Of a DNA stretch of 64,000 bases, positions 1-64,000 are shown piece after piece; the stretch's first letter is position 1; each line of letters opens with the position of its first letter. The notes below the pieces were generated by a model that ran no database searches, was not told the DNA's origin, and saw only the letters and a list, made by a program, of their open reading frames with translations. The DNA lies in NCBI GenBank assembly GCA_902525575.1, contig CABZHU010000002.1, positions 18,467 through 82,466 of the forward strand. The letters run 5' to 3'. The DNA is from an uncultured Pelagibacteraceae bacterium. Its GTDB lineage: Bacteria > Pseudomonadota > Alphaproteobacteria > Pelagibacterales > AG-422-B15. The position numbers and the translations under genes were made by a program.

Positions 1-449
1 AGAAGACGTCTCCTCATTCCCCCAGACAAAGTTCTGGCATATGCTTTAGCCTTGTCTTCTAATGCAAGCATTTTTAGAATTTCCATGGTTTTTCTGTCTT
101 TCTTTCTAATACCGTATAAACCTGCCTGAATTTCTAAAAGTTCGTAAGGAGTAAAAAAAGGATCAATGTTTAATTCTTGAGGTACAATTCCCATAAGCTT
201 TTTAGCATCTATTAAATTGCTTTCGTGATTAATATTTAGCACTTCAATTTTGCCAGAACTTTTTTTTGCTAAGTCCGCTAAAATATTAATGAACGTAGAC
301 TTTCCAGCTCCATTAGGTCCAAGTAAGCCGAAAATTGAACCTTTCTTTATTTCCAATGAAATATTGTCTAATGCAAGTTTATTAGTATCAGAACTTGATT
401 TATAAACCTTGCTAAGATTATTAACTTTTATTGCTAATTCACTTTTCAT
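1..449 (-). CDS. ABC transporter ATP-binding protein (ABC-2 type), partial at window start
   Basis: Reverse-strand translation MKSELAIKVNNLSKVYKSSSDTNKLALDNISLEIKKGSIFGLLGPNGAGKSTFIN...; Walker A GPNGAGKST; LSGGM signature at the window edge; not in ORF track because truncated. Confidence 0.9.
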   Translation of the reverse strand, partial: MKSELAIKVNNLSKVYKSSSDTNKLALDNISLEIKKGSIFGLLGPNGAGKSTFINILADLAKKSSGKIEVLNINHESNLIDAKKLMGIVPQELNIDPFFTPYELLEIQAGLYGIRKKDRKTMEILKMLALEDKAKAYARTLSGGMRRRL

Positions 450-510
450 ATGTTTGATTAATTAAGAGAATATATAGTTTTTCAAAGTAATTTCTTGTAT
501 CATTCAACAT

Positions 511-687
511 ATGAATTCTCCAGAAATAAAAAAAAATCAAGATGAAAATATTGAATTAGTATCATCCAAAAAAGTAACTTGTTCTGGTCCTGATGGTCCA
601 CTTGGACACCCTAAAGTTTATCTAGATATGGGCGATAACGAAAGCGTGGTTTGCCCTTATTGCAGTAAAATTTTTAAATTGTTTTAA
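511..687 (+). CDS. small zinc-finger domain protein (CHCC type, NDUFS6-like)
   Basis: Translation MNSPEIKKNQDENIELVSSKKVTCSGPDGPLGHPKVYLDMGDNESVVCPYCSKIFKLF; C-x(n)-H-x(n)-CxxC pattern; stop abuts polA ATG. Confidence 0.85.
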   Translation: MNSPEIKKNQDENIELVSSKKVTCSGPDGPLGHPKVYLDMGDNESVVCPYCSKIFKLF

Positions 688-3489
688 ATGAATAGCAATA
701 AACATCTTTTTTTAGTTGATGGCTCAGGATATATTTTTAGAGCATACTACGCCTTGCCGCCATTATATAGAAAGAGTGATGGTTTACCAACAGGTGCAGT
801 AAACGGTTTCTGTAATATGCTTTATAAGCTAATAGAAGATACTAATAAAAGTGTCGGACCAACTCACTTGGCTGTAATTTTTGACAGTGCAAGGAAAACT
901 TTCAGGAATGATATTTATAAAGACTATAAAGCTAATAGAGGTGATCCCCCAGAAGATTTAATACCACAATTTAAAATTATAAAGGATGCAGTGACTGCTT
1001 TTGGTATTCAATCAATAGAATCGAGGGGATTCGAAGCAGACGACATAATTGCTACATACGCTGATGCTGCTGTGAAAAAGAACTGGCAAGTTTCAATTGT
1101 ATCATCTGACAAAGATTTAATGCAATTGGTTTCAGAAAAAATAAATCTTGTTGATACAATGAAAAATAAAAATATTGGACCCAAAGAAGTCGAGGAAAAA
1201 TTTGGTGTAGGGCCAGATAAAGTAATTGATGTTCAAGCTCTTGCTGGAGACAGTTCAGATAATGTTCCAGGAGCGCCCGGCATAGGTATAAAGACAGCAG
1301 CTCAACTAATAAATGAATTTGGAAATCTTGAAAAATTATTAGAAAAGTGTGGAGACATTAAACAAGAAAAAAGAAGAGATAATATTAAAAATAACATTGA
1401 GCAAATAAGAATAAGCAAGGAGTTAGTAACTTTAAAGAAAGATGTTAAAGATGTCCCATTACTTGCAGATCTTAAAAATAATAATTTAGCAATTGAGAAA
1501 TTAGTACCATTTCTAGAAGATCTTGAATTGAAGAAATTAGCAGATCGTATTAGAAAAAAAAATCCAGAAGCAAAATTTGAAACTGTAAATATCAATGAAT
1601 CAAAATTAGAAAAAAAAGAAAAAAGTAATGTTAATACTAATAAAGAAATTTCAACAAAAAATGTTAGCACTAAATATATACTCATAGATAACTTAAAAAA
1701 ACTCGAGGAATTAAAATCAAATATCTATGATACAGGTCATTTTGTTTATGATGTAGAAACTGACTCTTTAAGTATATTAGAAGCCAATCTTATTGGTATA
1801 TCAATTTGTTATGGCCTTGAAACCTCTTACTATATTCCATTTCAACACACTGATGAGCTTAATCAAATAATAACAAAGCAAATTAAAATAGAAGAGTTCT
1901 TTAAAATATTTAAGCCGATAATGGAAGACTCATCAATTATCAAAATTGGACACAATATAAAATATGATAATGCCATTTTAAAAAAATATGGTATCGACGT
2001 TATTGGCTATGATGATACAATGTTAATGTCATTTATTTCAGATGCGGGAGTCAATCGTCATGGTATGGACGATCTTGCAAAGATACATCTCAATAAAGAA
2101 ACTATAAAATACAAAGAAGTTGTAGGAAGTGGAAAATCTCAGATCACATTTGATCAAGTTGATCTAAATAGTGCGTTAAAATATGCGGCCGAGGATGCTG
2201 ATATTACTTATAAACTTTACTTATTTTTTAAAAAAAGAATAAACCATGAAAAAAATAATTATATCTATTCTAATATTGAGAAGCCACTAATTGATTGCAT
2301 TCAAACTATGGAATTCAATGGCATAAAAGTTGATAAAGAATATTTAAAAAAGCTATCAACAGATTTTTCAAAGAGAATATTAAAATTAGAAAGCAAGATA
2401 TACAAGGATACTGGTACAGAGTTTAATATTGCATCACCAAAGCAGCTGTCAGAGGTATTATTTGATAAACTCAAACTTAAACCACCAAAAAAAACAAGAA
2501 CAGGAGAAAAATCTACAGGAATAGATGTACTTGAAGATCTTGCCTACGGTGGTAATAAAGTTGCTGAAACTATTATTGAATGGAGACAGCTATCTAAGCT
2601 AAAGAATACTTATACAGAAGCCTTACAAGCCCATATTATTAAATCTACAGGTAGAATACATACCTCATATGCAATGGCATCTACAAGCACAGGTAGACTT
2701 GCGTCCTCTGACCCAAACTTACAAAATATTCCAATCAGAACAGATGAAGGTAGATCAATTCGCAAAGCGTTTATTCCCGATAAAGACCAAACAATCTTTG
2801 CAGCAGACTACAGCCAAATAGAATTAAGAGTTTTAGCTCATATGGCTGACGTATCTCAACTAAAAGATGCTTTCAATAACAATGAGGACATACATCAATT
2901 AACTGCGTCAGAGATTTTTAATGTCAAACACAAAGATGTCACTAAAGATTTACGCAGAAAAGCAAAAGCTGTTAATTTTGGTATAATTTATGGGATCTCT
3001 GCATTTGGACTGGCAAAACAGTTATCAATATCAAACTACGAAGCAAGTAATTTTATTAAAGAATATTTTAATAAGTTTTCTGGAATAAAAGAATATATGG
3101 AAAATACAAAAGAGCTTTGTAGAAAAAATGGTTATGTTGAAACACTATGTGGGCGAAAGTGTTTTTTTCCACGAATAAAAGATAAAAACTTTGCTTTAAG
3201 ATCATTTCAAGAAAGAGCGGCTATAAATGCTCCAATTCAGGGGACTGCAGCAGATATAATAAAGTTAGCTATGATAAAAATTAATGATAAAATAAAATCT
3301 ACTAATGAATGCAAGATGCTGCTTCAAGTTCACGATGAGCTAATTTTTGAAATCAAAAATGATAAACTTAAAAAATTTAGAAAAATAATTGTGGCTGAAA
3401 TGGAAAATGCGCTAAAGCCAAAGTTTGATCTTTCGGTACCACTTTCTGTTGATAGTAATAATGCTGATAATTGGAGCGATGCGCATTAA
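688..3489 (+). CDS. polA: DNA polymerase I
   Basis: 5'-3' exo, 3'-5' exo (DVET) and polymerase motifs (DYSQIELR, RRKAKAVNFGIIYG, QVHDELIFE). Confidence 0.98.
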   Translation: MNSNKHLFLVDGSGYIFRAYYALPPLYRKSDGLPTGAVNGFCNMLYKLIEDTNKSVGPTHLAVIFDSARKTFRNDIYKDYKANRGDPPEDLIPQFKIIKDAVTAFGIQSIESRGFEADDIIATYADAAVKKNWQVSIVSSDKDLMQLVSEKINLVDTMKNKNIGPKEVEEKFGVGPDKVIDVQALAGDSSDNVPGAPGIGIKTAAQLINEFGNLEKLLEKCGDIKQEKRRDNIKNNIEQIRISKELVTLKKDVKDVPLLADLKNNNLAIEKLVPFLEDLELKKLADRIRKKNPEAKFETVNINESKLEKKEKSNVNTNKEISTKNVSTKYILIDNLKKLEELKSNIYDTGHFVYDVETDSLSILEANLIGISICYGLETSYYIPFQHTDELNQIITKQIKIEEFFKIFKPIMEDSSIIKIGHNIKYDNAILKKYGIDVIGYDDTMLMSFISDAGVNRHGMDDLAKIHLNKETIKYKEVVGSGKSQITFDQVDLNSALKYAAEDADITYKLYLFFKKRINHEKNNYIYSNIEKPLIDCIQTMEFNGIKVDKEYLKKLSTDFSKRILKLESKIYKDTGTEFNIASPKQLSEVLFDKLKLKPPKKTRTGEKSTGIDVLEDLAYGGNKVAETIIEWRQLSKLKNTYTEALQAHIIKSTGRIHTSYAMASTSTGRLASSDPNLQNIPIRTDEGRSIRKAFIPDKDQTIFAADYSQIELRVLAHMADVSQLKDAFNNNEDIHQLTASEIFNVKHKDVTKDLRRKAKAVNFGIIYGISAFGLAKQLSISNYEASNFIKEYFNKFSGIKEYMENTKELCRKNGYVETLCGRKCFFPRIKDKNFALRSFQERAAINAPIQGTAADIIKLAMIKINDKIKSTNECKMLLQVHDELIFEIKNDKLKKFRKIIVAEMENALKPKFDLSVPLSVDSNNADNWSDAH

Positions 3490-4265
3490 TGACTGAAATC
3501 ATTATACTTGTCACTGGCGGATTTGATCCTATTCATAGTGGACATATCGCTTACTTCAAGGATGCAAAAAAATTAGGAAATAAGCTAATAGTTGGCGTTA
3601 ACTCAGATAATTGGTTGATACAAAAAAAAGGTAGTGCGTTTCTTCCCATTCAAGAAAGAATAGAAATTGTTTCTAATTTAGGGGTAGTTGATGCTGCCAT
3701 TGAATTTGAGGATGATGAGTATCAATCTGCGTCAAATGCGATACAAAAAGTTTTAGATATGTATCCAGATAATAAAATAATTTTTGCAAATGGTGGCGAT
3801 AGAAATCAAGCTAATATTCCTGAAATGGAAAAATTTGTGAATAATGAAAGAGTAAGTTTTGAGTTTGGAGTTGGAGGAGATTTTAAAAAAAACTCGTCAA
3901 GTTGGATATTAAAAAATTGGAAAGGACCAATTGAATATCGTCCGTGGGGATGGTATCGAGTTTTAGATGATAGTGATGATCACAAAGTCAAAGAGATAGA
4001 AGTCAATTCTAAGTCACGATTGAGTTATCAATCACACACTAAAAGATCTGAAGTTTGGACTGTGATCAGCGGAGAGGCTTTGGTTACCATTGACGATAAA
4101 ATTACAGAGTTAAAGATAAATGATTCAATATTTATTCCTGTTAATTCTAAGCACCGTTTAGAAAATAAGTCAGATATGAAATTAAATATTATTGAAATTC
4201 AAACGGGGACATATTTTGGTGAAGACGATATAGAAAGATATGAAGATGACTACAATCGATCATAA
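3489..4265 (+). CDS. fused cytidylyltransferase-like (HxGH nucleotidyltransferase) + cupin (mannose-6-phosphate isomerase type II-like) protein
   Basis: N-terminal GGFDPIHSGH nucleotidyltransferase; C-terminal YRPWGWYRVL...SHTKRSEVWTVISGEALV cupin; likely ATG at 3489 (TAATG overlap with polA) rather than 3471. Confidence 0.85.
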   Translation: MTEIIILVTGGFDPIHSGHIAYFKDAKKLGNKLIVGVNSDNWLIQKKGSAFLPIQERIEIVSNLGVVDAAIEFEDDEYQSASNAIQKVLDMYPDNKIIFANGGDRNQANIPEMEKFVNNERVSFEFGVGGDFKKNSSSWILKNWKGPIEYRPWGWYRVLDDSDDHKVKEIEVNSKSRLSYQSHTKRSEVWTVISGEALVTIDDKITELKINDSIFIPVNSKHRLENKSDMKLNIIEIQTGTYFGEDDIERYEDDYNRS

Positions 4266-4268
4266 TGT

Positions 4269-5537
4269 ATGAAGGCAAACTATTCCTATGTTTATTTAGC
4301 TTTCTTTTTACTTTTAAATATTTTTAATTTTGTAGATAGAAATCTACTTATAGCTTTTGCTCCTCAAATAAAGTCTGAGTTTAATCTTACAAATGTACAA
4401 TGGGGACTGCTGACAGGTGTTTACTTCCTCTTTTTCTATTCAGTATTTGGTATATTAATGGGCGTGCTTGGAGATAAATTTAGTAGGATGAAAATTGCTG
4501 CCGCAGGAGTATTTTTATGGAGTTTAATGACTGCTCTCACCGGTGTCGCTAAAAATTTTTCACACTTAATTGTTGCTAGAGCCTTAATTGGCGTTGGAGA
4601 GTCTGCATTAACCCCCAATGCGATATCAATGCTATCTGACCTTTTTAACCAAAATAAAAGAGGAACGGCATCTGCAATTTATTACTTAGGTATACCTTTA
4701 GGTGTCGGATTTGGAATGTTGATAGCAGCTTTTTTTGGACCAGTTTTTGGATGGCGCGCAGTATTTATCACATTAGGTTTGATTGGAATGGGACTTGGCA
4801 TAGTAACATATTTTCTTTTGGAACCGAAGCGTGGGCAATTAGACGTATCTTTTGATGAAGATAATAAATCTGCAAGTATTCGAGAAATTATAAGTATGAC
4901 AAAACATGCTCTCTATAATTCTAAATGTTTAACATTTGCGATTATTGGCAGTATTTTTCTCCATATTCCATTAGGCGCCGGTAACTTTGAGGTTTTATGG
5001 GCTGTAAATGAAAGAGGTTTTACTGCTAGTGCATATAATTTTTTATTTGGCATTTTTTTTATATTAGGCGGTACCGTCGGCGCAGTCCTTGGTGGTGTTT
5101 TGTCTGATCGTTTAAGTCATTACTTCAAAGGTGGTGTAATGACCTTTTTAGTTATATCTTATTTGCTTTTAACACCTTTAACAATAAGCTATAGATTTAT
5201 AAGTCCTGATACTAACTTTTTTTATTTAACATTATTCTTCGTTTCATTTAATGTCACTTTTTTTTATGGTCCAGTTTTTGCTTCAGTGCAGGAATTAACT
5301 CCAGTAAAAGTGAGATCAACTATGGTTGCAGTATGGATACTAGGAGTAAACATTATTGGAATGGGAGTTGGTAGTTTTTTTACTGGCTATCTTGTCGATT
5401 ATGTATTTAATGATTTTTCGTCTCCATATACACTTTCTTTAATTTCAATTGGACTAACATCAATTTTAGCAATTATTTGTTACTATATTGCTAGTCTTAG
5501 TTATACAGAAGATATCGAGAGGGTAAATAAATCCTAA
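4269..5537 (+). CDS. MFS transporter (Spinster-like)
   Basis: 12-TM MFS pattern, GDKFSR motif [23 protein letters not shown]. Confidence 0.88.
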
Positions 5538-7138
5538 TTGGCAATAGGTCCTGAAGTTTTAATATTCTCTTCAACTTCAGATTCAAACTTAGTAAAATTA
5601 CTAATAAACATTTGTACTAGTTTTTTTGCCTGCGCATCATAATCAGACTCACTTTTCCATGTTTTCTTGGGATCTAATATTTGTTCATTAATTCCATCAA
5701 CCTTAACTGGGACTGAGAAGCCAAAATTTGGATCCTTTCTCATTTCAGCATCAGCTAGTTTGCCGGAGAGCGCAGCATTCAGTAATGCTCTAGTATTTTT
5801 AATCGATATTCTTTTGCCAACTCCATAAACACCGCCAGACCAACCTGTATTTACAAGCCAACAATCAACCTTATGATCTGATATCTTTTTTTTAAGTAAA
5901 TTTCCGTATTCTATTGGATTTCTTGGCATGAATGGTGCACCAAAACATGTTGAAAATGTTGCCTGAGGCTTGTTTGAAAGACCAATTTCAGTGCCTGCAA
6001 CTTTTGCTGTATAACCTGACAGAAAATGATACATCGCCTGATCTGCAGAAAGTTTAGCAATTGGAGGCAATACGCCAAATGCATCAGCAGTAAGCATAAT
6101 TATATTTTTAGGGTGACCAGTTTTTCCAGATACGGTAACTCCTGGTATATAGTCTAAAGGATAGGCTCCTCTTGTATTTTCTGTTAAAGAATTGTCATCT
6201 AGATCTAAAGTTCCGTCGTTATTCATGACAGCATTTTCAATGACTGTACCTTTCATTTGAGTAGTAGCATAAATTTCTGGTTCTGCTTCTTTAGATAATC
6301 TTATCAGTTTTGCGTAGCATCCACCTTCAAAATTAAAAAGTCCGTCATCCGACCATCCATGCTCATCATCTCCAAGGAGTGATCTCTTCGGATCTGCACT
6401 TAATGTAGTTTTACCTGTACCGGATAGACCAAAGAATATTGCAGCGTCACCATTTTCACCAGTATTAACAGAACAATGCATTGGCATAACGTTTTTTTCA
6501 GGAAGCAAAAAATTCAAAAGAGTAAATACAGATTTTTTTGTTTCACCTGCGTACTCAGTACCTGCTATTAAAATTATTTTTTCCGCGAGATTAACAGCTA
6601 TAACAGTTTCACTATTTGTACCATGAATACTTGGATCCATTTTCAAATTTGGAAAGTTTACAATAGTATACTCGGGATTAAAATGCTTTAGCTCATCAGC
6701 ACTTGGCCTTACAAGTAAATGTCTAGCAAATAATCCGTGCCAAGCATATTCTGTTATTATTGAAACATTTAATGAATGATTACGATCTGCTCCACCCATT
6801 AGGTTGTGTAAATATAATGACTTATCCTTTGAAAAATCTATAAATGCATTAGCAATTTTTGCATAATATTCTTCTGAGATAGGTACATTTGTTTCACCCC
6901 AATGGATTTTTTTCTCATTTACACCTTCTTTAACAAAAAATTTATCATTAGCTGACCTACCTGTATGTTTACCTGTTTTAACAACTAAAGCTCCATGCGA
7001 TGATAGTTTGCCTTCGCCTGAGGTATGTGCAACTTCATATAGTTCTTCAGAATTAAGGTTATTTTTAATTGAAGAAGCGTTTTGTATAATGCTATTTTTT
7101 ACTGAATTTTGCATATTTTGAGGTTGTGATAAAAACAT
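5534..7138 (-). CDS. pckA: phosphoenolpyruvate carboxykinase (ATP)
   Basis: [13 protein letters not shown] kinase loop; adjacent to chvI/chvG as in other alphaproteobacteria. Confidence 0.98.
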
Positions 7139-7259
7139 ATAATAACATGTATGTTAAGTGCTAATATCTAAATAAATGAAAAAAACTGTTAGTTAAATTA
7201 TGTAATATTTATGCCATTTTATGGTCATATAATAATTTAAAATATGATGAAAATTTAAA

Positions 7260-7958
7260 ATGAAACACCTTATTGCCCTAGTAGATGACGATCGAAATAT
7301 TTTAATTTCTCTCGAAGAACTGCTTAAAAAAGAAGAATTTGAAATACATACTTATAGTGACGGTCAGTCAGCATTGATCGGGATGTCTAGGTATCCCCCA
7401 GAACTAGCGGTAATTGATATAAAAATGCCAAAAATGGATGGATATGAATTATTTAAAAAAATAAGAGAAAAAACCGAAATACCAGTGATCTTTCTGACAT
7501 CTAAAGACCAAGAGGCCGATAGATTAAAAGGCTTAATGCATGGTGTTGATAGCTATGTTACAAAAAGTGGAAATTTTTCTAAAGAAATCTTAATAGAAAC
7601 AATTAAAAATACACTCAACAGAAAAAATATGGAGAATGAAAATTCTGAAAAAAAACAAATTATTATACTAGGAAATCTGAGGCTTGACTGTTTGAGATAC
7701 GAATGCGAGTGGAAGGAGAAATCACTTTTAGAGCCTTTAACTACTACTGAATTTAAAATAATAAAAGAATTGGTTGAAAGACCAGGCATTGTTAAATCAA
7801 GAGATAGATTAATGGAGATTGCTTACAGGGATGAATTGGATGTTGATGATAGAACAATAGACAGTCATATAAAAAGGATTAGAAAAAAATTTAGAAAGAT
7901 CGATCCTGAATTTAAATCCATTAATACTTTATATGGATCAGGATATAAGTGGAAATAA
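7260..7958 (+). CDS. chvI: response regulator, ChvI-like
   Basis: REC domain (VDDDRN, VIDIKMPKMDG) and OmpR winged-helix C-terminus; divergent from pckA. Confidence 0.9.
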   Translation: MKHLIALVDDDRNILISLEELLKKEEFEIHTYSDGQSALIGMSRYPPELAVIDIKMPKMDGYELFKKIREKTEIPVIFLTSKDQEADRLKGLMHGVDSYVTKSGNFSKEILIETIKNTLNRKNMENENSEKKQIIILGNLRLDCLRYECEWKEKSLLEPLTTTEFKIIKELVERPGIVKSRDRLMEIAYRDELDVDDRTIDSHIKRIRKKFRKIDPEFKSINTLYGSGYKWK

Positions 7959-9504
7959 TACAGTATATAACTTGAACAGCCTATTTAGAAAATTTTTATT
8001 ATATAATTTTGTTGGATTACTAATTTTAACAGTTAGTACAATACTCATAATTATTTTCCTCAACAACTATCAACTTAATAAAAGACTTAAACAAATCGAT
8101 AATCAGTCGTTGATTATTTATAACTTCTTAAAAACATCAAATTCACTCAGGGACATTAAAACAGAACTAAATGCTGAGGCTATTCTCTCCAAGTTAGAAA
8201 TCAAAAATCTTTCTATTATAATCATGGATGAGAACATGAATATCTTGCTAGATACAAAAGGATATGACTTAGAAAACAGTTCTTTTATAAATCAGTCTGC
8301 TACAGTAGTAGAGATCATAGACAAAAATAGTTCAATAGTTACTTTTAAATCAGATCAAAAAGAAAATTTAGCTAATAGAGATTTTTTAAATCACCCCAAA
8401 TTCCTAACTAATTTCAAAAATTTAGAAAAAGGAATTCAAAAAAACTTTTCGATTGAGTTGAACAATAATAAACTTGAATTGGTCTCAATATTTCCTATTA
8501 GTTATGATGACATTTACTACTATATTGTTGCGCACGAAGATAATACCAACATTCAAAGTATTAATAATCAAATACAACTAAATGTATTACTAGCAGGTTT
8601 AGCTATTGGAGGTTGCTTGATATTATTTTCATTTTTTTTAAACTTTATAATTCTCAAACCTATTAGAAACTTGGCAAATGCTGCGGAAAAAGTCCAAATA
8701 GACCACAAAACAAAACCTTTAATTTCTGGATTAGACAGAAGAGATGATGAAATTGGCCAACTTTCTAAAATCATTAATGAAATGTTGAATAGTTTATATA
8801 ATAAAATTGATAATGCTGAAAATAATTCAGCTGATTTGATGCATGAAATCCGAAATCCCCTTGCTTCAATAAAAATGGCATCCGAGGTTATTACAGATGA
8901 AATGAGTGATGGTCAAAAAAAATTTCTAAATCTTATTCAGAATGATATTTCAAGAATTGAAAGCATCATTACTGATTATTCAGTGATGATTAAAAATGAG
9001 GTAAATTTGTATAAAAGTCAGCAGCAAAAATTTGAAATAAAATCTTTATTGCATCAGATTATTGAAGACACCCAAAAAATATTACCAGATCAAATCCAAG
9101 TTAAGTTTTTATATGATCAAGATAATCAAAAGGAAATTTTTGTCGATGGCCAGAAGAAGTTTATTTCTCAAGCTATTAAAAATATTATAGACAATGCAAT
9201 TTCCTTTTCTCCAAAGCCTGGAATTATAAAAGTTACTCTATCATCAACAAGTAACTACTTGAGCATAGCAATTGTGGACGAGGGACCGGGCATTAAAGAG
9301 CCTGATATGAAAAGAATTTTTGAGCGTTTTTATTCTCTAAGAGAAGAAGATAATAAATCACATTCTGGACTTGGATTGAATATTGCCAAACAGATTGTTG
9401 ATGCACATGAAGGTTCAATTTCTGTAGATAATATTATTGAGGAAAATGATATTAAGGGTGCGAAGTTCATTGTCAATTTGCCCCAGGTAAATATTAATAA
9501 ATAA
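7933..9504 (+). CDS. chvG: sensor histidine kinase, ChvG-like
   Basis: Two TM segments, HAMP, LMHEIRNPLASIKMA H-box, HATPase NIIDNAISFSPKPG, GLGLNIAKQIV. Confidence 0.88.
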   Translation: MDQDISGNNTVYNLNSLFRKFLLYNFVGLLILTVSTILIIIFLNNYQLNKRLKQIDNQSLIIYNFLKTSNSLRDIKTELNAEAILSKLEIKNLSIIIMDENMNILLDTKGYDLENSSFINQSATVVEIIDKNSSIVTFKSDQKENLANRDFLNHPKFLTNFKNLEKGIQKNFSIELNNNKLELVSIFPISYDDIYYYIVAHEDNTNIQSINNQIQLNVLLAGLAIGGCLILFSFFLNFIILKPIRNLANAAEKVQIDHKTKPLISGLDRRDDEIGQLSKIINEMLNSLYNKIDNAENNSADLMHEIRNPLASIKMASEVITDEMSDGQKKFLNLIQNDISRIESIITDYSVMIKNEVNLYKSQQQKFEIKSLLHQIIEDTQKILPDQIQVKFLYDQDNQKEIFVDGQKKFISQAIKNIIDNAISFSPKPGIIKVTLSSTSNYLSIAIVDEGPGIKEPDMKRIFERFYSLREEDNKSHSGLGLNIAKQIVDAHEGSISVDNIIEENDIKGAKFIVNLPQVNINK

Positions 9505-9550
9505 TCATATTGAATATTAGTCTATTTAACCCTATATTTTATACTTAATT

Positions 9551-10843
9551 ATGGCCAATAAAGATTTTAAAGTAGCAGATATTGAACAAGCCGAATTTGG
9601 TAGGAAAGAAATATCTTTAGCTGAGACAGAGATGCCAGGTCTTATGGCACTCAGGGATGAGTATAAGGGCCAGAAACCGCTAGATGGTGCAAGGATAGTT
9701 GGCTGTCTTCACATGACTATACAAACTGCAGTCTTAATTGAAACTTTAGTAGAATTGGGAGCAGACGTTAGATGGTCATCCTGTAATATTTTTTCAACAC
9801 AAGATCATGCTGCTGCTGCAATAGCTAAAGCGGGCATTCCGGTTTTTGCCTGGAAAGGAGAAACAGAAGAAGAGTATTGGTGGTGTGTTCGACAAACTAT
9901 TGAGGGAAAAGAAGGATGGAAACCTAATTTAATATTAGATGATGGTGGAGATCTTACAGGACTTATGCATAAAGAATATAAAGAGTTGCTTCATGATGTA
10001 AAAGGGCTTTCCGAAGAAACTACCACTGGGGTGTTAGCGCTTAAAAAGATGGAAATTGATGGAACTCTTATGGTACCAGCAATAAATGTCAATGACTCTG
10101 TGACTAAATCTAAATTTGATAATCTTTATGGTTGTAGAGAGAGTTTAGTGGATGGCATTAAAAGAGCAACTGATGTGATGATGTCAGGAAAGGTTGCGAT
10201 CGTTGCCGGGTTTGGAGATGTTGGAAAAGGAAGCGCAGCTTCATTACGACAAAGTGGTGCAAGAGTAATGGTTACTGAAGCAGATCCAATATGTGCATTG
10301 CAAGCAGCAATGGAAGGTTATGAAGTTGTTACAATGGATGATATGATAAAAGAAGCAGACATTGTCGTAACTGCTACAGGTAACAAAGATATTGTAACTG
10401 CCGATCATATGAGAGAAATGAAGGATAGAGCAATACTATGTAACATTGGACACTTCGATAACGAAATTCAAGTTGAGGCGCTAAAAAACTATAAATGGGA
10501 TGAAATAAAACCTCAGGTTCATGAAATTACTCTTCCTAGTGAAAAGAGAATTATTTTACTAGCAGAGGGTAGATTGGTTAATCTTGGTTGTGCAACAGGT
10601 CATCCTAGTTTTGTTATGAGCGCATCATTTACAAACCAGGTTACTGCTCAAATTGAACTTTGGAACAATCCTGAAAAGTATGAGAAAAAAGTTTATGTAC
10701 TTCCAAAACATTTAGATGAGAAGGTGGCAAGACTTCATTTGGAAAAAGTAGGCGCGAAACTCACAAAATTATCTAAAGAACAAGCTGATTATATAAGTGT
10801 TACTCCCGAAGGGCCTTATAAGCCTGAAGCTTATAGATACTAA
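9551..10843 (+). CDS. ahcY: adenosylhomocysteinase
   Basis: [25 protein letters not shown]-terminal [12 protein letters not shown]. Confidence 0.98.
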
Positions 10844-10870
10844 TTAACATTTTTAAGATATTATTTTCTC

Positions 10871-11314
10871 ATGCTTCTGAAGAATGAAGGTGATACTGAG
10901 AAACTCGCCAAAAGACTAGTTAAACTGTCAAAAAAAGAGAATACAGTTATATGTTTAAATGGGGATTTAGGTTCAGGAAAGACTACGTTTACAAGATATT
11001 TCATAAGAAATTTTTTTAAGGGTTTAGAAATTAAAGAAATTCCAAGCCCAACATTTACTCTATTGCAAGTTTATGAGAATGATGGCCATACAATAAATCA
11101 TTATGATTTTTATCGATTAAAAAATTCTAGTGAGCTATTTGAACTTAATTTTGGTGAGGCATTAACTGACGATGTCTGCTTGATTGAATGGGCAGATAAA
11201 TTTGAAGAAATATTACCAATTGACCGTATCCAACTTAATTTTCAAATCAAAAGCAAGGTTTCAAGAAGTGTACAAATCTCTTTAAGAGGAAAATTTAAAA
11301 ATCAAAAGTATTAG
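10871..11314 (+). CDS. tsaE: tRNA t6A modification ATPase TsaE
   Basis: GDLGSGKTTFTR P-loop, SPTFTL, YRL, IEWAD. Confidence 0.95.
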   Translation: MLLKNEGDTEKLAKRLVKLSKKENTVICLNGDLGSGKTTFTRYFIRNFFKGLEIKEIPSPTFTLLQVYENDGHTINHYDFYRLKNSSELFELNFGEALTDDVCLIEWADKFEEILPIDRIQLNFQIKSKVSRSVQISLRGKFKNQKY

Positions 11315-12295
11315 ATGAATAATCGAGATTTAGAACTTCATAGTTTTGTCCGTAACTGTGGCTTCAAAGGAGAGGATATTATTTCTGTTAAAAATGATGC
11401 TTCCTTTAGAAGATATTATCGTATCAAAAATAAAAATTTGATTGTTATGGATGCACCCCCTGATAAAGGGGAGTCAATTGAACAATTTAGAATTGTAGCT
11501 GACATCATTCATACCTTTAATCTAAGTGCGCCACAAATAGAGTCTTTCGATACAAAAAATGGATTTATGTTACTTGAAGATTTTGGACAAACATCATTTT
11601 CAAATATTCTTAACAAAGATAATGAGAGTGAATTATATAAAAAAGCCATTGAGGTATTAATAGAAATTTATCAACAATCAAAAAGTAAAGAAAAAAAACT
11701 TAGTAACTTAAAAAGTTATTCTATAGATTTGCTTGTGAATGAGTCATTACTATTTATAGATTGGTATTTTGAAAAAATAAATGGTGAGTTAGTTAGCAGT
11801 AATCAAAAAAAAGAATTTATTCAAATTTTAAATGATTTTCATAATAATATAAAACCACAATCATCGACTTTAGTATTAAGAGACTATCACGTAGACAATT
11901 TATTTTATTTAAATAATCAAAAGTCTTTAAAGCAAGTCGGTTTAATTGATTTTCAAGACGCCGTGATCGGTTCTCCAATATATGATTTAGTATCCTTACT
12001 TGAGGATGTAAGAAGGCCACTTAAGAGAAATTTACAAAAAAAATTATTAGAGTTTTACATAAAAGCTATAAATATAAACGCGGAGGATGCAGAGCGAGAA
12101 ATGAGGTTCTTTTCAATTCAGAGAAATTTGAAAATATTAGGTATTTTTCAGAGACTTTCCATAAGAGATAAAAAAGATAGTTATCTAAAATATTTGCCAA
12201 ATGCTGTAAAACTTTTAAGAAGAAATTTACAAGATCCATTTTTCAGTAATCTTGTACATTGGTTAAAGCAATTTAAAAATCATGAACTAATATGA
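11315..12295 (+). CDS. amgK: aminoglycoside phosphotransferase-family kinase (AmgK-like)
   Basis: VLRDYHVDNLFYL and GLIDFQDAVIG kinase motifs; tsaE-amgK-murU order. Confidence 0.8.
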   Translation: MNNRDLELHSFVRNCGFKGEDIISVKNDASFRRYYRIKNKNLIVMDAPPDKGESIEQFRIVADIIHTFNLSAPQIESFDTKNGFMLLEDFGQTSFSNILNKDNESELYKKAIEVLIEIYQQSKSKEKKLSNLKSYSIDLLVNESLLFIDWYFEKINGELVSSNQKKEFIQILNDFHNNIKPQSSTLVLRDYHVDNLFYLNNQKSLKQVGLIDFQDAVIGSPIYDLVSLLEDVRRPLKRNLQKKLLEFYIKAININAEDAEREMRFFSIQRNLKILGIFQRLSIRDKKDSYLKYLPNAVKLLRRNLQDPFFSNLVHWLKQFKNHELI

Positions 12296-12987
12296 TCGAT
12301 ACTGCAATTATTCTAGCCGCAGGTCTTGGGAAAAGAATGAGAAATTTTGATCCTATTATTCCTAAACCATTAATTAAGGTCAACAATAAACCATTTATTC
12401 AATATGCAATCGATTTACTTAATGAAATTAGAACAAAAGAAATTATCATAAATGTTCACTATAAGTCAGACGAGATATTGAAATTTATACACAGCTTAAG
12501 CCAAAATAATATCATAGTCTCAGATGAGTCAGATTTACTTTTAGATACTGGAGGCGGCATTAAGAAAATATTTGATAAACATAATATTAATAAATCTCTG
12601 GTTTTAAATAGCGATGTTATATGGGGTCACTCAGATAAGAAATTAATTGTAGACATGATAAATAGTTATCCAGAAAAGGCCGAAGCATTTCTTGGTTTGG
12701 TACCTAAACGAAACTTGAAATCGTTCAAAGGTAAGGGCGATTTTTGTAAATTAAATAATAATGATCTAATAAGATACGACGAAAGTTCTGAGCCATATGT
12801 TTATATTGGCGCTCAAATTATATGTCAAAATGCATTTAACGGTATTGAAAAAGAGGTATTTTCTGTCAATGAAGCTTGGAATTCATGTATTAGCAAAAAA
12901 ACTCTGAAGGGCTACCAATTTAATACAAACGCACTACATTTAGGAACAGCTGAGTCTTTGAAAGAATATTTGAGTCATGATAAATAA
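12292..12987 (+). CDS. murU: nucleotidyltransferase (MurU-like)
   Basis: AIILAAGLGKRMRNF signature; follows amgK with ATGA overlap. Confidence 0.8.
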   Translation: MIDTAIILAAGLGKRMRNFDPIIPKPLIKVNNKPFIQYAIDLLNEIRTKEIIINVHYKSDEILKFIHSLSQNNIIVSDESDLLLDTGGGIKKIFDKHNINKSLVLNSDVIWGHSDKKLIVDMINSYPEKAEAFLGLVPKRNLKSFKGKGDFCKLNNNDLIRYDESSEPYVYIGAQIICQNAFNGIEKEVFSVNEAWNSCISKKTLKGYQFNTNALHLGTAESLKEYLSHDK

Positions 12988-13579
12988 ATTAATACAGAAA
13001 ACTATAATAATAATTTTATTTTTTAATGTGTTTAGCATTAGTTTTGCTGAAGATGATCAAAATCTTGCAAACTTCATTATAAGAAATTATGAAACTGCTG
13101 CTCTTCCAACAGTTGGAAATAGTGAAGCAGATTATACAATTATAGAGTTTTTTGATTATAGATGTGGTTACTGTTCAAAGCAGGCTAATGATTTTCAAAA
13201 GCTATTGAAAAATACAGATAATGTTAAAATAATTTATATGGAATGGCCAATATTTGGAGATATATCTGTTACAGCCGCTAAGATTGCCCTCATTGTTTGG
13301 CAAAGACATCCTAAATTGTATTTTGAAATCCATAATCAGTTTATGCAGCTTGGTCCAAAGATGAAAAAAGTAAGTATTGTCGACATACTAAATAAAATTG
13401 ATTTAAATGGTGAAGAAATATTTCAAGAAGCTGCCAGTCAAAATTCAAATGACATCATAGAGGCAAATATGAAATTAGCAAAAAGTTTGGGGCTTCGTGG
13501 AACACCTGCTTCGATTGTAAATGATTCTATTTATCCTGGTTATCTTCAATATAAGACGTTAGAAGCATTAATTAAGTAA
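12977..13579 (+). CDS. DsbA-family thiol:disulfide protein, secreted
   Basis: N-terminal signal, FFDYRCGYCSKQ CxxC active site, GTPAS cis-Pro loop. Confidence 0.88.
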   Translation: MINKLIQKTIIIILFFNVFSISFAEDDQNLANFIIRNYETAALPTVGNSEADYTIIEFFDYRCGYCSKQANDFQKLLKNTDNVKIIYMEWPIFGDISVTAAKIALIVWQRHPKLYFEIHNQFMQLGPKMKKVSIVDILNKIDLNGEEIFQEAASQNSNDIIEANMKLAKSLGLRGTPASIVNDSIYPGYLQYKTLEALIK

Positions 13580-13607
13580 TTATTAGATATATTGTTTTAA
13601 GAACACA

Positions 13608-13636
13608 CTTGAAAATATTTGAGAATATACTTATTC
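13608..13636 (+). promoter_or_regulatory. candidate sigma-32 (RpoH) promoter for hspQ
   Basis: CTTG-N18-CTTATTC, close to the alphaproteobacterial RpoH pattern, directly upstream of a heat-shock gene. Confidence 0.5.
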
Positions 13637-13645
13637 TTTTCTTAA

Positions 13646-13972
13646 ATGATCAATAAAGCAAAATTCCAAATCGGCTCGATAGTAAAGCACAAGTATTTTG
13701 ATTTTCGTGGCGTTATATTTGATGTTGATCCAGAATTTAATAATACCGAAGAATGGTATCAGTCAATACCTATGCAAGTTCGTCCAAGAAAAGATCAGCC
13801 CTTTTATCATTTACTCGCTGAAGCTCCAAGTCAACCATCTTATGTTGCGTATGTTTCTCAACAAAACTTATTAGTTGATGAGTCAGATGACCCTGTAACA
13901 CATCCTTTGCTGGACGAGATGTTTGAGGGAATTAAAAATGGCAAATATATTTCCAAAGCAAAGCACAATTAA
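13646..13972 (+). CDS. hspQ: heat shock protein HspQ
   Basis: KFQIGSIVKHKYFDFRGVIFDVDPEF...RPRKDQPFYHLLAE. Confidence 0.95.
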   Translation: MINKAKFQIGSIVKHKYFDFRGVIFDVDPEFNNTEEWYQSIPMQVRPRKDQPFYHLLAEAPSQPSYVAYVSQQNLLVDESDDPVTHPLLDEMFEGIKNGKYISKAKHN

Positions 13973-13984
13973 AATTGTATCTAT

Positions 13985-14530
13985 ATGCGTGGGTCTTTAA
14001 AACAAGTATTTGAACTCGGACCTTTAGTTGTCTTTTTTTATTTTTTTATTAAAACAGGTCAAATTCAAGAAGCTATTCTTCCTTTGATGATTGCTGCAGG
14101 TATTGCAATTGCTGGATCATACTTAATAGAAAGAAAAGTATCTCCAATGTTATTATTCAGCACTATTTTGATATTTGTTTTTGGTGGATTGACGATTTAT
14201 TTTAATGATCCGTTCTTTATTAAGTTTAAAGTAACACTTGTAAACTTAATCTTTTCTCTAGCATTATTTATAGGTTTGTATTTTAACAAACCTTTATTAA
14301 AAAATCTCATGGGCTCAGCAATAAATTTAACCGATTATGGTTGGACAAATTTAAGTAAAAGATGGGGGTATTTCTTTCTATTTTTAGCTGCTACAAATGA
14401 GGTAGTTTATAGGAATTTTTCTGATGCTGTATGGGTAAACTTCAAGCTTTTTGGTATTATGGGGCTCACCTTTATATTTATCTTTTCTCAAGTATTTTTT
14501 ATTCAGAAAAACCTTTTAGATAATCAATAA
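13985..14530 (+). CDS. yciB: inner membrane-spanning septation protein A (YciB/IspZ)
   Basis: ELGPLVVFFYFF, NLSKRWGYFFLFLAATNEVVYRNFSDAVWVNFKLFG. Confidence 0.93.
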   Translation: MRGSLKQVFELGPLVVFFYFFIKTGQIQEAILPLMIAAGIAIAGSYLIERKVSPMLLFSTILIFVFGGLTIYFNDPFFIKFKVTLVNLIFSLALFIGLYFNKPLLKNLMGSAINLTDYGWTNLSKRWGYFFLFLAATNEVVYRNFSDAVWVNFKLFGIMGLTFIFIFSQVFFIQKNLLDNQ

Positions 14531-15360
14531 GGACGGTCTCCTAATACCGCAATTCTGTCCATTATTCTTTCATGCCCAAGACCTCTGCCAGGAAAAAAAT
14601 CTGCTATTGCGTAGTGAATTACACTACGATTATCCCATATTGCTACATTATTTTCGGACCATGTGTATCTACATGTTAAATCTAGACGTGATTGATGTTC
14701 AAATATTTTAGAGAGTATTTCATTGCTCTCAGATTCTTCTAGTCCTTCAATTTTTTTTGTATAGGTCCAATTTACAAATAATATTTTTTTTCCTGTTTCA
14801 GGATGGGTTCTTACAATTGGATGGTGATTGGAATATTCCTCAGCATCATTGCCATTACTTTCAAAATATTTATATTCATCTATAAAGAAACCCGCACCAA
14901 GAGAAAAGTGTTCAGCTCTTTTATCTTTAATAATATCTTTTATTTCTTTATCCAGCGTCTCCCAAGCCAATTCCATATTTGCAAAAACTGTGTCACCGCC
15001 TACTGGTGGTATTTTAATTGATTTTAGTATGACAGCTTTTGTAGGATTTACATTGTAGCTAACGTCACTGTGCCATCCTTCACCCCATTGGTTTTTCTCT
15101 TCTGCACCTTTAATCAGTCTTGTTATTTCTGGATAACCTTCTCTTCCTTTAACATAAGCGTGTTCTTCAATAGGACCAAAAAATTTTGCAAATCTTATTT
15201 GTTCTTCAGGAGTAATGTTTTGGTCTCTAAAAAAAATAACTTTATGTTCAAGTAATAATTCATTTACAGTATTAAATATTTCTTTATTGATATTATTTAG
15301 AGATATGCCAGAAATTTCTGCTCCTAATGCACCTGAAAGAAGTTTAACGTTCATACTCAA
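14524..15360 (-). CDS. TauD/TfdA-family Fe(II)/2-oxoglutarate dioxygenase
   Basis: WHSDVSY facial triad motif, GGDTVFANM, WDNRSVIHYA. Confidence 0.92.
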   Translation of the reverse strand: MSMNVKLLSGALGAEISGISLNNINKEIFNTVNELLLEHKVIFFRDQNITPEEQIRFAKFFGPIEEHAYVKGREGYPEITRLIKGAEEKNQWGEGWHSDVSYNVNPTKAVILKSIKIPPVGGDTVFANMELAWETLDKEIKDIIKDKRAEHFSLGAGFFIDEYKYFESNGNDAEEYSNHHPIVRTHPETGKKILFVNWTYTKKIEGLEESESNEILSKIFEHQSRLDLTCRYTWSENNVAIWDNRSVIHYAIADFFPGRGLGHERIMDRIAVLGDRPY

Positions 15361-15384
15361 ATCTACTTTTTTTAGAAAAAATTG

Positions 15385-16263
15385 TCATTCTTTATGTTTC
15401 TCAGCTTCAAGAAATTGATCAATCAGTCTCCAGAGGACAAAAGAAAAGACAATTAATCCACCAATCAGTTCAATATAAGGAGGTGTTTCACCTACACCGA
15501 TCCACGCCCATAGTGGAGCCAATACTGGTTCAAGAAGTACATAAAGTGCAGCTCTATGTGGGGGTATATATCTTGATCCAATTGTGATTAATAAAAATCC
15601 TAACCCTACTTGGAATGCGCCCATAAAAAGAACGATAAACAAGTCTTCCATGCTAATTGAATAATCTGGAATGATGGCTAGACCTACAAATAACACAAAG
15701 AGACCTGAGAGAAAGACAGAAGGAACATAATCGACGTCAGGCTTGCTATTAATCATTGTTAATTGAATTGCAAAACAAATTGGGACAAATAAAATAATTA
15801 TATTTCCAAAATTATTAGCCGAACCTAATCCTTGAGAGAACATTATAGCAATTCCAAACATCGATCCTGCTATTGCGATGATAGTTTTAGTACCTATTAT
15901 TTTTTTTAAGAAAAAATAACTTGCGAAGGCTGCAAATAAAGGGCCCGTACTCATTATAAATACAGCGTTAGCAACGGTTGTATTGCTCATCCCAAAAACA
16001 AAAAAAATATTACTAAAACCTAGAACAAACATTAGTATTATTCCTCTGCTTCCAATATTGATAAATGCCTTAGGGGTCTGAGATTTATACTTAAATAAAA
16101 TATAAATAAGTGCCACTAGTGAGAACGTTATTGATCGGTAGGATGTTATCTGTATCGTTGATGCTTCATCAACAAGCCTAATCAGAAGCCCTCCAAAACT
16201 AAGAAAGAAACCTGCAGCTAATAAGCATAAAGTTCCAAAAATTTCATTGTTGTATTTGTTCAT
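15385..16263 (-). CDS. EamA-family (DMT) transporter
   Basis: 10-TM duplicated EamA pattern. Confidence 0.88.
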   Translation of the reverse strand: MNKYNNEIFGTLCLLAAGFFLSFGGLLIRLVDEASTIQITSYRSITFSLVALIYILFKYKSQTPKAFINIGSRGIILMFVLGFSNIFFVFGMSNTTVANAVFIMSTGPLFAAFASYFFLKKIIGTKTIIAIAGSMFGIAIMFSQGLGSANNFGNIIILFVPICFAIQLTMINSKPDVDYVPSVFLSGLFVLFVGLAIIPDYSISMEDLFIVLFMGAFQVGLGFLLITIGSRYIPPHRAALYVLLEPVLAPLWAWIGVGETPPYIELIGGLIVFSFVLWRLIDQFLEAEKHKE

Positions 16264-16302
16264 ATTTTAGTTCAAAATTAATTTACCAAACAAATTCATT
16301 AA

Positions 16303-18024
16303 ATGATCAGTAATTTAAAAATAATTTTATTAAGCTTATTTTTTCTTATCTCATGTAGTGATCAAAATCAGTCTAATGAGACATTAGACTCTGATCAAGG
16401 CTTGTCTCAGAAACATAAATATGAGTTTAGGAAAGAATTAATTGAGGTAACAGACGACATTTTCGTAGGTGTTGGTTACGGTCTTGCCAACTCAATTATG
16501 ATTGAAACAGAAAATAATCTCGTAATTGTAGATACTTTAGGTTCTGTTGAAACTGCGACAGAATTAATCAAGGATTTTAGAAAAATTTCAGAAAAGCCAA
16601 TTAAAGCAATTATATACACTCACAATCACTTGGATCATTTAGGTGGAGCTAAAGTATTTTTTGATGAGGAATACACAGAAATATATGCACAAGAAAATAT
16701 AATTTATAATTTAGATAATATTGCTACAACAATTAGACCAATAATTTTTGAAAGATCATCGAGACAATTCGGGATTCCACTTCCAGAAGAGGAAATTGTT
16801 CATCAAGGCATAGGAGGATTCCTCGAAATTAATGATCAATCTACATTCGGACTTGTTAGGCCTAACATTCTTTTTGATGATCAAATGACGTTAAAAATTG
16901 ATGATCTCACATTAATGTTAGCCCATGTGCCCGGGGAAACAGATGATCATCTTTATGTATGGATACCTGAAAAAAAAGTTGTGATGGTTGGTGATAATTT
17001 TTATAGATCATTTGCAAATTTATACGCGATAAGAGGAACAAAATTTAGAAATCCAATGGAATGGGTTCATAGCCTTGATAAAATAAGGTTACTTAATGCA
17101 GAACATTTAGTCCCGAGTCACTCACGCCCTATTAGTGGAAAAGAAAATGTTTCAAAAGCCTTGACTGATTATAGAGATGGTATTCAGTTTGTTCATGACC
17201 AAACGATAAGATACATTAATAAGGGCTTAACACCTAATGAGATTGTGCAAAAAGTAAAACTTCCAAATCACTTAGCTGAGTCTCCTTACCTTCAACCTTT
17301 TTACGGATCAATATCCTCTTACATAAGATCAATTTTTAGTGGATACATAGGTTGGTTTAGTGGTAACATTTCTGATCTACATCCACTTTCTGCGACTGAA
17401 AGGGCACAAAAATTTGTCAATATAGCTAGGAAACAAACTAAAATTTCAGATGAGGCAGAAAGCGCTCTTACCAATGGAGAATATCAGTGGGCACTTGAGC
17501 TTGCAGATATTTTACTTGCTTTAGACCCTGACAGTACAAACGCAAAAAATATTAAGGCAAATGCTGCAGAAAAATTATCGCAATATCAGCTTGCTTCAAA
17601 TGATTACTATTTTTATAGAACTGTTGCGGGCGAATTAAGAAATGAGATTAATGTCGATCCCTCAACAGCAAATAGCGTAACCCCTGAACAATTGGAAGCT
17701 ACACCTATAGATGCAATAATGAATATACTTCCAGTCAATCTTAATTTAGAAAAATCCGAAGAAATAATAAAAACATATCAATTTTCGTTTACCGATAGCG
17801 AAGAAAAGTACTCTGTGTACGTAAGAAGGGGGGTTGCACAAATCAGTAAATATCCTGAGCCTAATGCAGAAATTAAAGTTATTACAGATCAGCAAACACT
17901 CAAAGAAGTTTTTGGTGGTTTAAAGAACTTAGCCGCTATATCACTTCTTTTAGCAAACAATACAATTAATGTAGAAGGCAGCAAGCTTGAATTTTTACAG
18001 TTTCTTGATTTATTTACGGATTAG
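16303..18024 (+). CDS. metallo-beta-lactamase-fold alkyl sulfatase-like lipoprotein
   Basis: Signal/lipobox (LISCS), THNHLDHLGG metal motif, alkylsulfatase dimerisation and SCP2-like C-terminal region. Confidence 0.85.
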   Translation: MISNLKIILLSLFFLISCSDQNQSNETLDSDQGLSQKHKYEFRKELIEVTDDIFVGVGYGLANSIMIETENNLVIVDTLGSVETATELIKDFRKISEKPIKAIIYTHNHLDHLGGAKVFFDEEYTEIYAQENIIYNLDNIATTIRPIIFERSSRQFGIPLPEEEIVHQGIGGFLEINDQSTFGLVRPNILFDDQMTLKIDDLTLMLAHVPGETDDHLYVWIPEKKVVMVGDNFYRSFANLYAIRGTKFRNPMEWVHSLDKIRLLNAEHLVPSHSRPISGKENVSKALTDYRDGIQFVHDQTIRYINKGLTPNEIVQKVKLPNHLAESPYLQPFYGSISSYIRSIFSGYIGWFSGNISDLHPLSATERAQKFVNIARKQTKISDEAESALTNGEYQWALELADILLALDPDSTNAKNIKANAAEKLSQYQLASNDYYFYRTVAGELRNEINVDPSTANSVTPEQLEATPIDAIMNILPVNLNLEKSEEIIKTYQFSFTDSEEKYSVYVRRGVAQISKYPEPNAEIKVITDQQTLKEVFGGLKNLAAISLLLANNTINVEGSKLEFLQFLDLFTD

Positions 18025-18034
18025 TTATTTATAA

Positions 18035-18481
18035 ATGGGACAAAAACAATCTTACATTCTTGGCTTATTTGGCCTCATACCATTTATCATAATTTTTTTG
18101 ATGTATTTTATCTCTCCTCCAAATGATGAAATATATGATTTAATGATATTTATTTATATTGCTTATGCTGCAATCATTTCATCTTTCTTGGGGGGTATAC
18201 AGTGGGGACTAATAACAGCCTTTGCGGACAAAATTTTTTACGTTTTCACTCCACTCTTAATAACAGTAATTCCAGCGCTAATCTCTTGGGCTGCATTATT
18301 GTCTTTAGAAAATTTAAAACTTTCTTTGGTACTATTACTTATTAGCTATGTTATTTCTCTTTTACATGATTACTATCTTTATCAACAGCTAAAGATTACA
18401 CCACGCTGGTTCATTACAATGAAAGTCATACTTTCATTAACGGTTACAATGCTGACAATTATACTTATAATTTTTGTGTAA
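18035..18481 (+). CDS. DUF3429-like small membrane protein
   Basis: Multiple TM helices with SSFLGGIQWGLI. Confidence 0.65.
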   Translation: MGQKQSYILGLFGLIPFIIIFLMYFISPPNDEIYDLMIFIYIAYAAIISSFLGGIQWGLITAFADKIFYVFTPLLITVIPALISWAALLSLENLKLSLVLLLISYVISLLHDYYLYQQLKITPRWFITMKVILSLTVTMLTIILIIFV

Positions 18482-18482
18482 C

Positions 18483-19706
18483 TTAAACAATTAGTCTTTG
18501 AATAAAAAAGTATAGACCGAAACAAATCAGCAAGGCAAAAGAACTATCTTTAAATAAAATAATAATGAAATCCAGGCGAATAAAATTAACTAATTGAAAT
18601 ATTAATAATACTGCTAATACAAACAATATTTGCCCAAATTCAACTCCTAAATTAAATCCTAATAAACCCGATAAAATATTGCCTGAGTTTATTTCTGTAT
18701 TTAATAAAAATCCTCCAAAACCAAAGCCATGAATAAGCCCAAATACTATAGTTATTAATATTAATAAATTATCATCATTTTTTAAATTTTCTTTTAGAAA
18801 AAAATATCCTACAGAAAATAGTAATAAGCCCATCATTAGGAATCCAGAAAACTGGATATTAGTAATAAAGCTTAAAATAAATAATAGGGGTAAAAGTAAA
18901 ACTAGATACCCCAAACTTAATAATTTTCCGTTATTATGTTTGTAGAAATATTCTAAACCTACAAACATAATAGTAAATCCAATAAGCGATTCTACTATGC
19001 TTGCATTTACTTGAACAATATCAGCTAAAGATAAGAATAAGGTAAGACTATGTCCAATGGTAAAGCCCGTAATGACTAAGATAAGCTTATTAAGATTTGT
19101 AACTATAATGAGTAGTCCCAAGATAAAGAGAAGATGATCATACCCTCCTAAAATATGATTTAGTCCAGAATAAAAAAAATTTTTAAAACTGCTTAAAAAA
19201 CTTAATTGAGTTTTCTTTTCTGATACATCAACTGATTGATCGTTAAAAAAAAGTGCTTTCTCTGTGAGTAAATCATTTTCTAAATATATTCGAGCTATAT
19301 GAATATGACTTTGAATAACATTAAATAAAGCATTATTAATAATCTTTATATTTTCTTCTGAAGGACATTGAAATCCTAGTTCATATCTTAAATAGCCTTC
19401 ATCTGAGCTTAACTCTCTAATATCATTGCTAGATTGACATTTTAAATCAGCTGAATAAACATGAATGTGGTCATTTAAATAAATTTTAAATATATCTTTT
19501 TCATTAAGCTCTTTGTCTATAAAAATTTTTTCATATTCTTCAACTTGAAGTACTCTTGTTGCTTCCAATTCTAGTATGGAGAAATTAGCAATAATATCTG
19601 ATCCCACAATATTCCACTTAGAAAAGGACTCACTAAAATAATGGGCATATGATTGTGAATTAAATAACAGAAATATTAAAATTATCAGTAATTTACGAAT
19701 ATGCAT
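18483..19706 (-). CDS. HupE/UreJ-family membrane protein with periplasmic N-terminal domain
   Basis: GLNHILGGYDHLLFILGLL, FTIGHSLTL, GLIHGFGFGGFL. Confidence 0.88.
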   Translation of the reverse strand: MHIRKLLIILIFLLFNSQSYAHYFSESFSKWNIVGSDIIANFSILELEATRVLQVEEYEKIFIDKELNEKDIFKIYLNDHIHVYSADLKCQSSNDIRELSSDEGYLRYELGFQCPSEENIKIINNALFNVIQSHIHIARIYLENDLLTEKALFFNDQSVDVSEKKTQLSFLSSFKNFFYSGLNHILGGYDHLLFILGLLIIVTNLNKLILVITGFTIGHSLTLFLSLADIVQVNASIVESLIGFTIMFVGLEYFYKHNNGKLLSLGYLVLLLPLLFILSFITNIQFSGFLMMGLLLFSVGYFFLKENLKNDDNLLILITIVFGLIHGFGFGGFLLNTEINSGNILSGLLGFNLGVEFGQILFVLAVLLIFQLVNFIRLDFIIILFKDSSFALLICFGLYFFIQRLIV

Positions 19707-19710
19707 AAAT

Positions 19711-20613
19711 TTAAAAAGAATATCGAATAATTTCTGAATTATCTTTTAAGTATTTTAGATAGTTTTTTAATTTTTCGTCATCTAAACCATTGTTGTAATC
19801 AAAAATAATCTTCTCTCTAATCTCATTATAATAGTTTTCATCAATTTCTTGTTTAATCTGATCAACAAGCTTAAAGATAAAATATCCATTATCAAAAAAT
19901 ATTGGTTGAGATACTTCATCAATACTTAGTGAAGCAATTTGATTACATATGGACTTACCAAATAGAAGATTGCAATCTTTAATATTAATTAACTTATCGG
20001 GAACCTCAAAAAAATTATTTTCATCGTAACTAGATTTAATATCTAAGAAATCTTTTGTATTAAGTTCATAATACAATTTAGACAATTTTGGTTGAAGTGT
20101 CTTCAGGTCTGACTCTGTTCCGAGTAGAACAGACTCTTGATTAAGAGAGTTTATATATATTGAATGAAATTGAATTTTTTGCGTAGGGGTATATTTTCCA
20201 ATATTTTTTTTGTAAAAATCCCTAAGATCTTCTTCACTAATCCGATTTTTTTCAACTTGAATGATGAAGTCAATCACCTGTTTTATCATTTCTTTTCTGA
20301 CACCAACATCCTTTTTATGTAGATCAAGTTCTATTCCTCTTTGCACAAGAAGTTCTTCTTCTATCATTCTTTCCAATAATAACTCTAAGATTTCAACATC
20401 ATCTTCTGGTTGAATGTCTGCTCCTAGGTTTGAGGCATATTTTAAAAATTGATCTTCAGAAATAACAACATCATTTACTAGAGCGACAGCCTTTCTATTT
20501 TTGAGCTGAAGAAATTCATCATTGAATGAAATAGTTTCATAAAAAATGAGAGTTAATCCTATGATTATGGCAACAATAAATATGAGAATATTTTTATTCA
20601 AGATCTTGGTCAT
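19711..20613 (-). CDS. membrane-anchored peptidylprolyl isomerase-like (PpiC/SurA-type) protein
   Basis: N-terminal TM, SurA-like ISEDQFLKY...ERMIEEELLVQRG, parvulin-like C-terminal half. Confidence 0.72.
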   Translation of the reverse strand: MTKILNKNILIFIVAIIIGLTLIFYETISFNDEFLQLKNRKAVALVNDVVISEDQFLKYASNLGADIQPEDDVEILELLLERMIEEELLVQRGIELDLHKKDVGVRKEMIKQVIDFIIQVEKNRISEEDLRDFYKKNIGKYTPTQKIQFHSIYINSLNQESVLLGTESDLKTLQPKLSKLYYELNTKDFLDIKSSYDENNFFEVPDKLINIKDCNLLFGKSICNQIASLSIDEVSQPIFFDNGYFIFKLVDQIKQEIDENYYNEIREKIIFDYNNGLDDEKLKNYLKYLKDNSEIIRYSF

Positions 20614-20665
20614 TGCATGTAATATTATACTTAATTATAATTAATTATTATCAAATAATTTTTTT

Positions 20666-23071
20666 ATGAGTATTGTAAAAGTTATAAAATATTTTTTCAT
20701 TCTTTCAATCCTCTTTATAATTAGTTTACTCTTGGTTTTAGAATTCCATTTATTTAGTGAAGACTTAGATGGAGGTAAAATCACTGGCGCAATTAATACT
20801 GTCGAGTTTGTAAAAGATAAAGAGACAAGGCAATTAACTGCAATGAAAACTCTTAACGAATTGCCAACCAAACAAATTTTGTTTGGTGATCTTCATGTTC
20901 ATTCAACATTTTCAGCCGATGCACATATGATGAGCCTGCCAATCACTGGTGGGCACGGTGTACATCCTGTTGCGGATGCGTGTGACTTTGCAAGACATTG
21001 TTCAGCATTAGATTTTTGGTCAATTAACGATCATGCTGAAGCAACTACACCAAAAAGATGGATGGAAACAAAAGAAACAATCCGGAAGTGTAACGCTTTA
21101 AATGTTGATCCAGCTAATCCGGATTGTGTTGCTTTTTTGGGATGGGAGTGGACCCAAGTAGGCGTTATAAGAGGAAATCATTGGGGTCATCATAATGTCA
21201 TTTTGAAAGAAGAGTCCGATGAGGCGGTTCCAACTAGAGCTATTGCATCTTTATCTGTAACTCGACAAGCAATGACTTCTAGACCCTTAGTACCAAATGT
21301 TTTTTTCCCATTTGTAGATTTTGAAAACTTCAAAAGATATAATGACATAAATCGATACTTCACAGAAACAGGTAAAATAAAAAATTGTGAGCGAGGTGTA
21401 CTTTCTAAAGATTTACCAATGAACTGTCATGAAGAAGCAGTAACTCCATTAGATTTAGTAAATAGGCTTGAAGAATATGATAGTGACTACATGGTTATAC
21501 CACACGGGCAGTCTTGGGGACTTTATACTCCTGCTGGATATACTTTGGACAGGGGCTTAGAGATTTCAAAAAAGTACCCAAAAATGTTTGAATTATTAGA
21601 AACTTATTCCGGGCATGGTAACGCTGAGGAGTACCGCTCATGGAGAGGAGTTAATGTTGTAAGAGACGGCGAGGAAATAATTAGACCATTTACGTTTCCG
21701 ATGGGTGAAATTGATTTAGATCAAGGAACTTTTACACTCAAAAATCAAAATGGACCGGATGAGGTCATTGATATCGGGACTCAAACTTGTCCAAAGCCGT
21801 CTGATAATTATATCCCTCAATGCTGGCAAGCGGGTAAAGTAATCTACGAGAGATGTATAGCTGATGGGGAATCAGATATAGAATGTAGTGAGAGACGAGA
21901 AGCGACAGAACAAGCATCAGTAGATAGAGGTAGAGCAGGGTACAACGTTGTTCCAAAGTTTACAGAATTTGATCGAAATATATCCGGTCAGTGTTTAGAT
22001 TGCTTTAGTCCTCCTATGAATCATGTGCCGGGGGGTAGCGCTCAGTATGGATTGGCGTTAACAAAATATAAAGAAGACGGGTCAAAACATAGATTTAGAT
22101 ATGGGTTTATAGGCTCAAGTGATAACCATTCTGCTGCACCTGGCAGTGGGTATAAAGAACTATTTGGTAACAATATAGATGGGAGCGGACCTCCAAGTGA
22201 ATTCTTAGATAAGATTTTACATATGAGTCCATATTATTTCCCTAAAAGTACAAGTCCAATTGGTCGAAATTCTGATCCAATTGGTGACTCCTTTATTTCG
22301 CCTTCGCAGCCGCAAGTTTATGATATTCCTGATCTCATCGTTGGCTTTAATACTGTTGAATGGGAAAGGCAAAGAGGTTTCTTTACGACAGGTGGACTGG
22401 CAGCTGTTCACTCTGAGGGACGGTCTAAAGAGGAAATTTGGGATGCGTTAAAAAGAAAAGAAACTTACGCGACAAGTGGCACCCGTATGTTACTTTGGTT
22501 TAATTTAACCGGTGAGAATAAAAAAGTTTCTATGGGTTCTTCAATTGAAACAGATACACAACCTGAATTTGAAGTTAAAGCTATGGGCTCCTTTGTTCAG
22601 AAACCTGGGTGTCCAGAGGATGCATACATTGCGTTGGGAGAGGAAAGAGTAGACGAGTTGTGTTTTAATGAATGTTATAATCCTTCAGATGACAGAAAGT
22701 TTATTCATAGAATTGAAGTAATTAAAGTATTACCGCAAGAGTATGTAGATCAACCTATTGAAGGACGAATTCAAGATCCTTGGTACACCCATTATTGTGA
22801 TCCAAATGAATTTGGCTGTTCTTTTAAATTCACTGATGAGGATTTTTCTATAGAAAAAAAAGATGTGAGTTATTACGTAAGAGCCATTGAAGTGCCCACT
22901 CCACAAATTAATGTTAAAGGCGGTGTTTGTGAATTTGATGCAGATGGGAATTGTGTAAAGTTTAAGCTTTGCACTCAAGACTGGAGGCATCCAAGAGACA
23001 TCGAGACTTGTTCTGAAATAGACGAACATCGCGCTTGGTCATCGCCGATTTATTTGGACTATTTATCCTAA
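20666..23071 (+). CDS. DUF3604 protein (PHP-like metal-dependent phosphoesterase fold)
   Basis: GDLHVHSTFSADAHM, INDHAE, GWEWTQ, GSSDNHSAAPG, TTGGLAAVHSEGRSKEEIWDALKRKETYATSGTRM. Confidence 0.92.
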   Translation: MSIVKVIKYFFILSILFIISLLLVLEFHLFSEDLDGGKITGAINTVEFVKDKETRQLTAMKTLNELPTKQILFGDLHVHSTFSADAHMMSLPITGGHGVHPVADACDFARHCSALDFWSINDHAEATTPKRWMETKETIRKCNALNVDPANPDCVAFLGWEWTQVGVIRGNHWGHHNVILKEESDEAVPTRAIASLSVTRQAMTSRPLVPNVFFPFVDFENFKRYNDINRYFTETGKIKNCERGVLSKDLPMNCHEEAVTPLDLVNRLEEYDSDYMVIPHGQSWGLYTPAGYTLDRGLEISKKYPKMFELLETYSGHGNAEEYRSWRGVNVVRDGEEIIRPFTFPMGEIDLDQGTFTLKNQNGPDEVIDIGTQTCPKPSDNYIPQCWQAGKVIYERCIADGESDIECSERREATEQASVDRGRAGYNVVPKFTEFDRNISGQCLDCFSPPMNHVPGGSAQYGLALTKYKEDGSKHRFRYGFIGSSDNHSAAPGSGYKELFGNNIDGSGPPSEFLDKILHMSPYYFPKSTSPIGRNSDPIGDSFISPSQPQVYDIPDLIVGFNTVEWERQRGFFTTGGLAAVHSEGRSKEEIWDALKRKETYATSGTRMLLWFNLTGENKKVSMGSSIETDTQPEFEVKAMGSFVQKPGCPEDAYIALGEERVDELCFNECYNPSDDRKFIHRIEVIKVLPQEYVDQPIEGRIQDPWYTHYCDPNEFGCSFKFTDEDFSIEKKDVSYYVRAIEVPTPQINVKGGVCEFDADGNCVKFKLCTQDWRHPRDIETCSEIDEHRAWSSPIYLDYLS

Positions 23072-23081
23072 AATTTTATAA

Positions 23082-23246
23082 ATGAAATATCTGATCCCAT
23101 CCATTGTATCGATAGTAGTAGGCAGTCTCTTTAGTTGGGCTTATTTAACAGCTTATGGATTCGGCTTCTCATATATTATTTATCTTAGTATGATGATTGC
23201 GATGGTCTTCCTGGCCATAGATGCATGGAGAAATATTAATAAATAA
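23082..23246 (+). CDS. small two-helix membrane protein
   Basis: Translation MKYLIPSIVSIVVGSLFSWAYLTAYGFGFSYIIYLSMMIAMVFLAIDAWRNINK; 11 nt after DUF3604 stop. Confidence 0.6.
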   Translation: MKYLIPSIVSIVVGSLFSWAYLTAYGFGFSYIIYLSMMIAMVFLAIDAWRNINK

Positions 23247-23286
23247 GCAAATTAAAACAATTACTTAGATAACTAGTTTTAAGATA

Positions 23287-23326
23287 TTCACAACTTGTCA
23301 ATTTGGCAAGCATCAGTAATTGTGAA
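23287..23326 (+). ncRNA. candidate structured 5' leader of amt
   Basis: Outer stem TTCACAA/TTGTGAA (7 bp) stacked on inner stem CTTGTC/GGCAAG (6 bp with one G-U), loop AATTT, 9-nt bulge CATCAGTAA. Confidence 0.4.
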
Positions 23327-23380
23327 AGCCCTTAATTGATAAAAGATGCTCTTATAAAATTAAATATAGGGAGAAAATAC

Positions 23381-24649
23381 ATGTTAAAAAAAGTACTACT
23401 TTATACAGTATTGTTTTCATCACTATTATCTGCCAATGCATTTGCAGCCGTCGATGACGAAACAGCTTATGCATTGAACACACTATTATTTCTAATAAGT
23501 GGATTTTTGGTGATGTGGATGGCCGCTGGATTCTGTATGTTAGAATCTGGTCTGGTTACATCTAAAAGTGTTTCGACAATTGCTGCAAAAAATATAGGTT
23601 TGTATTCTATAGCTGGGATCATGTTCTGGTTAGTAGGTTATAATCTTGCATACGGTATTCCAGAAGGTGGATATATTGGAACGTTTACTACATGGAGCGA
23701 TGGTTCAGCAGTAGCAACTGGTTATTCTGATGGATCAGACTGGTTTTTCCAGATGGTATTCTGTGCAACAACAGCTTCAATTGTTTCAGGAACTTTGGCT
23801 GAAAGAATAAAAATTTGGCCTTTCTTTTTGTTCGTAGCAATATTAACAGGAGTTATTTATCCAATCGAGATGGGTTGGCAATGGGGTGGTGGATGGTTAT
23901 CTGCTGCTGGTTTCTCAGACTTTGCTGGATCAACTCTTGTGCATGGTGCAGGTGGTGCAGCGGCATTAGCTGGTGCAATTGTTCTAGGTCCAAGACTTGG
24001 AAGATTTGATAACGGAAAGTTAGTTCCATTTGCAAATTCCTCAATACCTCTAGCAACACTTGGTGTATTTATCTTGTGGTTGGGCTGGTTCGGGTTTAAT
24101 GGTGGATCACAGCTAGCTCTAGGTTCATTTGATGATGCAACAGCTGTAGCAACAATTTATATCAATACAAACTTAGCAGCTTGTGCTGGTGTATTGGTCT
24201 GCGCAGCTATAACAAGATTAGCAAGAGGCAAAACTGACGTTGTAATGATGTTAAATGGTGCACTCGGTGGTCTAGTGGCAATTACAGCAGAACCATTAAT
24301 GCCTTCTCCATTGATGGCAATCATCATAGGTGGAATTGGTGGTGCGCTAGTATTCGCAGGTACTGAGCTCTTAGTGTCATTAAAAATTGATGACGTTGTA
24401 GGAGCTATACCGGTTCACTTGATTGCAGGTGTCTGGGGTACTCTTGCTGTACCAATTACAAATCCTGATACTAGCTTTGGAACTCAACTCCTTGGCACAG
24501 CATCTATTTGTGTGTTTGTTTTTGTGGTGTCCTTTATTATTTGGGCAATCATGAAAGCCACAATAGGTATAAGGATAAGTGAAGAAGCAGAAAAAGAAGG
24601 AACAGACGTAGCTGAGACAGGTGTCATAGCCTACTCAATTAGAGACTAA
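23381..24649 (+). CDS. amt: ammonium transporter
   Basis: Signal peptide then Amt core (AAGFCMLESG, FCATTASIVSGTLAER, HGAGGAAALAGA); AGGGAG RBS supports ATG at 23381 (ORF track start 23336). Confidence 0.96.
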   Translation: MLKKVLLYTVLFSSLLSANAFAAVDDETAYALNTLLFLISGFLVMWMAAGFCMLESGLVTSKSVSTIAAKNIGLYSIAGIMFWLVGYNLAYGIPEGGYIGTFTTWSDGSAVATGYSDGSDWFFQMVFCATTASIVSGTLAERIKIWPFFLFVAILTGVIYPIEMGWQWGGGWLSAAGFSDFAGSTLVHGAGGAAALAGAIVLGPRLGRFDNGKLVPFANSSIPLATLGVFILWLGWFGFNGGSQLALGSFDDATAVATIYINTNLAACAGVLVCAAITRLARGKTDVVMMLNGALGGLVAITAEPLMPSPLMAIIIGGIGGALVFAGTELLVSLKIDDVVGAIPVHLIAGVWGTLAVPITNPDTSFGTQLLGTASICVFVFVVSFIIWAIMKATIGIRISEEAEKEGTDVAETGVIAYSIRD

Positions 24650-24664
24650 GTCTAGTTCGTAATT

Positions 24665-24719
24665 AAAAAACGGGTCCGAAGGTTTCCCCCAGTTATTCCT
24701 TCCATCGGACCCGTTTTTA
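24665..24719 (+). terminator. rho-independent terminator of amt
   Basis: Stem AAAACGGGTCCGA...TCGGACCCGTTTT followed by T-rich tail. Confidence 0.9.
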
Positions 24720-24770
24720 TTTAATTTTAAATTTGAATTAAGTTTTTTTTGGTAATACATTGCACCAGTC

Positions 24771-25715
24771 ATGACCGAACAAAACAATCCTTTTCACAAA
24801 AAAAAATCTGGAGTTTTTTTCTTTAAATCGTCTAATCCCTATGAATTTTATGATTTGCTGAATGGTGTTGATATGGAACCCAAACAAGACGTATGGGGAA
24901 CTTTGATTTTTCCTGAAAATGCTAAATTGCCATGCCCAGTGATTATTCCAATTCATGGAAGCGCAGGTCTTAGAGAAGGTCATTACACACACATGGTTAA
25001 CCTATTAGAAGCAGGCTTTGCTGTTTTCAGAATTCATCATTTTGAATCTAGAGGAGTAATTTCAATCGTAGAAAATCAAACACAAATTACTCTGGCTACC
25101 ATGATAACAGATGCATTTCGTGCACTTACACTTTTAAATAAACATCCAGATATTGATAAAGATAAAATTGGCATCATGGGATGGAGTTTAGGTGGTAGCA
25201 CCGCTCTTTATTCTGCGTGGCAGCCAATAATAGATATACTAACCTCAGGGGATGAAAAATTTTCTGCGTATTTACCATTGTATCCTGGAGCATTACTTAA
25301 ACCTGAAGACAATCGTTGGTCTAATGCTCCAATGCATATTCTATTTGGTGAAGACGATGATTATACGCCCCTAAGTTTATGTAAAAAACTTATTGATTAT
25401 ATGAAACCTGCTCGTGATGTTGACTTAACAGTTTATCCCAACGCTCATCATTCTTTTGATTCAATTGATCCCGTTGAATTCATTCCGTACGCCATCAAGT
25501 TAAAAGATATGTTTATTGATTTAAAGAAAGATGGACGTCAGGTTTATACTGATGAAAATAACAATACTTTTTACTTGGACAATAAGGAAGAACGGTTTCG
25601 CTTGATTAAAGAAACACCCAATCTCTTAGGCGCGCATGCTGGAGGAAATTGGACGGCGCGTAAACAATCACATCAGGATGTGGTTGATTTTTTTAGGAAG
25701 CAATTTTTTTCATAA
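24771..25715 (+). CDS. dienelactone hydrolase-family alpha/beta hydrolase
   Basis: IPIHGSAGLREGHYT, GIMGWSLGGSTAL nucleophile elbow, NAHHSFD. Confidence 0.85.
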   Translation: MTEQNNPFHKKKSGVFFFKSSNPYEFYDLLNGVDMEPKQDVWGTLIFPENAKLPCPVIIPIHGSAGLREGHYTHMVNLLEAGFAVFRIHHFESRGVISIVENQTQITLATMITDAFRALTLLNKHPDIDKDKIGIMGWSLGGSTALYSAWQPIIDILTSGDEKFSAYLPLYPGALLKPEDNRWSNAPMHILFGEDDDYTPLSLCKKLIDYMKPARDVDLTVYPNAHHSFDSIDPVEFIPYAIKLKDMFIDLKKDGRQVYTDENNNTFYLDNKEERFRLIKETPNLLGAHAGGNWTARKQSHQDVVDFFRKQFFS

Positions 25716-25731
25716 ATCTTTTTAAGTAGTG

Positions 25732-25760
25732 TTGACTCTTGTATTGAGTAATGCAATAAT
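25732..25760 (+). promoter_or_regulatory. sigma-70-type promoter of umuDC
   Basis: TTGACT-N17-AATAAT. Confidence 0.7.
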
Positions 25761-25762
25761 GA

Positions 25763-25777
25763 GAACAAAACAAGAAC
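25763..25777 (+). promoter_or_regulatory. LexA (SOS) box, alphaproteobacterial type
   Basis: GAAC-AAAACAA-GAAC, reverse complement of GTTC-N7-GTTC, just downstream of the -10. Confidence 0.8.
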
Positions 25778-25794
25778 ATAATTAGACGTATTTC

Positions 25795-26184
25795 ATGCTT
25801 TTAACATTTTATAAAGAGGCCGTAGAGTGTGGTTTTCCTTCTCCAGCAAGGGATTTTACTGAAGGGACAATTGATTTGAATGAAGAACTTATTCCTCATC
25901 CAAATGCAACTTTTATTGTTCGTGCGCGAGGAGACTCAATGGTGGGTTCAGGGATTTATCCTGGAGATTTACTGATTGTTGACCGAAGCATTAAGCCTCG
26001 AAATGAGTCAATTATTATTGCTGTGCTGGATGGAGAGTTGAGCGTAAAGATTCTCAGATTTAAGAATAAACAAGTCAATTTATCATCTTCTAATAACAAC
26101 TACAAAGATGTCTTAGTCTCTGAAGAAATGGATTTTACCATATGGGGAGTATGTACGAATGTTATTCATAATTTAAGTCCATAA
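25795..26184 (+). CDS. umuD: DNA polymerase V subunit UmuD (S24 peptidase)
   Basis: ECGFPSPARDF cleavage region, RARGDSM (Ser), DGELSVKIL (Lys). Confidence 0.93.
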   Translation: MLLTFYKEAVECGFPSPARDFTEGTIDLNEELIPHPNATFIVRARGDSMVGSGIYPGDLLIVDRSIKPRNESIIIAVLDGELSVKILRFKNKQVNLSSSNNNYKDVLVSEEMDFTIWGVCTNVIHNLSP

Positions 26185-26196
26185 AATAGATGAAGC

Positions 26197-27012
26197 ATGA
26201 ATAATAAAGTTTTTGCACTAATTGATTGTAACGCATTTTATGTTTCTTGTGAGAGAGTTTTTAATCCCAAGCTCAACAATAGACCAGTTGTAGCATTATC
26301 CAATAATGATGGTTGCATTATATCTCGTTCAAAAGAAGCAAAAGCACTTGGTATCAAAATGGGCGTACCACTCTTCAAAGTCAAAGATATTGTAGAAAAG
26401 GAAAATGTATTTGTTTTTTCCTCTAATTATACATTGTACGCCGATATGTCGCGCCGTGTAATGAATATCATTTCATATTCATCTCCTCACACAGAGATTT
26501 ATTCAATTGATGAAGCGTTTGTAGAGTTAAGCAGTCTATCGATTGACTATGAAGAATACGCACATCAATTGAGAAAGACCATTTTACAGCATACAGGTAT
26601 CCCAGTTAGTATAGGCATAGCGTCAACAAAAACCCTATCAAAAGTTGCAAACCATAAGGCAAAAAAAGATGAGACTTTAAATGGTGTTTGCTCTCTAGTA
26701 GGTCATAAAAATATTGATCGAACATACTCACAAGGTCATGGATATAAAGATTTATGTAAGGAACTTCTGAATATCGATATTTCAAAAAAACAGCAATCAA
26801 GCGACTGGTCAAATCCTGATTTAACTAAAGAACAAATAAATTATGCTGCGACTGATGTAATGCACTTACATGCTATAAAGATTAAACTAGATGAAATCCT
26901 AAAAAGACAAAATAGAGAACTACTTGTCGAGGCGTGTATCAAATTTCTGCCTATAAGAGTTGAGCTCGATTTAAGGGGATGGGAAAATGATATTTTTTCT
27001 CATTCTAATTAA
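26197..27012 (+). pseudogene. in-frame chimera: UmuC N-terminus (about aa 1-175) joined to RNase D C-terminus (about aa 178-271)
   Basis: N-term FALIDCNAFYVSCERVFNP, YSIDEAFVEL (UmuC); C-term GHGYKDLCKELLNIDISKKQQSSDWSN...INYAATDVMHLH (RNase D DEDD motif III); no UmuC thumb/little finger and no RNase D motifs I-II. Confidence 0.85.
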
Positions 27013-27020
27013 TATTACAC

Positions 27021-27986
27021 ATGAGTATAAATAAAATTAAAAGTTACGGAAAATCAGTTATAGAAACAGAAATATCTGGCGCTAAAAAACTGTTTAAATC
27101 AATCAATTCAGATTTTGCCAGAGCTATCAACAAACTTTCAAAAATTAAGGGAAAGGTAATAATCACAGGTGTAGGAAAATCTGGTCATATTGCAAGTAAA
27201 ATTTCAAGCACCATGAGTTCAACTGGTACGCTTTCTCAGTATTGCTCTCCAACAGATATGAGTCATGGTGATTTAGGAATAATTACTAAAAATGATGCCA
27301 TAATAATTATATCTAATTCTGGTAAGAGTGAGGAAATTAAAGCTTTGTTAGATTTTGCAAAAAAAAATAAAGTTTTTGTTATAGGAATCACATCCAATTC
27401 AAAAAGTACTCTCTATAAATTGTGTAATATTCCATTATTAATTCCGAATTCAAAAGAAGCATGTTCAATAGGGTTGGCACCTACAACTTCAACCACTATG
27501 TCATTAATCTTAGGCGACGCCATCTGTGTATCTCTAATGAAGGTAAAGAATTTCAAGCTTAAAGACTACAAAATGATACATCCTGGGGGTGCTTTAGGCG
27601 CTAATATGCTTCAGGTTCAAGATATAATGCATACTGGGAAAAAAATGCCAATTGTTCGTGAAAATTCTTCAATGAAGTCTGTCATTGTTGAGATGACGAA
27701 AAAATCATTTGGTCATGTAGCAATAAAAAATAAAGAAAATAAACTGATAGGAATAATTACCGATGGAGATTTAAGAAGACACATTAGAAAAGCATTATTA
27801 GATGTAAATGTAAAAGAAATTATGTCCTCAAAACCAATGCTTATATGTAAAGAAGAACTGGTTATTAATATACTTCAAAAAATGAATACAAATAAAATTA
27901 CATGTTTATTTGTAGTAAATAACTTAAAAGATAAAAAGCCAATAGGTATTATCCATATCCATGACTGTATTCGATATGTTAATTAA
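27021..27986 (+). CDS. kdsD: D-arabinose-5-phosphate isomerase (KpsF/GutQ family)
   Basis: SIS domain VGKSGHIASKISSTMSSTGT, two CBS domains. Confidence 0.95.
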   Translation: MSINKIKSYGKSVIETEISGAKKLFKSINSDFARAINKLSKIKGKVIITGVGKSGHIASKISSTMSSTGTLSQYCSPTDMSHGDLGIITKNDAIIIISNSGKSEEIKALLDFAKKNKVFVIGITSNSKSTLYKLCNIPLLIPNSKEACSIGLAPTTSTTMSLILGDAICVSLMKVKNFKLKDYKMIHPGGALGANMLQVQDIMHTGKKMPIVRENSSMKSVIVEMTKKSFGHVAIKNKENKLIGIITDGDLRRHIRKALLDVNVKEIMSSKPMLICKEELVINILQKMNTNKITCLFVVNNLKDKKPIGIIHIHDCIRYVN

Positions 27987-28482
27987 GAATATTGCAAAAT
28001 TATCTTTTTTCTTTTTATTAATATCAATTTTATTCCAGACTAATTTATTTTCTAATGAAAACATCGAAATTGAAATAGATAGACCAAAATTTTCTGAAAA
28101 AGGTCTCGATAATAGGCTTTATGAAATTAAAGCTGAGAAGGGCATTCAGCGAGAAGATAATTTAGAGTTATTTATTGTCGAGGGTAAATTAAGAACTGAC
28201 TCTGGTGTTTGGATATATTTAAATGCTAAAAAGGGTAACTTTGACCAAGTAAAAAATTTAATAGAACTTAATGGGGAAATAAACTTTTATACTGATGAAG
28301 AAGATAGGTTTCAGTCCGACAATGCATTTTTTTCAATCAATGATGATATAATTGAATTCAATAATAATGTTAAACATATTAGGGGAACCAATATTATAAC
28401 AGCAAACGAGTCAAAAATTAGCGGCAATTTTAATCATATTGTCTATAAGGGCAATGTGAGTACTTCCTATATCATAGATTAA
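27961..28482 (+). CDS. lptC: LPS export protein LptC
   Basis: N-terminal TM, LptC beta-jellyroll pattern, kdsD-lptC-lptA-lptB order. Confidence 0.82.
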   Translation: MTVFDMLIKNIAKLSFFFLLISILFQTNLFSNENIEIEIDRPKFSEKGLDNRLYEIKAEKGIQREDNLELFIVEGKLRTDSGVWIYLNAKKGNFDQVKNLIELNGEINFYTDEEDRFQSDNAFFSINDDIIEFNNNVKHIRGTNIITANESKISGNFNHIVYKGNVSTSYIID

Positions 28483-28485
28483 TTT

Positions 28486-28935
28486 ATGCTTAAAAATTTT
28501 TTTATTACTTTCTTGTTCATTTTATTTACCAATTTGGCAAACGCTAAACAAATAAAAATTGTGTCTGATAAATTAGAAATTATTAGAGCAGAAAATATTT
28601 CAATTTTCTCTGGAAATGTATATGCCGTAGAAGATAATTTAAGTATATGGTCTGAAAAATTAATTATGACCTCAAGCAAAGACGAAAAAGAAGTTAAGGA
28701 AATCAATGCCCATGGCAATGTAAAAATAGTAAGTGAAGAATTATCCATTAATGGTGATAAGGCGAGGTATGACCCTATTCAAAATAAATTATTTGTTTTT
28801 GGGAAAGTTGAGGTTTTACAAAACCAAAGTATTATCTTATGTGATAAAATAATTGTAGATCTAGAAAATTCATCAAGTATTATGAGTAGTGACTCAAATA
28901 AAAGAGTAGAAGCATTAATAATCAACGAAAAGTAA
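28486..28935 (+). CDS. lptA: LptA/OstA-family LPS transport protein
   Basis: Signal peptide, OstA-like repeats, operon position. Confidence 0.85.
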   Translation: MLKNFFITFLFILFTNLANAKQIKIVSDKLEIIRAENISIFSGNVYAVEDNLSIWSEKLIMTSSKDEKEVKEINAHGNVKIVSEELSINGDKARYDPIQNKLFVFGKVEVLQNQSIILCDKIIVDLENSSSIMSSDSNKRVEALIINEK

Positions 28936-28942
28936 GAATACA

Positions 28943-29695
28943 ATGGCTGAAAAACCTAAATTAGTCTCCTCAAATCCAGGACTTGAGGTTAATAACTTAA
29001 GAAAATCACTGTCAGGAAAGCAGATCGTAAGAAATATCTCGTTGAAAGTTGAAAAAGGTAAAGTAATAGGGTTACTTGGCCCAAACGGAGCGGGAAAAAG
29101 TACAGCTTTATATTGCATTATGGGTCTAATTAGTTGTGATAGTGGTGAAATAAAATTAAACAATAATGATATTACGAGTCTTCCAATGTGGAAAAGAGCA
29201 CAAGCAGGACTTGGTTATTTGCCACAACAACCAAGTATCTTTAGGGGCTTGAGTGTTGAAAACAATATTATGGCAATATTAGAAACAACCAAACTCAATT
29301 TAGATCAGAGAATAAATAGACTTGAGGAACTATTAGCGGAATTTAATTTAACTCATTTACGAAATGCAATGCCTCACCAGTTGTCAGGTGGTGAAAGACG
29401 TAAATGTGAATGTGCAAGATTGCTTGGAACTAATCCGTCGTACGTACTTTTTGATGAACCATTTTCTGCACTAGATCCTATATCTATCAACGATATCAAG
29501 TCTGAAGTTAATAGACTTAAGAATAAAGGTATATCTGTTATAATCACGGATCACCAAGTCAGAGAGGTATTAGATATTAGCGATTACAGCTACCTACTTT
29601 TCAGTGGTGAGATTATTGCACATGGAACAAGTGAAAAAATTCTAGGTAGTAAAGAAGCAAGAAAATTTTATTTGGGAGACGCGTTCAAGTTCTAA
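28943..29695 (+). CDS. lptB: LPS export ABC transporter ATP-binding protein
   Basis: GPNGAGKST, LSGGERRKCECARLL, VLFDEPFSALDP. Confidence 0.97.
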   Translation: MAEKPKLVSSNPGLEVNNLRKSLSGKQIVRNISLKVEKGKVIGLLGPNGAGKSTALYCIMGLISCDSGEIKLNNNDITSLPMWKRAQAGLGYLPQQPSIFRGLSVENNIMAILETTKLNLDQRINRLEELLAEFNLTHLRNAMPHQLSGGERRKCECARLLGTNPSYVLFDEPFSALDPISINDIKSEVNRLKNKGISVIITDHQVREVLDISDYSYLLFSGEIIAHGTSEKILGSKEARKFYLGDAFKF

Positions 29696-29771
29696 TGGTG
29701 GAGCTGACCGGGATCGAACCGGTGACCCTCAACATGCCATGCTGATGCTCTCCCAGCTGAGCTACAGCCCC
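29696..29771 (-). tRNA. tRNA-Ala (GGC)
   Basis: Reverse complement GGGGCTGTAGCTCAGCTGGGAGAGCATCAGCATGGCATGTTGAGGGTCACCGGTTCGATCCCGGTCAGCTCCACCA; GGC anticodon, G3:U70 pair, encoded CCA. Confidence 0.97.
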
Positions 29772-29775
29772 ATAT

Positions 29776-30144
29776 CTAGTCTTGATCAATTCCTTCGTTA
29801 GTTTCGGTATTATCTAAGTCGATATCAACATCACTAGTTATAACTTCATTGTCTACTTCCGAGTCTTCAAGACTAATTGTATCCTCGTCAATTTCATCTT
29901 CCAGGTCTATTTCAGTTACATCAGCTATCGACTCCGTTGCATTGCTTCCTACTAAGTTGTCATCAGCAACTGTATCTACATCATCAATGAATACTTGTTT
30001 GGCTGTAGTTGATGTTGTCTCATTTAAAGGATCTACGTATTCAGTGCCACAATGCGGGCAAATAGCTGGTTTTCGATTAAGGTCATAAAATTTTGCCTCA
30101 CAATTACTGCACACAACTTTCTTCCCAAATTTTATGTCTGGCAT
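29776..30144 (-). CDS. TIGR02300-family protein (FYDLN-type zinc ribbon, acidic C-terminus)
   Basis: FGKKVVCSNCEAKFYDLNRKPAICPHCGTEY then Asp/Glu-rich tail. Confidence 0.9.
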   Translation of the reverse strand: MPDIKFGKKVVCSNCEAKFYDLNRKPAICPHCGTEYVDPLNETTSTTAKQVFIDDVDTVADDNLVGSNATESIADVTEIDLEDEIDEDTISLEDSEVDNEVITSDVDIDLDNTETNEGIDQD

Positions 30145-30245
30145 ATGTAATCTCTAGATAATTTATTGGTTAAAATTTTGACAATCTCAAAAAATATACA
30201 GTATTATCGAAGAATATCCTAACTTATTAAATTAACAATACAAAA

Positions 30246-31535
30246 GTGCTTAAATTAAAAGGTTCAATTAAAATATCTGGCGATAAGTCCATTTCACACA
30301 GAGCGCTTATTTTTGCCTCCCTTTCTACAGGTAAAGTAAAAATCTCAAATTTACTGGAGTCAGATGATGTAATGCGAACCCTAAATATTCTAAAAGAGTT
30401 GGGCATAAAAATTATTAAAAAAAAAGCACAATGGATTGTTTATGGAAATGGAACTGGTGGATATATTCAACCTGCTCAAGTACTTGATTGTGGCAATAGT
30501 GGCACAACTTCACGTTTGATGATAGGAGCAGTTTCATCTAATCCTATAAGCTGCACATTTATAGGGGATAATTCCCTAAGTAAGCGATCAATGTCAAGAC
30601 TATCAGTATTTCTAGAAAAAATGGGAGCTGAAATAAAACTTACTAAAAAAGATTTTTTACCACTCCATATAATTGGTGACATAAATCTAATTCCTATGGA
30701 ACACATTATGCAAAAAGCATCCGCTCAAGTTAAATCTGCTATAATATTATCAGCTCTAAACTTGCGAGGGAAGACTAGAATAATTGAAAAAAAAAATACA
30801 CGTGATCACACAGAAAGATTATTGCGTTATCTTAAAATAAACTTCAAAAAGAAAATATTAAGCAAAAGTTCAACATCTATAGAACTTAATGGTCCATATG
30901 AGATAAAGCCAAGAAATATTATAGTAGCAAGTGACCCATCCAGTGCAGCATTTTTTATTGTGGGAGCACTGATTATTCCAGATTCCAAAATTACATTAAA
31001 AAATATAGCACTTAACAAATCTAGAATTGCTTTTATCGATGTCCTTAAAAAGATGGGAGGCAAGATAAGAATTAAAAAAACTAAAAGTATATCTGGCGAA
31101 GATGTTGGTGACATTCATGTCAAATATAGCTTACTAAATGCGATTAAAATAAAAGCATCTTTATCTCCCTATTTAATAGATGAGTACCCAATACTATCTA
31201 TTGCTGCATCACAGGCCAAAGGTATTACAACTATGAGAGGATTATCAGAGCTTAGACATAAAGAAAGTGACCGGATAAAGAGCATTGTAACGAATTTATC
31301 TAAGGTAGGCTTCAAAGTAGTTTCAAATAAAGATGATATATCTATCAAAGGATCAAATAAAATACAGATTGATAATCGAAAAAAAATAAAAACATATGGT
31401 GATCACAGAATTGCTATGTCGTTTGTAATTCTAGGTCTACTTTATAAGAATAAATTAATTATTGATGATGAGTCCTGTATCTCAATAAGTTATCCTGATT
31501 TTAAAAATCATTTAAAAAAATTATCTTCCCATTAA
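30246..31535 (+). CDS. aroA: 3-phosphoshikimate 1-carboxyvinyltransferase
   Basis: GDKSISHRALI, LDCGNSGTTSRLMIG, LRHKESDRI, GDHRIAMSF; GTG start at about 30249. Confidence 0.96.
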   Translation: MLKLKGSIKISGDKSISHRALIFASLSTGKVKISNLLESDDVMRTLNILKELGIKIIKKKAQWIVYGNGTGGYIQPAQVLDCGNSGTTSRLMIGAVSSNPISCTFIGDNSLSKRSMSRLSVFLEKMGAEIKLTKKDFLPLHIIGDINLIPMEHIMQKASAQVKSAIILSALNLRGKTRIIEKKNTRDHTERLLRYLKINFKKKILSKSSTSIELNGPYEIKPRNIIVASDPSSAAFFIVGALIIPDSKITLKNIALNKSRIAFIDVLKKMGGKIRIKKTKSISGEDVGDIHVKYSLLNAIKIKASLSPYLIDEYPILSIAASQAKGITTMRGLSELRHKESDRIKSIVTNLSKVGFKVVSNKDDISIKGSNKIQIDNRKKIKTYGDHRIAMSFVILGLLYKNKLIIDDESCISISYPDFKNHLKKLSSH

Positions 31536-32179
31536 TGACAAAAATAATCGCAATTGACGGTCCTGCCTCTGTTGGAAAATCGACATTAGCAAAAAGACTC
31601 TCAAAAAAATTCAAAGCTCCAGTATTATATAGTGGCAAGTTATACCGAGCGGTGGCATTGGAAATCATTAAACAAAAAATCAACCTTAGTAATACTAAGG
31701 AGATATTAAAATGTATTAATTACATCAATTTAGACAATCTAAACTCTGACGAACTTTACTCCAGTGAAGTGGATAACGTATCCTCAATAATATCAGCAAA
31801 GAAAAAAATAAGAAATAAGCTAATCACATTCCAGAGAAGTTTTCCAAAAAAATATGGAAATAATGTTAAATTTGCAATAATTGAAGGTAGAGATATTGGT
31901 ACAATTATCTTTCCTGGAGCAGACTATAAAATTTTTATGTGGGCAGCCTCAGAAATAAGGGCAAAAAGAAGATATGAACAACTCAGAAAAAATGGCAAAA
32001 ATGTTAGATATAGCAAGATTTTTAGTGAAATTAACGTTCGTGATCAAAAAGATATGACAAGAAAAATTGCCCCTCTGATGCCAGCTGCAAATTCGGTATT
32101 GCTAGATACCAGTTATATTGATATAGAACAGGCTCTTAACGCAATAAAAAATATAATACAAAAAACTAAAACCATATGA
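31535..32179 (+). CDS. cmk: cytidylate kinase
   Basis: IAIDGPASVGKSTLAKRL, GRDIGT. Confidence 0.95.
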   Translation: MTKIIAIDGPASVGKSTLAKRLSKKFKAPVLYSGKLYRAVALEIIKQKINLSNTKEILKCINYINLDNLNSDELYSSEVDNVSSIISAKKKIRNKLITFQRSFPKKYGNNVKFAIIEGRDIGTIIFPGADYKIFMWAASEIRAKRRYEQLRKNGKNVRYSKIFSEINVRDQKDMTRKIAPLMPAANSVLLDTSYIDIEQALNAIKNIIQKTKTI

Positions 32180-33873
32180 ATCAAGAGTCTATAGACAACA
32201 ATCAAATGACAGAGTTTGACTCAATTCTTGCAGAATCAATTAGTAATTCAAAATTAAAAGAAGGTACCATAATTAAGGGAACTATATCGGAAATCGAAGA
32301 TGATGCAGTAATCGTGGATATAGGTGCAAAAGTTGAAGGTAGAATTTCGAAACGTGAATTTGCATTTCGAAAGGATCAAAAAGAACTAGTAGTTGGCGAC
32401 GAAATTGATGTTTATTTAGATAAAATTGAAAATCATAATGGTGATTGTATTCTTTCTCGATCAAAAGCAAAATCAAAAGAAATATGGGCTGAAATAGAGA
32501 AGTCTTTTGAAGCAGGTAAGTTAATTGAGGGAGTTATTACCGGAAAAGTTAAAGGTGGATTATCATGCGAGATTGGTGTCACAGCATTTTTGCCTGGTAG
32601 TCAAATTGATACACGGCCTGTAAGAGATGTAAGTCACTTACTTGATATTCCACAAAAGTTTAAAATACTTAAGATGGATCTAAAAAGAAATAATATTGTC
32701 GTAAGTCGTAGAGCTGTATTGGAGGAAATGCATAAAGAAGTAAGGGAAGAACGTTTCTTGCAGCTAAAACTAGAGGATGTAGTTGAAGGTAAAATAAAAG
32801 CTATAACTGATTATGGAGCTTTTGTAGACTTGGGAGGTTATGACTCATTACTTCATAGCAGTGATATTACTTATAAGAGAATAGGCCATCCATCTGAAGT
32901 TCTTAAAATAGACCAGCAAGTAAAAGTAAAGATTATAAAAGTTGATCCAGAAAAGAATCGTGTTTCTGTTGGCATGAAACAACTAGAAGATGATCCATGG
33001 CTACAGGTTAAAGAAAAATTTAATGTTAATGATAAAGTAAAAGGTGTCGTAACCAACGTCACTGATTATGGAATTTTTATTGAAATTGAAAATGGAGTAG
33101 AAGGTCTATGTCACAAAGATATGCTGACATGGAGTCAGAGACAAAATTCTAAACCAGGAAATCTTTATGCAAGATCTCAAGCCGTTGATTGCCAGATCTT
33201 AGAAATTGACCATGAAAAAAGAAGGTTAAGTCTTGGAATAAAACAATTATCACCAAATCCTTGGCAGAAATTTAATGAATCCAATCCTATTGGGAGCATA
33301 ATTGAGACGAATATCACAAATATTAAGGATGGGATTATATTTTGTAATCTCGAAGGGGAAATTGATGGGGCGATATTTAGTAAAGATCTTTCATGGGATT
33401 TAGATCCAAAAGAGGAAATAAAAAAATATAACGTCGGGGATAAGATTAAAGCAAAAATTATTACCAACGACAATGATAAAGTATCGCTTTCTATTAGAGA
33501 AGTTGAGGGCAATCCATTTGATGAATTGAATGGCAAGTCAAAGGGAGATATAGTCACCTGTAATGTAATAGAAACTGGCGATTTTGGATTGAAAGTACGT
33601 ATTGGAGAAAATGGTCCAATTTCAATAATTAAAAGAAATGAATTGGCTCTTCGAAAGTCAGATGCACGTCCTGAAAGATGGGCTAAGAATGATAAGTTAG
33701 ATGCCACAATCACAAATATAGATCAGACAAATTATAAAATTAGTTTATCCGTACGTATAATGGAAGAAACTACAGAACGTGAGGCTATGGAAAAGTATGG
33801 CTCAAAGGATAGTGGAGCTAGTCTTGGAGCTATCCTCGGAAAAGCTCTCGGCAGAGACAAAAAAGAAGACTAA
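32176..33873 (+). CDS. rpsA: 30S ribosomal protein S1
   Basis: Six S1 repeats. Confidence 0.97.
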   Translation: MNQESIDNNQMTEFDSILAESISNSKLKEGTIIKGTISEIEDDAVIVDIGAKVEGRISKREFAFRKDQKELVVGDEIDVYLDKIENHNGDCILSRSKAKSKEIWAEIEKSFEAGKLIEGVITGKVKGGLSCEIGVTAFLPGSQIDTRPVRDVSHLLDIPQKFKILKMDLKRNNIVVSRRAVLEEMHKEVREERFLQLKLEDVVEGKIKAITDYGAFVDLGGYDSLLHSSDITYKRIGHPSEVLKIDQQVKVKIIKVDPEKNRVSVGMKQLEDDPWLQVKEKFNVNDKVKGVVTNVTDYGIFIEIENGVEGLCHKDMLTWSQRQNSKPGNLYARSQAVDCQILEIDHEKRRLSLGIKQLSPNPWQKFNESNPIGSIIETNITNIKDGIIFCNLEGEIDGAIFSKDLSWDLDPKEEIKKYNVGDKIKAKIITNDNDKVSLSIREVEGNPFDELNGKSKGDIVTCNVIETGDFGLKVRIGENGPISIIKRNELALRKSDARPERWAKNDKLDATITNIDQTNYKISLSVRIMEETTEREAMEKYGSKDSGASLGAILGKALGRDKKED

Positions 33874-33927
33874 ATATTCTTTACATTCAATTATTTACAA
33901 TAAGTCTTAATATCATATAATTATTAT

Positions 33928-34248
33928 ATGAGCTTAATTAAATCTAAACTTATACAAAATATTACTGAAGCTAATCCTCATTTATTTGTCAGAGACGTAG
34001 AAAGAATAGTTAACACGATATTTAATGAAATCACACATTCTTTAGCTGAGGGTAAGAGAGTAGAATTAAGAGGTTTTGGAGCATTTTCGGTTCAACACAG
34101 AAAAGAAAGAACAGGAAGAAATCCAAGAACTGGAGAATCAGTAAAAGTGGATGAAAAATTTATTCCAAGATTTAAAACTGGAAAAGAATTAAGACTTAAA
34201 TTGAATTCAAAAAATAATACCTCCGTTTCACAAGAAGAAGGCGATTAA
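33928..34248 (+). CDS. ihfB: integration host factor subunit beta
   Basis: [29 protein letters not shown]. Confidence 0.94.
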
Positions 34249-34262
34249 CCTATAATTTTGTT

Positions 34263-34955
34263 TTGACTAATAATCCTATTTTTTGCGCTATCGATACAAG
34301 CGATATTGATAAGGCAGTAGCATTAGTTGATCAAATTTACCCTCATATAGGGGGAATTAAATTAGGATTAGAATTTTTTACGTCATGTGGTCTTCTGGGA
34401 ATGGAAAAAATAAAAAAATTTGAAATTCCAATTTTTATTGATCTAAAATTATACGATATTCCCAATACAGTAAAACAAGCGCTTAGTAATATTTTACAAT
34501 TTGAACCAGAATTTACTACTTTACATCTTTCAGGTGGCTCGGAAATGCTTACTGAGTGTGTAAAAGCAAAAAACGAACTTCATAGTAGAACTAAATTAAT
34601 CGGTGTAACGATGCTAACCAGCTTTAATGATACGCTCATTTCAGAGATTGGCATTGAGAAATCAGTTAATGAGAATGTAAAACAACTAACTCAACTTGCT
34701 GTCAATTGTGGTATGGATGGCATTGTGTGCAGTCCTCTGGAAATTTCTGAAGTAAAAAATACTCATGAAAGCAAACTACAGATAATCTCTCCAGGAATTA
34801 GAGGTAAAGAGAATGCAGTAAATGATCAAAAAAGAACACTTTCAGCAAAGGAAGCGATTGACGCAGGGGCTGATATTTTAGTTGTAGGCAGGCCAATAAC
34901 AGATGCTAAAGATCCTGCTAAAGCAGCTAAAAATATTTATTCAGAAATTACGTGA
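34263..34955 (+). CDS. pyrF: orotidine-5'-phosphate decarboxylase
   Basis: FIDLKLYDIPNTV catalytic motif; TTG start. Confidence 0.95.
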   Translation: MTNNPIFCAIDTSDIDKAVALVDQIYPHIGGIKLGLEFFTSCGLLGMEKIKKFEIPIFIDLKLYDIPNTVKQALSNILQFEPEFTTLHLSGGSEMLTECVKAKNELHSRTKLIGVTMLTSFNDTLISEIGIEKSVNENVKQLTQLAVNCGMDGIVCSPLEISEVKNTHESKLQIISPGIRGKENAVNDQKRTLSAKEAIDAGADILVVGRPITDAKDPAKAAKNIYSEIT

Positions 34956-35590
34956 GTGATCTTCAAATTAAAATTTGTGGTGTTAAAAACAAAGAAATTG
35001 CAAAGCATGCAATTGATGCTGGTGCAAGCTTTATAGGGTTTATTTTTTATGAAAAATCCCACAGAAACATTACTGTTGAAAATTGCGAGGAAATTTTATC
35101 TAAGATAAAAGATCAAACCATACCTGTTGCCGTTACAGTTAATCCAGATGATAATTTATTAGATGATTTATTGAGAATTGGTTTTCAATATATTCAACTA
35201 CATGGTCACGAAACTCTTGAAATGGTCGAAAGAATAAAATTAAAGTTTGGTTTTAAGATTATTAAAGCCTTTGGAATTTCTTCTTCTAATGACTTAGATG
35301 AATTAGTTAAATATGAGCCGTTTGTAGAATATTTCTTACTTGATTCCCCTCCTCAAGCTGACATCCAAGGTGGAACCGGGCATATATTTGATTGGAAGAT
35401 AATTAAGAATTTATCGATAACTAAGAACTTTTTTCTTTCAGGAGGACTTAATAAAGACAATATAATCTCAGCTATAAACCTAAAAAAGACTATTTATTTT
35501 GATGTTAGTTCTGGTGTTGAAGATTCAGAGGGTATAAAAGATAAACAATTAATTACCGAATTTATTGATAAAGCAAAAAATAGTATATGA
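34952..35590 (+). CDS. trpF: phosphoribosylanthranilate isomerase
   Basis: KICGVKN, IQLHG, LLDS...GGTGHIFDW, DVSSGVE; canonical motifs. Confidence 0.94.
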   Translation: MSDLQIKICGVKNKEIAKHAIDAGASFIGFIFYEKSHRNITVENCEEILSKIKDQTIPVAVTVNPDDNLLDDLLRIGFQYIQLHGHETLEMVERIKLKFGFKIIKAFGISSSNDLDELVKYEPFVEYFLLDSPPQADIQGGTGHIFDWKIIKNLSITKNFFLSGGLNKDNIISAINLKKTIYFDVSSGVEDSEGIKDKQLITEFIDKAKNSI

Positions 35591-36819
35591 TCGAATTACA
35601 AAAGGGCACTCCACTTATTGATCAGCATGATGAAAACGGTTACTGGGGAGGAAAGTTTGGTGGAAATCAGATTGCAGAAAGTTTAAATCACCCAATTGAG
35701 GAATTAACTAAAGAGTTTGAGAAACTGAGAAATGACGAAACCTTCATTGCTGAGAGAGATTTTTATTTTAAAAACTTTATAGGAGCTCCAACTCCTTTCA
35801 TAAAACTAGAAAACCTTACTAAACACCTTGGTGGAGCACAAATTTATTGCAAGCTTGTTTCAAAAGCTACTGGTGGAGCACATAAAGCATATAACGCCGT
35901 AGTTCATAGTCTCATCTGTAAGAGATTAGGAAAAACTTATATTGGTGGAGATACGGGTGCAGGTTATGCAGGAAAGATGTTGAGTATGACTGCAGCAAAA
36001 TTCAATTTGAAATGTAAAATATTTATGGGGTCTAAAGATATTGAGCGACAATCGATTAATGTATTTTCAATGAGAAGTTATGGTGCGCAAGTTATTCCCG
36101 TTGATTCAGGATCTCAAACGCTTGTGGATGCTGTTTCAGAATGTATGAGATGGTGGACTAGTGAAAACGAGCAGGCACACATGTGTGTTGGCAGTACGGT
36201 TGGACCAACAATTTTTGTAAAAATATGTGCATGGTCTACTGCGCAAATTTCTAGGGAAATGAAAAAACAAGTGATTGATGAATTTGGTGAGATCCCTAAA
36301 GACATGAAACTGATTAACTGTGTTGGAGGGGGATCTTCTGCAGCTGGGTTTTGGAATGAATGGATAGATCATGGTAATGTTGAATTAATTGGAGTAGAAG
36401 CTGGTGGACCTGAAGGGTCTCCAATGCATGCAGCCCCTCTTACCAATAATTCTCCTTTAGGCGTTCTTCACGGAGCAACACAATATGTAATTCAAGATAA
36501 TCAGGGAGAGATTGAAGAAACAGCATCTATTAGTGCGGGATTAGATTATCCAGGTGTTTCTCCTCTGCACTGTTTTCTTAAAGAAACTGGAAGAGCTAGG
36601 TATACATCGGCATCTGATGAAGAAGCAATTGATGCTTTTCAATTGGTTAGCAGAATGGAAGGTTTTGTAAGTCCTTCATTAGAGCCTTCTCATGCCTTTG
36701 CTGAAGCAATAAAAATTGCTCCATCTTTAAGTAAAGATACTATCATTGTAGTTGACTCTTGCGGAGACTCCGCGAAAGACTCAAGAATTATAGCTGAACG
36801 TTTAGGATATAAGATATGA
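35587..36819 (+). CDS. trpB: strongly diverged tryptophan synthase beta-like PLP enzyme
   Basis: TrpB-wide similarity (GGAHK, KDIERQSINVF, GGGSS, SISAGLDYPGV) but KREDL->KLVSK, ETGAGQHG->DTGAGYAG, GPHPYP->GPTIFV, NLSGRGDKD->DSCGDSAKD. Confidence 0.8.
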   Translation: MIELQKGTPLIDQHDENGYWGGKFGGNQIAESLNHPIEELTKEFEKLRNDETFIAERDFYFKNFIGAPTPFIKLENLTKHLGGAQIYCKLVSKATGGAHKAYNAVVHSLICKRLGKTYIGGDTGAGYAGKMLSMTAAKFNLKCKIFMGSKDIERQSINVFSMRSYGAQVIPVDSGSQTLVDAVSECMRWWTSENEQAHMCVGSTVGPTIFVKICAWSTAQISREMKKQVIDEFGEIPKDMKLINCVGGGSSAAGFWNEWIDHGNVELIGVEAGGPEGSPMHAAPLTNNSPLGVLHGATQYVIQDNQGEIEETASISAGLDYPGVSPLHCFLKETGRARYTSASDEEAIDAFQLVSRMEGFVSPSLEPSHAFAEAIKIAPSLSKDTIIVVDSCGDSAKDSRIIAERLGYKI

Positions 36820-37610
36820 CTGGATCACCGCTATTAAATGCTTTTCATCAAAGTAATGCAGCTTTATTAACTTATACAGTAGGCGGAGATCCAAACAAAG
36901 AGACTTCTCTTGAAATTTTCAGGGAAATAGCCCAATCAGGTGCTGATATTATTGAGTGTGGTTTAGGTCACGGCGCGAATATTGGTGATGGAGGTGCAAT
37001 TCAAGATGGTACATATAGAGCTCTTTCTAATGGCATAAAAACAAATGACGTATTTGATATAATTAAAACATTAAGAGATGAGTTTGATACAAATGTAATC
37101 ATAATGACTTATCAAAATAAAATAATGTCATACGGTGAAGATAGTTTTTTAAGCAAGTGTGTAGAGAGCAAGGTGGCAGGAATTATTTGTGTGGATTGGC
37201 CATGGCCTCTTAATCTTAATTTTGCAGCTAAATGTAAAAACAATAATATAGATTTCATTCAACTACTTTGTCCTACAACAAATGAGGAAAGGTTAAAATT
37301 AATTTTGAACGATGCTCATGATGTTGTTTATTATATTTCTATGTTATCAACCACTGGGCAAAAATTAAAAGTGAGTCCAAGTGAAATAAAGGAGAGGTTT
37401 AATTTAATTAAAACAATTGCACCTGAGAAAAAATGCATTATTGGATTCGGCATTACTGAAGAAACAATTGCAGACTTTAAGGACACTGACGCTTGTGTTG
37501 TAGGATCTGCTTTATGCAGGGAAATATCTAAGTCAGTGAATGAGGGACAGAATCCAGCTACCAATATTGGTGCAATGGTTAAAAAACTTACAAATAAATT
37601 GAAATCATGA
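36816..37610 (+). CDS. trpA: strongly diverged tryptophan synthase alpha-like protein
   Basis: TIM-barrel TrpA pattern with IIECG (Glu49 equivalent), DGGAIQ (Asp60 equivalent), GFGI, GSAL; loop PFSDPLADGP replaced by GHGANIGDGG. Confidence 0.8.
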   Translation: MTGSPLLNAFHQSNAALLTYTVGGDPNKETSLEIFREIAQSGADIIECGLGHGANIGDGGAIQDGTYRALSNGIKTNDVFDIIKTLRDEFDTNVIIMTYQNKIMSYGEDSFLSKCVESKVAGIICVDWPWPLNLNFAAKCKNNNIDFIQLLCPTTNEERLKLILNDAHDVVYYISMLSTTGQKLKVSPSEIKERFNLIKTIAPEKKCIIGFGITEETIADFKDTDACVVGSALCREISKSVNEGQNPATNIGAMVKKLTNKLKS

Positions 37611-38461
37611 ATTGGCTTACCAGAACAATATCAAAAGTCTTTCCACGTAAGAAGAAAAGTCTAGATATCGCAGAGAATTCCTGGATTAAATGTCCACAGT
37701 GCCAAACTATGCTTTATTCAAGTGATCTGGGGTCAACATTATTTGTATGTCCCAATTGCGATGAGCATTTACAAATTCATCCCCGTACTAGGTTTAAAGG
37801 TCTCTTTGATGGCGGAGTTTTTGAGGAAATTAAATATCCCTCAGGTTTTAGTGACCCCTTAAATTTCAAAGCTCTCAAAACTTACAAAGAAAGGTTCAAT
37901 GAGGCTCGCTCTAAAACAGATATGGATGATTGCTTTTTGATCGGGTTTGGCAAAATGGATAATTTGAATGTAACAATTGCCGCTCAGAATTTTCATTTCA
38001 TGGGGGGCTCCGTTGGGGCTTCCGCTGCAGAGGCTATGATAAAAGCTGCAGAGCATTCAGTGACAAATCATACACCGTTAATTGTTATTACCTGCTCAGG
38101 CGGAGCAAGAATGGACGAAAATCAACACTCACTTCAATCTCTTCCAAAGACAACCATTGCTTGTCAAATGGTTAAGGATGCTAAATTACCCTACATTGTA
38201 GTAAATACTAATCCTACAAGTGGCGGTGTAACTGCTTCATTTGGATCTCTTGGATCTATCACATTGGCTGAACCTAATGCACTAATTTGTTTTGCTGGAC
38301 CAAGAGTTATATCCAATACTGTAGGTGAAACTCTTCCTGATGGTTTCCAGCGATCTGAATATTTGCTTGATCATGGATTTATAGATCAGGTAGTACATAG
38401 AAAAGATTTAAAAGATAAGTTATCTCAAATTATTTCACTGTTATTAAAACGAGTTGCTTAA
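37607..38461 (+). CDS. accD: acetyl-CoA carboxylase carboxyltransferase subunit beta
   Basis: Zinc ribbon KCPQCQTML...CPNCDEHL, GGARMDE, GGVTASFGSLGSITLAEP. Confidence 0.97.
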   Translation: MNWLTRTISKVFPRKKKSLDIAENSWIKCPQCQTMLYSSDLGSTLFVCPNCDEHLQIHPRTRFKGLFDGGVFEEIKYPSGFSDPLNFKALKTYKERFNEARSKTDMDDCFLIGFGKMDNLNVTIAAQNFHFMGGSVGASAAEAMIKAAEHSVTNHTPLIVITCSGGARMDENQHSLQSLPKTTIACQMVKDAKLPYIVVNTNPTSGGVTASFGSLGSITLAEPNALICFAGPRVISNTVGETLPDGFQRSEYLLDHGFIDQVVHRKDLKDKLSQIISLLLKRVA

Positions 38462-39748
38462 TTGAGTATCTCTAATATTCAAATCGATAATCTTTTAGAA
38501 GAATTATTAAAACTACACCCTAAGAAAATCGATCTTTCTTTAGATCGAATTAAAATACTTTTAAATAAGTTAGGAAATCCGCAAAACAAAATTAACAACA
38601 TATTGCATATAGCAGGTACCAACGGGAAATATTCTACACTAAGATTTATTCAAGAAATACTCAGGTATAATAATAAGTCTACTAATGCCTATATATCTCC
38701 TCATCTGGTCAGATTTAATGAACGTTTTGAATTAAATGATAAACAAATAACAAATGACGACTTATTTAGTCTTTTAAACAAAATTAAAAACATAAATGAA
38801 GGTTCAGAAATAACATTTTTTGAAAGTACTTCTGGGGCATTTTTTGAAGCGGCATCAAAATCACATACTGACTATACTCTGCTAGAGGTAGGACTTGGCG
38901 GAAGACTTGATAGCACTAATGTTATAGAGCCATTAATCTCAATAATTTCATCAATATCTTTCGATCACCAGGATTTCCTGGGAAATAGTATTGAGAAAAT
39001 TGCATTTGAAAAATCTGGTATTATTAAAACTAAAATTCCAGCAATCATTGGCTTTCAACCCTATCCTGAAGCAAAAGAGATGTTGATTAATCAAGCAGAG
39101 CACAATGAAGCTCCTATTTTTGCTCATGGAATACACTGGAACATAACAGAACAAAATGGCACCCTCATTTATGAAGACAATACAATTACATTAGAATTCT
39201 CTAATTTTGATGATCAAAATGAATTTCAAAAGAAAAATATTGGGCTTGCAATTGCTGCAATAACTCAACTACCAAACATAGAAGTAAGAGAATTCTTAAA
39301 AGATCAAAAACATAAATCTATTTATTTCCCTGGCCGAATGCAAAAAATAGAGGATGGTAAGTTATGTTCAAAAATGAAACCATCAAATGAACTTTACTTA
39401 GATGGATCACATAATGTTGATGCTGCATTTAATCTGAATAGCACACTCAAAAATTTGCCAGAAAAAAAGTTATGCATCATTATTGGAATGATTAATACAA
39501 AAGATCCTGCAGCCTATATCAGACAATTTAGCAATTGCTTCTCGATTACAACAATAACGATTCCAAGCGAGGAAAATGCAATTCCAGCAGATGAACTCAA
39601 AAATAAACTTAAAGATCAATGTACCGAAATTGCAGTCTCAAGTTCAATTTCTAAAGCAGTAAAAAGTATTAATGAAGCAAATGAGAATACGCGCATATTA
39701 ATTTGCGGTTCACTCTATCTAGCTGGAAAAGTTTTAGAAGTTAATTAA
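38462..39748 (+). CDS. folC: bifunctional folylpolyglutamate/dihydrofolate synthase
   Basis: HIAGTNGKYST, ISPHLVRFNERF, LLEVGLGGRLDSTN; TTG start. Confidence 0.94.
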   Translation: MSISNIQIDNLLEELLKLHPKKIDLSLDRIKILLNKLGNPQNKINNILHIAGTNGKYSTLRFIQEILRYNNKSTNAYISPHLVRFNERFELNDKQITNDDLFSLLNKIKNINEGSEITFFESTSGAFFEAASKSHTDYTLLEVGLGGRLDSTNVIEPLISIISSISFDHQDFLGNSIEKIAFEKSGIIKTKIPAIIGFQPYPEAKEMLINQAEHNEAPIFAHGIHWNITEQNGTLIYEDNTITLEFSNFDDQNEFQKKNIGLAIAAITQLPNIEVREFLKDQKHKSIYFPGRMQKIEDGKLCSKMKPSNELYLDGSHNVDAAFNLNSTLKNLPEKKLCIIIGMINTKDPAAYIRQFSNCFSITTITIPSEENAIPADELKNKLKDQCTEIAVSSSISKAVKSINEANENTRILICGSLYLAGKVLEVN

Positions 39749-40068
39749 GCGATTGAATCTTCAATCCACTCAACAATAGCTGTCTTCGATACTGCTCCAA
39801 CTTTAGTTGCTGCAGCTTCACCATTTTTAAATACAAGCATTGTTGGGATCCCTCTTACACCATATTTAGTTGGCGTCTCTGGATTCTCATCAATGTTAAC
39901 TTTAGCAACAGTAATCTTATCAGCCATTTCGTCTGAGATTTCTTCTAAAGATGGACCAATCATTTTACAAGGACCGCACCATGGTGCCCAAAAATCAAGT
40001 ACAACAGGTTTATCAGATTTTAAAACTTCTTCCTCAAAAGTTGCGTCTGTAATATTTTTCGTAGCCAT
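39745..40068 (-). CDS. trxA: thioredoxin
   Basis: VLDFWAPWCGPCKMIGP. Confidence 0.97.
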   Translation of the reverse strand: MATKNITDATFEEEVLKSDKPVVLDFWAPWCGPCKMIGPSLEEISDEMADKITVAKVNIDENPETPTKYGVRGIPTMLVFKNGEAAATKVGAVSKTAIVEWIEDSIA

Positions 40069-40161
40069 AGTAATTCCTTTCTAAAGTTGATTGTAATGTA
40101 AGTACGGAGAGGCCTAAAGTCAAGGTTAAAGGCCGCTAAAAAAGTTATTAACCTATTGAAT

Positions 40162-41160
40162 TTACTTAATTTTTTTTATTTTTGTAACTTCATTTTCTTC
40201 AAAGTCAGGAATTTCCTTATCTGGTTTCAAGCCACCTAATTTGAGCATTTTCTTAACTCTTGATACCAAGCTCCCCTTTCCATCCCTCAATCTTGATTTG
40301 GCTGTCTCAATTGAACCCATGGATTTATTAAGTTCATGTCCAGCATTTTCGAAGGCAGAATAAACTTTTTCAACTTGCGCATAAATCTCTAATGCGGTGC
40401 TCGCAATAGAATCGGCATTCCTGTTTCTCTCATTAATAGACCACATGTTATCAATTATTTTTAGTACTGAGATTAATGTTGAAGGGCTTGCTAAAATAAT
40501 TTTAAATTTATTAGCTTCAAGAATTACCTCCTCAACTTTATCTAACATTGATTCAAAAGCACTTTCGTAAGGCATAAACATCACTACGGCATCAAGAGTT
40601 TTAATTTCATAAATTTTTTGATAATTTGCTTCACTTAATTTTTTAATATGTGTTCTTATTGATTGAATATGTCTTTTGTGTGCATCAATCTTTGTAATTT
40701 CATCATCCGCATTACAATAATCTTGCCATGCACTCAGTGATATTTTTGAATCAATAACTAAATCTCTGTCATCAGGTAAATGTAAAATAATATCTGGATA
40801 TTTTTTTTTGAACTCTCCGTCAATTTCATCATCATATTTTTTTTGTACTTCAAAATCTTTGTCTTCTCTAAAACCTGACTGTTGTAAAATATTCAATAAT
40901 AAAATCTCTCCAGCAATTCCTTGTTTCTTTGAACCTCCCGTAAATGATGCTGCGAGCTTGTTAATCAAATCATAACGCTCTTCATCTTTTCCTTCTTTAA
41001 GAGAAATTTGATTACTGAGGTCTTTAACCATTTCTTTTACATCAGATAGACTTTTATTATTGTCATTATCTGATTTTTTCCGATGTAATAAAAAATAAGT
41101 AATCGCTGCACCAATGATTAGACCACAAATAAATAAAATAAGACCTGTTAAATTATCCAT
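40162..41160 (-). CDS. rmuC: DNA recombination protein RmuC
   Basis: N-terminal TM, KYPDIILHLPDDRDLVIDSKISLSAW. Confidence 0.92.
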   Translation of the reverse strand: MDNLTGLILFICGLIIGAAITYFLLHRKKSDNDNNKSLSDVKEMVKDLSNQISLKEGKDEERYDLINKLAASFTGGSKKQGIAGEILLLNILQQSGFREDKDFEVQKKYDDEIDGEFKKKYPDIILHLPDDRDLVIDSKISLSAWQDYCNADDEITKIDAHKRHIQSIRTHIKKLSEANYQKIYEIKTLDAVVMFMPYESAFESMLDKVEEVILEANKFKIILASPSTLISVLKIIDNMWSINERNRNADSIASTALEIYAQVEKVYSAFENAGHELNKSMGSIETAKSRLRDGKGSLVSRVKKMLKLGGLKPDKEIPDFEENEVTKIKKIK

Positions 41161-42577
41161 CTAACTTTTCCCTATGATATGTATCCAGTTCTTGAATATA
41201 CGTATCAATTTCTTCCAAACGATCCATATCAATTTCATCTTCACTTTCTCTTAGATCATCAATTTCACTCATCGCTCCTGGAATTGTATTCCATGAACAT
41301 TTGTCCATTGAGAGTACTTTCTCAGCAATTATTTTATCGCGATTCTTAACTTCTTGTTCTGGTAAAAACTGAGGTTTTTCATTGTAAATTACTCTTTTTG
41401 CAAATTCCTTTGAGCGATTGTCAGTTATTTTTTGAGCAATTTCATACTTCTTATCCCACTCAGCGGCATGAAAATCAGACATCAAATAATTATCTTTTGA
41501 ACTAGGAAAACCATTATAAATTTGCTCTTCAACAGGTTTTTCAGTTTGGTCCTGTGTAAGTTCTCTATCTTCACTTTTGTCTAAAAGAAGGTTAGTAAAC
41601 TTTTCTATAAAATTTTTGTTACCTCTTATTTTTTTCATACGCTCATTTACGATTTCGGGTGAAAGATCTTTATAATCTTCTGACCTAAAGAGGTAGTCTT
41701 CATCTAATAAAATCGGCTGTTCATTTGCTTTGATCATATGAAAACACTTATTCTGACCCTTAAACATTTTCTTTAGCTCTGCCCTATCTAAATCAAAAAC
41801 ATAATCTGGGTCGATTGACAAATCAAAACAGTAAACATGATTTTCATATGAAGGATCCTTAGTAATGTAGGCAAGGCCATGCGTATATTCTTTTCCTCTA
41901 AAGAACCTGCTAGCACAAAATACTTTTTCTTGATCAACATATTTATAGAGGTCTTGTTTTGATGCAGTTTTTAATGAGCTTTCCCATACATCGTTGCATC
42001 GGTCTTTTATAAGCTTACAAACACTCAATGTTGCTTCAACATCTGATAGAGCGTCATGAGCCTTTGAATGTTCTATGCCATTAGCTGCAGCAAACTTTTC
42101 TAATCTAAAAGTAATTTTACCAGTATTATCATCAAGCGGTCTCACAAAAGCATTTGGGTAAACTGCTGCTGCAGAATGAAGAAGTTTCATCGCATCTCCT
42201 CTTTTATTGCCATTCGTATTTGTGATGTAAGGTGGCAAAGCTGATTGATAAAGAGATTGCCTTAGGTGCATGTCATCAAATGAAATTGAATTATATCCTA
42301 TAAAAAGACACTCGCCCCATGATAATAATTTGCTTTGTATTTGGGCAATTAAACTAAAGTTTGAATTTTCATGATTTTTTAATTGATCAATGGAAACGCC
42401 ATTAACTAACAAAGCCTTTGCTGAAGGAACAGGATATTCCCTCTTCATTCGACCTCTCAAATCAAATTGGTCAATGATATTAAAGTCTTCATCCGTGCAT
42501 ATTGCAGCTGCCTGAACAATAGATCCATAAGCTGCATTCAATGTTGATGTCTCTAAATCCCAAAAAATATATTTCAT
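41153..42577 (-). CDS. sbcB: exodeoxyribonuclease I
   Basis: FWDLETSTL DEDD motif I, GYNSISFDDMHLRQSLY, KAHDALSDVEAT. Confidence 0.93.
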   Translation of the reverse strand: MKYIFWDLETSTLNAAYGSIVQAAAICTDEDFNIIDQFDLRGRMKREYPVPSAKALLVNGVSIDQLKNHENSNFSLIAQIQSKLLSWGECLFIGYNSISFDDMHLRQSLYQSALPPYITNTNGNKRGDAMKLLHSAAAVYPNAFVRPLDDNTGKITFRLEKFAAANGIEHSKAHDALSDVEATLSVCKLIKDRCNDVWESSLKTASKQDLYKYVDQEKVFCASRFFRGKEYTHGLAYITKDPSYENHVYCFDLSIDPDYVFDLDRAELKKMFKGQNKCFHMIKANEQPILLDEDYLFRSEDYKDLSPEIVNERMKKIRGNKNFIEKFTNLLLDKSEDRELTQDQTEKPVEEQIYNGFPSSKDNYLMSDFHAAEWDKKYEIAQKITDNRSKEFAKRVIYNEKPQFLPEQEVKNRDKIIAEKVLSMDKCSWNTIPGAMSEIDDLRESEDEIDMDRLEEIDTYIQELDTYHREKLDG

Positions 42578-42850
42578 TTATTTATTCTTTTTTTCTAAGC
42601 ACCTGAAATCTGCTACAGGCATTTTTCCTTCAAAATTAATGTGACAAATATTTAATTGATGCCTTTGACACCAAATTTGAAGCCCTCGATCAGTAAAACC
42701 TACATCGATTCTTGAATAATCTTGAATAGATTTTGCATCTGTTAGGCCTTCAGTTAATTCATCTGAGCATTTAACACAAACTATTGGTTCTTTTATTTGA
42801 TTCAATAAATAATCAAGTTTTGAGATATCTTGTGCAAGTTTACTGGACAT
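42578..42850 (-). CDS. hypothetical protein with Cys/His putative metal motif
   Basis: VCVKC ... WCQRHQLNICHINFEG; packed between sbcB and ALDH. Confidence 0.6.
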   Translation of the reverse strand: MSSKLAQDISKLDYLLNQIKEPIVCVKCSDELTEGLTDAKSIQDYSRIDVGFTDRGLQIWCQRHQLNICHINFEGKMPVADFRCLEKKNK

Positions 42851-42861
42851 AATAAAAGTAT

Positions 42862-44334
42862 TTATCTGATCTTAAATGGGTCTTCTGTTACTCTTGCAGT
42901 TGAGGTCCAGATAGTTTTTTTTAATTGCATATCTCTTATTGCTTCAGATCCACTCTCTCGTCCATAGCCACTATTTTTTCTACCGCCAAAACTTGCAGCG
43001 TATGAAATAAACCTATAACAATTTGTAAAGCAAATGCCAGCTTCAATTTTTTTGCTCACTCTCTCACATGTTTCTTTATTTTCACTAAACACACCTGATG
43101 AAAGGCCATAACGATTGTCGTTAGCTATATTTATGGCCTCTTCCTCAGATTTAAATCTGATCACAGAGAGAACTGGTCCAAAAAGTTCTGTATTTGCTGT
43201 ATTGATTGATTTATCTGGACATTCAATAATTGTCGGGGGAAAGTAGCAATTATTTTGCCGCTTACCTCCACATAATATTTTAGCTCCTTGTTTAATAGAT
43301 AAATCAATGTTTTTTTCTATAAATTCTACTTGTTTAAGATTATTTAATGGACCCATTTGAGTTTCCGCTTCAAGCGGTGAACCCAATTTAATACTCTCAG
43401 CTCTATTTTTTAATTGATGTAGAAATTCATCATAAATTTTATCATGCAGAACCAATACTGATCCAGCAATGCAACTGCAGCCATTTCCAGAAAAGATAGC
43501 GGTAGTAATATTATTTAATGCATTCTCTATATTGGCGTCTGCAAATACAATAACTGGCGATTTCCCTCCAAGTTCAAGGGTTAACTGTGCAAAATTTTCA
43601 GCTGTATTTCTTATTACATGAGATCCTGTTTCGGTCCCACCAGTAAAGAGCACTTTGCCTATATCTTTATGGGATGTTAAATTTTTTCCAACTTCTGCTC
43701 CTCCACTCACCAGATTTATAACGCCTTTTGGCAATCCTACTTGTTCTGTTAATTTTGAAAATTCAGCTAACGGTGCTGGAGCAAGTTCTGATGATTTTAT
43801 AACCACTGTATTCCCTGCAGCCAATGCAGGTGCAACTTTAGTCGCTGTTAAAAACATTTGTGAATTCCATGGAATGATACATGCAATAACACCTATTGGT
43901 TCAGTTACTTCAGTAACTTCCATATCAGGCTTATCTATGTCAGAAATAATTTTTGTATTTTCCATTTTCTCAGCGATCTCTGCATAGTAGTAAAAATAAT
44001 CTTTCATATATTCAGCTTGAAATTTTGTTTCTTTCAATAGTTTACCGCTATCAATGGTTTCTATTTTTCCAATATGCTCAGCGTTGTTCTTAAGCTGATC
44101 CCCTATTGCCCTAAGATATTGAGCTCTTATTTTTACATCGCTTGCTGACCACAACATAAATGCATTTTTAGCGGCTGCAACTGCATTATTGACATCATTG
44201 ACTGTTGCATCTGGAAATGAAGACCAAGGTTTATTATTCTCAGGATTAGTACTTTCGAATCTTTGATTATTTTCTGCTTCAGTCCATTGGCCATCTATGA
44301 ACATTTGATAATTTTGAATATTATTAGTTGTCAT
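42862..44334 (-). CDS. NAD(P)-dependent aldehyde dehydrogenase
   Basis: IIPWNSQ, LELGGKSPVIVF, GNGCSCIAGS catalytic Cys. Confidence 0.95.
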   Translation of the reverse strand: MTTNNIQNYQMFIDGQWTEAENNQRFESTNPENNKPWSSFPDATVNDVNNAVAAAKNAFMLWSASDVKIRAQYLRAIGDQLKNNAEHIGKIETIDSGKLLKETKFQAEYMKDYFYYYAEIAEKMENTKIISDIDKPDMEVTEVTEPIGVIACIIPWNSQMFLTATKVAPALAAGNTVVIKSSELAPAPLAEFSKLTEQVGLPKGVINLVSGGAEVGKNLTSHKDIGKVLFTGGTETGSHVIRNTAENFAQLTLELGGKSPVIVFADANIENALNNITTAIFSGNGCSCIAGSVLVLHDKIYDEFLHQLKNRAESIKLGSPLEAETQMGPLNNLKQVEFIEKNIDLSIKQGAKILCGGKRQNNCYFPPTIIECPDKSINTANTELFGPVLSVIRFKSEEEAINIANDNRYGLSSGVFSENKETCERVSKKIEAGICFTNCYRFISYAASFGGRKNSGYGRESGSEAIRDMQLKKTIWTSTARVTEDPFKIR

Positions 44335-45109
44335 TTAAAAAGTTTCCAAATACTTGATTAACCTTGTCTGCGCACTCCATGCCACACATATGTTTGCCAT
44401 TAGGAATGATCTCTACTTTACTATCTTTAATTATTTCCCCAATCTTTTTCGACATTTCAGGCGTAGATCCTTCCTCATTCTCTCCAGTTACAATTAATGT
44501 AGGAGCTAAAATTTTATTAAACAAAATCATATTGTCTTGGAAATGAGAGAACAATTTATATGATTTTAAGAACTCTTGATGATCATTGTTTTCTATGATT
44601 GTTGCAATCAATTGGCTCTCATTAGGATTTTTTTTCATATAATCCTCATTAAACCATCTGCTCAATTGTTTAGGAATATCAAAATATTCTGTAGAAACAT
44701 TTTCATACCTTCTAATAGCTTCTTGCTGTTGCTCTGCACTTCGTCCATAGATAGTCCCAAATAAAATTAATTTATTGATCTTCTTTGATCTCGTTGAAGC
44801 ATAGTGAGCAGCGATTAACCCTCCTAAGGAGAAACCTATTAAATGGCATGAAGAGTATTTTAAGTATTGCATGAGACCATCAATTTGATCAGAAAATTTA
44901 TCAAATGTAATGGCATTAACACTCGTGGTTCTTCCATGACCGTATAAGTCGTATGCAATTGTTGAATGATTTTTAAAGAAATCTCTTTGAGGTTTCCATA
45001 TTTCTAGACTTAAACCAACCCCATGAATAAATACTATGGGAGTAGTGCCAGCAACTTCATTTAGTTGATAATATGTACCTTGATCGTCAAGTCCTTCACG
45101 AAATGACAT
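44324..45109 (-). CDS. alpha/beta hydrolase
   Basis: FIHGVGLS, GFSLGG nucleophile elbow, GKHM. Confidence 0.92.
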   Translation of the reverse strand: MSFREGLDDQGTYYQLNEVAGTTPIVFIHGVGLSLEIWKPQRDFFKNHSTIAYDLYGHGRTTSVNAITFDKFSDQIDGLMQYLKYSSCHLIGFSLGGLIAAHYASTRSKKINKLILFGTIYGRSAEQQQEAIRRYENVSTEYFDIPKQLSRWFNEDYMKKNPNESQLIATIIENNDHQEFLKSYKLFSHFQDNMILFNKILAPTLIVTGENEEGSTPEMSKKIGEIIKDSKVEIIPNGKHMCGMECADKVNQVFGNFLNDN

Positions 45110-45114
45110 GAATA

Positions 45115-45696
45115 TTATTTCAGTCCCATTTCCTTTTCATCTTCATAACGGTTTCCGATACGATGATGAGCTTGAGGAGTAGTACTTGCGCCAATTGCTA
45201 TAACTAATTCAGCAGGACCAGGAGCATCATAAATTGTAAACTCGTGAGTTAAATAAAATTGTCTCAAACCGGGATCTGTTTTGTGCATCATAGGAATTGA
45301 TATTTTTGAAGCCGCAAGTCCACGTACATTAGTAAATGAAAGATAGGATGTTCCTCCAACAGCATCTCGAAATTTATTGCCAAAATGTAATGTATGAATC
45401 AGTGCGCTTGCATGTTGTATGCTTCCTCGCATCCCAGTCATACTCGCCTTACCGTAGGCTAAGACTTTTTCTGGAGATCCGATTTCATCTAATAACTTAC
45501 CAACTAAGAAATCACCAAGCTTTGGGGCTATTTCTAAAATTGTAGGCTTCAGGTCTTCTACATACCCTTGGTCAACCCATGGGTTTGTAATTACTGCCGC
45601 GACAGATACTAAAACTACGGGTTCATCACATTTTTTAAAATCTTCAACATAGGTTGTATCAACAAACTTACACATCTTCCTTATTTCAAGTGTCAT
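45115..45696 (-). CDS. amino acid synthesis family (DUF1185-like) protein
   Basis: EIRKMCKFVDTTYVEDFKKCDEPVVLVSVAAVITNPW...GKASMTGMRGSIQHASALIH. Confidence 0.75.
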   Translation of the reverse strand: MTLEIRKMCKFVDTTYVEDFKKCDEPVVLVSVAAVITNPWVDQGYVEDLKPTILEIAPKLGDFLVGKLLDEIGSPEKVLAYGKASMTGMRGSIQHASALIHTLHFGNKFRDAVGGTSYLSFTNVRGLAASKISIPMMHKTDPGLRQFYLTHEFTIYDAPGPAELVIAIGASTTPQAHHRIGNRYEDEKEMGLK

Positions 45697-45705
45697 AATA
45701 TGATC

Positions 45706-47403
45706 CTACTGTTTTATTTTATGTTTAAATGAGTCCTGCCTGAATGAATATAGTGCATCAGGGGAACATTGAACATCGATTACTGTTGGGCAGTCAGCGT
45801 CAATTCCAGCTTTAATAGCATCTCCAATTTCTCTAGCTTTTTCAACCTTTATACCCTTACATCCATACAATTCAGCAACTTTGTCAAACTCAGGAGTAGT
45901 AATATGGGCGCCAATAAAACGTCCCTCAAAAAAATCTTTTTGGTAGGCCGCTTCAGCACCCCACGTACCATTATTCATGACGCATACAACAGTATTAATA
46001 TTATTTTCGATTGCAGTTGAAAGCTCTGGAATAACCATAGACATCCCACCATCTCCATGAAATGAAACTACTGGTCTCTCAGGAGCTGCAAGTTTTATCC
46101 CTAATCCAGCGGGATAAGAAAATCCAACTAACCCAAAATCAAGTGGCGAAAACAAACTCTTTGGTTGATGATATTGAAGTGCATCAGTTAACTGGAGACA
46201 CATTGTGCCTGCATCCAAAGTTACGACACAATCCTCTGGCAAGGCTCCCCTTAATTCTTTAAATAATCCTGAAGGTAAAATTGGTACACTTTCTGTGTCA
46301 GCATGAGCATCTCTTTTTTCAAAATAATTTTTTTTATTGTCTTTGAATTGATCTAACCAATCCTGTACTTCTTTTTTCGACTTATGTGTTTCAAGCATTT
46401 TACAAAGTTCATCGGTTACAGTTTTAGCATCAGCATGTATACCCACTTCAACAGGAAAATAACGACCAATCGAATTTAGATCTATTTCACATTGTATAAT
46501 TGAAGCTTTTTCATTTAGGTTCTCGTAAGAATAGAACGTTGTATTAAAACCTAATCGACTCCCTAAAACTAGAATGACATCCGCCTCTCTTAAAAGTTTT
46601 GTTCCCAGTCCTGATCCACGAGGGCCTGCTGATCCCGCATTTAACGGATGACTATATGGAATTGCATCACCATGTCCTGGAGAAGTGGTACATGGAGCAT
46701 TGAGAAGTTCAGCTAACTTTAAAACACTATCTGCTGCACTTGTTCCATAATTCTTAACTCCTGCCCCAACTAGAATTACAGGTTTATGTGCTTCACTTAA
46801 AAGCTTTACAGCTTTTTTTAAATTTTCCTCATCAGCAGCTAAAGCTGGTATAGATTTAAATTTTGTTGGCTGATTAAGTTCAGCTGATTTACCTAAAACA
46901 TCTCTAGGCATGTCTACATGAACAGGGCCACAGCGAGGTATCAGTGCTGTTTGCATTGCTTCATTTAAAACTTCTGGTATTGATTCAACCTCTTTAACTT
47001 CAAAAACTTTTTTTGATACCGCTTGCATCAAACTGACCTGATCTATTTCCTGAAAAGCATCCTTACCTTTGTGATCTGATGCAATTGCGCCAGCAAGGTT
47101 AACAACTGGCGAAAACGCAGCCTTTGCCTGAGCCATCGCAGTCACTGTGTTGCTGACTCCCGGACCTGCTTGGCCACTCAGAAATACCCCATTTTTCCCA
47201 GTATACCTGGCATAGGCATCCATCATGATCATCCCATTGCTCTCATGTCTGCATCCTATATATCTGATTTTATCAGCGTTATTGTAGAGACCATCCAATA
47301 TCTCAAGTGTCGATGAGCCAATCAGCCCTGTAACCACTTCAACTTCATTTGCCAATAAAGTTTCAACAACGGCTTCGCCGCCAGTCATTTTTTTTGAAGA
47401 CAC
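45706..47403 (-). CDS. thiamine pyrophosphate-dependent enzyme (acetolactate synthase-like)
   Basis: CRHESNGMIMMDAYAR, SGQAGPGVSN, HGDGGMSM...NN TPP motif. Confidence 0.92.
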   Translation of the reverse strand: MSSKKMTGGEAVVETLLANEVEVVTGLIGSSTLEILDGLYNNADKIRYIGCRHESNGMIMMDAYARYTGKNGVFLSGQAGPGVSNTVTAMAQAKAAFSPVVNLAGAIASDHKGKDAFQEIDQVSLMQAVSKKVFEVKEVESIPEVLNEAMQTALIPRCGPVHVDMPRDVLGKSAELNQPTKFKSIPALAADEENLKKAVKLLSEAHKPVILVGAGVKNYGTSAADSVLKLAELLNAPCTTSPGHGDAIPYSHPLNAGSAGPRGSGLGTKLLREADVILVLGSRLGFNTTFYSYENLNEKASIIQCEIDLNSIGRYFPVEVGIHADAKTVTDELCKMLETHKSKKEVQDWLDQFKDNKKNYFEKRDAHADTESVPILPSGLFKELRGALPEDCVVTLDAGTMCLQLTDALQYHQPKSLFSPLDFGLVGFSYPAGLGIKLAAPERPVVSFHGDGGMSMVIPELSTAIENNINTVVCVMNNGTWGAEAAYQKDFFEGRFIGAHITTPEFDKVAELYGCKGIKVEKAREIGDAIKAGIDADCPTVIDVQCSPDALYSFRQDSFKHKIKQ

Positions 47404-48578
47404 TAAGAAACTTTCTTAATTAAATTATCATCACTAAATTGAGGAGCCACTTTTTCATTAAATAATTTTAATGATTTCATCACTGCATTGTGAGGCATTC
47501 CAGGAGGATTTGACCATATGGCCAACTGCTGAAGATTTAATTCTGACTTTAGCTCGTGAATTTTATCGATTACAAATTCAGCTGTACCTACTAATTGGTT
47601 TCTTGGATGGATCCAATCGTATGTTAAAAGGTCAATTGGATTATCTGTTTTTGGCAATTCCTCACCAGGGTTCGCAAAGATACCCACTCCTCTGCCTCCG
47701 CCACAAACAGAAACTAAATATCTTAAAAAATGCTCACCTGCTAATTCTTTAGCTTCTTCCATTGTATCGGCAATAAAGCAATCACGAACCAATGCAATTC
47801 CCTCGCCCATAGGAACATCTCTCTTTTCGACCTCAGATTTAGCATTTGCATAAGTCTCAAAGCGTGACTTCAAGGAAGCAATTGTTGGCAGCCACATCAA
47901 ACAATTAAGACCATTCTTTGCCGCAAATTCAATTGAACTAGGACTATCAACTACTTGCCATAGAGGAAGATTTTTTTGAAACGGTTTTGGAACTATACTA
48001 ATTTTCTTTAAGACATTTGTTTCCGGGTCAACAACATCCGATGTTTCATTCAACAGTGGATTGGAATATTTAAATTCTGGAGCTGGGTACTCATAGAATT
48101 CACCATTATGTGAAAAGTATTCTTGCGTCCAAGCCTTCTTTAATATGTCTAGCGTTTCAACAAACAATCGAAAGTTTTTTGGCTGATCTTTTAAATCGGC
48201 CTCTATGTTCATGTGGATAGCTTCTTTTCCAAATACACCTCGACCGAGACCAACATCTAACCTGCCTGATGACAAGTTATCTAAAAGCGCAACATCTTCG
48301 GCTAATCTAAGGGGATTCCAAAAGGTTGCGATAGCTGCGGCTAATCCGATGCGAATATTTTTTGTGCGGGCTGCAAGATCTGAGCCCAGTAAAATTGGAT
48401 TGGGTATGCACTCCATTGTCCAATTATTTGTAGTTTGTAGGTGGTGTTCACTCAACCATATTTGTCTAAAATTACTATTTTGATCTAAATAATCTGTAAT
48501 CTCCCTTACTTCATCAAGAATTTCAGTATATGGACGCTTATGCCAGTTTGTAGCGTTTAGGAATTTAGAAAAAATCAT
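47403..48578 (-). CDS. LLM class flavin-dependent oxidoreductase
   Basis: IWLSEHHLQ, PLRLAEDVALLDNLSSGRLDVGLGRG. Confidence 0.94.
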   Translation of the reverse strand: MIFSKFLNATNWHKRPYTEILDEVREITDYLDQNSNFRQIWLSEHHLQTTNNWTMECIPNPILLGSDLAARTKNIRIGLAAAIATFWNPLRLAEDVALLDNLSSGRLDVGLGRGVFGKEAIHMNIEADLKDQPKNFRLFVETLDILKKAWTQEYFSHNGEFYEYPAPEFKYSNPLLNETSDVVDPETNVLKKISIVPKPFQKNLPLWQVVDSPSSIEFAAKNGLNCLMWLPTIASLKSRFETYANAKSEVEKRDVPMGEGIALVRDCFIADTMEEAKELAGEHFLRYLVSVCGGGRGVGIFANPGEELPKTDNPIDLLTYDWIHPRNQLVGTAEFVIDKIHELKSELNLQQLAIWSNPPGMPHNAVMKSLKLFNEKVAPQFSDDNLIKKVS

Positions 48579-48699
48579 TAGCTTCCCCCTTTTATTAAAT
48601 TAACAATAAAAAGTCGACCGATCCCGCTTCCTTTAATGGTGAGTTATGTATCGCTTCAGATTAGGATAGTATCAGAAAATAAGCGTTTTTTCAAACCAC

Positions 48700-49206
48700 T
48701 CAATTGATGATTTCATTAGGATAAATGCCAAAAACTTTATTTTTTGGAATATAGAATTTACTTTTTTTACCCTCTTCCTCTAAATAAACCTCAAATAAGA
48801 TAAAAGCTGAATCAGCTTTGAGTATCATGCCATGTACATTTTTTTCAACTTTAGCCACAACCTTCTTTTCAATTGGATTATTGTAACCCAATACAACTTC
48901 TTTTGTAATTGCTGCTCTCTTGGGTGATAGAATTGGTCTGAAAAGAAAACATAGATCATCAGTTAGAGGATCTCTAGCCTGAACCCAGAGATCATCAATA
49001 TTTCTCACAACTTCCCATGGAAAATATTTTTTTACATATTGATATTTTATGGAACCCATAGCTTTTCCGTCTTCATCTGTAATATATGACGCCCGACAAT
49101 TAATTGTATTTTTTGAAGTTACCCATCGAGGTGTTGGCAAATCATCTGCTGATACATTGGGTGACCACAGAATAAAGAGAGAAAATAATAAAAATATTTT
49201 TATCAT
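48700..49206 (-). CDS. secreted SH3-domain-like (DUF1058-type) protein
   Basis: Signal peptide; PRWVTSKNTINCRAS...WEVVRNIDDLWVQARDPLTDDLCFL. Confidence 0.72.
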   Translation of the reverse strand: MIKIFLLFSLFILWSPNVSADDLPTPRWVTSKNTINCRASYITDEDGKAMGSIKYQYVKKYFPWEVVRNIDDLWVQARDPLTDDLCFLFRPILSPKRAAITKEVVLGYNNPIEKKVVAKVEKNVHGMILKADSAFILFEVYLEEEGKKSKFYIPKNKVFGIYPNEIIN

Positions 49207-49218
49207 TTCACAGATACT

Positions 49219-49824
49219 CTACGGGTAAAGTCTGGTCTTTATCCATGCATCATTTGATTGCGTGAAAATAATCCTATCATGCAGTCGAGTTTTATAATCA
49301 TCTCTGCTTTTCCATACTTCTACTCTTGAAGGCATAATGATTATTCCCCCCCAGTGATTGGGTCTTTTTATTTCTTTTCCTTCATGTGCGTCTGCGAACT
49401 CTTGAAATTCTTTATCCAGTACTTCACGACTATCAACATCATAAGATTGTTTTGAAATGCTTGCTGATATTTGAGCATTACGATCACGTGAAGAAAAATA
49501 CTCATCAGACAAGTTTGAGTTTATTTTTTTGACTTTTCCTTGAACTCTAATTGAAACTCCTTGTGCACGGCTGTACCATGTTAGATGTCCCTCTGAATTA
49601 TGGAAAAGTTCTTTTCCTTTTTGTGATTCATAATTTGTATAAAAAGTGAAACCTTCTTGGCTGACATCTTTAATAAGTACAACTCTAGCGTTGGGCTTAC
49701 CTTCACTACTCACGGATGACACCAGTGCAGCGTTGGGGTCTAAGTCAACCAGCTCTTTCTCTTTGTCATAAAAATGATTCCAAGCCTCTATCCACTGATT
49801 AAAAGATGATATGTCAGTATTCAT
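49219..49824 (-). CDS. pdxH: pyridoxamine 5'-phosphate oxidase
   Basis: NARVVLIKDVSQEGFTFYTNYESQKGKEL, PNHWGGIIIMPSRVEVWKSRDDYKTRLHDRIIF. Confidence 0.96.
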   Translation of the reverse strand: MNTDISSFNQWIEAWNHFYDKEKELVDLDPNAALVSSVSSEGKPNARVVLIKDVSQEGFTFYTNYESQKGKELFHNSEGHLTWYSRAQGVSIRVQGKVKKINSNLSDEYFSSRDRNAQISASISKQSYDVDSREVLDKEFQEFADAHEGKEIKRPNHWGGIIIMPSRVEVWKSRDDYKTRLHDRIIFTQSNDAWIKTRLYP

Positions 49825-49892
49825 AGAGATTATTTATAATGAATTTGCCAAAATATTGAATTAAAATAATTAATTAAAAAAAGAGTCCTAAA

Positions 49893-50018
49893 ATGTTTCA
49901 GGTTTTAAAAAAAATATGGTTCTTACAGTGGAGATTTATCAAGATCTTCTTATCAACTGGTACTTATCCGCCATTGATAAGAAATAGAAAAAGAAATAGT
50001 TGGGGTAAGAAAAAATAA
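49893..50018 (+). CDS. small basic hypothetical protein
   Basis: Translation MFQVLKKIWFLQWRFIKIFLSTGTYPPLIRNRKRNSWGKKK; not in ORF track. Confidence 0.4.
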   Translation: MFQVLKKIWFLQWRFIKIFLSTGTYPPLIRNRKRNSWGKKK

Positions 50019-50021
50019 ATA

Positions 50022-50171
50022 TTATTCGTCTTTGTCTTGGCTTTTGATGACCACTTCAGTAACTCTCTGCATTTGACTTTCAATACGCACTGAATGGTCC
50101 TTAAAATCCTGACGGATTAAATATACAAGATAGATTAAGATACAAACTGCAATAAATATCAAAAATTCCAT
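50022..50171 (-). CDS. small single-TM hypothetical protein
   Basis: Translation MEFLIFIAVCILIYLVYLIRQDFKDHSVRIESQMQRVTEVVIKSQDKDE; not in ORF track. Confidence 0.5.
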   Translation of the reverse strand: MEFLIFIAVCILIYLVYLIRQDFKDHSVRIESQMQRVTEVVIKSQDKDE

Positions 50172-50228
50172 AACTAAGTATATCCCGTGGTCATTTAATT
50201 TAAACTGATAAAAAAATTTAAATTATGC

Positions 50229-50963
50229 CTATTTTTCACCTCTTATTTTTAGAACTTGTTCATAAGCATCATTAATGCGTTGAAAATTTTCTTTAGCTTT
50301 AGTTATTAAACTCTTATCAGTAATACCCTTAGCCCTAACAATATCAGGATGATTTTTTCTAGCCAAGTTTCGATAGATCTTTTTAATCTCTGATGTTGAT
50401 TGTGATTTATTAACCCCCAATACTTTGTAGGGATCTTCCTTTACAAACTCTGGCCTTGAATTGCTCAGTCTATTAAACGTTGCCTGATCGATACCAAATA
50501 TTTGACTTACTTTTTTTATATATTTTAATTCAGGCGCAGATAAATCATGATCTGCATAACCTATTTCGAAAAGTCCTATGATTACTTGTTCTAACATTTG
50601 AGGTGTGCGATAAAAAGTATCTCTTAATTGTTGTGCGTATGGTTCAAAACCTGCACTAGTCTCTGCTGCAGTTTTCCAAATTTTACCCACTTCCTTCATA
50701 TTTTCTTCAGGAATTTTAAAGATCTTTTTAAATTTCTTTATTTCATCATCCGTGACTCTCCCATCTGCTTTAGCTAACTTTGCACACAGTACAACTAAAC
50801 CGAGAGCATAAACACCCTGGTGTCTATTAAAATTCGCACCAGGATTTCTAAAATTATTTTTCTTTCCTAGAAAATAAGCACCAGCTGTAAAAGCTAATGC
50901 GCCTAGAGGACCTGCAATCATGTTGCCAAGAGAAGCAGCGAGTAAATATTTCCAAACGTTCAT
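50229..50963 (-). CDS. djlA: TerB + DnaJ domain co-chaperone (DjlA-like)
   Basis: TerB-like region and C-terminal J domain with HPD (KNHPDIVRA). Confidence 0.88.
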   Translation of the reverse strand: MNVWKYLLAASLGNMIAGPLGALAFTAGAYFLGKKNNFRNPGANFNRHQGVYALGLVVLCAKLAKADGRVTDDEIKKFKKIFKIPEENMKEVGKIWKTAAETSAGFEPYAQQLRDTFYRTPQMLEQVIIGLFEIGYADHDLSAPELKYIKKVSQIFGIDQATFNRLSNSRPEFVKEDPYKVLGVNKSQSTSEIKKIYRNLARKNHPDIVRAKGITDKSLITKAKENFQRINDAYEQVLKIRGEK

Positions 50964-51022
50964 AATTTTTATGCTAGTCTAATTCTTAATATTTGTAATC
51001 GCAATCATAGATCGTTTTATGT

Positions 51023-51925
51023 ATGGAAAATAATATAAAAGTTGGTGCTTTTTTTATGCTCGTCAGTGTGACTGGCTTTGCATTAATGGATTTGGCAGTA
51101 AAATGGACTACAGAAGATTACAGTATTGGTTACGTTGTATTTTGGCGAATGATAGGAGGCTTAATACCTCTTGTATTTACAATACCTCGTGATCGATGGG
51201 CACATCTATTAACAACTTCAAAGCCCGGACTTCATTTTATTAGAAGTTTAGCTGGAACAATTGCTTTATTTTGTGTTTACGCAAGCTTACATTTCTTGCC
51301 ATTGGCAACAACCGTATCACTTACGTTTGCATCGCCTATTTTTAGTACATTATTATCAATTTTCATTCTTGGAGAAATAGTTGGAAGCAGAAGATGGACT
51401 GCAATTGCAATTGGGTTCATTGGAGTTTTAGTAATAGTTAATCCAACATCATCTGGATTTAACTTTTATATGATCTTACCAATTTTATTTTGTATATTTT
51501 TTTCTATAGTTGCAATTTCGATACGCAAGTTAAGTGAAACAGAGCCTACATACTTAATAGCCTTATACTTTACAATTTTCGGAATAATTGCTTCTCTGTT
51601 TACAATCCCTTTTGGTGGCTGGTATTGGTGGCCTGTGTCTTTATTTGATTTTGGCATGTTGGCGTTAGTTGGGATCAGTGGAGGTATAGGAAACCTTGCT
51701 TTAACTCAAGCATACAAGAATGCTGAAGTGTCAATTGTTACACCTTTAAAGTATTTGAGTTTGATTTATGGAATAATCTTTGGCTATTTTATTTGGAATG
51801 AAATTCCTGCTTGGAATACATACATTGGTGCATTTTTCATTATTGTTTCCTCATTGACAATTCTGAGAAGAGAGAAAATTCTAAAAAAAGAAATTGTACC
51901 TGATAAATATATAATTAGACGTTAG
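51023..51925 (+). CDS. EamA-family (DMT) transporter
   Basis: Duplicated EamA TM pattern. Confidence 0.9.
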   Translation: MENNIKVGAFFMLVSVTGFALMDLAVKWTTEDYSIGYVVFWRMIGGLIPLVFTIPRDRWAHLLTTSKPGLHFIRSLAGTIALFCVYASLHFLPLATTVSLTFASPIFSTLLSIFILGEIVGSRRWTAIAIGFIGVLVIVNPTSSGFNFYMILPILFCIFFSIVAISIRKLSETEPTYLIALYFTIFGIIASLFTIPFGGWYWWPVSLFDFGMLALVGISGGIGNLALTQAYKNAEVSIVTPLKYLSLIYGIIFGYFIWNEIPAWNTYIGAFFIIVSSLTILRREKILKKEIVPDKYIIRR

Positions 51926-52707
51926 TCGTTAGACCAGTTTGGATCTCTTTTTTCAAGAAAAGAAGATATTCCCTCGTTGCCATCATTGAGTGTTAAATTC
52001 CTTACCATCTCTGCACTCGTAAAGTCATAAGCGTCAGTTAATGGCATTTCACTTTGACGGTAGAAACTTTTCTTTCCCATGGCAATAACGGCAGCTGATT
52101 TATTACAAATATCATTGCATGACTTTTCAACTACTTTTTCTAAATCTGCACTATCAACCGCGGCATTGATCAATCCAATTTGTACAGCCCTGTCAGACAA
52201 AATCGGTTCTCCACTTAACAACATTTCCATCATTGGTTTTCTGCCGATTGTCCTTGAGACAGCAACTTGAGGTGTATGACAAAATAATCCAATATTTACT
52301 CCTGGAGTTGCGTATTTTGAGTCTAATGATCCATAAGCTAAATCACATGAGGCGACTAATTGGGCACCAGCTGCAGTTGCTATGCCTCTGACCTGCGCAA
52401 TGACTGGCTTACTTAAAGCCTGAATTTGTTTCATCATTGAGGAACACGTTGAAAATAATTCAACTTGAGATTTAGTATCATTATTATCAAGAAAGCCTTT
52501 TACCTCTTTTAAATTATGTCCTGAGGAAAATATTTTATCACTTTCAGATTTTATAATTACAACTCGAATAGAGTCATCATGATCAATAGTTGTTAGTTGA
52601 TTTTGAATTTCTCCCATCATAGGCATACTTAGACTATTTGCAGGAAGGTCATTCAAACTTAAAGTAGTAACTGAATTTTTATCACTTCTGATGAGAATAT
52701 TCGTCAT
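51922..52707 (-). CDS. enoyl-CoA hydratase/isomerase family protein
   Basis: IFSSGHNLKEV, GIATAAGAQLVASCDLAYG. Confidence 0.9.
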   Translation of the reverse strand: MTNILIRSDKNSVTTLSLNDLPANSLSMPMMGEIQNQLTTIDHDDSIRVVIIKSESDKIFSSGHNLKEVKGFLDNNDTKSQVELFSTCSSMMKQIQALSKPVIAQVRGIATAAGAQLVASCDLAYGSLDSKYATPGVNIGLFCHTPQVAVSRTIGRKPMMEMLLSGEPILSDRAVQIGLINAAVDSADLEKVVEKSCNDICNKSAAVIAMGKKSFYRQSEMPLTDAYDFTSAEMVRNLTLNDGNEGISSFLEKRDPNWSND

Positions 52708-53420
52708 TATTTAAACCTTATGTTTACTCTTCGGTTTCTTTTACCTTTATTTTCAATTTTTCCAATCTCTAATCCTTCAATCTCACCCGTTGATTTCACA
52801 TGAGTGCCTCCACACGCCTGTATATCTAAAATTTTATCTTCACCAATTTGAACAATTTGTACTTTGTTATCAATTATGGGAGGGCTAACAGCAGCGCCTT
52901 TTGCTAAATGGGGATTATCTCTAAATTCATCTCCAGAAATTTGTTTTGTGAATACAGGAAAATTATTTTTGATAATTTCATCAATCTGTTGATTCATTGC
53001 CTCTTTATCAAGCAAACTTGGGTCGACATCAAAATCAACTCTACTTTTTTGTGCACCAACTGAAGCACCTGTAATTAAAGCATCAATCAAACTACACAGA
53101 ATATGACATGAGGTATGCATTCTCATATGACTTTGTCTCAATTCCCAATCAATCTTGATCTCACATTCTTTACCAACAATGCTCTGATCAATATCACCGT
53201 CGACTAAATGAATAATGTCATTTGGAGAATTACCTTTCTGAGTGTCGATAACTTTATAAATTTGATCTCCTAGGATGATCTCTCCTTGATCACCCGGCTG
53301 TCCGCCTGACTCAGCGTAGAAAATTGTTCGATTCAATTGAATAGAGTTTTGATCGACGTTTGTAACAACTGCTTCAGACTGAGTGAGGTAAGCATCATTG
53401 TTAAAAAGTAATTCAGTCAT
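52707..53420 (-). CDS. alanyl-tRNA editing (AlaX-type) protein
   Basis: FYAESGGQPGDQG, HMRMHTSCHI, IQACGGTHV. Confidence 0.94.
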   Translation of the reverse strand: MTELLFNNDAYLTQSEAVVTNVDQNSIQLNRTIFYAESGGQPGDQGEIILGDQIYKVIDTQKGNSPNDIIHLVDGDIDQSIVGKECEIKIDWELRQSHMRMHTSCHILCSLIDALITGASVGAQKSRVDFDVDPSLLDKEAMNQQIDEIIKNNFPVFTKQISGDEFRDNPHLAKGAAVSPPIIDNKVQIVQIGEDKILDIQACGGTHVKSTGEIEGLEIGKIENKGKRNRRVNIRFK

Positions 53421-53422
53421 GA

Positions 53423-54793
53423 TTATAAATAGAGATCATATTCCTCTCGAGGAACAAAACTTGACTCGACATGATCAATTTCACCTTGTTTTGCAGCAGT
53501 ATAAAGATCAAGATATTCTTTTCCAAGATATTTTTTTAATAGTTTGGAAGATTGGAAACGCGCTAACGCTTGGTCCATATTTTTTGGCATATCAATATCA
53601 GCTTCTTTATCCGCTCCTTCGTTATTATCAAAATCAACTTGGTTTGAGGGAGTTAATTCATTAGCTAAACCATTATGCAACCCTGCTAATAAGCATGCTA
53701 GGACTAAGTAAGGATTGGCGTCTGATGAAGCAACGCGATGTTCAATTCTTTTTGCGTCATCTGATCCAGCTGGTATTCTTAATGAAACGTCTCTTCGATT
53801 CCAGGACCAACTTGTATTAACAGGAACGAAATTTCTTGTTTCTATTCTTCTGTAACCATTTCGATTTGGAATAAAGATTGGAAAACTATCATAAAACATT
53901 GATTGAAAACCAGCTATAGCACTTTTTAATTTTTTATTTCCATAACGATTCGGAGTAGCAAAAATATTTTTTTCATTTTTATCATAAACGGAGAGATGAA
54001 GATGCATTCCATTACCTGTTTGATCTAAAAAGGGTTTAGCCATAAATGTTGCTTCATAGCCGTGCCTTGCACTTGTCTCTTTAATAATTCGTCTTAATAA
54101 AGCAGCATCATCTGCGGCTTTCAGAAGATCTCCTGTGTGCTTTAGATTAATTTCATACTGTCCCGCAGCAAATTCACTAGAAGCCGTAGTCGCTGGTATA
54201 TTTTGCATCTCGCAATTCTTGTTAATATCATCAAATAACTTTCCGAAGAGATCAAGGTCTGGTATACCATAAACATGTGTTTTATTAGCACCTTCAGCAG
54301 GTATTGGTTTTCCAGACTCATCTCTGTTTTTGTCTAAAAGATAAAATTCTAATTCAAAAGCAACCACAGGCTTCAATCCAGTGTTCTTAAAATTCTTCAT
54401 AACTTTTTTTAAAATATTTCTAGGGTCAACCTCTGATGGGTCCTTTATTACTCCCCAATTTTCTTGCTCTTTTCTCATTGTGATTAAAACTTGCAAGAAG
54501 CGTTCATCCCACGGTACTGGCTTAATAGTTCCTTTAACAGGAACCAGAACACCATCAGGATCACCATCTGTCCAACCTAGATTCAGGGTATTTGTTACTC
54601 CTCCTAGAACATCTAGATAAAATGCGGAGAATGGGAGAAGAACGCCATCTGAAAAAATTTTATTAGCTTCAAGGACTGGAAAACGTTTTCCTCTTACATA
54701 ACCACATAAATCTGTGAAGATAGCATCGACATATTGAATATTATTGTGCTGGCTTAATATTTCATCAAATTCAGCTTGTGTAGCAACTTCCAT
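53423..54793 (-). CDS. glutamine synthetase-family, gamma-glutamylpolyamine synthetase-like
   Basis: FELEFYLLD, GNGMHLHLS, RIEHRVASSDANPYLVLACLLAG; adjacent to polyamine-type transporter genes. Confidence 0.88.
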   Translation of the reverse strand: MEVATQAEFDEILSQHNNIQYVDAIFTDLCGYVRGKRFPVLEANKIFSDGVLLPFSAFYLDVLGGVTNTLNLGWTDGDPDGVLVPVKGTIKPVPWDERFLQVLITMRKEQENWGVIKDPSEVDPRNILKKVMKNFKNTGLKPVVAFELEFYLLDKNRDESGKPIPAEGANKTHVYGIPDLDLFGKLFDDINKNCEMQNIPATTASSEFAAGQYEINLKHTGDLLKAADDAALLRRIIKETSARHGYEATFMAKPFLDQTGNGMHLHLSVYDKNEKNIFATPNRYGNKKLKSAIAGFQSMFYDSFPIFIPNRNGYRRIETRNFVPVNTSWSWNRRDVSLRIPAGSDDAKRIEHRVASSDANPYLVLACLLAGLHNGLANELTPSNQVDFDNNEGADKEADIDMPKNMDQALARFQSSKLLKKYLGKEYLDLYTAAKQGEIDHVESSFVPREEYDLYL

Positions 54794-54807
54794 TTTATAT
54801 CCCTGAC

Positions 54808-55902
54808 TTAAGTCAGTCCATTAACGTGATTTTGTAAATGACTTAGATAGAACTTTTGATATTGAACCAAGCTTGTCTCTAGTTCGCCATACTTTCCAGG
54901 CTGATAAGCTCGACTTTCAATGCCCTTTTGATTCATTTCACACAATTGGGAATCTTCTGTTGATGTTTGGTCCCAAAGAAAAATCATTTTATCAATGTCA
55001 ACTTCAGCATCTTTGTGAGTAACCCAATATTGAGTAACGATTGTTTTATTTTGACTAACAGGAGTAAATAAAAAAAGAATTACAAATTCATTATTGGCAA
55101 CAAAGCTATTGAATGGGCTAAAACCAATAGCGGTATAACCATGATCCGGTCCTATGGTTTTAAAGTCCCCCATCAGTGAAGAGCATGAATAGCTGCCATC
55201 CATTGTCTCAGACATAATGCCTTCAGGTAAAGGAGTGCGCTCTGCAATTCTAAAATATTTATTGGTATCTTCACTGTACTCGCTAACAAACAAACCTTTA
55301 TTTTGACTTTCAAGTGTCCAATCTTTTATACGTTGATTGAATTCAGGAGATTCAATTCCTGAGCCAACCCCAGCTCCATAAGAATTACAATACGCCTCCC
55401 CATGAACACTTAAATAATCTTTGTGAGTAAATTCACCTCCCCAACAATGCGCGCATTCTTTGAAGTTGTGAATGGTTGCAAGATGAGAAGCATTAAATAT
55501 AAAGTCTTTTTGAAATGCGATCTTACCGTCATTAAGGCCATGAATTTTAATATATGGTTCTAGTGGTTTTATAAATTCTTCAAAGAAATATGGCACTTCA
55601 GAAAAGTTGACAAAAATTAAGCTTTCATAAACTTTTAAATGGCATTTGAAATCAGGTACAGATGATGAGATAGTTAAATTATTGTCTTTAGACATTTTTA
55701 TTTCAACAAACCCGCCATTAATTTGATAAATGAATGTATTGTTTTCATTAAAATAAGATAGATGAGTAAGAAATACCCACTGTTTCTTGAAAACAGCCTC
55801 ATAACTTAGATCAAACAATGCTTTGTTGGTGAAAAAAAGCTGATCCATTCCTGTATTAGGGTCTTGGTTTTTAATAATGTCTCTAATGTTTTGATCAATC
55901 AT
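54808..55902 (-). CDS. ring-hydroxylating oxygenase alpha-like protein lacking the Rieske motif
   Basis: NFKECAHCWGGEFTHKDYLSVHG and Ig-like/helix-grip C-terminus similar to the 63.1 kb RHO; no CxH...CxxH in N-terminal domain. Confidence 0.75.
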   Translation of the reverse strand: MIDQNIRDIIKNQDPNTGMDQLFFTNKALFDLSYEAVFKKQWVFLTHLSYFNENNTFIYQINGGFVEIKMSKDNNLTISSSVPDFKCHLKVYESLIFVNFSEVPYFFEEFIKPLEPYIKIHGLNDGKIAFQKDFIFNASHLATIHNFKECAHCWGGEFTHKDYLSVHGEAYCNSYGAGVGSGIESPEFNQRIKDWTLESQNKGLFVSEYSEDTNKYFRIAERTPLPEGIMSETMDGSYSCSSLMGDFKTIGPDHGYTAIGFSPFNSFVANNEFVILFLFTPVSQNKTIVTQYWVTHKDAEVDIDKMIFLWDQTSTEDSQLCEMNQKGIESRAYQPGKYGELETSLVQYQKFYLSHLQNHVNGLT

Positions 55903-55954
55903 GGTGTGAATTCAATATATTTTATTAATTAATAAATTAAAATAAAATAATCTT

Positions 55955-57451
55955 ATGAGTAGTTTAGACCTTGATATTTGTTATTTATCAGCTTCTGAAG
56001 CCCTAGAAAAATTTAAAAATAAATCTTTGTCTCCAGTTGAGCTATTAAATGAGACAATAAAAAGAATTGAAAATGTAAACCCAAAAATTAATGCTTTTAA
56101 TTTTTTTCGCTTCGAAGAAGCATTGAAAGAAGCAAAACATTCAGAATTAAAATATACAGAAGATAAATCTACTTTGCCTTTGGAAGGTTTACCTTTAGCA
56201 ATTAAAGATGAAGTTAATATAAAGGGACAACCTAATAAGAATGGAAGCTTAATCTATAAAGACGTAATAGCAGAAGGAACTGACGTAGATGTAGAGTCCC
56301 TTGTAAGCTCTGGTGCAATAATTCATGCACGCACAACTAACCCAGAGTTTTCACTGACATCATTCTGCCATTCCAAAGTAAATGGCGTCACAAGAAATCC
56401 CTGGAACTTAGATATGACACCAGGAGGTTCAAGTGGGGGAAGTGCTGCCGCACTAGCGTCGGGTTGTGCATCACTTGCAACTGGTAGTGATATAGGTGGA
56501 TCAATTCGTATCCCTGCTGGGGCCTGCGGAGTCGTTGGTTACAAACCTCCCTATGGAAGAAATCCAATGGGTTATCCTTTTAATCATGATCCGTATTGTG
56601 TTGTTGGTCCCCTTGCGAGAACTGTTAGTGATTGTGCCCTTATGCAAAATGTTATGAGTGGTCCAAATAAAAATGATATTGCTTCACTCAGACCCAAAAA
56701 AATTATTCCTAATAAGTTTGAGAATATTAAGAACTGGAAAATTGCTTATTCACTTGATCTTGGATTTTTTGAGGTGGATGAAGAAGTTGAAAAAAATACA
56801 TTGGAGGCTTTGAAAAAATTTGAGACTCTTGGTGCAACAATTACAGAAGTAAAATTAAATTGGAATCGAGATGAAGTAAATTCAGTTTGCTTTAGTCATT
56901 ACGCTAATTCATTTTATGGCCTCATAGCAAAATTTTCAAACGATGAAAAAAAACTATTAACTGATTATGCAAAAATGTTTGCTGAAGTCCCTGAATTACA
57001 TATCAGAGCGATTCAAAATAATGAAAAGTACTATCATGATCAAATAGGGGCTTATGTTGGATATGATGTTATTGAAAGCTCAGAAATCACAGGCCGTATG
57101 TATTCAGAAATTGGGCCAATATTAGACAGTTACGATTTATTTATATGTCCTACAAACTCTTTACCTTCAATTAAGGCTGATATTGATATTGTTAATGAAA
57201 ATATCATTATCAATAATAAAGAGCAGGAGTGTGCAGATTTTTCTTGGGTCATGTCACATCCATTTAATATGCTGGGTAAATTACCGGTCCTATCAGTCCC
57301 TTCAGGATTAAGCTCTAGCAATATTCCAACAGGAATCCAAATTATTGCACGATCTTACAGTGATGAATTAGTATTCCAGGGTGGGTACAACTACGAAATG
57401 TTAGATCCATGGCTCAATTCCAGCAAAAATCGTCCTTTGATTCACTTTTAA
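55955..57451 (+). CDS. amidase (amidase signature family)
   Basis: GLPLAIKDEVNIKG, GGSSGGSAAALASG, GSDIGGSIRIPA Ser-Ser-Lys motif. Confidence 0.95.
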   Translation: MSSLDLDICYLSASEALEKFKNKSLSPVELLNETIKRIENVNPKINAFNFFRFEEALKEAKHSELKYTEDKSTLPLEGLPLAIKDEVNIKGQPNKNGSLIYKDVIAEGTDVDVESLVSSGAIIHARTTNPEFSLTSFCHSKVNGVTRNPWNLDMTPGGSSGGSAAALASGCASLATGSDIGGSIRIPAGACGVVGYKPPYGRNPMGYPFNHDPYCVVGPLARTVSDCALMQNVMSGPNKNDIASLRPKKIIPNKFENIKNWKIAYSLDLGFFEVDEEVEKNTLEALKKFETLGATITEVKLNWNRDEVNSVCFSHYANSFYGLIAKFSNDEKKLLTDYAKMFAEVPELHIRAIQNNEKYYHDQIGAYVGYDVIESSEITGRMYSEIGPILDSYDLFICPTNSLPSIKADIDIVNENIIINNKEQECADFSWVMSHPFNMLGKLPVLSVPSGLSSSNIPTGIQIIARSYSDELVFQGGYNYEMLDPWLNSSKNRPLIHF

Positions 57452-57455
57452 TATA

Positions 57456-57483
57456 TTGACCAACGACCCTATAGGTGTACAAT
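57456..57483 (+). promoter_or_regulatory. sigma-70-type promoter of solute-binding protein gene
   Basis: TTGACC-N16-TACAAT right after amidase stop. Confidence 0.65.
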
Positions 57484-57517
57484 TTTTAGTATAAATAAAA
57501 AAAAAGGATGATTAATA

Positions 57518-58597
57518 ATGAAAAAATCAATTTTTACAGTTTTATTAGGAGCAGCTTTAATAGCTCTTATAGCTGGATGTTCTCAACAAGAAGAAGAAGT
57601 TGCACAGTCTAAACCAGGGCCTGGATCAGTCTTCTTGTGGGGTGGCTATGATGATGATGGCCTATTTGGATCATACGCTGCAGAGCATGGTTCCCCCGAA
57701 TACTCAATATTTGGTGACGCTGAAGAGGGATTGCAAAAGCTAAAAGCAGGCTTTGAAGTTGACTTAGCATGGCCTTGCCAAGGTGAAATAAAAAGATGGG
57801 TAAGAGCCGGCGTATTAGAGCCACTTGATCCGTCAAGAATTGATAACTGGGATGATATGTTCCCTGAAGTTAGAGACCTGCCAAGCGGTATGGTTGATGG
57901 TAAGCATTATTTTGCACCAGTCGACTGGGGAGACACTACATTGTTTTACATGGCAGACAGAGTCGATTGGATGGATGCCTCTAATGAAAGTTTTGCTCTA
58001 ATGGAAGACCCAAGAGTAAAAGGTAAAGTCGGTATCTTAGACTCAGCTGCAGACTCTTTGTTTTTAATGATGCACCATCTTGGAGTTGATATCAGAGAAC
58101 AAGATCAATTAACGAAAGCTGCTATTGACAAAGGTATCGATAAGTTTCGTGAAATGAGAGATAATGGTCAAATTCGTGCATTCTTTGGAGATACATCTTC
58201 AATGATTGAAGCGCTAGGAAACGAGGAAATAGACGTAGCACTTGGATGGAACGAAATAGCATGGAGTGCAGGAGCAAAAATGATGCAGCCTGCTAATGGC
58301 ACAATGACTTGGGCTTGCGGTCTTGCGATTGTTAAAGGTGCAGACCTTGATAAAGCATACGCAATGATTAATGGTGCAACTAGTGCAGAAACATCTGCTT
58401 ACTTATTAAGTGAGTGGGGTTATGGACACAGCAATAAAGCTGGCTTTAGCACACTTACAGCTGACGAATTGGCTGAGCGTGGTGTTGCATCAAATCCTAT
58501 AGAGCATTTAAATAATGGAATGTTCTCTGTGATGCCAACTGACGAAGTTACTGACTACATGGAAGCTCAGTGGGCTGAAATGGTAGCTGGCGGTTAA
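57518..58597 (+). CDS. extracellular solute-binding lipoprotein, spermidine/putrescine (PotD)-type
   Basis: Lipobox LIAGC; solute-binding fold (VDLAWPCQGEIKRWVRAGVLEPLD, HYFAPVDWGDTTLFY). Confidence 0.88.
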   Translation: MKKSIFTVLLGAALIALIAGCSQQEEEVAQSKPGPGSVFLWGGYDDDGLFGSYAAEHGSPEYSIFGDAEEGLQKLKAGFEVDLAWPCQGEIKRWVRAGVLEPLDPSRIDNWDDMFPEVRDLPSGMVDGKHYFAPVDWGDTTLFYMADRVDWMDASNESFALMEDPRVKGKVGILDSAADSLFLMMHHLGVDIREQDQLTKAAIDKGIDKFREMRDNGQIRAFFGDTSSMIEALGNEEIDVALGWNEIAWSAGAKMMQPANGTMTWACGLAIVKGADLDKAYAMINGATSAETSAYLLSEWGYGHSNKAGFSTLTADELAERGVASNPIEHLNNGMFSVMPTDEVTDYMEAQWAEMVAGG

Positions 58598-58619
58598 TTC
58601 ACTGCTAATTGGCTAATTT

Positions 58620-58657
58620 AAAATAGCCTGTTCTCTCTTGAGGACAGGCTATTTTTT
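58620..58657. terminator. bidirectional-looking intrinsic terminator between convergent SBP and ATPase genes
   Basis: AAATAGCCTGTTCTC-TCTT-GAGGACAGGCTATTTTTT, about 15-bp stem plus T-run. Confidence 0.9.
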
Positions 58658-59731
58658 ATTGAGTAAGGAAATATCGTTTAAATTTATGCTGATAAAGCAT
58701 TTACCATCTTGAAAAGACTGATTATCAAAATATTGTGATGATACGGTTATAATTTTTTCTATTTCTTTAGTTTCTACGTAAAATTTTGTCATTTCACCTA
58801 GATATGATGTTTGCTTGATTTTACCTTGTAAGCAAATATCCCAGTCTGATTTTTCTTTGTCAATCATCATTGTCTCTGGACGAACACTGCAAATAACATC
58901 TGAGGCATTTTCACTTATATTGAGATTATTTTTTATTTTAAATAAACCAAGATCTTCAATGTTAACATTAATATATTCTCCGTCTTTAGAATCCGTCTTA
59001 GCTTTTAAAAAATTAGTTTCGCCAATAAAGTCACTAACAAATATATTTTGAGGATTTTTATATAATTCGTTTGGAGATGACATCTGCTGAATTTTACCTT
59101 CACTCATCACCGCAACTCGGTCTGACATACTAATAGCCTCTTGCTGGTCGTGTGTAACAAATACAAAAGTTATTCCAATCTCTTTTTGAAGAGTTCTTAG
59201 TTCGAGTTGCATTTCGTCACGTAACTTTTTATCTAGTGCCCCAAGTGGCTCATCCAGTAATAATACTTTCGGTTGTCTTACTAAAGCCCTTGCTAATGCT
59301 ACTCTTTGTCTTTGACCTCCAGATAGTTGGCTACTATAGCGTTCCTCATAACCTTCTAATTTTACCAACGACAAAACATCCTTAACTCTTTTGATAATTT
59401 CATCATTTGTTAAGCCAAGTTTTCTAAGACCAAACTGAACATTTTTCTCAACGTTTATGTGCGGAAAAATTGCGTAGTTCTGAAAAACCATATTTGTAGG
59501 TCTTTTATCAGGAGGTAATGCGGTAATATCACTGCCATCAAGTAATAGATTTCCACTAGTTGGATACTCAAAGCCAGCTAGTAATCTCAATAAGGTTGTT
59601 TTACCACAACCAGACGGACCTAGCAGAGAGAAAAACTCTCCCTCTTTAATTTGAAAAGAGACATCATCTACCGCTTTTACATTTCCAAAATGCTTAGAAA
59701 TTTGGTTTATCTGTATAAAAGAATCATTCAT
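58649..59731 (-). CDS. potA: polyamine-type ABC transporter ATP-binding protein
   Basis: GPSGCGKTTLLR, LSGGQRQRVALARAL, TOBE C-terminus. Confidence 0.92.
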   Translation of the reverse strand: MNDSFIQINQISKHFGNVKAVDDVSFQIKEGEFFSLLGPSGCGKTTLLRLLAGFEYPTSGNLLLDGSDITALPPDKRPTNMVFQNYAIFPHINVEKNVQFGLRKLGLTNDEIIKRVKDVLSLVKLEGYEERYSSQLSGGQRQRVALARALVRQPKVLLLDEPLGALDKKLRDEMQLELRTLQKEIGITFVFVTHDQQEAISMSDRVAVMSEGKIQQMSSPNELYKNPQNIFVSDFIGETNFLKAKTDSKDGEYINVNIEDLGLFKIKNNLNISENASDVICSVRPETMMIDKEKSDWDICLQGKIKQTSYLGEMTKFYVETKEIEKIITVSSQYFDNQSFQDGKCFISINLNDISLLNKK

Positions 59732-60539
59732 GTATTTTTATTCCAAATTCAGCTTTCTCTTTTCCTTGACCAAGGTTTCGCAACCAGAATGCTAACAAAA
59801 CTATAAAAGTAGTAAACACAATTATAACCGCTCCTAAAGCCAATACATGAGGCAGTTTCTGAATAAATCTCATTTGAGCCCACATATACATAGGCAATGT
59901 TGCATCACTTCCAGTTAAGAAGAATGCCAGAACAAATTCATCAAATGAAATTATAAAGCTCAATAAAAGTGAAGCTATTATACCTGGTAGGTATAATGGA
60001 AGAGATACTCGGTAAAATGTCCCCCAAGCGTTTTCTCCAAGGTCTCTTGAAGCTTCCTCAAGTGAGAAATCAAATCCTTCTATACGAGCGATTAAGATAA
60101 GCATTGCGAATGGAGTGCAAAAAAGAATATGTCCTAAAGTTACCGGTACAAGTCCTAATTTAAAACCGAGGCTCAACCAAATCACAAGTATTGCAACTGC
60201 TAAAATAATTTCAGGGATTAAAAAAGGGATCATAATGGCACCATAAGAAATATTTTGTCCTCTGAATTTATACCGTGCGAATGCTTTGGCCGCAAACAGT
60301 GCAATTGTTGTGCTGACAACACTTGCCACTACACCTACTTTGATGCTAGCCCAAAGAGCTTTATGTAAATTTGTTTTTGCCCACATTTCTTCATAATGCT
60401 CTGTTGTAAATCCTGAGAGGGGGAATGACATATAATTTGCGTCATTAAAACTAAATATTGGCAAGAATAAAACAGGAATATATAAAAATGCAAAATACAA
60501 TAATGTGTAAATTAACAATGTATTATTTTTTTGCTCCAC
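59724..60539 (-). CDS. potC: polyamine-type ABC transporter permease
   Basis: EAA motif EEASRDLGENAWGTFYRVSLPLYLPGI. Confidence 0.92.
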   Translation of the reverse strand: MEQKNNTLLIYTLLYFAFLYIPVLFLPIFSFNDANYMSFPLSGFTTEHYEEMWAKTNLHKALWASIKVGVVASVVSTTIALFAAKAFARYKFRGQNISYGAIMIPFLIPEIILAVAILVIWLSLGFKLGLVPVTLGHILFCTPFAMLILIARIEGFDFSLEEASRDLGENAWGTFYRVSLPLYLPGIIASLLLSFIISFDEFVLAFFLTGSDATLPMYMWAQMRFIQKLPHVLALGAVIIVFTTFIVLLAFWLRNLGQGKEKAEFGIKIHE

Positions 60540-61424
60540 TTATGAAATCCTCTGAGTAAGTTTTTTTGTTGTATATGAAACAATCATTGTCACTATTGCT
60601 ACAGTAATAAGCATAATGGTCGCAGAAGCAGCCCCAAGAGGAAGATTATTTACTTTTCCAAAGTAGGCTTGAATCATATTTGACAGCATTCTACCGTCAG
60701 TTCCCCCAAGCAAAGCAGGAGTTACATAATCTCCAACAGTTGGAATAAAGATAATTAATATAGCGCCAATTATTCCAGGAAGAGATAATGGAAGAGTGAT
60801 TTTCCAAAAAGTTTCTAGTCTTGACAATCCTAAGTCTCTGGCAGCTTCAATTAGAGAAAAATCTATTTTATCCAATGAAACATACAAAGGCAGTAAAGCA
60901 AATGCTGCCCATGCATGGGTGAGGGTTATAATAACCGCTGTCTCAGAATACATTAAAAAAGTGAGAGGTTCACTAAGCAGTCCTGCATTAATTAAGGAAG
61001 AATTAATAACTCCTTTTGTCCCAAGTATAATTTTCCAAGAAAAAACCCTCAAAAGATAGGATGTCCAGAAAGGTAAAGTCAATAAAACAAGCCATAGCAT
61101 TTTATTTTTCTTTACGTAAAAAGCTATGTAATAACAGACAGGATATGCAGTAAGAAGAGTTACGAAAGTTACAATAAACGAAATCTTCACTGATTTTATA
61201 AGTAGTGAAACAAGCAAATTACTTTGAAAAAAATCAATGTACCTTGTGATAGTAAAAGAGTAGTCAATTTCTGTGAAACTGGTTTGAGTAAAAAAACTAA
61301 AACTTAACATTAGCCCTAAGGGTATAAGCATAGCTAAAGTAACTAAGATCAATGCAGGAGAAAGTAGTGAATAAGCTTTTGCAGGATCACTCCTCGCATA
61401 AAATGACTTCCAGACTTGCAACAT
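60540..61424 (-). CDS. potB: polyamine-type ABC transporter permease
   Basis: EAA motif EAARDLGLSRLETFWKITLPLSLPGI. Confidence 0.92.
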   Translation of the reverse strand: MLQVWKSFYARSDPAKAYSLLSPALILVTLAMLIPLGLMLSFSFFTQTSFTEIDYSFTITRYIDFFQSNLLVSLLIKSVKISFIVTFVTLLTAYPVCYYIAFYVKKNKMLWLVLLTLPFWTSYLLRVFSWKIILGTKGVINSSLINAGLLSEPLTFLMYSETAVIITLTHAWAAFALLPLYVSLDKIDFSLIEAARDLGLSRLETFWKITLPLSLPGIIGAILIIFIPTVGDYVTPALLGGTDGRMLSNMIQAYFGKVNNLPLGAASATIMLITVAIVTMIVSYTTKKLTQRIS

Positions 61425-61460
61425 AAGAAAATTTTAATTTATATAAATAATAGATGCAAT

Positions 61461-62816
61461 TTATATTTCTTTTTTACTTTTATCAGTAAAATTTGAATAC
61501 CATAGATACAGTCTTAAGTACCATAATCTTAAAAAACCTAGTGGTATTTTAGGAGAGAGACCCTGATAGACTTTTGATATATTTGTTTCCCCACTGTTGG
61601 ACTCATAAATCATCTCAGCCAACTTCTTTCCACAATAAACTGTAGTATTGTTTCCATTAGCTTGATAGCCATAAGAAAACAGTACTGACTTATCATCATC
61701 TAGTGCACCGAATGCTGGGACGAAATCTCTAGTCATGACTACTGTACCTCTCCAGTAGTGATCAATATCTATATTGTTCCAATTAGGAAAAACTCCCTTA
61801 AATTTTTGAGTCATTAATTCTCTCATTTTCAGTGCACTTGCATCATCGCCATAAGTATCGCCTCTTGTACCAAATAACATTCTGTTAGAAGGCATTCTTC
61901 TGTAATAATATAAAATTTCTCTAGAATTACATATAGGATTTAACGTTTTATAGTTTTGTAACTTAAATTCATCATCACTCATTTCTCTAGTAACAATAAT
62001 GTTTGATAGGACTGGCATCATTCTATTAGCAAAACTTGGGTGAAGTGATTCATCCGTATAGCCGTTAGTAGCTACAACAACTTTATTTGCAGTAAGTGAT
62101 CCACCTTCTGTTATTAATTTATGTGATCCATTTCTCTCCCATTTTTTTACTCTCGAAAAACTATGCAATTTAGCACCGGCATCCACAGTTGCTGATGCAA
62201 ACCCTCGCATAAATGCCATAGGATTCATTGCAAATCCAGCTTCTGTAAAAACTGCGCCAAATTGTTCTGTTGATTGGTGTCCAACTTCATCAAATTCTTC
62301 CTTAGGAATCCATTTTGTATTGATTCCAAAATACTCTTTTAATTCATTTCCCCATTCTTTTAATTCTTCGCTACTCGCTGGATGGTGGGCTACATCAAGG
62401 TTGCCATCACCTACTTTTTCACAATCAATATTATTTTCTGATATGATTGATGAAAGAAGTTCAACGCCCTCAATTTGAGATGAAAAAAATTTCTTTGTCT
62501 CTTCCATCCCAAACTTTTTTATTAATTGTGTCGTTGATAATTTTGTTGCTGGCAGGCAACAAAAACCAGCGTTCCTTGCGCTGCTTGCGAAACCATAGTG
62601 CCCAGCTTCTAACACTCTTACATCTCCACCATAATTTTTTGCAATATGATACGCGGTACTAATGCCTGTAAATCCGCCTCCAATGACACATACATCGCAT
62701 GATTGATCGCCTATTAATTTTGGATACTTATTTTGATCAATGCCGCTGACCTCTTCCCAATAGCTTTCAATGGGTTTATTGACATCGTATATTGCCTTAT
62801 CATATAGTTGTTTCAT
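61461..62816 (-). CDS. FAD-dependent amine oxidoreductase (PuuB/DAO-like)
   Basis: DVCVIGGGFTGISTAYHIA Rossmann, FSYGYQANGNNTT C-terminal FAD contact. Confidence 0.9.
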   Translation of the reverse strand: MKQLYDKAIYDVNKPIESYWEEVSGIDQNKYPKLIGDQSCDVCVIGGGFTGISTAYHIAKNYGGDVRVLEAGHYGFASSARNAGFCCLPATKLSTTQLIKKFGMEETKKFFSSQIEGVELLSSIISENNIDCEKVGDGNLDVAHHPASSEELKEWGNELKEYFGINTKWIPKEEFDEVGHQSTEQFGAVFTEAGFAMNPMAFMRGFASATVDAGAKLHSFSRVKKWERNGSHKLITEGGSLTANKVVVATNGYTDESLHPSFANRMMPVLSNIIVTREMSDDEFKLQNYKTLNPICNSREILYYYRRMPSNRMLFGTRGDTYGDDASALKMRELMTQKFKGVFPNWNNIDIDHYWRGTVVMTRDFVPAFGALDDDKSVLFSYGYQANGNNTTVYCGKKLAEMIYESNSGETNISKVYQGLSPKIPLGFLRLWYLRLYLWYSNFTDKSKKEI

Positions 62817-62841
62817 TCTATTTCTAGCGCCCTATGAAACT

Positions 62842-63060
62842 TTAATTTGGTATCCCATATCGGACTATTTCACCATACTTTTTTGATGTAATCCAATTAC
62901 CTTTTGTATCCTTTACGGAGGTAAGAAAATTAAATTCTTTTCTTTCTAAAACATAATCAGATTTTGGACCCCCAAATCTTTTTTTATTTTCAATAGCTGT
63001 TTCTGAAAAAGCTATTGTAGAAATAACAAAAAAGGTGACTACTGTGAAGAACGTTTTCAT
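62842..63060 (-). CDS. small secreted hypothetical protein
   Basis: Signal peptide MKTFFTVVTFFVISTIAFS; between oxidoreductase and RHO. Confidence 0.65.
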   Translation of the reverse strand: MKTFFTVVTFFVISTIAFSETAIENKKRFGGPKSDYVLERKEFNFLTSVKDTKGNWITSKKYGEIVRYGIPN

Positions 63061-63097
63061 GTTATATTGAATCGTAACCTCTTTATTACATTTAATA

Positions 63098-64000
63098 TTA
63101 TGGTAACTTCATATTGGTAAAATACCAATCATAAAAATAGGTAACAGCCGACTCATTCTGAGAAAGAACCCCAGGACTAAAAGAATGAGACAATAAGCCA
63201 TTTTGGTTATTTTCAATTATGGTTGTGTCGTGTGCAGTAGTTACGTCCCATATGTGAGTTAAATTTTCTTCATTAAAATCTATGCCCTCTTCAGCTTCCT
63301 CATTGACTAACCAAATCAATTCAACTTCAGATTGCAAAATTGATAATGGTTTAAATATAAACATAACTCCAAAGTCATTTGTAAAGTAACAACAGCCAAA
63401 AGGATTAAAACTTACTTGGGATAAACCACCATCAAATTCTTTAAACTGACCCATTAGTTTAGAGGCTGGTTTACCATCTTTAGTTTGTGATAAATTTCCA
63501 TTACCAATGGGTGTACGGTCCACGTATCGATTTAATCCCTTACTTAATCCTTCTTCAGTTTCTAAATATGTTTTTGAGGGAATTCCTTTTGTTTTACAAT
63601 CCTCAATCCATGGTTGAATCTTTTTTAAATATTCTTGTGTTTCTTTTTCTGGGGCCGTTCCAAGACCGGCACCCATGGTGAATACCCAGTCTTTTTCATG
63701 TACTGAGCATAGCTCTGGATGTGCTGGACCACAGTGATAGCATTCTTGGAAATTTTCTAGGACAAGTTTGAAATTAGCTTTCGTAGGATATTTTCGTCTA
63801 GCAGCAATCTTTGCCTTTTCAGGATTATGAAAATTTACAAGCTCAGTCAATGGAGCAATAAACTCATTGAAATCCATTGGTTCATCCATTGAAAGATTTA
63901 TGAATATCAAGCCTTGATAGATATTTATATGACAAGGCTTTAAACCCCAATCTTCCATTTTAAAATCATCTGGCATGTAGCGTGCTGACTTTAATTCTCC
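63098..64000 (-). CDS. ring-hydroxylating (Rieske-type) oxygenase alpha subunit, catalytic part; N-terminus outside window
   Basis: ENFQECYHCGPAHPELCSVH mononuclear Fe motif; frame stays open to 64000 (GELKSARYMPDDF...). Confidence 0.88.
   Translation of the reverse strand, partial: GELKSARYMPDDFKMEDWGLKPCHINIYQGLIFINLSMDEPMDFNEFIAPLTELVNFHNPEKAKIAARRKYPTKANFKLVLENFQECYHCGPAHPELCSVHEKDWVFTMGAGLGTAPEKETQEYLKKIQPWIEDCKTKGIPSKTYLETEEGLSKGLNRYVDRTPIGNGNLSQTKDGKPASKLMGQFKEFDGGLSQVSFNPFGCCYFTNDFGVMFIFKPLSILQSEVELIWLVNEEAEEGIDFNEENLTHIWDVTTAHDTTIIENNQNGLLSHSFSPGVLSQNESAVTYFYDWYFTNMKLP

Follow-up and report, generated by a model that had tools for sequence, protein, structure and literature searches.

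A group V oxygenase homologue without its [2Fe-2S]-binding segment is linked to a Rieske-bearing paralogue in a SAR11 family

Gene content of the locus

The window analyzed here is a stretch of 64,000 nucleotides from an uncultured Pelagibacteraceae bacterium (contig CABZHU010000002.1, positions 18,467 to 82,466); the contig, with 82,466 bases, stops at the end of the window. It carries a gene for a Rieske-less homologue of the alpha subunit of ring-hydroxylating oxygenases (hereafter RL) as well as part of the gene for a second oxygenase (hereafter the partner). The features considered are as follows (RL residue numbers are given where a feature lies within RL).

51922..52707, reverse strand: enoyl-CoA hydratase family protein (profile matches)
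52707..53420, reverse strand: AlaX-type editing protein
53423..54793, reverse strand: glutamine-synthetase-like ligase, directly downstream of RL (14-bp gap)
54808..55902, reverse strand: RL, Rieske-less group V ring-hydroxylating oxygenase alpha homologue, 364 aa
54952..54954, reverse strand: D317 of RL, third ligand of the predicted His-His-Asp triad (CntA D323)
55402..55467, reverse strand: mononuclear-iron motif NFKECAHCWGGEFTHKDYLSVH, RL aa 146-167 (from alignments; residue roles mapped from CntA)
55639..55686, reverse strand: approximate junction of the missing [2Fe-2S]-binding segment (CxHRG...CPYH), RL aa 73-88 (from alignments)
55955..57451, forward strand: amidase, divergent from RL
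57518..58597, forward strand: PotD/PotF-like solute-binding protein (profile matches)
58649-59731, 59724-60539 and 60540-61424, reverse strand: PotA-, PotC- and PotB-like ABC transporter genes, respectively (ORFs by similarity; syntenic copies)
61461..62816, reverse strand: FAD-dependent amine oxidase (DAO family), between the partner and the transporter
63098..64000, reverse strand: partner Rieske oxygenase alpha subunit, C-terminal 300 aa, cut by the contig end

The RL and partner genes lie in separate transcription units approx. 8 kb apart. In related loci, the gene order is GcvT-like protein, class III aminotransferase, partner, FAD amine oxidase, PotB, PotC and PotA, followed by the binding protein and the amidase (both divergent), RL and the glutamine-synthetase-like ligase; the ligase adjoins RL in every related locus that reaches that far. 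The AlaX-type gene is found downstream in the loci of genera g1 and g8 and is absent in g7. Two further observations concern the region around the partner, i.e., one locus (L034:528-4921) encodes, upstream of the partner, two CrtO/phytoene-desaturase-like FAD proteins and a free-standing GcvT-like protein, and the class III aminotransferase beside the partner is split into two frames in L046 and L142 (both from single-cell genomes), by either a frameshift or a sequencing error.

This setting (PotABCD-like transport, a GcvT-like protein, FAD amine oxidases and a glutamine-synthetase-like ligase) points to an N-methylated amine as the probable substrate; the folate-linked GcvT-like protein resembles the C-terminal part of TMAO demethylase. 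The glutamine-synthetase-like protein scored under all curated cut-offs (GlnA, type III and gamma-glutamylputrescine synthetase) and is possibly a gamma-glutamyl ligase coupled to RL. Judged by sequence identity, the block formed by PotB, PotC, PotA and the binding protein has moved between lineages separately from the oxygenase genes on either side of it (L064, L067, L076 and L083): the Pot block of L064 and L076 is 95-99% identical to that of the window and the Pot block of L067 64-67%, with RL and partner at approx. 76-78% in all three. Despite this exchange, RL and the partner have been retained together.

Absence of the Rieske segment from RL

The reading frame of RL is intact, with an ATG start and no internal stops. 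Its sole Pfam domain is PF00848, the C-terminal catalytic domain (47.6 bits; cut-off 24.9), and the Rieske domain PF00355 had no match in RL; full-length versions of the partner match both domains. The initial annotation had described an N-terminal domain without a CxH...CxxH pair, and alignments to full-length partners bear this out, as the gap in RL is a single block of approx. 45-54 residues that comprises each of the four ligands of the cluster (CxHRG...CPYHAW) together with the loop that follows. The strands on both sides of the block are still there, and in the predicted structure the beta-strands flanking the junction have a pLDDT of approx. 90. The segment is absent from all 39 distinct full-length RL homologues; furthermore, no homologue contained a relocated Rieske motif elsewhere in RL (Pfam searches and the 39 sequences).

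RL is a group V (betaine-type) oxygenase homologue from which the [2Fe-2S]-binding segment is cleanly gone. As read from the alignments, it is without the defining feature of a Rieske oxygenase, i.e., a cluster of its own, but still has the catalytic domain and the full set of group V iron-site residues. The predicted structure of RL shows an oxygenase fold, with 3n0q and stachydrine demethylase as the best PDB matches, and its N-terminal beta domain is confident and closed (block-mean pLDDT approx. 79-96 over residues 1-140).

The iron site of RL

The two iron-site histidines of RL are spaced H-x7-H (ECAHCWGGEFTH), compared to H-x4-H (ECYHCGPAH) in the partner. This spacing agrees with the 3-residue insertion reported initially, and the insertion motif is carried by 39 of 39 distinct full-length RL homologues. 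The motif region contains F147, the bridging E149, the Cys pair C150/C153, H152, the 3-residue insert with an invariant E157, and H160. In CntA, the corresponding roles have been assigned to Tyr203 (cation-pi residue), Glu205 (bridging Glu, needed for electrons to reach the iron from the Rieske cluster of the neighboring subunit 12 A away), Cys206/Cys209 (the group V Cys pair) and His208/His213/Asp323 (the iron triad) (PMC7948474, PMC10952381); these align, in order of position, with Phe147, Glu149, Cys150, His152, Cys153, His160 and Asp317 of RL. All of these RL residues are invariant in both RL and the partner (39 RL and 29 partner sequences), so that RL retains the residues of the predicted His-His-carboxylate triad, with three residues inserted between the histidines, the bridging acid and the Cys-x-x-Cys pair described for group V oxygenases (PMC10952381). 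Retention of the bridging Glu in a protein without its own Rieske domain is the strongest single hint that RL may still take electrons from the Rieske cluster of a neighbor.

Residues found to be invariant across the 39 sequences and specific to RL number 58; the inserted WGGEF segment and the RL-specific Cys172, Cys240 and Cys321 are invariant. In the structural model, residues 150-185, i.e., the iron-site segment with the insert, have a pLDDT < 50 and the loop is not resolved.

The partner, its linkage to RL and the distribution of RL

As the contig end cuts the partner frame, its Rieske motif is unreadable within the window. Full-length partners in relatives have 412-428 aa and a Rieske domain above the Pfam cut-off, and CxHRG...CPYH is intact in each of the 29 distinct full-length orthologues; the closest one is approx. 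98% identical to the partner in the window over the shared part. Among solved structures, the partner is closest to 3n0q and stachydrine demethylase Stc2 and next to CntA, i.e., to quaternary-amine oxygenases of group V; its own predicted structure (pLDDT 59) was left out of the analysis.

Among 40 public loci with RL, 30 reach at least 7.9 kb upstream of it, and a partner lies approx. 8 kb away in 30 of these 30, a count that represents one family with conserved synteny and hence few independent events. RL thus does co-occur with a Rieske-containing oxygenase, as the heteromeric reading of the initial annotation requires. Genus g9 has the partner without RL beside it, and the dependence between the two therefore looks one-way.

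SAR11 are tiny marine bacteria that rank among the most abundant groups in the ocean. Whole-genome searches found RL in 43 genomes, all from one SAR11 family (f1; Pelagibacteraceae/Pelagibacterales in public records), and its 40 relatives in GTDB 220 contigs likewise all belong to one SAR11 lineage. RL was not seen in the other sampled families of the order, in viral contigs, in 385 genomes of the class or in 399 genomes of the phylum; almost all matches in the class and phylum sets come from frames of sufficient length for a full-length oxygenase (two matches with frames shortened by contig ends, L098 and L099, and a 216-aa frame in G816 were left out of this reading). Plasmid matches to RL all showed < 60% identity; the best ten showed 24-27%, and several were annotated as ordinary ring-hydroxylating dioxygenases. 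RL is under strong purifying selection, with a dN/dS of approx. 0.05 (approx. 0.04-0.17 wherever synonymous sites were unsaturated), comparable to that of the partner.

Origin of RL

In the best tree, the RL clade is sister to the clade of its own partner with support of 100/100; in a tree with one more, closer outside homologue, this grouping was recovered at 88/80. The Rieske columns were left out of the best tree. A sister relationship between RL and its partner is thus favored by the best tree, though not firmly settled. The stem branch of RL is long (1.2 changes per column).

One genome, G060, encodes at the same locus (L108:5487-6596) a divergent oxygenase in which the Rieske segment is absent and the histidines have the normal H-x4-H spacing; the amidase, found with RL of the insert type, does not adjoin this form. 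The G060 form groups with RL at 99/97 and 95/93 in two trees and is likely an intermediate. Since it has normal His spacing without a Rieske segment, the insertion probably followed the Rieske loss. Overall, these data suggest one Rieske loss with the insertion later, which the best tree favors without settling it firmly; two independent losses, with the G060 form placed with the partner, were not favored but also not rejected (AU test, P = 0.14). We propose that a group V (Stc2/GbcA/CntA-like) Rieske oxygenase was duplicated within the same gene cluster, that the copy giving rise to RL would have lost its [2Fe-2S] segment by an internal in-frame deletion, and that three iron-site residues would have been gained later.

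Electron supply to RL

Rieske domains in six genomes of the group (G000, G015, G019, G022, G059 and G060) were confined to the partner, an unlinked 387-aa oxygenase and a short bc1-type protein, with a further 404-aa frame in G060 only. Of the Rieske domains in these six genomes, only that of the partner is linked to RL; in the genome of the window it lies beyond the contig end. No match to PF00175 (NAD_binding_1) was found in the six genomes, some of which are 98-100% complete, and none to PF00970 (FAD_binding_6) in the three tested (G019, G059 and G060); these genomes, without a match to an FNR-type reductase domain, still carry two or three Rieske oxygenases. Among the PF00355 matches of the six genomes no Rieske-reductase fusion was seen.

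We hypothesize, with a probability of approx. 0.5, that RL is the acceptor (catalytic) subunit of a mixed head-to-tail trimer and is fed by the Rieske cluster of the partner. RL would still bind mononuclear iron, electrons would pass from the partner cluster via Glu149 to this iron, and the substrate oxidized by the pair would be an N-methylated or quaternary amine taken up through the PotABCD-like transporter. In the head-to-tail alpha3 arrangement known for CntA, the cluster of the next subunit serves each iron. In a trimer of this kind with a single RL, one partner cluster would be devoted to RL and the other to a partner iron, and the remaining partner iron, adjacent to RL, would be idle; if RL occupied two of the three positions, the sole cluster would serve only an RL iron. 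Under either arrangement, RL would therefore redirect electrons of the partner to a second, different active site. On the other hand, the partner would lose the donor for one of its irons with every RL incorporated, and this cost would need explanation. The heteromeric pairing put forward in the initial annotation is supported indirectly by the strict co-location of the two genes, their sister placement in the best tree, the retained triad and bridging Glu and the finding of no other linked Rieske donor.

RL could also be a pseudoenzyme, i.e., a non-catalytic subunit with a structural or regulatory role, which would bind to the partner or to the substrate and modulate partner activity; this is a variant of the binding or regulatory paralogue that had been offered as the other initial reading. 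The loss of the Rieske segment, an insertion that may break ligand geometry, the long stem branch and the many RL-specific invariant residues are consistent with such a role, but neither the ligands nor the bridging Glu vary, and residues 146-180 around the iron site form the most conserved part of RL, with 30 of 35 columns invariant among 39 sequences as compared to 4 of 40 in the least conserved part, the Rieske-domain remnant (residues 61-100). The Rieske-less G060 relative also keeps a fully canonical iron site. The pseudoenzyme reading is weakened by this extreme conservation, and we regard it as rather unlikely.

Alternatively, RL could act alone (or as a homotrimer) and receive electrons directly from a small plant-type ferredoxin. 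A frame with a Fer2 domain (PF00111; approx. 112-153 aa) is indeed present in the genomes, and NdmC provides a precedent for a Rieske-less oxygenase that uses a cluster on another protein (PMC4408171). The ferredoxin lies outside the cluster, however, no Rieske-bearing reductase was found, and the strict linkage of RL to the partner also argues against this route, which seems quite improbable.

An equally slim chance is given to RL being a mononuclear-iron enzyme that needs no outside electrons, either because the substrate supplies them or because the reaction is not an oxygenation. RL would then have left Rieske chemistry altogether, with the WGGEF insert and the invariant E157 remodeling the H-x7-H site for a methylated-amine substrate; if true, such chemistry would stand in one of the ocean's most abundant bacterial groups. 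The invariance of the H-x7-H spacing and insert, the RL-specific cysteines and the parallel absence of both insertion and adjoining amidase in the G060 form would fit this proposal. The known role of the invariant bridging Glu, however, is electron transfer from a Rieske cluster.

A decaying gene or an assembly artefact (frameshift or truncation), conceivable in streamlined, incomplete genomes and with the window's own partner cut by the contig end, is refuted by the occurrence of RL in 43 genomes, with intact frames in 39 of 39 distinct full-length copies and a dN/dS near 0.05.

Comparison with known systems

In the literature searched, NdmC was the only Rieske-family oxygenase found to be described without its cluster. 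NdmC belongs to the 7-methylxanthine N7-demethylase NdmCDE of Pseudomonas putida CBB5 and has no Rieske domain of its own, as this domain resides on the reductase NdmD, with NdmE as adaptor (PMC4408171). RL resembles NdmC as a homologue of mononuclear-iron oxygenases of the Rieske family without its own cluster; unlike NdmC, it falls by sequence in a group V/Stc2-like clade, and its linked Rieske domain sits on a full oxygenase paralogue rather than on a reductase. As no FNR-type reductase domain was found (six genomes for PF00175, three for PF00970), and a Rieske-bearing reductase in trans was likewise not found, the solution used by NdmC is apparently unavailable here. The analogy to NdmC drawn in the initial annotation thus holds for the missing cluster and fails for the electron source; in this family, RL has apparently compensated for the same loss by pairing with a sister oxygenase in which the cluster is retained.

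Stc2 (3vca, 4qup-4qur) and 3n0q of Ruegeria TM1040 are the best fold and sequence matches of both RL and the partner. Stc2 demethylates a quaternary amine and, unlike RL, retains a Rieske domain and the canonical spacing of the histidines. With CntA, a head-to-tail alpha3 enzyme with intersubunit electron transfer (PMC7948474, PMC10952381), RL shares the ECxHC motif (bridging Glu and Cys pair), two His and the Asp; unlike RL, CntA carries its own Rieske domain, is served by a dedicated FMN reductase (CntB) and has Tyr203 at the place of Phe147. Glycine betaine monooxygenase GbcA (NF058607) was the best NCBIfam match of RL, the G060 form and the partner, with all scores far under the curated cut-off of 670 bits (137 for RL and 308 for the partner).

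As the Rieske-less subunit separates donor and acceptor sites genetically, the pair of RL and its partner would provide a natural test of intersubunit electron transfer. In addition, the locus would mark a methylated-amine pathway kept in a streamlined SAR11 family. Pairs of group V oxygenases also occur with both members full-length and Rieske-bearing; another alphaproteobacterium has two such genes in direct tandem near PotABC-like genes (L114:10764-13433), and in L152 two are located approx. 1.4 kb apart.
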